Source: Deltaproteobacteria bacterium (lineage in GTDB: Bacteria > Desulfobacterota > Deferrimicrobia > Deferrimicrobiales > Deferrimicrobiaceae). Taken from it: 33,466 nt of DNA. This document shows positions 1-33,466 of this stretch, piece by piece. The stretch covers positions 1 through 33,466 of the forward strand of contig JANXQJ010000008.1 in assembly GCA_025356865.1 (NCBI GenBank), read 5' to 3'. How positions within the stretch are numbered: position 1 is the first letter of the stretch; each line of letters begins with the position of its first letter. The notes beneath the pieces are model-generated. The model saw nothing but the letters and a program-made list of their open reading frames with translations, was not told the DNA's origin and searched no databases. Both the position numbers and the translations under genes were made by a program.

Positions 1-1
1 G

Positions 2-838
2 GTGTCGGTGATCATCCCCACCCTCGGCCGCTTCACGTTGCAGGCGTGCCGCGAAGCGCTCGCGCGGCAGACGCGGCCTCCGGACGAGATCGTCGTCGTC
101 GAGGATTCAAATCGTCGCGGCCCCGCCTGGGCGCGCAACGAGGGTATCCGGCGGGCGAAGGGCGACCTGGTCGCCTTCACCGACGACGACTGTGTTCCGG
201 CTGACGACTGGCTCGAGCGCCTGGTGTCGGCGATCGACCGGCACGAGGCGGCGGGCGCGGGTGGCACGCTCGAGGAGACGGATCCGCTCCTGGCCGACAA
301 GAAGCGGCGGCGCGGCCTTCCGGTGAAGGAGCAGGTCGACGAGATCGGCCGGGTCGGGGACACGGGCAACATCGTGTTCCGGCGGGAATGGCTCGAGCGG
401 CTGGTTCGGGAAGACGGACACGTATTCGACGAGAGATACGGCAACTTCGGGTCCGAGGATGCAGAGATGGCGCTCCGGCTGCGCCGCCTCGGTGCGAAGC
501 TGGTCTTCGTCCCGGCGACGGTTTCGCACCTCCGGAAGGCGACGCCCCGCGGGTACTTCGTCCACCAGTACCGGCGGGGGAGGGGAATCGCCATCCTGGA
601 CCGCGCCCGGCGAAGGATGGGGACGGGGCTCGTCCCGGGGAAAAGCCTCTTGTGGGACCCTGCCGGAAACTCGGCGGGGCCGGCGCAGTGGATGCGGGCT
701 TTCCTGAAGAAGGCGATCGGGCCGTTCGACGCCGGCAGCTTCCACACCTTCCGCGCGTTCGCCGTTTTCTGGGCCGGGGAGAAGTTCGAGGGGCTCGGCT
801 TCCTCCGGCAGCTTCTCGCCATGCGGGGGCGCCGGTGA
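2..838 (+). CDS. Family 2 glycosyltransferase (5' end may lie outside the window)
   Basis: This is a GT-A fold glycosyltransferase that would move a sugar from a nucleotide-sugar donor to a glycan acceptor at the cytoplasmic face of the membrane. The first residues, VSVIIPTLGR, are the usual beta-1 strand of GT2 enzymes. The metal-binding acidic motif is visible as FTDDDC near residue 60, and a GNFGSEDAEMALRL stretch near residue 150 fits the ED acceptor motif. The reading frame opens with GTG at base 2, so the true start may be upstream of the window. The stop overlaps the next start (GTGA), so it is the first visible member of a six-gene operon. The family is secure; donor and acceptor cannot be read from sequence. 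Confidence 0.9.
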   Translation: MSVIIPTLGRFTLQACREALARQTRPPDEIVVVEDSNRRGPAWARNEGIRRAKGDLVAFTDDDCVPADDWLERLVSAIDRHEAAGAGGTLEETDPLLADKKRRRGLPVKEQVDEIGRVGDTGNIVFRREWLERLVREDGHVFDERYGNFGSEDAEMALRLRRLGAKLVFVPATVSHLRKATPRGYFVHQYRRGRGIAILDRARRRMGTGLVPGKSLLWDPAGNSAGPAQWMRAFLKKAIGPFDAGSFHTFRAFAVFWAGEKFEGLGFLRQLLAMRGRR

Positions 839-1923
839 AAATCTGCCTCTCCTGCGTCGAGATTTTCGCCTTCGGCAAGCATGGGGGCTTCGGCAGGATC
901 ACGCGCGCGCTGGGAAGGGAACTTGTCCTGCGGGGCCACGAGGTCTTCGCCGGCGTCCCCAGGCGTTCCGGGCAGGCTGCCGTCGAGTCGCTCGACGGGA
1001 TGACGGTGTTCGGGTATCGCCCGTCGCGATTGTGGGAGGCGTACCGATTTTATCGGGACAGCGGAGCCGATATCTTCCACTCGATCGAGCCGTCGGTCGC
1101 GACGGCGATCGCACGCGTTGCCGCACCTCGCGGGCGCCACTCGGTGATGCTGGTCGATCCGCGCGATCCGGGAGACTGGCGGATCGAGATGGCGCACCCT
1201 TCCGCTTCCCGCCTCCAGGTGATGGCGAACCGGCTGTATGAGGACGGGCCGCTCGTCCGCAACGCCGTCCGGAAGGCGGATGCCGTCTTCGCCTCCGCAC
1301 AATTCCAGTGCGACAAGGCCGTCCCGCTCTACGGGCTTTCACGGTCTCCCCGCTTTCTCCCGATGCCGGTCGAAATGCCGCTTTCCGTGCCCGAAAAGGA
1401 TGGCGCTCCGACCGTCTGCTATCTCGCGAGGCTCGACCGCCGGAAACGGCCGGAACGGTTTCTCGAGATGGCGTCCCGTTTCCCGGGCGTCCGCTTCCTC
1501 CTGATGGGCAAGGGGCGTGACGCCGCCTACGAAGCGAACCTTCGGAGCCGTTACGGCGGGCTCGCCAACGTCGAGTGGACGGGCTTTGTCGATCCGTACC
1601 GGTCGGATGCCCTCTCCGGCCTCCTGGCCCGGAGCTGGGTCCTCGCCAACACCGCTGCGCGCGAGGGGCTCCCCGTCTCGTTCGTCGAGGCGGCCGCGCA
1701 CGGTTGCGCGATCCTGAGTTCTGTCGATCCGGACGGCTTCGCATCCCGGTTCGGCCACCATGCCGGGGACGGCGATTTCGAACAGGGGCTCGTGCGGTTG
1801 CTCGAGGGCGACCGGTGGCGCGCGCTCGGAGAAGCCGGCCGGGGGCACGTCGCCTCGCTGTTCGAAACGGGCCGGGCGGTCGCCGAACACGAGGCGGCGT
1901 TCCGGGAAGTGCTGGCGCGATGA
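835..1923 (+). CDS. Family 4 (group 1) glycosyltransferase, tandem copy 1
   Basis: This is a 362-residue GT-B retaining glycosyltransferase that probably adds a sugar to a lipid-linked or surface glycan. The GTG start at 835 overlaps the previous TGA. The frame stays open further upstream, but that extension only shadows the first gene. The N-terminus has the glycine-rich acceptor-domain loop (GKHGGFGRITRALGREL). The C-terminal donor domain has the family E-x7-E pattern in REGLPVSFVEAAAHG. It is a close paralogue of the next gene: both begin KICL-S-VEIFA-GK-GGFG and share the DPDGFASRFGHH-type segment near the C-terminus. This indicates tandem duplication followed by divergence. The linkage made is unknown. 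Confidence 0.92.
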   Translation: MKICLSCVEIFAFGKHGGFGRITRALGRELVLRGHEVFAGVPRRSGQAAVESLDGMTVFGYRPSRLWEAYRFYRDSGADIFHSIEPSVATAIARVAAPRGRHSVMLVDPRDPGDWRIEMAHPSASRLQVMANRLYEDGPLVRNAVRKADAVFASAQFQCDKAVPLYGLSRSPRFLPMPVEMPLSVPEKDGAPTVCYLARLDRRKRPERFLEMASRFPGVRFLLMGKGRDAAYEANLRSRYGGLANVEWTGFVDPYRSDALSGLLARSWVLANTAAREGLPVSFVEAAAHGCAILSSVDPDGFASRFGHHAGDGDFEQGLVRLLEGDRWRALGEAGRGHVASLFETGRAVAEHEAAFREVLAR

Positions 1924-3005
1924 AAATCTGCCTGATCAGCGTCGAGATCTTCGCCTGGGGAAAATACGGCGGATTCGGCAAGGCGACGCGGAGCATCGGC
2001 CGCGAACTGGTGCGGCGCGGGCACGAGGTTTCCGCGGTCGTGCCACGCAGGCAGGCGCAGCGGGCCGTGGAGACGCTCGACGGCATCCGGGTGCTCGGCT
2101 TCCCCCCCCTTCGCCCCTGGGAGGCGTACAACCTGCTGAAGTCAGCCGATGCCGAGGTCTACCACTCGTGCGAGCCGTCGACCGCGACGTGGCTGGCGAT
2201 GCGCGCGATGCCCGGGCGGAAGCACGTCGTCACGGTCCGCGACCCGCGGGATTTCGGCGACTGGTCGCTGGAATTCGCGAGGCCTTCCCTAAGCCGGATC
2301 CAGGTGCTGCACAACTGGCTCTACGAGAACAATCCGCTCGTCCGCCGAACCGTCCGCCGGATGGACGCCGTCTACGCGACCGCGCACGACCTGGTCCCGA
2401 AGATCCGGAGGATCTACGGGCTCTCCCGCGATCCGGTCTTCCTGCCCACGCCCGTCGAGGTGCCGCCTGCCTCCGAAAAGCCGGTGCGGCCCACGGTCTG
2501 CTACGCGGCGAGGCTCGACCGCCGGAAGCGCCCCGAACTTTTCCTCGACCTCGCCGCCCGCTTTCCGGCCGTCCGCTTCGTCGTGATGGGAAAGTCGCGC
2601 GACGCGGGCTACGAGGCGTCGCTCAGGCGGAGCCACGCCGGCATCCCCAATCTCGAATTCATGGGTTTCGTCGACCAGTTCGGTTCCGGCGAACATTCAC
2701 GCGTACTCGCCGAAAGCCGGGTCTTCGTGAACACGGCCACGCGGGAGGGCCTCCCGAACTCGTTTCTCGAGGCGGCTGCGCACGGTTGCGCGATCCTCAG
2801 CCACGTCGACCCCGACGGTTTCGCCTCGCGCTTCGGCCACCGCGTCGAGCGCGATGATTTCGCCGGGGGGCTTTCGCGGCTCCTCGAAGGCGACCGGTGG
2901 CGGGAACTGGGCGAGGCGGCCCGCCGGCACGTCGAGGAAACCTTCGCGCTTCCGCACGCGCTCGACCTGCACGAAGCGGCATACCGGGACGTGCTGGGGC
3001 GATGA
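1920..3005 (+). CDS. Family 4 (group 1) glycosyltransferase, tandem copy 2
   Basis: This is a 361-residue GT-B glycosyltransferase and the tandem paralogue of the preceding gene. The ATG overlaps the preceding stop as ATGA. It shares the loop GKYGGFGKATRSIGREL and the donor-domain motif REGLPNSFLEAAAHGCAIL with its neighbour, and the two align over their whole length without large gaps. Divergence is high enough for different donor or acceptor use, while the gene order suggests consecutive steps in one glycan. The next gene starts inside its stop codon (ATGA at 3002). The family call is firm; the substrate is not predictable. Confidence 0.92.
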   Translation: MKICLISVEIFAWGKYGGFGKATRSIGRELVRRGHEVSAVVPRRQAQRAVETLDGIRVLGFPPLRPWEAYNLLKSADAEVYHSCEPSTATWLAMRAMPGRKHVVTVRDPRDFGDWSLEFARPSLSRIQVLHNWLYENNPLVRRTVRRMDAVYATAHDLVPKIRRIYGLSRDPVFLPTPVEVPPASEKPVRPTVCYAARLDRRKRPELFLDLAARFPAVRFVVMGKSRDAGYEASLRRSHAGIPNLEFMGFVDQFGSGEHSRVLAESRVFVNTATREGLPNSFLEAAAHGCAILSHVDPDGFASRFGHRVERDDFAGGLSRLLEGDRWRELGEAARRHVEETFALPHALDLHEAAYRDVLGR

Positions 3006-3964
3006 CCGGGTCCGCGGAACCCGAAGCCGGACTTTTCGGATATCATGAGGCGATGGATCTCTCGATCATCGTGCCGATGTACAACGAGGAGGCGTCGCTG
3101 CCGCACCTCCACGCGGCGATCGTCCGCGCCATGGCGACGTCCGGGGTGGATTACGAGATGGTTTTCGTCGATGACGGCAGCTCCGATTCGACGTTCGAGG
3201 TGGCCAGGGGCCTCGCGGCAGGCGACTCCCGGCTGCGCGTCGTCCGGCTCCGCCGGAACGCGGGGCAGACGCCGGCGATGGCGGCCGGTTTCGAGCACGC
3301 CCGGGGCGAGCGGTTCGTGACGCTCGACGCCGACCTGCAAAACGACCCCGAGGATATCCCGCGCCTCCTTGCGACGCTCGACGAGGGCTACGACATCGTC
3401 TGCGGGTGGCGCGAAAAGCGGAACGATCCGTTCCTGACCCGGCGGCTCCCCTCGCTCGTCGCCAACCGGATCATCGCCCGGGTCACCGGCGTTCCCATCC
3501 GCGACAACGGCTGCTCTCTCAAGGCGTACCGGGCCGACCTGATCCGCCGGGTTCCCCTCTACGGCGAGATGCACCGTTTCATCCCCGCGATGGCGAAACC
3601 GGCCGGGGCGCGAGTTGCGCAGATCCCGGTCCGCCACCATCCGCGCCGGTACGGACGATCGAAGTACGGCCTTTCCCGGGTCTGGAAGGTGCTGCTCGAC
3701 CTGCTGATGATCAGGCTGCTGGCGTCGTCCGCCGCCAGTCCGCTGGCGGGCTTCGGAACCGCGGCCGCAGGGGCGGCCCTGCTCGGGGGACTCGGCGTCG
3801 CGTGGTGCGTCCGGATCGCCTGGCGCGACCCGTCCTCCGGGCTCCTGGTCCCCATGGGGGTGTCGGCCCTTTTCCTCACGCTCTCCTGTTTCCTCGCGCT
3901 TTCCGGGCTTCTCTGCGAACTCGTCAAGTCGCGGGGCGCGCTGACGCCCGTGATTTCGTCATGA
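3002..3964 (+). CDS. DPM/GtrB-like family 2 glycosyltransferase with C-terminal membrane segments
   Basis: This enzyme resembles polyprenyl-phosphate sugar synthases (dolichol-phosphate mannose synthase, GtrB, ArnC). These transfer a sugar from a nucleotide donor to undecaprenyl phosphate at the inner membrane. The catalytic landmarks are complete: DLSIIVPMYNEE, DDGSSDST, LDADLQNDP (the DxD site) and DNGCSLKAYR. Two hydrophobic segments follow near the C-terminus. Two starts are possible: ATG 3002, in an ATGA overlap like every other junction of this operon, or ATG 3053, which has GAGG nearby and gives a typical family N-terminus. I list 3002 on the operon pattern. It could supply the lipid-linked sugar used by the GT39-like enzyme two genes downstream. 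Confidence 0.9.
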   Translation: MTGSAEPEAGLFGYHEAMDLSIIVPMYNEEASLPHLHAAIVRAMATSGVDYEMVFVDDGSSDSTFEVARGLAAGDSRLRVVRLRRNAGQTPAMAAGFEHARGERFVTLDADLQNDPEDIPRLLATLDEGYDIVCGWREKRNDPFLTRRLPSLVANRIIARVTGVPIRDNGCSLKAYRADLIRRVPLYGEMHRFIPAMAKPAGARVAQIPVRHHPRRYGRSKYGLSRVWKVLLDLLMIRLLASSAASPLAGFGTAAAGAALLGGLGVAWCVRIAWRDPSSGLLVPMGVSALFLTLSCFLALSGLLCELVKSRGALTPVISS

Positions 3965-4908
3965 ACGGCACCGGCCCGCCCGTCGCGCTTTCGGTCATCA
4001 TCCCCGTGAGCGGGGATCACGACGACCTGACGCTCCTTCACGGCGGCTATTCGGCGGTGATCGGGCGGCTGGACCGCACGCACGAGTTCATCTACGTGGT
4101 CGACGGCGATCTCCCCGACGCGCTCCGGTCGCTCGAGCGGTTGCGGGAATCGGGCGCCCCGATCCGGATTCTCCGGCTGGGACGCGCCTTCGGCCCGGGG
4201 GTGGCGATCCAGGCGGGGATCGGCCACGCGTCGGGCGACCGGGTCATCGTCCTGCCGCCGAGGGCCGTGATCGACCCCGACGGCATCCCCGCCCTGGTCG
4301 GCGCGCTAGCCGAAGCCGACGTGGTCGACGCCCGCCTCTCGGGGAGTTCCTCGGGCTTCCTCCGGCGGATGCAATCCGCGGCTTACCACGCGCTCGCCGG
4401 CCGGCTTCTCGGCTACCGGGGCGCCGCGCTCGGCGGCGGCCCCCGTGCCTTCCGGCGGGCACTTCTGGAAGAGATTCCCCTCTACGGAGAGCGGTACCGC
4501 TTCCTTCCGCTCCTCGCGTGGCGCCACGGATTCCGGGTCGTCCGCATCGACGTCCGCGCCGCCGCCGGCGCCGTCCCTCCGCTCGCCTGGGGGCCCCGTG
4601 CCTGCCTCGGCGGGTTGCTCGACCTGCTCGCGATCTTCTTCCTGCTAAGGTTCACGAAGCGCCCCCTCCGCTTTTTCGGGGCGATCGGCACCGTCGTGCT
4701 CTCGGTCGGCCTCTTGATGTCCGGCTGGCTGATCGGCCTCAAGCTGTTCCTGCACCAACGCCTCGCCGATCGTCCGATGCTGCTGTTGGCGGCGCTGCTG
4801 GTCGTCCTCGGCGTCCAGATCGTCGCGCTCGGGCTGATCGGGGAGATCGTCATCTACACCCACGCCCGCGAGGTGAAGGAGTACGCGGTGGAAGAAGTCG
4901 TCGGGTGA
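3961..4908 (+). CDS. DPM-like family 2 glycosyltransferase homologue lacking the DxD site
   Basis: This 315-residue protein is built like its upstream neighbour: an N-terminal GT2 domain (ALSVIIPVSGDHDD) and two strong C-terminal membrane segments. However, the key residues are changed. Where the neighbour has LDADLQNDPEDIP, this one has LPPRAVIDPDGIP, so the DxD metal site becomes PPR. DNGCSLKAYR is replaced by GGGPRAFRRA. The following EIPLYGERYRFLP matches the neighbour's VPLYGEMHRFIP, so the alignment register is certain. It starts at ATG 3961, overlapping the preceding stop. It may be a catalytically dead partner that binds the active enzyme or lipid carrier, or an enzyme with an altered mechanism. 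The frame is intact and codon use normal, so it does not look like a decaying gene. Confidence 0.85.
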   Translation: MNGTGPPVALSVIIPVSGDHDDLTLLHGGYSAVIGRLDRTHEFIYVVDGDLPDALRSLERLRESGAPIRILRLGRAFGPGVAIQAGIGHASGDRVIVLPPRAVIDPDGIPALVGALAEADVVDARLSGSSSGFLRRMQSAAYHALAGRLLGYRGAALGGGPRAFRRALLEEIPLYGERYRFLPLLAWRHGFRVVRIDVRAAAGAVPPLAWGPRACLGGLLDLLAIFFLLRFTKRPLRFFGAIGTVVLSVGLLMSGWLIGLKLFLHQRLADRPMLLLAALLVVLGVQIVALGLIGEIVIYTHAREVKEYAVEEVVG

Positions 4909-6917
4909 AACGGCCGTTCGACCCGATCCGCGGATTGCCGATCCTGCTGGCGCTGGCCGCCGTCGCGCTGGGCCTTTACGCCCGTCTCACGGGATTCGGC
5001 CGCTGGCCCGTCTCCTACGACGAGTTCTTCATCGGGCAGTCGGTCCGCAACATCCTCGAACACGGGGTTCCGAGGATCGGCGAAAACGGATTGTATGTCC
5101 GGGGATTGCTGGTGCAGTACGTGGCGGCCGCCGCCCGCCTCGCCGGGATGGGCGAGGAATCCGCGATCCGGCTTCTTCCGCTCCTGTGCAACCTCTCCGC
5201 GATTCCGGCGCTCTGGTTCCTTGGACGGCGCCTCGGCGGCCGTGCCGCCGCATCGGTTGCGGTCGTTCTCTTCGCCCTCTCGGCCTGGGAGATCGAGTTC
5301 TCCCGCTTCGGCCGGATGTATGCGCCGATCCAGGCGATCACCCTCTGGCTTGCGATCCTGATGAACGGCGTCATTTCCGACGGGCGGGAAGATTGGCGGA
5401 AATGGATCGCGGCGCTGGTCGCCCTGTCGATCCCCGTTCACGAAAGTTCGGTCTTTCTCGCCCTCGCCCTCTTCCTTCCCGACCTGGCCGCCTGGCGCCG
5501 CCCGAAGGTTTCCCACCTGGTGACGGCGGTTGCGTTGCTCGTGGCGGCCGTCTACTGGAACGGAAACGATTTCCGGAAATTCTCGCCCGCGAAGTCGCCC
5601 GAGGGCGTGGCCCGCGTCGCGAAGACCGCCAAAAACGCCGGGGGGAAACTGTTGCTCCCCGCTCCCCTGATGCCGTTGATGAAGGATCGCCCATGGGGGA
5701 TGGTGCCGGTGGGCGCCGCGTCCGCTGGCGCGGGCTTCCTGCTGTGGCGCGCGTTCCGGAAGCGGGACGGCGTGAAGGCGGGTGCCGGGCGCGCGGTGCT
5801 GGCGGGCAGCTGGATTCTCGGGTTCGCCCAGGCCTTCGCAGCGCTTCCGATTTTCTGGGGAATGGCGGCGATGAACGGATTCACCGGTCCCCGGGGTCCT
5901 GCCCGTCGCCGCATCGTGTTGTCGGCGCTCGGGATCGCGGGACTGTTTTTCGCCGCGTGGGGCCTCTACGCAGCCGGAATCGTGACGGATCCCGGCGTGA
6001 AACTGACGGCGTCCCCCGGGACGGTGCTGGCCCGGTTGCTCTTCGGCTGGCCCGATATCGCGGACCGGATCTTCCCGATCTGGTGGACGGTGCTTCCCCG
6101 GTTCCTGATGGCGACGCTCCTCGTCACGGCGGTCGCCCTGCCGCTCTGGCGGAAGGGGCCTCCGGACCGGCTTCGCGGGCTACAGGCGGTCGGGACGCTT
6201 TTTCTTTTCCTGCTCGCCCTCTCCGCGGTCGTCCGGACCCCCTATGTCAGCACCCGCTACACCTTTCCCCTGGTGCCGTTCCTCTTCCTTTTCGTAGCCT
6301 GCGGGCTGGCGGCCTTCGCCCGCGCGCTGGCGACCGCCCCGCGCCGAAGGGCGCTGATCCTGGTCGTGATGACGGTGGCCTTCCTGGGGCTCTCCGAGGA
6401 CACCCGGTTCAACCGGCTGTTCCATCCCGACGCGCCGCGCACGAACTTCCGGATGGACGACACGCTGGCCGAAGTCCACCACTACATTCCCCGCTTCGAT
6501 TTCCGTTCGCCGGCCGTCTTCGTCGACGCGAATCGCCGCCCGGGAGACCGGGTGGTGCTGACACTGCTGCAGCCCGCGTTCTACCTCTCCCGGCCTGCGG
6601 ACGGCTTCTACATCCAGCAAGGCAGTTCCGAGTTCTTCAACCATCACGACGCGAAGACGGGCCGGGAACGGTGGACCGGGATTCCGGTGCTTCCGAACCT
6701 GGATGCGATGAAGGGCGTGCTGAATGCGCCGGGGACCACGTGGCTGATCGCGGGGAGCGGCGATTTCCCGTTCGACCGGGACCTGCACCGGTCGCTGGCG
6801 CAGGCTTTCGGCGCGGGCATCGCCTTCAAGGGCGTGGACCGGCAGGTAGTGGTCTACAAGGTGGCGGGTGGGGATGCGCCCCCGCCGGGTGAGAGTCCCG
6901 GGACGGTTCGGCAGTAG
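4905..6917 (+). CDS. GT39/ArnT-like integral membrane glycosyltransferase
   Basis: This is a 670-residue polytopic inner-membrane protein of the PMT/ArnT superfamily (GT-C fold). Such enzymes take a sugar from polyprenyl phosphate and attach it to lipid A, another glycan or a protein on the periplasmic side. The first membrane segment is followed by SYDEFFIG near residue 38. An acidic pair at that position in the first periplasmic loop is the family's catalytic signature. Many hydrophobic segments follow, with a soluble C-terminal portion. The GTG start at 4905 overlaps the previous stop (GTGA); the longer open frame upstream is a shadow of the preceding gene. It ends 16 bases before the convergent ABC transporter. 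As the last gene of the operon it is the likely final transfer step. Confidence 0.88.
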   Translation: MKRPFDPIRGLPILLALAAVALGLYARLTGFGRWPVSYDEFFIGQSVRNILEHGVPRIGENGLYVRGLLVQYVAAAARLAGMGEESAIRLLPLLCNLSAIPALWFLGRRLGGRAAASVAVVLFALSAWEIEFSRFGRMYAPIQAITLWLAILMNGVISDGREDWRKWIAALVALSIPVHESSVFLALALFLPDLAAWRRPKVSHLVTAVALLVAAVYWNGNDFRKFSPAKSPEGVARVAKTAKNAGGKLLLPAPLMPLMKDRPWGMVPVGAASAGAGFLLWRAFRKRDGVKAGAGRAVLAGSWILGFAQAFAALPIFWGMAAMNGFTGPRGPARRRIVLSALGIAGLFFAAWGLYAAGIVTDPGVKLTASPGTVLARLLFGWPDIADRIFPIWWTVLPRFLMATLLVTAVALPLWRKGPPDRLRGLQAVGTLFLFLLALSAVVRTPYVSTRYTFPLVPFLFLFVACGLAAFARALATAPRRRALILVVMTVAFLGLSEDTRFNRLFHPDAPRTNFRMDDTLAEVHHYIPRFDFRSPAVFVDANRRPGDRVVLTLLQPAFYLSRPADGFYIQQGSSEFFNHHDAKTGRERWTGIPVLPNLDAMKGVLNAPGTTWLIAGSGDFPFDRDLHRSLAQAFGAGIAFKGVDRQVVVYKVAGGDAPPPGESPGTVRQ

Positions 6918-6933
6918 GCCACCGGAGGCGGGA

Positions 6934-8613
<1,680 letters not shown>

Positions 8614-8652
8614 CACGCCTGCCTCCTTCGATCGAGCGCCGGTTGGCCCTCT

Positions 8653-8681
8653 ACGTTAAACCGGTGCGGCGAAAAGGTAAA
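8653..8681 (-). promoter_or_regulatory. Possible sigma70-type promoter for the ABC exporter
   Basis: On the minus strand a TTTACC -35-like hexamer (8681-8676) is followed after 17 bases by TAACGT (8658-8653). This lies about 40 bases upstream of the exporter start. Each hexamer matches consensus at four of six positions, so this is a weak call from sequence alone. Confidence 0.3.
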
Positions 8682-8786
8682 GCGGCGAGCGGGAGTCGGG
8701 CGGGGTTGCCGGGAACGGTATTCCGGTGGCAATATAGGAAGTCGCTTTCCGGGCGGCGTGCGGATAGACGGGACGAAGGGGGAACG

Positions 8787-9320
8787 ATGGAGCGGAAGAC
8801 GATGATCGGGATCGTGGCCGGCGGTCTGGTAGTCGTGGGGGTGGGCATTGCTGGGTTGAGGCACGCGGCCGCGCCGGGTCCGGACGAAGTGGCCGGGGCT
8901 GCGAAACTTCGCGCCCTGGGGGATCGGATTCCGGCCGGGGGCCCGCTTTCGGCATCCGATTCCGGGCTCGCACCCGGGGTCGGGACAATGTCTGGTCAAG
9001 GAAACTCTCCCGTACCGGGGGGGCAGACCCCGGTTTCCGCGCTTGCGGTGCCGCGCCTGAAAGTGCCTCCGAGCCGAAAGGGGATCCAGGAGGAATCTCG
9101 CCGCGTGGCGCGCGAGCGGGCGATCGCCCAGGGGAAGCTGCCCGAGTTCGAAGCGCGGGAGAAGGAGCACGCCGACCGGGAGGCGAAAAAGAAGGCCGAG
9201 CGGGACAAGCGGCGCGAGGCGTTCAAGAAGCGGGTCGCGGATCGCCGGAAGGCGATCGAGGCTGCGCAGAAGGCCGGGCAACCGCCTCCGCCGCCGGAGG
9301 GCAGGAAGTTCACGCCTTGA
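8787..9320 (+). CDS. Membrane-anchored protein with charged helical tail (module copy A)
   Basis: This 177-residue protein matches no family I recognise. Residues 7-25 form one hydrophobic N-terminal segment, likely an uncleaved inner-membrane anchor. A Gly/Pro/Ala-rich low-complexity stretch follows. From about residue 100 to 165 there is a highly charged Lys/Arg/Glu/Ala region, likely a long helix or coiled coil, ending in QPPPPPEG. The ATG at 8787 is preceded by AAGGGGGAACG. The in-frame extension back to 8598 has no ribosome site and is not used here. A similar protein begins at 12177: both have a short N-terminal anchor and an arginine-rich helix with an AQGKLPEFE / AQGRLDGFE segment. 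Both also face a Gly-rich repeat gene across a hairpin. Confidence 0.75.
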   Translation: MERKTMIGIVAGGLVVVGVGIAGLRHAAAPGPDEVAGAAKLRALGDRIPAGGPLSASDSGLAPGVGTMSGQGNSPVPGGQTPVSALAVPRLKVPPSRKGIQEESRRVARERAIAQGKLPEFEAREKEHADREAKKKAERDKRREAFKKRVADRRKAIEAAQKAGQPPPPPEGRKFTP

Positions 9321-9360
9321 AAGGCGGGTCGTAGTCCGTTCGGTCTTGCGGCAGGAACAG

Positions 9361-9397
9361 GAAGGGGGGCGATCCTTTGCAGGGATCGCCCCCCTTC
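9361..9397. terminator. Bidirectional hairpin terminator between convergent genes
   Basis: A perfect 15-base stem (9361-9375 pairing with 9383-9397) encloses a 7-base loop, with a short pyrimidine-rich stretch after it on the + strand. It lies between the stop of the + gene at 9320 and the stop of the - gene at 9423, so it can serve both transcripts. An equivalent hairpin sits at the same place in the decayed copy (12787-12825). Confidence 0.8.
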
Positions 9398-9422
9398 TTC
9401 GTTGACGGTCTGGAACGACCTG

Positions 9423-11924
9423 TCAGGACGGGATGTCGTCCCCGAAGAGCAGGTTGTCGTCGACCAGGATCCGGCCGTTGGAGCCGGCTGCCGTCCCGCC
9501 GGTGCCCTTGGCCGCCGAAAGCGAGCCGTAGACGGTGCCATTGCTCTGGCTGAACAGGTTGATGTAACCGCCGGTTCCGTTGGTGCCGGAACCGGTGCCG
9601 TTGCCGCCGTTGGCGGAAACCGCGCCGGTGCAGCGGACGGTGCCGCCCGCGGACATCGAGACATCGCCCGCGTAGCGGCCGCCGTTGCCGTTGATCCCGG
9701 TCGCGTTGCCGCCGTTGTTGAGGATGTTGCCGCTGTTCTCGACGTCGTAGGTGGCGTACATCTCGACGCCATCGTAGCGGGAAGGACCTTTTTGGGTGCC
9801 GCCGGTGCCGCCGCCGGTGCCGCCGGTGCCGGAAGCCGTACCGCCGCTGCTGTTGACGAAACCGCTGTTGGTCACCTTGTTGTAGGCGTAGAAGTAGAGG
9901 CCGCCGCCGTCGCCGCCGGTGCCGTTGGCGCCGGAAGCTTCGCCGCCGCGGGCGTCGATGTCGCCCGCGTTGGTGACGTTGGTCAGCTCGAACGGACCGG
10001 TGCCCACGACGCCGGAGCCTTCGTCGGTGGTCTTCATCTTGACCCAGCCGCCGGAACCGGCTTGGACGCCTGCGCCCGAGGCGTTGCCGCCGCGAAGGGT
10101 GAGCTTCACGTTGTTGAAGATGGAGGGCGTGGGCGGCTGGAAGTTGTCGTCAAACGCCCAGACGGTGTAGGTGTAGAGTTCGAAGGTGCCGGCCGAACCG
10201 CCGCTGCTGTAGCCGCTGCCGCCGTTGGCCGTGAAGCCGTCGCCGTAGCCGAGGAACTCGACGGGCAGCGCGATCGGGTAGGTGTAGCCGGAATAGTCGT
10301 CGTCGGCCGTGACGTCGATGCTGCCGCCGTTGCCGCCCGAGGCTGTCGCGGTGGCCGCCGCCGCCCCGCCCGCCAGCGTGATGTCGCCGGAGAGCTGGAT
10401 CGGTCCGGGTGCGTTGTAGTTATTTTTGCTAGGATTTTTGTAGGGCTGCGCGTAACCGATGAGCAGGTTGAGGTCGCCGCCGCTGCCGCCGTTGCCGGTG
10501 CCCTTGCCGGTGCCGCCGGCCGCGACGAGCGTGCCCGAGTTGGCCACGCGTCCCCGCGCATAGAAGTAGATGGCGCCGTACTCGGATGAGCCGGCGTTGC
10601 CGCCGTTGCCGCTGGTGCCCGTGACGTTGCCGCCGGACAGGGTGATCGCGCCGCTGTTCACGGTGTTGCCGATGTAGTCGTCGTTGCCGGAAACGAACTG
10701 GAGGTAGGCGCCGGTGCCGCCGCCCGTGGTGCCGTTGCCGCCGCCCGTGGTGCCGTTGCCGCCCGCAGCGTTGATGTTGCCCGAGTTCATGACGCTGGCC
10801 CGGCTGGAAAACATGGAGACGTAGGATGCGTTGCCGCCGTTGCCGGCAAGACCGGTGCCGCCGTTGGCCGCAAGCGTCGCGGTGTTGAAGGCGGACTGGT
10901 TGGCGTCCAGGTAGATATACCCTGCCTGCCCGCCCGTGGTCCCGTTTCCGCCGTTGGCGGTGATGGCGCCGGCATTGACGAGGGCGCCGGTGTTGAACAG
11001 GTAGACGCCTTCCACCTGGTCGGTCGGGTCGTTGTTCCGGACGCAGCTGTTGCCGCCCTCGGCGCCGTTGCCGTTGCCGCCGCTGGCCAGGATGGTCCCA
11101 CGATTGATGAACCCTGTCGAGGCCCTGATGTTCACGCGGCCGGAGTCGCCGCCGCGCGATTCGGCCGCAGCGGCGTTGCCCCCTGCGGTATTGATCGAAC
11201 CGTTGCCGCCGATCTTGAGGCGGTTGGCGTTGATCGCGAGGCACGCCTTGTCGATTGCGAGGGCGTTGCTCCCGTGCCGCTGGATCTGGGGAAGATGGAG
11301 AAGGTGCCCCTGGCTGTCGACTTCGGTGTTGTTGAGCCCGGCCGTCTTGAGCGTCCCGTTGATCTCGACGTCGCTCTCGAACTGGAGCTGCGCGATCTGC
11401 AGTGCGCTGCCTCCGTTGGCCTGGTTCGCCGGCAGCGTCAGCGTGACGCCTTCGTTGACCTTGAGGCCGGTGACGACATCGGCTGCCTGGCCGAGAACGT
11501 TGTCGATGTTGGCCTTGTAGAGGTTCGGCCGGTTGGCGACGATCGGATCGTCCTGCACGAGCATGTAGAGCGTGCCCGGCGCGGGCATGGTGCCGCCGCC
11601 GCCGTAATAGACGAGCGCGACCGTGGAGTTCGCCGCGACCGTGACGCCGTTGGTGCCCAGGTTCGTGGTCCAGGCGTATGCCGGAACCGCGAAGGAGGCG
11701 TCCGCCGAGCCGCTGTTCTTGAAGGTGACGGAAGCGTAGGAACTGACGTTGAGCCCTCCGGCGCCGCCGCCCGAGTAGGCGTTTCCGCCGTCGAGGTAGA
11801 TGCCGCCGCCGCCGGGGGTGGGATCGTTGTTCGTGCTGCTCCCGTTGAGGTCGCAGCCCGCCCCGAACAGGGCGAGGGACAGCAACGCCAGGGTGCCGAT
11901 TGCGATGCGCAATCTGTTTGCCAT
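9423..11924 (-). CDS. Large Gly/Asn-rich beta-repeat surface lipoprotein (module copy A)
   Basis: This 833-residue secreted lipoprotein begins with a signal peptide ending in the lipobox LFGAGC, with Cys24 as the lipid-bearing residue. After a linker and a non-repetitive domain (to about residue 250), the rest consists of irregular repeats of roughly 30-45 residues. They follow a pattern like N-S-G-x-I-x-A-x-GGNGTG...GGxGGxIxL-x-A, with alternating hydrophobic strands and Gly/Asn turns. This is the appearance of a right-handed beta-helix, as in adhesins and some surface fibres. The ATG at 11924 has AAGGAG seven bases upstream, and the 39-residue upstream extension is discarded. No transporter or barrel domain is attached. 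Function is unknown; a surface adhesion or matrix role is inference from architecture. Confidence 0.85.
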   Translation of the reverse strand: MANRLRIAIGTLALLSLALFGAGCDLNGSSTNNDPTPGGGGIYLDGGNAYSGGGAGGLNVSSYASVTFKNSGSADASFAVPAYAWTTNLGTNGVTVAANSTVALVYYGGGGTMPAPGTLYMLVQDDPIVANRPNLYKANIDNVLGQAADVVTGLKVNEGVTLTLPANQANGGSALQIAQLQFESDVEINGTLKTAGLNNTEVDSQGHLLHLPQIQRHGSNALAIDKACLAINANRLKIGGNGSINTAGGNAAAAESRGGDSGRVNIRASTGFINRGTILASGGNGNGAEGGNSCVRNNDPTDQVEGVYLFNTGALVNAGAITANGGNGTTGGQAGYIYLDANQSAFNTATLAANGGTGLAGNGGNASYVSMFSSRASVMNSGNINAAGGNGTTGGGNGTTGGGTGAYLQFVSGNDDYIGNTVNSGAITLSGGNVTGTSGNGGNAGSSEYGAIYFYARGRVANSGTLVAAGGTGKGTGNGGSGGDLNLLIGYAQPYKNPSKNNYNAPGPIQLSGDITLAGGAAAATATASGGNGGSIDVTADDDYSGYTYPIALPVEFLGYGDGFTANGGSGYSSGGSAGTFELYTYTVWAFDDNFQPPTPSIFNNVKLTLRGGNASGAGVQAGSGGWVKMKTTDEGSGVVGTGPFELTNVTNAGDIDARGGEASGANGTGGDGGGLYFYAYNKVTNSGFVNSSGGTASGTGGTGGGTGGTQKGPSRYDGVEMYATYDVENSGNILNNGGNATGINGNGGRYAGDVSMSAGGTVRCTGAVSANGGNGTGSGTNGTGGYINLFSQSNGTVYGSLSAAKGTGGTAAGSNGRILVDDNLLFGDDIPS

Positions 11925-12176
11925 GCTTGTGCTCCTTTCAGTTGGTGGTTGGATTCCGGATGAATCCCGCCGTTCGTTAACGGACGACGAACCATTCGTC
12001 GCCGCGCATAAACCCAAGACTTTTGCTGCTGACTCTATCAAAAAGGGGTGGGGCTGTCATGGATAATTCACGAATAATTCACGAATACTGCAAGGCGATA
12101 TCGTCCCGATTCACGGTTGGAATGCGGGTTGGGAAGATGGCAAGTATGGATAAGGGAACCGGAACAGGAGGGACCA
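11925..12176. other. Divergent intergenic region with dyad and tandem 11-mer
   Basis: This 252-base gap separates the repeat lipoprotein (-) from the copy B membrane protein (+). No convincing gene is seen in it. It contains a perfect 7+7 inverted repeat with a 3-base spacer, CGACGAA-CCA-TTCGTCG (11985-12001). It also holds a tandem 11-mer, TAATTCACGAA twice (12064-12074 and 12075-12085). Both look like possible operators, because 11-base periodicity puts the copies on one face of the helix. Confidence 0.5.
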
Positions 12177-12635
12177 GTGTCGAAAAAGGGAATAGCCGGT
12201 ATCGTCTCGGCGGCAGTGGCCATCGCGGCGGTCGGATACGGGATCAGTACCCTCAGGGAAGATGAGTCCACGATGCTCGGAGGCCCCGCCTCCGGCGCCG
12301 CCCCGGCCCGCAGCGGGTTTGCGGTCCCCGGCGGAATCGCTGAGACGGTGACTGGTGCCGGGAAGGATCTCCCTGTGTCAACCGTGCCTGCCGTTCCTCC
12401 GGCCGCCGCGGTCGCGCTTTCAGCCATCGGTCCCCCGCCGGAGATGCCGAGGAATCCGACGAAGGAATCGATGACGGAATATCGCAAGGCGGTCCTCGAT
12501 TACAGGAAGCGGCAGGCGGCGGCGCAGGGGAGGCTGGACGGATTCGAGCGGGGACCGAATCGAACCGGACGGTCTTGCCGTTGCCAAAATGGCGGCGGAC
12601 GGAATCGGGGGACAGAACCAGCACCGCCCGCCTGA
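12177..12635 (+). CDS. Membrane-anchored protein, probably 3'-degraded homologue (module copy B)
   Basis: This 152-residue protein starts at GTG 12177 with AGGAGG six bases upstream. Residues 4-22 form a hydrophobic anchor, followed by an Ala/Pro/Gly linker and a charged helix containing YRKRQAAAQGRLDGFE. That segment corresponds to RERAIAQGKLPEFE in the protein at 8787. After GFERG the resemblance stops. Instead of the long Lys/Glu helix and proline tail, there is a short Arg/Gly/Cys-containing tail unlike the rest of the protein. The natural 3' end therefore seems to have been lost or replaced, leaving a fused out-of-context tail. It may be a pseudogene, but the start signals are excellent. 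The neighbouring repeat gene of the same module is clearly broken. Confidence 0.55.
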   Translation: MSKKGIAGIVSAAVAIAAVGYGISTLREDESTMLGGPASGAAPARSGFAVPGGIAETVTGAGKDLPVSTVPAVPPAAAVALSAIGPPPEMPRNPTKESMTEYRKAVLDYRKRQAAAQGRLDGFERGPNRTGRSCRCQNGGGRNRGTEPAPPA

Positions 12636-12786
12636 TCGGGAACTTGAGGGCACAACTCTGGGGGAAAGGGATGGGGGTGAATATAAGCCACTTCGTGAAC
12701 GCGACCGAGGGCAAGACGAACGGCATTAAAATCGCCGACGCCTTGCCCTCAGCGGTCTGTTACGCGTTCAGATAGCCAAAGACGAG

Positions 12787-12825
12787 AAAACAGCCCGGGG
12801 AGCGCGAAGCTCCCCGGGCTGTTTT
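12787..12825. terminator. Strong bidirectional hairpin terminator
   Basis: A 17-base perfect stem (12787-12803 with 12809-12825) has a 5-base loop and A-run/T-run ends, giving U-tracts on both strands. It lies between the copy B + gene and the - remnant at 12862, matching the hairpin position in copy A. The stretch 12636-12786 before it holds no gene I can support. Confidence 0.85.
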
Positions 12826-12861
12826 CATTGTTGCATCACCGGCGGGAAGCCGGTGCGTGGC

Positions 12862-13131
12862 TTATCCGCCGTTTCCGTCGAGGCCGTTGCCGCCGTCGGT
12901 GCCGTTTCCGCCCTTGGCGGACAGGTTGCCCGAGATGTCCATCCGGAGGGCCGGGGTTGTCCTGGCCGTAAGGCTGAACTCGATCCTGCCGCGGGCGCCG
13001 CCCTGGATGCCGTTTTCCGCATCGGTGGCGTTGCCGCCGTTCGCGGTGGCAGTGGCGGAGAAGAGGACGTTGCCCCTTCCGTCGCAGTTGTCGAGGTCGA
13101 TCTCGCCGCCGTTTCCGCCGGTATTCCGTAA
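12862..13131 (-). pseudogene. C-terminal remnant of a Gly-rich repeat protein (module copy B)
   Basis: Read on the minus strand, 89 codons of Gly/Asn-rich sequence end at a TAA at 12862-12864. The sequence includes GGNGGEIDLDN, TANGGNATDAENG and NLSAKGGNGTDGG. The style matches the last repeats of the lipoprotein at 9423-11924. There is no start codon or signal peptide: an in-frame TAA lies directly upstream (13132-13134), and trmI ends only 45 bases further on. It is therefore the 3' stump of a second repeat gene whose front was deleted. It could be mistaken for a + strand gene because the GC-rich complement is also open. Confidence 0.7.
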
Positions 13132-13176
13132 TTACAAACTCTATCAAACCGCAGGGGCGACTGTCTCCCGCATTTG

Positions 13177-13968
13177 TCAGGACAGTTTGCGGCAGCACAC
13201 CAGGAAGGCCGAGTGGGAGAACATCCACTGGACGGGGCGGACCGACAACCCCTTGACGTGCCAGGGCCGGATGATCACCTCGAACGTCTCGCACTCGGTG
13301 TACCCGCCCTGCGCCTGAACCGCGTCCACGAACTGCTTGACCTGGACGGTCGAGGGCAGGTAGACGAGGATGATGCCGCCGGGGACGAGCGCTTCGGAGG
13401 CGTGCGGGACGACGTGCCAGGGCTCGGGCAGATCCAGCACGATCCGGTCGACGTCGCGCTCGGAGATCCCCTGGTAGATGTCGCCCACCTTGACCGTGTG
13501 GTTTGGGCACTCGCCCAGGAAACGCGTGACCGTCTTCGCGCCGGCTTCGGCGAAATCCTCGCGGATCTCATAGGTGACCAGCGTCCCGTCGGGCCCGATC
13601 GTCTCGAGCAGCTTGACCGAGAGCGCGCCCCAGCCGATCCCCGCCTCGACGACGAATGCGCCGGGAAAGATATCGGCCCACAGCATGATCGGCCCGGTAT
13701 CCTTGGGGTAGATGATCTGCGCATGCCGCTTCTGGTTCATCACGTACTGGATGTAGGTCGGGCGGAAATAGCGGTATTCGGCGCCCATCTGGGTCCAGGC
13801 GCGGCCGGCGTCGGCTTTTCCGATGATGTCGTCGTGGGACAGGTTGCCTTTGTGCGTGCCGTGCACCTTGCCCGCCTTGAGCACCAGCATCTTCTCTTCG
13901 CCCTTGGGGTCGACGATGATCACGTCTTCGCCCTCGCGCATCGGGCCTCTCGGATTTCGAACGCTCAT
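13177..13968 (-). CDS. trmI: tRNA (adenine-58-N1)-methyltransferase
   Basis: This 263-residue SAM-dependent enzyme belongs to the TrmI/Gcd14 family, which methylates A58 in the tRNA T-loop to m1A. The N-terminal GEDVIIVDPKG domain and THKGNLSHDDIIGK match the family. The Rossmann part shows motif I as VVEAGIGWGALSVKL, then TYEIREDFAE, GDIYQGI and the catalytic-site motif DRIVLDLPEPW. Motif I reads GIGWG where TrmI proteins usually have GTGSG. The ATG at 13968 overlaps the ttuA stop (ATGA) and has AAGGAG six bases upstream. It is the last gene of ttuB-ttuA-trmI, whose products all act on the T-loop. Confidence 0.9.
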   Translation of the reverse strand: MSVRNPRGPMREGEDVIIVDPKGEEKMLVLKAGKVHGTHKGNLSHDDIIGKADAGRAWTQMGAEYRYFRPTYIQYVMNQKRHAQIIYPKDTGPIMLWADIFPGAFVVEAGIGWGALSVKLLETIGPDGTLVTYEIREDFAEAGAKTVTRFLGECPNHTVKVGDIYQGISERDVDRIVLDLPEPWHVVPHASEALVPGGIILVYLPSTVQVKQFVDAVQAQGGYTECETFEVIIRPWHVKGLSVRPVQWMFSHSAFLVCCRKLS

Positions 13969-14981
13969 GCCGTCTCCTTGCCGGAAGCCTTTTGGGCTTC
14001 GGTCGTTTTTTTCTCGGCATCCTGCGCTGCGCGCTCGACCGTCTTTGCCTTCATCCTGCAATATCCGCAGGTCTGTGCCAGCGTCGGCGCCCCGCACCGG
14101 TCGCAGAGGTGCGTGCCGGCGGGGGTTCCGTCGTCTTTCGGCCGCGGTTCGAACTCGCCGCTCTCGGCCGCTGCCCTGCCCATGGCTTCCCGGACCGGGT
14201 TGCCCAGGTCGAGAAAGCCGGTGTAGAAAGCCATCCGGCTGCCCGGCATCCGGTCCTCGATGATGGAGAGCGCTTCCTTGAAGATGAGCGACGTCGCGTG
14301 CTCGCTCATCGGGCACTCCTCGATCACGAAATCGATCCCCTTGAGGAACGCGTACGACGCGGTTTCCTGCTCGGAGAGGCGCCAGAGCGGCTTGACCTTG
14401 CGGACGAGGCCTTCACCGGCGGCCGGCAGGAGCGGGTGCTGCCGCGCGATGTGGCTTTTCTGCCAGTGGAGGACGTTGCCCAGCAATCGCCCCGACTCGT
14501 CGTCGAGGTTGTGGCCGGTCGCCACGACGGTGAAGTTGCCTTCGGCCGCCACCCGGTTGAAGAAGTGCCGCTTGATTGCGCCGCACACCGAGCACTCGTG
14601 CTTCTTGTTGGCACGCGCCGCTTCGGGGATCGGGACCCCCTCGTCGCACAGGTCGACGATGATCGCCTTCTTGCCGCGCGCCTCGGCGAACGCGATCACC
14701 TTTTCCTTCGACCGGTCGGAATAGCCGGGAATGCCGAGACTGATGTAAAGACCTTCGGCGTCGTAACCCATCTCGAGCAGCTCGTCCCACAGGACAAGGC
14801 TGTCCTTGCCGCCGGAAACGCAAACGAGCACCCGGTCGGCGCGCGACATGAGCCGCTGCTTCCGGATCCCTTCCTCGACCTGGCGGCGGAAAAAAATGAA
14901 GAAACAGTCGGGGCAGAACGTGGCGTTGTGGCTGCGAAGCTCGATCGCCGCGGTCGCCTTGCGACACCGCTTGCATTTCAT
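13965..14981 (-). CDS. ttuA: tRNA-5-methyluridine(54) 2-sulfurtransferase, TtuA-type
   Basis: This 338-residue PP-loop ATPase belongs to the TtcA group II/Ncs6 family. It has an N-terminal zinc finger (C3, C6, C23, C26), the ATP-binding loop SGGKDS (56-61) and the second nucleotide motif GHNLDDE. C130 and C133 (CSVC) together with C223 (EECP) fit the three-cysteine Fe-S site described for Thermus TtuA. A C-terminal zinc finger follows (C293, C296, C305, C308) with a charged tail. The family adenylates a uridine and adds sulfur. The U54 assignment, rather than U34 as in Ncs6, comes from linkage to trmI and to the GG-ending carrier just upstream. The ATG at 14981 lacks a clear ribosome site and is probably coupled to ttuB, 10 bases away. 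Confidence 0.88.
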   Translation of the reverse strand: MKCKRCRKATAAIELRSHNATFCPDCFFIFFRRQVEEGIRKQRLMSRADRVLVCVSGGKDSLVLWDELLEMGYDAEGLYISLGIPGYSDRSKEKVIAFAEARGKKAIIVDLCDEGVPIPEAARANKKHECSVCGAIKRHFFNRVAAEGNFTVVATGHNLDDESGRLLGNVLHWQKSHIARQHPLLPAAGEGLVRKVKPLWRLSEQETASYAFLKGIDFVIEECPMSEHATSLIFKEALSIIEDRMPGSRMAFYTGFLDLGNPVREAMGRAAAESGEFEPRPKDDGTPAGTHLCDRCGAPTLAQTCGYCRMKAKTVERAAQDAEKKTTEAQKASGKETA

Positions 14982-14991
14982 GGGAAGAGAC

Positions 14992-15189
14992 TCATCCGCC
15001 CGATACGACAGAGATGATGTCGATTGTCTCGCCGTCGGCGACCCGGTGGTCGCGCGTCAGCAACTGTTTGCCCATGGTGACGATGACGGTGGCGGGGCGG
15101 TGGCCGGTCTCGGCGAGGATATCCTTGACGACGCGGGGGCCGGGAATTTCGAATATTCGTTTTTTTTGGGGAATCCGGACGCAGATCAT
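14992..15189 (-). CDS. ttuB: Ubiquitin-like sulfur carrier protein, TtuB/ThiS/MoaD type
   Basis: This 65-residue protein has a beta-grasp pattern and ends in SVVSGG, the C-terminal di-glycine that becomes a thiocarboxylate in ThiS, MoaD and TtuB. The body (IPGPRVVKDILAETGHRP, then VTMGKQLLTRDHRVADGE, then IDIISVVSGG) matches the usual order: extended strand, helix, 'v-v-N-g-e-l-v' hairpin and 'd-G-D-x-v-e-i-i-p-v-v-s-G-G' end. It lies directly upstream of ttuA, so sulfur donation to tRNA U54 is the best role. I chose ATG 15189. The frame is open to 15231, but no ribosome site supports the longer form, and an extended -10 promoter lies just upstream of 15189. The activating E1-like enzyme is not in the window. 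Confidence 0.82.
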   Translation of the reverse strand: MICVRIPQKKRIFEIPGPRVVKDILAETGHRPATVIVTMGKQLLTRDHRVADGETIDIISVVSGG

Positions 15190-15196
15190 GCGCATC

Positions 15197-15205
15197 ATTG
15201 TAGCA
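15197..15205 (-). promoter_or_regulatory. Extended -10 promoter for ttuB, possible leaderless start
   Basis: Minus-strand TGCTACAAT (15205-15197) is an extended -10 element differing from TGnTATAAT at one hexamer position. Initiation 7-8 bases downstream would fall at the ATG of ttuB (15189). No Shine-Dalgarno sequence is present. Confidence 0.5.
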
Positions 15206-15249
15206 TCGTAATGACGGTGCTCGAACATCACTTACCGGAGGAACGGAAA

Positions 15250-15621
15250 ATGAAGACGAATCACCGGATCGCCCTGTCGCTGATCGCCGCCGCAGCAGCT
15301 GCCGCCCTGATCGGGTGCTCCAGGCAGGAGGCACCGAAGACCGAAGCGCCACCAGCCGCCCCGCCTGCGGCATCCGTGCCGGCTCCCGCCCCTGTCGCCG
15401 GGCCTGTCGCGGCCGCTCCCGACGCAGCCGCATCCAAGATGCTGTTCGAGCAGAAATGCTCCGTCTGCCACAAGGTCGAACGCGCGACTTCCCGCCAGGA
15501 GACGCGTGAGGCGTGGACGGCCCTCGTCAAGAAGATGCAGGCCAAGCAGCCCGGCTCGATCAGCGACGACGAAGCGGGCAGGATCATAGACTTCCTGACC
15601 GCCGAGCACGGCAAGAAATAA
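15250..15621 (+). CDS. Small monoheme c-type cytochrome lipoprotein
   Basis: This 123-residue exported protein has a signal peptide ending in the lipobox LIGC (Cys23), an Ala/Pro-rich tether (residues 28-62) and one heme-binding CSVCH (70-74). Met97 in VKKMQAKQ is a plausible distal heme ligand, as in class I small cytochromes. It is expected to be lipid-anchored facing the periplasm and to carry single electrons. The ATG at 15250 has GGAGG eight bases upstream. It is divergent from ttuB with a 60-base gap and is followed 22 bases later by a second cytochrome of similar fold. The redox partners are unknown. Confidence 0.88.
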   Translation: MKTNHRIALSLIAAAAAAALIGCSRQEAPKTEAPPAAPPAASVPAPAPVAGPVAAAPDAAASKMLFEQKCSVCHKVERATSRQETREAWTALVKKMQAKQPGSISDDEAGRIIDFLTAEHGKK

Positions 15622-15643
15622 ACCCACTCAAGGAGAAATGCCG

Positions 15644-15904
15644 ATGAACGCAAGACGATCGATGATGCTCGCAACTGCCGTATTGTGCGTCGCCGCGGGC
15701 GCGGCCATGGCGGCCGAAGACGGCAAGGCGCTGTTCGACTCGAAGTGCACGCTGTGCCACGGCGCCAGCCGGGCGCTTTCCGCAAGCAAGGACAAGGCGG
15801 GCTGGACCGCGACGGTCGAGCGCATGAAGGGCAAGGGCGCGCAGGTTACCGAGAGCGAAGCCGCTGCCATCGCCGACTACCTGGTCGAGGCCGCCGGCAA
15901 GTAA
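15644..15904 (+). CDS. Small soluble periplasmic monoheme cytochrome c
   Basis: This 86-residue precursor has a signal peptide with cleavage at AMA-AEDG, one heme site CTLCH (35-39) and a downstream Met61 (VERMKGKG) as probable distal ligand. It resembles the heme domain of the preceding lipoprotein cytochrome: both read LF-KC-xx-CH, W-T-V-M-K, and a final helix. The two look like a tethered and a soluble version of the same carrier. ATG 15644 is eight bases after AAGGAG and is preferred to ATG 15638, which is too close to it. A terminator follows the gene. Confidence 0.88.
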   Translation: MNARRSMMLATAVLCVAAGAAMAAEDGKALFDSKCTLCHGASRALSASKDKAGWTATVERMKGKGAQVTESEAAAIADYLVEAAGK

Positions 15905-15939
15905 GGCCGGTCGTCACGACCCGCCGGATCGTCGAACCG

Positions 15940-15970
15940 GGGCGGTTCCCGAAAGGGGAGCCGCCCTTTT
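15940..15970 (+). terminator. Rho-independent terminator after the cytochrome pair
   Basis: An 11-base-pair stem (15940-15950 with 15956-15966, one G-T wobble) with a GAAAG loop is followed by TTTT. It ends at the 3' edge of the convergent lutC gene. Confidence 0.75.
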
Positions 15971-15971
15971 C

Positions 15972-16649
15972 TCACGGGGATTGCGTGATGACGGCGATCA
16001 GCGTTTTCGGACCGTGGGCGCCCAGCGTGAGCGTCTGCTCGATGTCGCCGGTGCGGCTGGGGCCGGTGATGAACGAGATCGTGCGGGGCGGGTCGGCGGC
16101 GAGGACGGAAAGGACGTCTTCCATCCGGTCGACGAGGATGTCCGGCCGGACGAGGGCGACGTGCACCTCGGTCACGAGCCCCGGCAGCAGCGTGCGGCCG
16201 CCGCGGCCGGTTTGAACAACCGTTCCGCTTTCGGCGATCGCGAACTCGGCCGACTGGATGCCGGCCGTGACCGGCGAATTCCCGTGGAGCAGTTCGGAAG
16301 TGGATGCCAGCCGGAAGGGCCCCAGCGGCATCAGTGCGTCGGCCAGCTCGCGCGCGACCGGGTCGCCCTCGGGCACGAGCAGCGCGGTCACGCCGAGCGT
16401 TCTCAATGCCTCGCCCAGCGCGGGAAGAAAGGCGTAGAGGTCGCCGGACATTACGGTTCCGGCGGCGCTCCTGAGCGCTTCGGAAAAGTGGGCGACCCGT
16501 TTTTCGACGGACGCCGGGGGCGCGGACGGCGCGGACGGTCCGGGCGGTCCGGGCGGTCCGGCTCCCGGTTCGGCCGCCCGCTCGTCGTGGCCGTGCAGCG
16601 CGGCGTGAATCCGCCGGATCAGCGCGTCCTTGCTGCCTAGCGGTTCCAT
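15972..16649 (-). CDS. lutC: LUD-domain protein LutC (lactate utilization)
   Basis: This 225-residue LUD-domain protein corresponds to LutC/YkgG, the third component of the iron-sulfur L-lactate dehydrogenase complex LutABC. It has the family's AEFAIAESGTVVQTGRGGRT and VRPDILVDRMEDV-ITGPSRTGDIE segments. The N-terminal region carries a Gly/Pro/Ser linker, GPPGPPGPSAPSAPP, encoded by 9-base tandem repeats. The ATG at 16649 lies inside the 3' end of lutB (13-base overlap), which implies translational coupling. It acts in the cytoplasm oxidizing lactate to pyruvate. The complex assignment is strong because lutA, lutB and lutC are consecutive. Confidence 0.88.
   Translation of the reverse strand: MEPLGSKDALIRRIHAALHGHDERAAEPGAGPPGPPGPSAPSAPPASVEKRVAHFSEALRSAAGTVMSGDLYAFLPALGEALRTLGVTALLVPEGDPVARELADALMPLGPFRLASTSELLHGNSPVTAGIQSAEFAIAESGTVVQTGRGGRTLLPGLVTEVHVALVRPDILVDRMEDVLSVLAADPPRTISFITGPSRTGDIEQTLTLGAHGPKTLIAVITQSP
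16519..16563 (-). repeat. Five-unit 9-base tandem repeat in lutC
   Basis: Five consecutive 9-base units read on + as GGCGCGGAC (two), GGTCCGGGC (two) and a final GGTCCGGCT. They encode the Gly-Pro-Pro / Ser-Ala-Pro linker of LutC. Gain or loss of a unit would change the linker by three residues without breaking the frame. Confidence 0.7.
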
Positions 16650-18061
16650 GGCAGGACACCCCGTTTGCTTTTCCAGAGCTTGCGGAACGGGCGGACGGCG
16701 GGCGCCGGGAAGTCGCGGCGGTCGGTCCAGCCCGAAAGTATGAACGGCAGCCACGGGATTTTCCCGTCCTTGAACAGCAACCGGCAAACGACGCCGCCGA
16801 TTCGCTCGAGCGCCTCCAGAATCCCCGCGCGCCCCATGATCGCCGCGAATCCCTTCATCCCGAGAACCTCACCCGGCGTCCGGTGTCCCTGCGCCCGGGC
16901 GTCGGCCCGCAACTCGAGCAGCAGGTCGGGCAGCGGGATCTTGACCGGGCAGACGTCGGCGCATGCGCCGCAAAGGGTGCTGGCATCGGGGAGCGCGGAC
17001 GCCTCCCGAAGTCCCAGCAGCAGCGGCGAGAGCACCGAGCCCATCGGTCCCGGATAGACCCAGCCGTAGGCGTGTCCCCCGATGGTCTGGTAGACCGGGC
17101 AGATGTTGAGGCAGGCGCCGCACCGGATGCACTTGAGCATCTCCCGGTATTTCCCCCTGAGGATCGCGCTCCGGCCGTTGTCGACGAGCAGGATATGCAG
17201 CTTCGAGGGACCTTCGGCATCGCCGGGCCGCCGGACGCCGGTCAGCACAGAGACGTAGGACGAGATCGGCTGCCCCGTGGCGCTGCGGGTCAAAAGGCGG
17301 AGCATCGGCGGCAGGTCGGACATCAGCGGGATCACCTTTTCGATCGACGCGACGACCATGTGGACGCGCGGCAGCGTGGTCGCCATCCGGGCGTTGGCCT
17401 CGTTGGAGACGATCGCGACGGAGCCCGTTTCGGCGACGAGGAAGTTGGCGCCGCTGATGCCCATCCCGGCCGAGAGGAACTTCTCGCGCAGCCGCCTGCG
17501 TGCGATCGCCACCAGTTCGGGGATCTCCTCGGTGTACGTTTCGCCGAGCTTTTCGGAGAACAGCCGCGCGACCTCCTCGCGCGTCTTGTGGACGGCCGGG
17601 GCGATCAGGTGCGAGGGCGGCTCGCCTGCGAGCTGGATGATGTACTCGCCCAGGTCGGACTCGACCACCTCGATGCCGGCCCCTTCGAGCGCCTCGTTGA
17701 GGCCGATCTCCTCGGTCGCCATTGATTTGGATTTGACCGCGAGCGCGATCCCTTCGTCCTTCGCGATGCGGGTCGCGATGTCGCGCGCCTCGGCGGCGTC
17801 CCGGGCGATGTGGACGGTGGCGCCGCGCCGTTCGGCCTCTTCGATGAATCGGGACAGGTGGATGTCGAGGTCGCGAAGCGTGGCCAGCTTCAGGCGGGAA
17901 GCGGCTTCCCGCGCGGCCTCGAAATCGCCCGGGAAGGAACGGACGGCCGCGTTGCGGTGTTCGAGGAAACGCCCCGTGGTTCGGGAGATCGCGGCCTGCA
18001 GGTTCCGGTTCGCGAGCGCCTGCTCGACGTTGCGGGAAAAATTGTGGCACTTCGGTTCCAC
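16637..18061 (-). CDS. lutB: LutB, LUD plus 2[4Fe-4S] ferredoxin-domain protein
   Basis: This 474-residue iron-sulfur protein is the central subunit of the LutABC L-lactate oxidation complex. The N-terminal half is a LUD domain (KSKSMATEEIGLNEALE, then SGANFLVAETGSVAIVSNEAN). Next come two cysteine clusters, CIRCGACLNICPVY and CGACADVCPV, each supplying ligands for a [4Fe-4S] centre. The C-terminal tail is short. The GTG start at 18061 overlaps the lutA stop (TAGTG) and has GAGGA six bases upstream. The length fits the family. Electrons probably pass onward to the quinone pool or to cytochromes, but the acceptor is not visible here. Confidence 0.9.
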   Translation of the reverse strand: MEPKCHNFSRNVEQALANRNLQAAISRTTGRFLEHRNAAVRSFPGDFEAAREAASRLKLATLRDLDIHLSRFIEEAERRGATVHIARDAAEARDIATRIAKDEGIALAVKSKSMATEEIGLNEALEGAGIEVVESDLGEYIIQLAGEPPSHLIAPAVHKTREEVARLFSEKLGETYTEEIPELVAIARRRLREKFLSAGMGISGANFLVAETGSVAIVSNEANARMATTLPRVHMVVASIEKVIPLMSDLPPMLRLLTRSATGQPISSYVSVLTGVRRPGDAEGPSKLHILLVDNGRSAILRGKYREMLKCIRCGACLNICPVYQTIGGHAYGWVYPGPMGSVLSPLLLGLREASALPDASTLCGACADVCPVKIPLPDLLLELRADARAQGHRTPGEVLGMKGFAAIMGRAGILEALERIGGVVCRLLFKDGKIPWLPFILSGWTDRRDFPAPAVRPFRKLWKSKRGVLPWNR

Positions 18062-18816
18062 TAAGTTTCCTCATCCGGGGGCGGCCCGGCCAGGATTTCC
18101 GCGAGGTGGATCGGCTGCACCGGATAGCCGGAACGCGACACGGCGCCGCCGATGTTCATCAGGCAGCCGAGGTCGCCCGAGGTCACGTACTGCGCGCCGG
18201 TAGCCAGGATCCGCTCGATCTTCTTCTCGACCATCGCGCAGGAGATGTGCGGATTCTTGACCGAGAAGACGCCGCCGAATCCGCAGCAGCGGTCGCTGTC
18301 TTCCATCTCGACCAGTTCGACGCCCGGGATGGCGCGCAGCAGCCTGCGCGGCTGTTCGCGCACGCCGAGGCCGCGGACGAGGTGGCAGGAATCGTGGAGG
18401 GTGACTTTCCCCTTGAAGGCCGAAAGGGGGTCGGTGACGCCCAGCACGTCGACGAGGAACTGGGACAGTTCGAAGACGCGTTCGCCGACCGAGCAGGCGA
18501 GGTCGAGCATCCGCGGCTCGTTCCGGAACAGCACCGGGTACATTTCCTTGACCATCACGGCGCAGGAACCGGACGGCGTGACGATGTAGCCGTCGCCGTC
18601 GAACGCGCGCAGGAAGCCCGCCGCCATCTTGCGCGCTTCCTTGCGGTGGCCGGAGTTGTAGGCCGGCTGTCCGCAGCAGGTTTGCGAAAGCGGCACGCGC
18701 ACCGTCACCCCGAACCGCTCGAGCACGGTCGCGGTAGCGAGCGCCACGTTCGGGTAGAGCGCGTCGGCGAGACACGTGAAAAACAGCGACGCCGTGACGG
18801 GTGCGGAAGGGGCCAT
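18061..18816 (-). CDS. lutA: LutA, CCG-domain Fe-S protein
   Basis: This 251-residue protein has two cysteine-rich CCG domains, as in LutA/LldE and the heterodisulfide-reductase-type subunits. Visible motifs are SQTCCGQPAYNSGH in the first half, then LHDSCHLVRGLG and DRCCGFGGVFSVKNPHIS in the second. It is the first gene of lutA-lutB-lutC. The ATG at 18816 is chosen because the recognisable domain begins right after it. The much longer open frame upstream runs antisense or out of frame over the transporter. There is no normal ribosome-site spacing: AGGGGG is one base from the ATG, and a TATACT hexamer lies seven bases upstream. Confidence 0.88.
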   Translation of the reverse strand: MAPSAPVTASLFFTCLADALYPNVALATATVLERFGVTVRVPLSQTCCGQPAYNSGHRKEARKMAAGFLRAFDGDGYIVTPSGSCAVMVKEMYPVLFRNEPRMLDLACSVGERVFELSQFLVDVLGVTDPLSAFKGKVTLHDSCHLVRGLGVREQPRRLLRAIPGVELVEMEDSDRCCGFGGVFSVKNPHISCAMVEKKIERILATGAQYVTSGDLGCLMNIGGAVSRSGYPVQPIHLAEILAGPPPDEET

Positions 18817-18823
18817 GCCCCCT

Positions 18824-18829
18824 AGTATA
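18824..18829 (-). promoter_or_regulatory. -10 hexamer against the lutA start
   Basis: Minus-strand TATACT (18829-18824) matches the -10 consensus at five of six positions and ends eight bases before the lutA ATG. Transcription would start at or within one or two bases of the codon. I see no good -35 hexamer. The rest of the 197-base gap to the transporter gene (18817-19013) shows no gene. Confidence 0.4.
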
Positions 18830-19013
18830 AGCGATGCGAATTCCCCGTGTTCGCACACCGGCTGCTCCTCCTGCGGATGCCTCGTTTCCGCAGAGGAGCG
18901 GCGAGGGGGGCTGAGCGGAGTGCCGGTGGATAGGAGGGTTGCGGCTGACCACGGAGGCGAAGGGCCCCCTCCCGCGTATCGGAGGAAAACCGGGCATCCC
19001 CGCCGTTTCAGAT

Positions 19014-20258
19014 TCAGAAAAAGATCAGCGTCACCAGGATGAACGTGGGGATGAGGACGGCGCACGACCATCCCATGTAGCCGAAGAAGGAGGGCATCCG
19101 CAGGCCGGATCGCTCGGCGATCGCCTTGACCATGAAGTTGGGGGCGTTGCCGATGTAGGTGAAGGCGCCCATGAACACGGAACCGGCGCTGATCGCCGCC
19201 AGCACTTTCGGCGCCACCCCGGCGACGCCGGAGCCGTCGCCCATTCCCTGCCCGAGCGAGAAGAAGGTGAGGTAGGTGGGGGCGTTGTCGAGGAAGCTCG
19301 AGAGCGAGCCGGACGCCCAGAAGAATTGCCACGGCTGCGAAAGGCCCAGCTCGCCCCCGCGGCTTTTCAGGATCAGGAGGGCGGGGATCATCGTGGCGAA
19401 GATGGCCGCGAAGAGGATCGCGACCTCCTTGATCGGGTGCCAGCTGAAGCCGTTTTCTTCCCGCACCGCAGGCGGCGTCAGCCAGGCCGAAAGGACGGCG
19501 GCGGCGGTCATCACGGTCTCCCGCCACGGGGTGGGGAGGAACACGGCGCCGATCACCGGCGCCAGCAACAGGAAGTTGATCCGGCCGTCGATGGCGAGCG
19601 GCGTCGCTTCACCGTCGAATTCCGTCCCCGGCCCATCGACCCGGACGAACCACGAATCGACGAGCAGGAAGGCGCCGACCACGGTGGCGAGCGTGAAGAG
19701 CCACACCGGCCAGAGGGCGTCCATCGTCCAGAAGAAGGGGACGCCTTTCAGGAAGCCGAGGAACAGGGGCGGGTCGCCGACCGGCGTCAGCGAACCGCCG
19801 ATGTTGGCGACAACGAAGATGAAGAAGACGACGACGTGGACGCACCGTTTCCGGTGGGCGTTGGCGCGCAGCAGGGGGCGTAGCAGCAGCATCGCGGCGC
19901 CGGTGGTTCCCAGCACGTTCGAGAGGATGGCGCCCCCGAGCAGGAACGCGGCGTTGACCAGCGGGCCGGCGCGGAACGAGCCGCGCACCAGGATGCCGCC
20001 CGAGATCGTGAAGAGCGAGCCGAGCAGGACGAGGAACGAGACGAACTCGGTCGCGGTGTGCAGCAGTTCCGACGGGGCGCGGAAGAGGAACCAGCCGGCG
20101 ACGGGGAGGCCGAATGCGAGCGCGAACCGGCCGTAATGGCGCGACCAGAAACCGGGGCGGGCGAGCGGAACGATGGCGAGCGACAGCAGGAACCCCGCGA
20201 ACGGAAACACCGACCAGAGCGGCAGCGATAATCCAAGCGCGTGGGATGGGTCCGTCAC
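19014..20258 (-). CDS. NhaD-like Na+/H+ antiporter / ion transporter superfamily membrane protein
   Basis: This 414-residue polytopic inner-membrane protein belongs to the ion transporter superfamily that includes NhaD antiporters and CitMHS/ArsB-type carriers. The two conserved re-entrant segments are visible: NIGGSLTPVGDPPLFLG in the first half and DNAPTYLTFF with TYIGNAPNFMVKAIAE in the second. It most likely exchanges Na+ for H+; a carboxylate substrate cannot be excluded, given the lactate genes downstream. The GTG start at 20258 has GGGAG about eight bases upstream. It lies 37 bases after the Usp gene on the same strand, so the two are probably co-transcribed. Confidence 0.82.
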   Translation of the reverse strand: MTDPSHALGLSLPLWSVFPFAGFLLSLAIVPLARPGFWSRHYGRFALAFGLPVAGWFLFRAPSELLHTATEFVSFLVLLGSLFTISGGILVRGSFRAGPLVNAAFLLGGAILSNVLGTTGAAMLLLRPLLRANAHRKRCVHVVVFFIFVVANIGGSLTPVGDPPLFLGFLKGVPFFWTMDALWPVWLFTLATVVGAFLLVDSWFVRVDGPGTEFDGEATPLAIDGRINFLLLAPVIGAVFLPTPWRETVMTAAAVLSAWLTPPAVREENGFSWHPIKEVAILFAAIFATMIPALLILKSRGGELGLSQPWQFFWASGSLSSFLDNAPTYLTFFSLGQGMGDGSGVAGVAPKVLAAISAGSVFMGAFTYIGNAPNFMVKAIAERSGLRMPSFFGYMGWSCAVLIPTFILVTLIFF

Positions 20259-20295
20259 AAGTCGTCTCCCGGGGACAGGGTTCCGTTCGTGTCCG

Positions 20296-21126
20296 TCACA
20301 TAAATAGAAACAGGTGGTGGCGCGCTTCCCGCAGCATGCGGGTGGTGATCGAGAAGCCGAACAGGTCGTCCCACCGGTGTTCGCCGAAACCGCCCAGGAC
20401 GACCACGTCGGCCGATATCCGGTCGCAGGCCGCCAGGAAGTTCTCGACCTTGGGCAACGGCGCGATCATCTCGGAAACGGCCGGATAGCCGGCTTCCGCC
20501 AGGATCGTCCGCGGTCCGGACAGCTTCTGTTCGGCCCGGTCGGGGTCGTCGTCGACTGCGATCAGGACGATCCGGCACCCGGTACGCCACAGTCCCAGCT
20601 TCGTCAGGGCGCCGACGGCGCGCAGCGTTCGCTCGCCGCCGCCGCAGCCGATGGCGATCGTCCCGATGGGACGGTACGGCGATGCGGCGAGCAGCACGGG
20701 GATCGTCCGCTCCTTCATGAAAGACAGGGCGAGCGCCGCGGGGCGGTCGTGCCCTCCGAAAGCGTAGCGGGAGGAAATTCCGGAGACCAGCAGGTCGCAG
20801 TCCGCCGCGGCCAGGCCGATCGTTTCATGGGGGGAGCCGGTCAGCACCTCGCCGGTCACGGCCACCCCGGCCTTCCCGCACGCCGCTTGCGCCGCCTCGA
20901 CCGCTTTCGCAGCACGAGACGATTCGCGCGCCTGCAGCAATTCGAACGCCTCGTGCGCCATCTCGATCGCTCCGGGCGGGGCCCCCGCCTCGAGCCGGCC
21001 GATCCCCTCTTCGTCGACGACGAACAGGGCGTGAATCTTTCCCGAGTGCGCGGCGGCGGTTTCGATCGCCAACCGGAGCGCGTCGTCGGGCGATGTTTCG
21101 CTCGGCACCGGAAATAGAAGTTTCAA
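20296..21126 (-). CDS. Tandem universal stress protein (UspA-like)
   Basis: This 276-residue cytoplasmic protein is made of two Usp-like alpha/beta domains. The first (residues 1-150) begins KLLFPVPSETSPDDALRLAIE and has the family GSPHETIGLAAADCDLLVSG segment. The second (150-276) includes IAIGCGGGERTLRAVGAL and SADVVVLGGFGEHRWDDLFG. The usual ATP-binding Gly pattern is imperfect in both halves. The start is TTG at 21126, supported by an excellent AGAGGAGGT five bases upstream. It precedes the NhaD-like transporter by 37 bases, so a stress or ion-related regulatory role in the same operon is plausible. Confidence 0.8.
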   Translation of the reverse strand: MKLLFPVPSETSPDDALRLAIETAAAHSGKIHALFVVDEEGIGRLEAGAPPGAIEMAHEAFELLQARESSRAAKAVEAAQAACGKAGVAVTGEVLTGSPHETIGLAAADCDLLVSGISSRYAFGGHDRPAALALSFMKERTIPVLLAASPYRPIGTIAIGCGGGERTLRAVGALTKLGLWRTGCRIVLIAVDDDPDRAEQKLSGPRTILAEAGYPAVSEMIAPLPKVENFLAACDRISADVVVLGGFGEHRWDDLFGFSITTRMLREARHHLFLFM

Positions 21127-21240
21127 CGGGCACCTCCTCTAGGAATTCGTTGAGGATATTACGGAGCCGTCCGCCAAGGGGAAAAAACGGCCGGTTCCGG
21201 TCCCTTGCGTCATCCGTGGGTCGCCGGTGAATGGTGAATA

Positions 21241-21268
21241 AAAGAGCCCCGGCGTCCCGGGGCTTTTT
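21241..21268. terminator. Hairpin terminator downstream of glnK
   Basis: AGCCCCGG (21245-21252) pairs with CCGGGGCT (21257-21264) around a CGTC loop. It is flanked by A-rich and T-rich stretches, so it can act on both strands. It lies between glnK and the Usp gene and separates the two minus-strand operons. The rest of 21127-21383 shows no gene. Confidence 0.75.
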
Positions 21269-21383
21269 CCCCGTCGCGGTGTGGTCGGCCCCATCACCTT
21301 GCGGAGGAAAACGAATCCTGTCATTCGAGTCCGCGGGACCCCGGGCGGCCGTCGCAGCCCGGGATTCCCGCAGATCGGTGCGG

Positions 21384-21725
<342 letters not shown>

Positions 21726-23435
21726 TTATTCCTCCTTGCCGAAGGAGCTGGAAGCGCGGAACGGCGTGGTGCGGACGTTGAAGTCCGGGTAGGCCGCGAC
21801 GGCCACTTCGTGCTGATCGAGTCCGTCCATCTCGACTTCCGGACTGACGCGCATGCCGATGATCAGGTCGATGAGTTTGAACACGATGTAGGAGGCCGCT
21901 GCGACGAACACGATGTTGGTCACGGTGCCGATGATCTGCGCCGTGAACTGCGAGGCGTCCCCGTAAAAGAGCCCCTTGACCGTCCCTGCGACGCCGTTGA
22001 AGCCGTCGCCGTACTTGCCGTCGGCGAAGAGGCCCAGTGAGAGGACACCCCAGATGCCGTTGGCGCCGTGGACCGCGACCGCGCCGACCGGATCGTCGAC
22101 CTTGAGCGTCCGTTCGACGAAGAAGACCGCTACGCAGCAGAGGACGCCGGCGATGAGGCCGATGAGGACCGAGGCGGGCGCGGTGACGAAGGCGCACGGG
22201 GCGGTGATTGCGACGAGGCCCGCGAGCAGGCCGTTGCAGGTCATGGAAACGTCGGGCTTGCCGAAGCGAAGCCACATGTAGAGCATCGCCGAGAGGCCGC
22301 CCGCCGCGCTGGCGAGCATCGTGTTGACGACGACGACCGCGATCCGCAGGTCGGTGCCGGCGAGGGTGGAACCCGGGTTGAAGCCGAACCAGCCGAACGC
22401 CAGGATCAGCGTGCCGACGACCGCCATCGGGATGTGGTGGCCCGGGATCGGGTTGGGACTGCCGTCCTTGTTGAACTTGCCGAGCCGCGGCCCGAGCACC
22501 TTGGCGCCGATCAGGGCGCAGACGCCGCCGGTCATGTGGACGACCGAGGAGCCGGCGAAGTCGACATGGCCGTGGCCGAGGGCGAAGTTCTTGCCGAGCT
22601 GGGAGAGCCAGCCGCCGCCCCAGACCCAGTTGGCGTAGAGCGGGTAGATGAAGCCGGCCATGAAGACGCCGTAGACCACGAAGGCGCTGAACTTCCAGCG
22701 TTCGGCCATCGCGCCGGTCGGGATCGTGGCGGCCGTGTCCATGAAGACCATGTTGAAGAAGAAGAGCGTGAAGACGGCCACGTCGTAGACGCCGTTGCCG
22801 AGGAAGAAGCCCTTGGTGCCGAACAGGCCGAAATCCTTGCCGAACAGGTGGATGACGAATTCGTTGTTGAGCACCGCCCCGCCGCCGATGGCCGCATTGC
22901 CGCCGCTGCCGCCCATGTGGATCGCGAAGCCGATCGCCCAGTAGGCGAGGATGCCGATGATGTAGATGACGACGTTCATCGCCATGGTGTGGCTCGCGTT
23001 CTTTGCGCGGGTGAAGCCGGTCTCGACCATCGCGAAGCCGACCTGCATGAACATGACGAGGAAGCCGCAGACCAGCGCCCATACCATGTTGATCGAAATC
23101 TTGTTGTGGCCGACGACGTCGGCGAGCTTGACCGCCAGCGGCTCGGCCTTGCCCATCAGCTTGACGTCGTTGTCGGTCGGGGCGTTGGCCGCCGCGCCGA
23201 GCGTGTCGGAGATCGTGCCGGCGTTCGCGCCGGTCGGGTCGGGTTTGGGCGCTTCGGCCGCGGGCGCTGCCGCAGGTGCCGCAGCGGCCGCAATGTCCGC
23301 GACAGGTGCCGCGTTGTCGGCCGGTTTTGCCGCCGCATTGTCTTCCGCAAGCGCCGTGGCCAGGGAGCCGGCGACCAGCATCAGCATCGCCAGGCACAGG
23401 AACAGGGCTGCCGTCTTTCTCGTTGTGCGTTTCAT
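21726..23435 (-). CDS. amtB: Ammonium transporter with long Ala/Pro-rich N-terminal extension
   Basis: This 569-residue Amt/Rh-family ammonium channel of the inner membrane has the conserved pore histidines H300 (VDFAGSSVVH) and H456 (AVAVHGANGIWG). It also shows the family signatures FFFNMVFMDTAATI and FGWFGFNPGS. It is longer than a typical AmtB. After a signal peptide there is a stretch of about 70 residues rich in Ala, Pro and Asp before the first channel helix, probably in the periplasm. A Gly-rich loop plus GKDFGLFGTKG also lies near residues 175-215. The ATG at 23435 has GAGGAG seven bases upstream. It sits between an outer-membrane protein gene and glnK, and the three are probably one operon. 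Confidence 0.95.
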   Translation of the reverse strand: MKRTTRKTAALFLCLAMLMLVAGSLATALAEDNAAAKPADNAAPVADIAAAAAPAAAPAAEAPKPDPTGANAGTISDTLGAAANAPTDNDVKLMGKAEPLAVKLADVVGHNKISINMVWALVCGFLVMFMQVGFAMVETGFTRAKNASHTMAMNVVIYIIGILAYWAIGFAIHMGGSGGNAAIGGGAVLNNEFVIHLFGKDFGLFGTKGFFLGNGVYDVAVFTLFFFNMVFMDTAATIPTGAMAERWKFSAFVVYGVFMAGFIYPLYANWVWGGGWLSQLGKNFALGHGHVDFAGSSVVHMTGGVCALIGAKVLGPRLGKFNKDGSPNPIPGHHIPMAVVGTLILAFGWFGFNPGSTLAGTDLRIAVVVVNTMLASAAGGLSAMLYMWLRFGKPDVSMTCNGLLAGLVAITAPCAFVTAPASVLIGLIAGVLCCVAVFFVERTLKVDDPVGAVAVHGANGIWGVLSLGLFADGKYGDGFNGVAGTVKGLFYGDASQFTAQIIGTVTNIVFVAAASYIVFKLIDLIIGMRVSPEVEMDGLDQHEVAVAAYPDFNVRTTPFRASSSFGKEE

Positions 23436-23499
23436 GTTGTGTCTCCTCTACGCCCGCAAATGATGCAGGACATCTGGATGTTGTCCGGTTGCGACTTGA

Positions 23500-24351
23500 T
23501 TACGGGAAGTTGATGTCGACCTGCACGGTCGCCGTGTTCTGGCCCGCACGGTTCTTGTCGTTGTAGACGTCGTAGCCGACGATCACGCTGACGTTCTTGG
23601 CGAAGGCCCAGGAGGCGCCGAAGTTGAGCGCGCCGTAGGCGTTCTTCCCGCCCTGGTAGTCGACCGCCAACCAGAGCTTGTCGGAGATTTCGGTCATCGT
23701 GCGGTCCCAGGAGAGCATCACGCCGGAATCGTCGCCTTCGTTGCCGAACTGGTCATAGACGCCGGCCACCGAGGCTTTCTTGTTGAGCCCGTAGTAGCCG
23801 GCCGAGATGCGGCCGACGATCGGGAGGGTCTTCGCGGCCAGGCCGTAGACGATGTTCGCGTTGGTCCCGGTCTTCGTGTAGGCGCCGCCGTCCGTTTCTC
23901 CGCTCTTCGTGCCGAAGTTGTAACCGCCGACCGCGATCGCGGGGGAGAACTTGAAGAGCGCGTCTTCCGGGATGCCGATCTTGGCATGGCCGTAGAGCGG
24001 GGACTTGTCGAGCCCGACCACGGTGTTGGCGCCGCCGTTCATCAGGTCGAAGCCCACTTCCATCTGAACCTTCTCGAAGGGGAGGACGCCGACGGTGGGC
24101 CCGATCATGTAGAGCGCGGGAATATTGCCGCCCTCGACGACGCCGAACCAGCCCGCGTTTTCAGCCGGCTCTTTCTTTGTGCGGACGTAGCTGTCGAAGT
24201 TGAGGTGGACCGTCTTGAACGCCTGGATATCGGTCGACGGGATCCAGACCTGCGTCGACGGCGTGGCGAGGGCGGAACCTGCGACCATGCAAAGCACCGC
24301 GTTGGCGGCCAGGGAGATCGTCAGTTTCTTGAGCAGCGGGCGGATCGACAT
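23500..24351 (-). CDS. Outer-membrane beta-barrel protein linked to amtB-glnK
   Basis: This 283-residue exported protein has a signal peptide ending near GSALA. The mature chain alternates hydrophobic and polar residues with Gly/Asn/Asp-rich turns, and ends in TVQVDINFP with a C-terminal aromatic strand. These are marks of an outer-membrane barrel of about 12 strands or fewer. I do not recognise a specific porin family. The ATG at 24351 has AGGAGG five bases upstream. A sigma54 promoter lies just upstream, and amtB begins 64 bases after its stop, so it is probably the lead gene of a nitrogen-controlled operon. A role in letting ammonium or another nitrogen compound cross the outer membrane is inference from this context. 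Confidence 0.78.
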   Translation of the reverse strand: MSIRPLLKKLTISLAANAVLCMVAGSALATPSTQVWIPSTDIQAFKTVHLNFDSYVRTKKEPAENAGWFGVVEGGNIPALYMIGPTVGVLPFEKVQMEVGFDLMNGGANTVVGLDKSPLYGHAKIGIPEDALFKFSPAIAVGGYNFGTKSGETDGGAYTKTGTNANIVYGLAAKTLPIVGRISAGYYGLNKKASVAGVYDQFGNEGDDSGVMLSWDRTMTEISDKLWLAVDYQGGKNAYGALNFGASWAFAKNVSVIVGYDVYNDKNRAGQNTATVQVDINFP

Positions 24352-24387
24352 AAATGCCTCCTGGAAAAGTTGTTGCCCGGATGTAAC

Positions 24388-24402
24388 GCAGGAGGCGTGC
24401 CG
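24388..24402 (-). promoter_or_regulatory. Sigma54 (RpoN) promoter for the outer-membrane protein-amtB-glnK operon
   Basis: Minus-strand CGGCACGCCTCCTGC (24402-24388) matches TGGCACG-N4-TTGC. It has GGCACG at -24, TGC at -12, and exactly ten bases between the diagnostic GG (24401-24400) and GC (24389-24388). A start about 12 bases downstream would give a 5' leader of roughly 25 bases containing the AGGAGG site. amtB-glnK operons are known sigma54 targets. Confidence 0.75.
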
Positions 24403-24513
24403 AATCGAGCATTCCGGACGGGGTTATCAGACAACAACTTGTTAATATTCATTAATTTGCGGAGTATCTGTCCGCGCGCCGCCTCGGGCCAAAATAAAAC
24501 ATGACGCCATAAT

Positions 24514-24529
24514 TGTCTTGAAGACGACA
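24514..24529. promoter_or_regulatory. NifA-type upstream activator sequence (TGT-N10-ACA)
   Basis: TGTCTTGAAGACGACA fits TGT-N10-ACA exactly and contains the internal dyad GTCTT-G-AAGAC. It lies about 112 bases upstream of the sigma54 promoter at 24402, within the usual activator-site distance. A chance match in about 300 bases is possible. The 24352-24650 region holds no other gene I can support. Confidence 0.45.
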
Positions 24530-24657
24530 TTTTGGTCGGCGTTGGCGTTCCGGCAGTAAAAAGGATTGAAGTATTTTCGGGAATTGGCGGATAAGTAATA
24601 CAGGACGTCGAACCACACTGAACCGAAGAGGGGAGCGGAGCTGCCCATGCCCGGACG

Positions 24658-24882
24658 GTGCTGACCGATATCGTGATGCCGCGGATGAACGGCTTCCAGA
24701 TGGTCGACCGGCTCGAGGCGATGCGGCCGGGCATCAAGGTCGTGCTGATGTCGGGTTACTCGCCGGAGTCGGTCGCGCAGCAGGGGCCGATGGGGAGGAT
24801 GCGCGACTACCTGCAGAAGCCGTTTCGCCCCGATGCGCTCGTCCGCAAGATCCGCGAGGCGGTCGCTTCGACGCCGTCGTGA
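24658..24882 (+). pseudogene. C-terminal fragment of a response-regulator receiver domain
   Basis: These 74 codons encode the second half of a CheY-like receiver domain. LTDIVMPRMNGFQMVDRL carries the phospho-acceptor Asp (TDIVMP), KVVLMSGYSPESV carries the switch residue region, and the conserved Lys lies in LQKPFRPDALVRKIRE. The first half, with beta-1 and its acidic pair, is missing. Upstream codons before 24655 show no receiver resemblance and reach a stop at 24619-24621. The VLMSGYS style is typical of receiver domains at the end of hybrid sensor kinases, so this is probably the 3' remnant of such a kinase. It converges on the NifA-like gene, whose stop is seven bases away. Confidence 0.7.
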
Positions 24883-24889
24883 GGCGGAC

Positions 24890-26509
24890 CTATTCGGCCG
24901 GGTTTTTCCAGGGCGAGACGAGCGCGTACTTCTTCATCTTGTAACCCACCTGGCGGGGCGTCCAGCCGAGCAGTTTCGCGGCGCGGGCGATCACCCAACC
25001 GGCGTTTTCGAGCGCGCGGTGCAGTTCATCCCTTTCCATGTTCTTCAGGTACTCGGCCCGCGAGGCGGCCGGTTGCCCATTCGAGGGGGGCGCCGCTGCG
25101 GGCTGCCCGGGTCCGGCCGTACTTTCGGGCGGCGGGGCGATGGTGGTCAGGATGGTTCCCGCGCGATAGGTGCGCACCCCGCGCGGCAGGTCGTGCCCCT
25201 GGACGATATGCGACTTGGCCATGACCACGGTGCGTTCGACGAGATTCTCCAGCTCGCGGACGTTGCCCGGCCACCGGTATTCGATCAGCAGTTCGACCGC
25301 GTCGGCCGAAAAGGAGATGCTTTTCCCGTGTTCCCGGTTGTACCGTTCGACGAAATGATCGAGCAGCGGCACGATGTCCTCGCGGCGGTCGCGCAGCGGC
25401 GGCAGGAAGAGCGGGATGACGTTGAGCCGGTAGTAGAGGTCTTCCCGGAACTTTCCGTCCTCGACCATCTTCTCGAGATCGGCGTTCGTGGCTGCGATGA
25501 TGCGGACGTCGACGGCGATGGTGCGGTTCTCCCCCAGCCGCTCGAACTTCCGGTCCTGCAGCACGCGCAACAGCTTGACCTGCGTGGAAAGCGGGATGTC
25601 GCCGATCTCGTCGAGAAAGATGGTGCCGCCCCCGGCTTCCTCGAACCGTCCCTTGCGTTCCTCGACCGCGCCCGTGAAGGCGCCCTTCTTGTGGCCGAAC
25701 AGCTCGGATTCGAGCAGCGTTTCGGGGAGCGCCGCGCAGTTGACGGTGATCATCGGGCGCTCGGCCCGCTTCCCCGCCAGGTGGATCGCCCGCGCGATCA
25801 TCTCCTTTCCGGTGCCGCTCTCGCCCCGCAGCAGCACCGTGGCGCGCGAGGCGGCTACGCTGACCACCGACGCGAACACTTCCTGCATCCGCTTGCTCTG
25901 CCCGATGATGTTCTCGATGCGGTAGGTCTTCCGGATGGTCTTCTCGAACTCCTGCCGCTGCCGCTGGAACTCTTCCTGCAGCCGTTCGAAAGCGGCGTTC
26001 AGCTTCAGCGCCTGCCCGATCAGGCAGCCGACGACGACCAGCGTCCGGGTGTCGCTTTCGAGCGCCTGGGTGCCGAGCCGGCCGATGCGGGTGGCGGTGA
26101 GGATGCCCAGCACCTCGTTGCCGATCTTGATGGGGACCGACAGGTAGGCGACCGGTTCCTCCGAATCGGCGTGAATGCCGGTCTTGTCGAGGAACATCGG
26201 CTCCTTGCGAACGTCGGGGATGACGATGGGGCTGCCGGTCTTCATCGTCTTGCCGACGATCCCCTCGCCCCAGACATAGTGCGCGCGCTCGGCTTCCTCG
26301 CGGGAATAGCCGACGCTCGCCACCATCCCGATCTCGCGCGTCGTGACGTCGGGCATGAGGAGGGCGGCCCGGTCGAAGCCGAGGAGACTCTGGAGGGTGC
26401 GCAGCGTGGTTCCGAGGGCACGGTCCAGGTTCTGGGCGGATGTAAGCAGCTTGCCGACCTCGTGGATCGCGGCGAGATCGGCGCTGGCGGGAAACCGGTA
26501 ATCGTTCAC
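24890..26509 (-). CDS. NifA-like sigma54-dependent transcriptional activator (GAF-AAA-HTH)
   Basis: This 539-residue bacterial enhancer-binding protein has a GAF sensory domain (about 10-165) and an AAA+ domain with Walker A GESGTGKE (229-236), sigma54-contacting GAFTGA (276-281) and Walker B GGGTIFLDE. A Pro/Ala linker follows, then a C-terminal helix-turn-helix, ARAAKLLGWTPRQVGYKMKKY. The TPRQVGYK recognition helix is typical of NifA. The linker before the helix-turn-helix has no cysteines, so it lacks the Cys motif of the oxygen-sensitive NifA type. The GTG at 26509 fits the domain boundary; there is no ribosome site, and a CATAAT hexamer lies six bases upstream. No nif genes are in view. 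The nearest plausible target is the amtB operon with its TGT-N10-ACA site. Confidence 0.87.
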   Translation of the reverse strand: MNDYRFPASADLAAIHEVGKLLTSAQNLDRALGTTLRTLQSLLGFDRAALLMPDVTTREIGMVASVGYSREEAERAHYVWGEGIVGKTMKTGSPIVIPDVRKEPMFLDKTGIHADSEEPVAYLSVPIKIGNEVLGILTATRIGRLGTQALESDTRTLVVVGCLIGQALKLNAAFERLQEEFQRQRQEFEKTIRKTYRIENIIGQSKRMQEVFASVVSVAASRATVLLRGESGTGKEMIARAIHLAGKRAERPMITVNCAALPETLLESELFGHKKGAFTGAVEERKGRFEEAGGGTIFLDEIGDIPLSTQVKLLRVLQDRKFERLGENRTIAVDVRIIAATNADLEKMVEDGKFREDLYYRLNVIPLFLPPLRDRREDIVPLLDHFVERYNREHGKSISFSADAVELLIEYRWPGNVRELENLVERTVVMAKSHIVQGHDLPRGVRTYRAGTILTTIAPPPESTAGPGQPAAAPPSNGQPAASRAEYLKNMERDELHRALENAGWVIARAAKLLGWTPRQVGYKMKKYALVSPWKNPAE

Positions 26510-26527
26510 CCCGTGATTATGGCCTGC

Positions 26528-26537
26528 GTTATATAAT
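26528..26537. promoter_or_regulatory. Overlapping divergent -10 elements
   Basis: TATAAT on + (26532-26537) and TATAAC on - (26533-26528) overlap in a nearly symmetric GCGTTATATAATGC. The + element fits the lipoprotein at 26571, with a leader of about 27 bases including GGAGGTGG. The - element would start the NifA-like transcript about 12 bases before its GTG. Confidence 0.5.
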
Positions 26538-26570
26538 GCGGTCAAACTGGAATCGCCCCGGAGGTGGAAC

Positions 26571-27635
26571 ATGCGCAACGTCCGCAGACTTGCCGTCCTG
26601 GCCGCGCGAGTCGCCTTGATCGCCGGAATCTCGTTCCTCGCCCTGGGCGGTTGCGCCGCCCTGCAACCCAGGGATGCCGCCGGCCCGAAGGCCGCTCCCG
26701 TATCGAAGGGGGCCGACAACACCGGGCAGGCCGCGCAGTCGCTCGGCAAGGCCGACCTGCCGCGCGAGATCGGGGTGACGGTCCGTCTCGAGGCCGGTGA
26801 CACCTGGCGAAGCCGCTTTGTCTCCACCGGCGAGGTGCGGCGCACCCTCCGTGCCGCCGACGGCAGCGAGACGGTCCGGAACCGCTCCCTGGGGCTCGAA
26901 CTCACCGCGGTCCAGACGGTGCGCGGCGTGAAGGACGGCGTCGCCCGGATCGAGGTTCGCGAGTCCGCCGCGAAGATCCTGCAGGAAGGGAAATTCGTCG
27001 ACGCACCGTTCCGCCGCCTCTCGCCGCCCGAAATGTTTTTCTTCAACTTCGACATGAACAGCGGCAAGGCCGATTTCGCCGAGATGGACAAGGCCTATCG
27101 AGACTGGATGGCGACGGTCAAGGAAAGCCCCGCTGGCGACATCCTCGGCAAGTCGTTCCGCCTCGAGGGATACCTTTCGCAACTCAAGGACCTTTACGCC
27201 AAGCCGTTCACGCGGCTGGCCGGCCGGAAACTCACGAAGGAATACCGCACCATCGAGGAGAAGGAATTCCTCCTGCCGTTCGTCGGCCCCAGCGTCGACC
27301 TGGGACCCATGCCCGTCCAGACCGAGCTGGCCTACGAAGGGTTCGAAGTGCGCAAGGGAGGCCATTACCTCGACGCGGCGGGCAAATATTCGGGCGAGTC
27401 GCGATTCTCGCCCGAGCAACTGGCCGAGCGGCTCGAGGAGTTCGGCGTCAAGGCCCCGAGCGAGTTCACTTCCCGTACGGCGGCCAGCGGCAAGTTCCGC
27501 AGCGCGGTCGACGTCATCACCGGGCGCGAGCACCAGACCGACAGCCGCGTGACCTACACGGCCACCGCCACGTTCGGCGGCAGCACGTTCATAGAAGAGA
27601 TCGCAGCCAAATTTCTACTGGTTCCGGAGGATTAG
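26571..27635 (+). CDS. Lipoprotein of unknown function
   Basis: This 354-residue exported lipoprotein has a signal peptide ending in lipobox LALGGC. A short Pro/Gly/Ala linker is followed by a mixed alpha/beta body rich in charged residues. Segments such as [20 protein letters not shown] near the start and [20 protein letters not shown] near the end look like long strands, as in periplasmic beta-sandwich proteins. I do not recognise a family. The ATG at 26571 has GGAGGTGGAAC upstream. The stop is only five bases before the next start, so it is co-transcribed with the deoxyhypusine-synthase-like gene. No catalytic motif is evident. Confidence 0.8.
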
Positions 27636-27640
27636 TACAG

Positions 27641-28750
27641 ATGGCCAAGACTTCGAAATTTCTCACGGGGGCGCGCATCCTGCCGCCGCCGATCGCGGCA
27701 GGCGCAAAGGCCGCCGACCTGATCGACACCTTTTTCCTGGCCTACAACGCGGGACGGCTTCGGGAAGGCGCGCGGCTGCTGACGCAGAAGATGCTCCTGC
27801 CCGACGTGACCGTGGGCGTGTCGCTCACCGGGGCGCTGACGCCCGCCGGGCTCGGCGCTTCGTGCATCGTGCCGCTGATCAAGGCGGGCGCGTTCGACTG
27901 GATCATCTCGACCGGCGCCAACCTGTATCACGACGCCCATTTCGCGCTGGGCATGCGGCTTCATGCCGGGTCGCCGTTCACCGACGACCGGGTGCTCCGC
28001 GACGAGGGGGTCGTCCGGATCTACGACATCCTCTTCTCCTACGACGTGCTGCTCGACACCGACACCTTCTTCCGCAAGGTGCTCGAGGCCGACGAATTCC
28101 AGACCGAGATGGGCACCGCCGAGTTCCACTACCGGATGGGCCGCTACCTCGCCGAACGCGAGAAGGCGCTGGGGCTGGGCGAGGTCAGCGTGCTGGCCGC
28201 CGCCTACCGGTACGGCGTGCCGGTCTACACCTCGTCGCCGGGCGATTCCTCCATCGGCATGAACGTCGCCGCGATGGCGCTCAAGGGGAAGGGCGTCAAG
28301 ATCGACGTCTCCCGCGACGTCAACGAAACAGCCGCGATCGTCTACGCGGCGAAAAAGAAGGGGAAGAGCGCCGTCTTCATCCTCGGCGGCGGGTCGCCGA
28401 AGAACTTCATGCTCCAGACCGAGCCACAGATTCAAGAGGTGCTCGGCCTCGACGAGAAGGGGCACGACTACTTCCTGCAGGTCACCGACGCCCGTCCCGA
28501 CACGGGGGGCCTCTCGGGCGCCACCCCGTCCGAGGCGGTCTCGTGGGGGAAGGTCGATCCCGACAACCTGCCCGACGCGGTCGTCTGCTACCTCGACACG
28601 ACCATCGCGCTTCCCCTGCTCACGGCCTACGTCCTCACGCGCTCGAAGAAGCGCCCCCTGAAGCGGCTCTACGACCAGCGCGAGACGCTCCTGGCGTCGC
28701 TGACGAAGGCGTATCTCGACCGGGAAAAGAAGCGCGCGAAGAAGAAGTGA
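27641..28750 (+). CDS. Deoxyhypusine synthase-like protein (DHS family)
   Basis: This 369-residue enzyme belongs to the NAD-dependent deoxyhypusine synthase family, which transfers the aminobutyl group of spermidine. In archaea and eukaryotes the acceptor is a lysine of aIF5A/eIF5A. Bacteria lack that protein, and some bacterial members make homospermidine or a related polyamine. Conserved features are [37 protein letters not shown] and the active-site motif EAVSWGK. K304 is the position of the lysine that forms the enzyme-imine intermediate. Length is normal. The ATG at 27641 follows GGAGG by ten bases, rather far but acceptable. Polyamine product and acceptor cannot be decided from sequence. 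Confidence 0.88.
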
Positions 28751-28775
28751 GGCGGGGGGCGGCGGCGGAAACGGC

Positions 28776-30806
28776 GTGATGTTCCGACGAACCATGATCC
28801 GGAAGCCGGTCCTGCGTTGCATGGCCGGTTTTTTTCTTGCCGTATTTTCGGCCTGCTTCTGCGTGGCGTCCGTCGCCGCGATGCCCCCCGCGACCGTGAC
28901 CGGGGGCGAATCCGTGTCGCTTGCGGGCCATCTCGAAATCCTGCCGGACCCCGGCGGACGGCTCACCCTCGACAACGTGCTGTCGGGCGAAGCGGCGTCC
29001 CGATTCCGTCCGATCCCCGGCTTCCTCAACCGGGGCTACACGGACGAGACCACGTGGATTCGCTTCCGGGTCGCCCGCTCCCTTTCCGTTTCCCACGATC
29101 TCTACCTCGGGCTCGGGCCGCCGGTTCTGGACGAGGTCGATGTCCACGTTCAAACGGGGACGAACCCGCTGGCCTCCGCGTCATACAAGCTGTTCCGGCT
29201 CGGAGATCATCGCCCCGTCTCCTTGCGGCCCGTCAACCACCCCGAATTCGTGGTCCCCCTGGCGCTTTCCGACGATGCGCCGCGCGCCGTCTACGTTCGC
29301 GTGAGGACAACCAGCACCCACGGGTTGTCGGGCTGGCTTTATCCGCCAGCCCGCTTCATCGCCGACACGGGATTCTCCACGGTTGTCAAAGGGATGTTTC
29401 TCGGCATCGCCCTGATCATCGCCGTCATCAACCTGATCTACGCGTTCGGTCTCCGCGACGTGCTCTACGGCTATTACGCTCTCTATGTGCTCGGCCTGTT
29501 CGCCAGCCAGCTCGGCAGCTACGGGATGCTTCCGGTGATATGGCCCGCGGGGGCGCACCGGATTTCCGATCTCGCGGTCGGCTGCGGGACCGGTCTCTCG
29601 CTGACCGCTTTTTCCCTGTTCGCGATGGGGCTTTTCGAGACGCGCGGGAAGCGGCCCTTCTCGCACCGGGTTCTCCAGGTCGTCGCAATCCAGGGCGCCG
29701 TCGTGGCGGTCTCCGTGCCCTTCGGCTGGTATGGCCGTCTGGCACCGCTGTTGATGGTGTCCGGACTTTTCCTGATCGTCTGGTCCACCTGGCTTGCCGT
29801 GAAGATGGCGCAGTCCGGCATCGCCGCGGGCAGGCTTTTTCTCACCGCGTTTCTCGTGTCGAACGCCGGCGGCTTCCTCCGTTTCGTGCGGCTGCTGGGG
29901 ATCATCCCGGTCACGTGGTCCACCGAGCATCTTTTCAACATCGGCTCCGCGGTCCACATGGTGCTCATGACGCTGGCGCTGACCGCGCGGGTGCACTCGG
30001 CCGAGGAGAAGGCGCTCGCCGCCGCCCGGGAATCCGAGGGCCGGGCCGTGGAACTCGCGAACGAGATGACGCGGGAACTGCGCGATGGAAAGCTGAAACT
30101 GGAGGCGGCGCTCGAGCGGCAACTGCGCTTCGTCGACATGATCTCTCACGAATACCGGACACCGCTGGCGATCATCCGGGCCAATCTCGACATCCTCCAG
30201 ATGAAGGACGAGGAATCGCGAGACGGTTCCATCGCGCACAACCTCGTCAAGATGAAGCGCGCCGTGGCCCGCCTGGTGGAGGTGTTCGAGGTCTCATTGG
30301 GGCGGCATCGACTGGATGAAACGAGGATGAAGACGGTTCCCGAGCCGATCCCGACGGGGGCGTTCCTGCGTGAAATCGTGAAGGAGGCGGCCGAAATGTG
30401 GGCCGACCGCCGGTTCGAGGTCGACGTGCCGGAAGGCGGCCGCGGGATCGTCCATGCCGATCGGGCGCAGCTCAAGACGGCGGTGCTCAATCTGCTCGAC
30501 AACGCGGTCAAATACTCGCAGGCGCCGCTACCGGTTCTCGTCTCGATGCGGTTCGCGGCGGCGGAAGTCGTCATCGAAATCCGGGATCGGGGCCGAGGGA
30601 TCGCGGAGGCCGACCGGGGGAAGCTGTTCGAAAAATATCATCGCGGCGCGGGGAGCGCGGGCACTCGCGGGGCGGGCCTCGGTCTCTACCTCGTTCGGAC
30701 GATCGTCGAACAGCAGGGCGGTACGGTCGAGTTGAGCGCGAACCTCGATGTCGGAATGACGGCGTCGATCCGCCTGCCGCTGTCGGAAAATGTGAGGTGG
30801 TCATGA
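28776..30806 (+). CDS. 7TMR-DISM sensor histidine kinase
   Basis: This inner-membrane sensor kinase has a signal sequence and an extracytoplasmic 7TMR-DISMED2-type domain (about residues 45-195). Seven membrane segments (about 200-405), a short coiled coil, HisKA and HATPase follow. Numbering from ATG 28779, the phospho-acceptor is H458 in MISHEYRTP, the N-box is LLDNAVKYS, the G1 box DRGRGI and the G2 box GAGLGLYLV; all are intact. DISM domains often bind carbohydrate-like ligands. Start choices are GTG 28776, ATG 28779 or ATG 28794, none with a strong ribosome site. The stop overlaps the response-regulator start (ATGA), so the two form a cognate pair. Confidence 0.9.
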   Translation: MMFRRTMIRKPVLRCMAGFFLAVFSACFCVASVAAMPPATVTGGESVSLAGHLEILPDPGGRLTLDNVLSGEAASRFRPIPGFLNRGYTDETTWIRFRVARSLSVSHDLYLGLGPPVLDEVDVHVQTGTNPLASASYKLFRLGDHRPVSLRPVNHPEFVVPLALSDDAPRAVYVRVRTTSTHGLSGWLYPPARFIADTGFSTVVKGMFLGIALIIAVINLIYAFGLRDVLYGYYALYVLGLFASQLGSYGMLPVIWPAGAHRISDLAVGCGTGLSLTAFSLFAMGLFETRGKRPFSHRVLQVVAIQGAVVAVSVPFGWYGRLAPLLMVSGLFLIVWSTWLAVKMAQSGIAAGRLFLTAFLVSNAGGFLRFVRLLGIIPVTWSTEHLFNIGSAVHMVLMTLALTARVHSAEEKALAAARESEGRAVELANEMTRELRDGKLKLEAALERQLRFVDMISHEYRTPLAIIRANLDILQMKDEESRDGSIAHNLVKMKRAVARLVEVFEVSLGRHRLDETRMKTVPEPIPTGAFLREIVKEAAEMWADRRFEVDVPEGGRGIVHADRAQLKTAVLNLLDNAVKYSQAPLPVLVSMRFAAAEVVIEIRDRGRGIAEADRGKLFEKYHRGAGSAGTRGAGLGLYLVRTIVEQQGGTVELSANLDVGMTASIRLPLSENVRWS

Positions 30807-31516
30807 AAAAGTCGGGAATCCGCGTCATCGTCGTCGAGGACGATCCCGACCTCAGGGAAAGTCTCGTGGAGGGGCTGACGCTCTCGGGCCACGACACGCT
30901 CGGCGTCGGCACCGGGCTCGAATTCTACAAGGCGCTGCACGAACACTCTTACTCCGTCGCGGTGCTCGACGTCGGCCTTCCCGACGAGGACGGCTACACC
31001 CTGGCCGAATTCGCCCGGAGGAAGACCGCCATGGGCATCATCATCCTCACTGCCCGGGGCGCGATCGAGGAGCGGATCCGCGGATACGACTCCGGCGCCG
31101 ACCTCTACTTCGTCAAGCCGGTGGACTGCCGGGAACTGGCCGCCGCCATCGGGAGCCTCGTCCTGCGCCAGCCGGCGGGTACCGAAAGCGCATCCCGCGA
31201 AGGTGCCCCCTCCGGGGGGGGCTGGCGCCTCGACGGCAACGCGTGGGCGATGGTCACGCCGGGGGGAACGGCGGTCGCCCTGACGGCGAAGGAATTCGAG
31301 TTCCTCAGGTGCCTGGCCGTGTCGCCCGGCGAGACGGTCGCACGCCAGGATCTCACCGAGCGGCTCTACGGCCGGTACGACGAACACACCTCCCGGTCGC
31401 TCGATTCGCTGGTCCGCAGGCTCAGGGCCAAGTTCCCGGAGTCCGGCGGCGAAACGCTGCCGATCAAGACCGCCCACGCCATCGGTTACTGCTTTTCCGC
31501 CCCGCTCGAATCCTGA
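30803..31516 (+). CDS. OmpR-family response regulator
   Basis: This 237-residue two-component response regulator has a receiver domain with acidic pair (VEDDPD), phospho-acceptor D56 (VLDVGLP), switch Thr83 (ILTA) and Lys105 (FVKPVD). A Gly/Ser linker leads to a winged-helix DNA-binding domain (ALTAKEFEFLRCL through SLVRRLRAKFP to AHAIGYCFS). All phosphorylation residues are intact. The ATG at 30803 overlaps the kinase stop, indicating translational coupling and partnership. A tandem 10-base repeat starts 32 bases after its stop, in front of the next gene, and could be its binding site. Confidence 0.92.
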   Translation: MKKSGIRVIVVEDDPDLRESLVEGLTLSGHDTLGVGTGLEFYKALHEHSYSVAVLDVGLPDEDGYTLAEFARRKTAMGIIILTARGAIEERIRGYDSGADLYFVKPVDCRELAAAIGSLVLRQPAGTESASREGAPSGGGWRLDGNAWAMVTPGGTAVALTAKEFEFLRCLAVSPGETVARQDLTERLYGRYDEHTSRSLDSLVRRLRAKFPESGGETLPIKTAHAIGYCFSAPLES

Positions 31517-31547
31517 TCCTGGTCCGCCAGGGCGACGCATTTGGTCG

Positions 31548-31567
31548 GAATTCGTCAGAATTCGTCG
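31548..31567. repeat. Tandem 10-base direct repeat upstream of secreted-protein gene
   Basis: GAATTCGTCA is followed directly by GAATTCGTCG. Winged-helix OmpR-type regulators usually bind direct repeats spaced by 10-11 bases. A TACATA hexamer at 31594-31599 could be a -10, which would place this repeat against the -35 region of the gene at 31667. Confidence 0.4.
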
Positions 31568-31666
31568 ATGAACTCTCCATCTCAGGATACCGATACATAA
31601 GGGGACGGCCTCATTTTCCTTGGATTATGGAAGGAACCGGTCGAATCGCGTCGTCCCGGGGGAAGC

Positions 31667-32242
31667 GTGGGCATCCGGCCCGTTCACTGGCTCGTTCTTT
31701 CGTTGCTCATTGCAGTCATCGCCGGTCCGGTTGCCCGGGCCGCGGACGTGCCTCCCCCCGTGCCGCCCGCCGCGGTCCCGGCGCCTCCCCAGCCTCCACG
31801 CGGCAATCCCGACGTGAACCCGATCACCAAGGCGTTCGTGCAGGAAGGGGTGCTCGCCTGCTCGGGGCGCATCAACCAGGTGTCGAATTTCCTGACCGGC
31901 GGCGCAACCCCGGTGGGCGCCCACCTGTTCCCCCTCAAGGGAGCGCCCGACCAGAGCCTCGTCACGGCTTCGCTCGAGCTGAATTTCGCCGAATCGCAGC
32001 AGACCTCCTACGCCGGGATGTCCTTCGCCCCCAACGGGGCCGGCGGGTGCACGGCGGCTTACGAGGCGGTCTCGTACTGGCCGGCATCCTGCGACAACGT
32101 GGCCTCGAAGCAGTTCGGCACGATGAAGCGCGCCGGGGCGATCCGGAAAAACATCGCCGTCCTCGACGGGGGGGCCGCACGCGTGTTCCTGATGCCCGCC
32201 GGGAGCGGGTGCGTCTCCATCAAGAAGGAAGTCGTGCAGTGA
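31667..32242 (+). CDS. Exported four-cysteine protein of unknown function
   Basis: This 191-residue protein has a Sec signal peptide (cleavage near ARA-AD), then a Pro-rich stretch (PPPVPPAAVPAPPQPP) and a globular domain of about 140 residues. The domain contains four cysteines (LACSG, GGCTA, ASCDN, SGCVS), which could form two disulfides in the periplasm or outside the cell. I recognise no family. The GTG at 31667 is preceded by GGGGGAAGC, a weak ribosome site. The stop lies 31 bases before a beta-strand-repeat protein, so the two are probably co-transcribed; a part in its export or assembly is a guess. Confidence 0.75.
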   Translation: MGIRPVHWLVLSLLIAVIAGPVARAADVPPPVPPAAVPAPPQPPRGNPDVNPITKAFVQEGVLACSGRINQVSNFLTGGATPVGAHLFPLKGAPDQSLVTASLELNFAESQQTSYAGMSFAPNGAGGCTAAYEAVSYWPASCDNVASKQFGTMKRAGAIRKNIAVLDGGAARVFLMPAGSGCVSIKKEVVQ

Positions 32243-32273
32243 ACGTACCGACAAGATTCCAGGAGGAGAAGAG

Positions 32274-33466
32274 ATGAGAATGCGAGATTTCCGGACCCGC
32301 GGGCTTTCCCTGATGACTGCGGGGCTGCTCCTGCTCCAGCCGTTCGCCGCGCTGGCGGACACGATCGTCGGGACCGACGACAACAACGTCGTCGTCCAGG
32401 TCAACTGGGACGCCGGAACGTCCGGCGGATTCGAGGTGCGCGACAGCAACGGCATGACCAGTCCCAATTACGTCACCCCGCTCCATTCCGAAGACCTGTA
32501 CACCACCATCTCGACCTATTCCCAGGGGAGCGGGACCACCCACGGCGCGGCTGGGGCCGCCCTGACGGTGAGCACGTCCGGCGTCTCGATCACGGGCGGC
32601 AGCCTCACGGTCGGCGGCGCGATCTCCGGCTCCTCGCTTTCGACCACGGGGAACGTCTCCGTCGGCGGCGACCTCACGGTCACGGGCGAGAGCAACCTCA
32701 ACGGCTTCACCCGGGCGAATGCCGGCCTGGCCGTCAACAACGGGGATCTCGTGGTCACCGGCGGCAACACCACGCTGAACGGCAACCTCGATGTCGGCGA
32801 CGGCGAGAGCTCCGTCTTCTCTGTGGCCCGCGAGAGCGGGAACACCGCCGTGGGGGGCACGCTCGACGTCTACGGCGCCACGAACATCCACAACAGCACC
32901 TTCAGCGCGAGCTACCAGGGCGGCGGCTTCTCGCTGTCCGGCGACGGATACGGCGGTGCGAAGGTCTCCATGGCTTACGGCGGAAACGCGCTGGCCGTAG
33001 ACGCGGACGGCATCTCCGGCACGAGCCAGAACGGGGAAAGCGGGCTCCTGATCACCGACCGCGTCGTCTCGCTCGGCCGCACGAACGGCTGGTTCCAAGT
33101 CGACGCGAGCTCCACCTCGCTCACGTACGGCGCCAACTCGATCTCGGTCAACGACTCCGCGACGCAGGTGGGGGGCGACTTCTCGGTGGGCGGCGCCACG
33201 ACGCTGACCGGCAACACGTCCGTCGTCGGCAACCTCATGGTCACGGGCGAGAGCAACCTCAACGGCTTCACCCGGGCGAATGACGGCCTGGCCGTCAACA
33301 ACGGGAATCTCGTGGTCACCGGCGGCAACACCACGCTGAACGGCAACCTCGATGTCGGCGACGGCGAGAGCTCCGTCTTCTCTGTGGCCCGCGAGAGCGG
33401 GAACACCGCCGTGGGGGGCACGCTCGACGTCTACGGCGCCACGACGCTGACCGGCGAGCTCACGGC
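32274..33466 (+). CDS. Beta-strand-repeat surface protein (3' end outside the window)
   Basis: From ATG 32274 (AGGAGGAGAAGAG upstream) the frame stays open to the window edge, 397 codons, with no stop. A signal peptide (LLLLQPFAALA) is followed by a short unique region and then by short strand repeats. Examples are VGGDLTVTGESNLNG, LVVTGGNTTLNGNLDVG and VGGTLDVYGATTLTG. The period is roughly 6-8 residues with Gly/Asn turns. This pattern is seen in beta-solenoid or trimeric fibre proteins such as tail fibres and large adhesins. A 69-residue segment starting near residue 136 recurs at 323. Some surface or fibre role is likely; the missing C-terminus would show whether it has a membrane anchor or peptidase domain. 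Confidence 0.8.
   Translation, partial: MRMRDFRTRGLSLMTAGLLLLQPFAALADTIVGTDDNNVVVQVNWDAGTSGGFEVRDSNGMTSPNYVTPLHSEDLYTTISTYSQGSGTTHGAAGAALTVSTSGVSITGGSLTVGGAISGSSLSTTGNVSVGGDLTVTGESNLNGFTRANAGLAVNNGDLVVTGGNTTLNGNLDVGDGESSVFSVARESGNTAVGGTLDVYGATNIHNSTFSASYQGGGFSLSGDGYGGAKVSMAYGGNALAVDADGISGTSQNGESGLLITDRVVSLGRTNGWFQVDASSTSLTYGANSISVNDSATQVGGDFSVGGATTLTGNTSVVGNLMVTGESNLNGFTRANDGLAVNNGNLVVTGGNTTLNGNLDVGDGESSVFSVARESGNTAVGGTLDVYGATTLTGELT
32678..32883 (+). repeat. 206-base near-identical direct repeat, copy 1
   Basis: This stretch recurs at 33239-33444 with an offset of 561 bases (187 codons, in frame). I count two differences: GCC/GAC (Ala/Asp) and GAT/AAT (Asp/Asn). Resemblance extends a little further upstream with more mismatches. 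Confidence 0.9.
33239..33444 (+). repeat. 206-base near-identical direct repeat, copy 2
   Basis: This is the second copy of the segment at 32678-32883 within the same beta-strand-repeat gene. After 33444 the copies diverge (ACGAACATC in copy 1, ACGACGCTG here). The high identity suggests recent duplication or gene conversion. Confidence 0.9.

Follow-up and report, generated by a model that had tools for sequence, protein, structure and literature searches.

Organization of the amt locus

The window, that is, the whole stretch of DNA analyzed here (33,466 nucleotides), carries on its minus strand a gene encoding a NifA-type activator, a region of about 540 bp with control sites, and genes encoding a putative outer-membrane barrel protein, AmtB, and GlnK, in the following order:

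26509..24890, minus strand: NifA paralog, putative activator of the operon; GAF, sigma54-AAA and Fis-type helix-turn-helix (HTH) domains; GTG start at 26509
24529..24514, minus strand: putative NifA-type upstream activator sequence (UAS), TGT-N10-ACA = TGTCGTCTTCAAGACA
24401..24388, minus strand: putative sigma54 (-24/-12) promoter, GGCACG-N5-TGC; GG-N10-GC = GGCACGCCTCCTGC
24351..23500, minus strand: barrel gene; ORF of 283 aa, signal peptide, 12 predicted strands
23435..21726, minus strand: amtB; PF00909 389 bits, TIGR00836 392 bits (above cut-off)
21722..21384, minus strand: glnK (P-II); PF00543 117 bits

The Amt and P-II genes are adjacent and co-oriented, as in an amtB-glnK operon, and 64 bases (23499-23436) separate the barrel stop codon from the amtB ATG (23435); in relatives, the barrel-amt gap measures 26-132 bp. 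The first-pass annotation had described an exported barrel protein encoded 64 bases before amtB and heading the amtB-glnK operon; its coordinates proved right, and the gene arrangement supports the operon assignment. This gap was also checked for an internal promoter or terminator, and its operon strand showed neither a terminator-like nor a sigma70-like site.

In AmtB, a signal peptide and a long N-terminal extension rich in Ala and Pro precede the Amt domain, whose first residue is 118. Between the nifA and barrel genes, a receiver-domain-like remnant (VLTDIVMPRMNGFQMVDRLE...) was spotted by eye on the plus strand (about 24650-24880); because a full hybrid histidine kinase occupies the nifA-barrel gap of genome G002 (L042 6345-8840, minus strand), the remnant looks like a decayed copy. 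A divergent homospermidine biosynthesis gene (27641-28750, plus strand; PRK00770, 565 bits) adjoins the nifA paralog in many relatives.

Control sites upstream of the barrel gene

The sigma54 site lies 36 nt before the barrel ATG, with an AGGAGG ribosome site present, and TGT-N10-ACA is located 112 bases above the GG of the sigma54 site. Fourteen sites with an equal sigma54 score occur in the window, so by itself this element carries little weight. TGT-N10-ACA occurs once in the whole 33-kb window, and such a UAS is expected in 2% of dinucleotide-shuffled 300-bp upstream regions. Both elements were compared in 16 upstream regions from the window's family (window included), 14 of which belong to this barrel and two to a different barrel. 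The sigma54 site (score 9-11 of 12) is present in 16/16 regions, and in all of them the UAS starts 123-130 bp before it, being exact in 13 and carrying one mismatch, in the same place, in three. Earlier descriptions of a correctly placed GG-N10-GC promoter and of TGT-N10-ACA about 112 bases further up thus held: the predicted promoter is conserved throughout the set, and the spacing is fixed in relatives. Judged by sequence, the -24/-12 element with its upstream TGT-N10-ACA has the composition of a sigma54-dependent NifA-type promoter.

A scan of 24 whole genomes from the family for TGTC-N9-ACA located 100-130 bp from GGCAYR-N5-TGC gave 11 matches, compared with one for the reversed-pattern control. 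Ten of the 11 fall in the slot after an amt-linked NifA gene, including eight before the barrel, one before a replacement barrel (G013, see below), and one at a contig end (G023), and the remaining match precedes another amt gene (G022). With a spacing of 68-98 bp, four matches were found in the same genomes (control, one), three of them before a second amt operon, including that of contig C17 in the window's genome. In this genome, the pair at either spacing occurs only twice, at the barrel operon and at the tandem amt pair on C17. The latter locus (L147) has a pair of amt genes in tandem but no barrel, and its own TGT-N10-ACA and sigma54 site are 91 bp apart. The distribution of the pair suggests that the NifA paralog may also control the tandem amt operon.

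The adjacent NifA paralog

The upstream protein (26509-24890), which the first-pass annotation did not name, has the GAF-AAA-HTH layout of NifA and scores 558.6 bits against TIGR01817 (cut-off 528.85). The window's genome also contains nifH and, beside it, a second NifA, both on another contig. In a tree, 18 amt-linked and 6 nif-linked NifAs formed separate groups (100/100). No nifH over the cut-off was detected in 13 of the 18 genomes with an amt-linked NifA, some genomes being incomplete, and the amt-linked NifA is therefore not nif-specific in the sense of being found with nif genes. The window copy thus resembles NifA in domain layout, score, and the TGT-N10-ACA plus sigma54 architecture, whereas it differs from nif-linked NifAs in its separate clade, its linkage to amt, and its occurrence in genomes without nifH.

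Membership of the operon in a nif regulon was rejected as the main reading, since the majority of relatives sharing this layout have no nifH and the amt-linked NifAs form a clade of their own. No exact TGT-N10-ACA turned up on the nifH contig. Two genes lie near nifH in the window's genome (L056, contig C80): a distant Amt-like gene scoring 147 bits at 5035-6018, and that of the nif-linked NifA at 7025-8599, where the NifA match passes through one TGA.

The DNA-binding helix of the amt-linked NifAs retains a segment, TPRQxxYKxKK, similar to that of the nif-linked copies, which is consistent with the same TGT-N10-ACA target. The protein is probably a NifA paralog devoted to ammonium uptake and a candidate activator acting at 24514-24529. 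The previous reading of this site can be refined accordingly in one respect: TGT-N10-ACA is likely a NifA-type UAS, with the adjacent NifA paralog as its activator. Whatever the role of the barrel, an NtrC-type or other sigma54 activator could control the operon while the NifA paralog regulates something else. Such control would match the NtrC requirement of the Herbaspirillum seropedicae nlmA-glnK-amtB operon (PMC3023670) and the observation that the sigma54 sites of the barrel in other families mostly lack an accompanying TGT-N10-ACA. We regard it as quite unlikely for the operon studied here, given the fixed position of the UAS in the window's family, the largely amt-specific occurrence of the UAS-sigma54 pair genome-wide, the adjacency of the nifA paralog, and an HTH that keeps the segment resembling the nif-NifA clade.

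Predicted structure of the barrel protein

The barrel protein begins with a signal peptide (approximately residues 1-29, ending ...GSALA and followed by TPSTQ). Its mature N-terminus, TPSTQxWxPSTD, is strictly conserved and precedes the first strand, and its C-terminus, TVQVDINFP, is of the barrel type. AlphaFold modeling based on 66 sequences predicted 12 strands (pLDDT 87.6); together, the signal peptide, the even number of amphipathic strands, and the hydrophobic C-terminal residue predict an outer-membrane beta-barrel. The protein matched no Pfam, NCBIfam or PDB-sequence family, a plasmid search returned no relative, and searches of the literature yielded no publication on this barrel next to amtB. 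Among solved folds, Foldseek ranked the COG4313 channel (4rl8) and FapF (5o68) best by TM-score, at approximately 0.5; with this score only and no PDB sequence match, homology to either is not assigned. Two models also matched OmpF with good E-values but low TM-scores, and membership in the OmpF fold family is not claimed.

The side facing the lumen was assigned by residue alternation rather than from coordinates, with three strands ambiguous. The predicted lumen residues H49, D53, Y55, E98, G100, D102, K124, R181, D216, D231, Q277, D279, and N281 are 91-100% conserved, and D53, E98, D102, K124, R181, D231, Q277, and D279 are invariant. For 65 of the 66 members, the lumen has a predicted net charge of -3 to -5. 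Read from these predictions, an acidic lumen would suit a cation.

Two variants were observed among the relatives. In G006 (L050 364-1100), the barrel gene is split across two frames, by a frameshift or an assembly error. Locus L051 (7939-8865) encodes a barrel of the divergent TPSTTYW subtype; ahead of its amt gene, the gap still codes for the C-terminus of the other subtype (NTYTVQLDINFP), a trace of barrel replacement.

Linkage of barrel and amt genes across phyla

Using the barrel alignment alone as the query against 84,980 genomes, 283 relatives were confirmed, and the loci of the best 80 were examined, with record titles naming Deltaproteobacteria, Geobacter, Geomonas, Elusimicrobia, Nitrospirae, Bacteroidales/Bacteroidetes, and one Bacteriovorax. 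Among these best 80 of 283, amt or glnK lies at most 600 bp from the barrel in 63 of 75 resolvable loci (12 without such a neighbor; five more cut by contig ends), a figure that is not a count of independent events, since the records are related. Separate gene orders are independent, and they include barrel-amt-glnK, barrel-glnK-amt (Geobacter), amt-barrel (Elusimicrobia), and nifA-glnK-amt-barrel (Bacteroidales). Relatives in the window's family share the order nifA-barrel-amt-glnK, and the linkage recurred at 10 of the 13 loci inspected in further genomes of the phylum.

The comparative check proposed in the first-pass annotation, namely whether the barrel is always beside amtB, gave a negative answer, as some relatives show it with glnK alone or by itself. 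It stands alone before lutA-like genes in L038 and with glnK only in L046 and L055, and AmtB is therefore not an obligatory neighbor. Geomonas members without an adjoining amt nonetheless have strong sigma54 sites. The other amt genes of the window's genome have no barrel, and only 24 of 296 sampled genomes of the phylum (~8%) carry one, so passage of ammonium across outer membranes does not require it. One member (L114 5167-9231), near a contig end, lies beside kdpA-like and response-regulator genes instead of amt.

Replacement by a Gcw_chp/TorF barrel

In G013 (L138), the position flanked by the same nifA and amt genes is occupied by a Gcw_chp/TorF barrel, and in G007 (L141) a similar Gcw_chp gene follows nifA, after which the contig ends. 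Both are preceded by the same sigma54 site and UAS as the window-type barrel. Like the window protein, the putative Gcw_chp/TorF porins (PF09694, TIGR02001) are exported, barrel-type, of similar size, and located beside amt or glnK in many relatives. Across the phylum, the 1.5-kb flank contained amt or glnK in 16 of 30 Gcw_chp loci. In contrast, the two families have no sequence-profile similarity (hhalign probability 0.4%): the aligned Gcw_chp proteins matched PF09694 in 16/16 and TIGR02001 in 14/16 cases, whereas neither model matched the window protein or 20 members of alignment A1 up to E=1. Of all the observations, this replacement most strongly suggests that the slot calls for an outer-membrane barrel in general rather than for one particular family. 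The functional tie between barrel and AmtB proposed earlier is upheld across phyla and gene orders and by an unrelated barrel replacing the original in situ.

These comparisons bear on two other roles for the protein. Instead of forming a channel, the barrel might have a structural role in the envelope or make contact with AmtB, such as by anchoring an AmtB-GlnK assembly at the outer membrane or by acting as a signaling barrel. Such a role would account for the strictly conserved TPSTQxWxPSTD ahead of the first strand and for the long Ala/Pro-rich extension of AmtB. We consider this very unlikely: sister genera carry in the same slot AmtB subtypes with 42-44% and ~72% identity to the window's AmtB, and both this exchange of subtypes (~43% and 72%) beside similar barrels and the occupation of the slot by a non-homologous barrel fit permeability better than specific contact.

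The main rival is a wider nitrogen-solute porin: a non-specific small-solute porin, induced when nitrogen is short, that would admit amino acids, polyamines or urea or raise permeability in general, and that shares the amt operon by coincidence. In its favor are orphan members that have sigma54 sites but lie away from amt, and two genomes that keep the barrel with glnK but without amt; in enterobacteria, moreover, general porins let ammonium pass freely. The association with amt, which spans phyla and a variety of gene orders, substitution by another barrel just before amt, and charged predicted lumen residues that are nearly invariant, unlike those of a variable porin lumen, make this rival unlikely in our estimate, although it is the one to be taken most seriously.

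Proposed function

We propose, with a probability of roughly 0.6, that the barrel is an outer-membrane channel of nitrogen starvation that would pass ammonium to AmtB. The proposal draws on gene order, the control-site pair, the NifA-paralog clade, cross-phylum linkage, and replacement by a second barrel, all read from sequence, together with the predicted 12-strand barrel and acidic lumen. Under nitrogen shortage, the adjacent NifA paralog would bind TGT-N10-ACA and drive the sigma54 promoter, and one transcript would yield barrel, AmtB, and GlnK. The barrel, presumably made in response to falling ammonium, would admit ammonium, and possibly other small cationic nitrogen solutes, into the periplasm, from which AmtB would take up ammonium; GlnK would then gate AmtB in its usual way.

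A broader idea, which we advance tentatively and at less than even odds, is that a dedicated outer-membrane ammonium channel exists in several phyla, was invented at least twice (the window family and the amt-linked Gcw_chp), and was joined by a NifA paralog recruited as an activator of ammonium uptake in bacteria without nitrogenase. Ammonium entry is usually treated at the inner membrane, the outer membrane being assumed leaky. An uncatalogued barrel that is tied to Amt across phyla and replaceable suggests that passage through the outer membrane can be limiting, a problem repeatedly addressed by evolution. The reading offers a testable function for an unnamed barrel family and for many functionally uncharacterized Gcw_chp proteins. 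It also draws attention to a NifA-type regulator seemingly serving ammonium uptake rather than nitrogenase.

Comparison with known systems

The published parallel to the barrel-amtB-glnK arrangement is the H. seropedicae nlmA-glnK-amtB operon, in which NlmA appears in membranes under nitrogen limitation, an amtB fusion is 21 times more active under limitation, and NlmA is placed by the authors most probably in the periplasm (PMC3023670). The likeness is one of arrangement; in contrast to the window, that operon is NtrC-activated, has the order glnK-amtB, and includes a protein of most probably periplasmic location.

Among solved structures, the best-fitting folds, those of the COG4313 channel and FapF (TM ~0.5), are likewise 12-strand barrels, but they share only 9-14% identity with the barrel, give no sequence-level match, and have other substrates. 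In OprP-type phosphate starvation systems, a starvation-induced outer-membrane channel works with the high-affinity inner-membrane transporter Pst. The resemblance is in role only, a starvation channel paired with an inner-membrane transporter, as the barrel is unrelated to OprP, and the present case would involve a cationic solute and sigma54 control. Thus, the overall arrangement has published precedent, whereas the barrel family is new and the likely activator differs from that of H. seropedicae.
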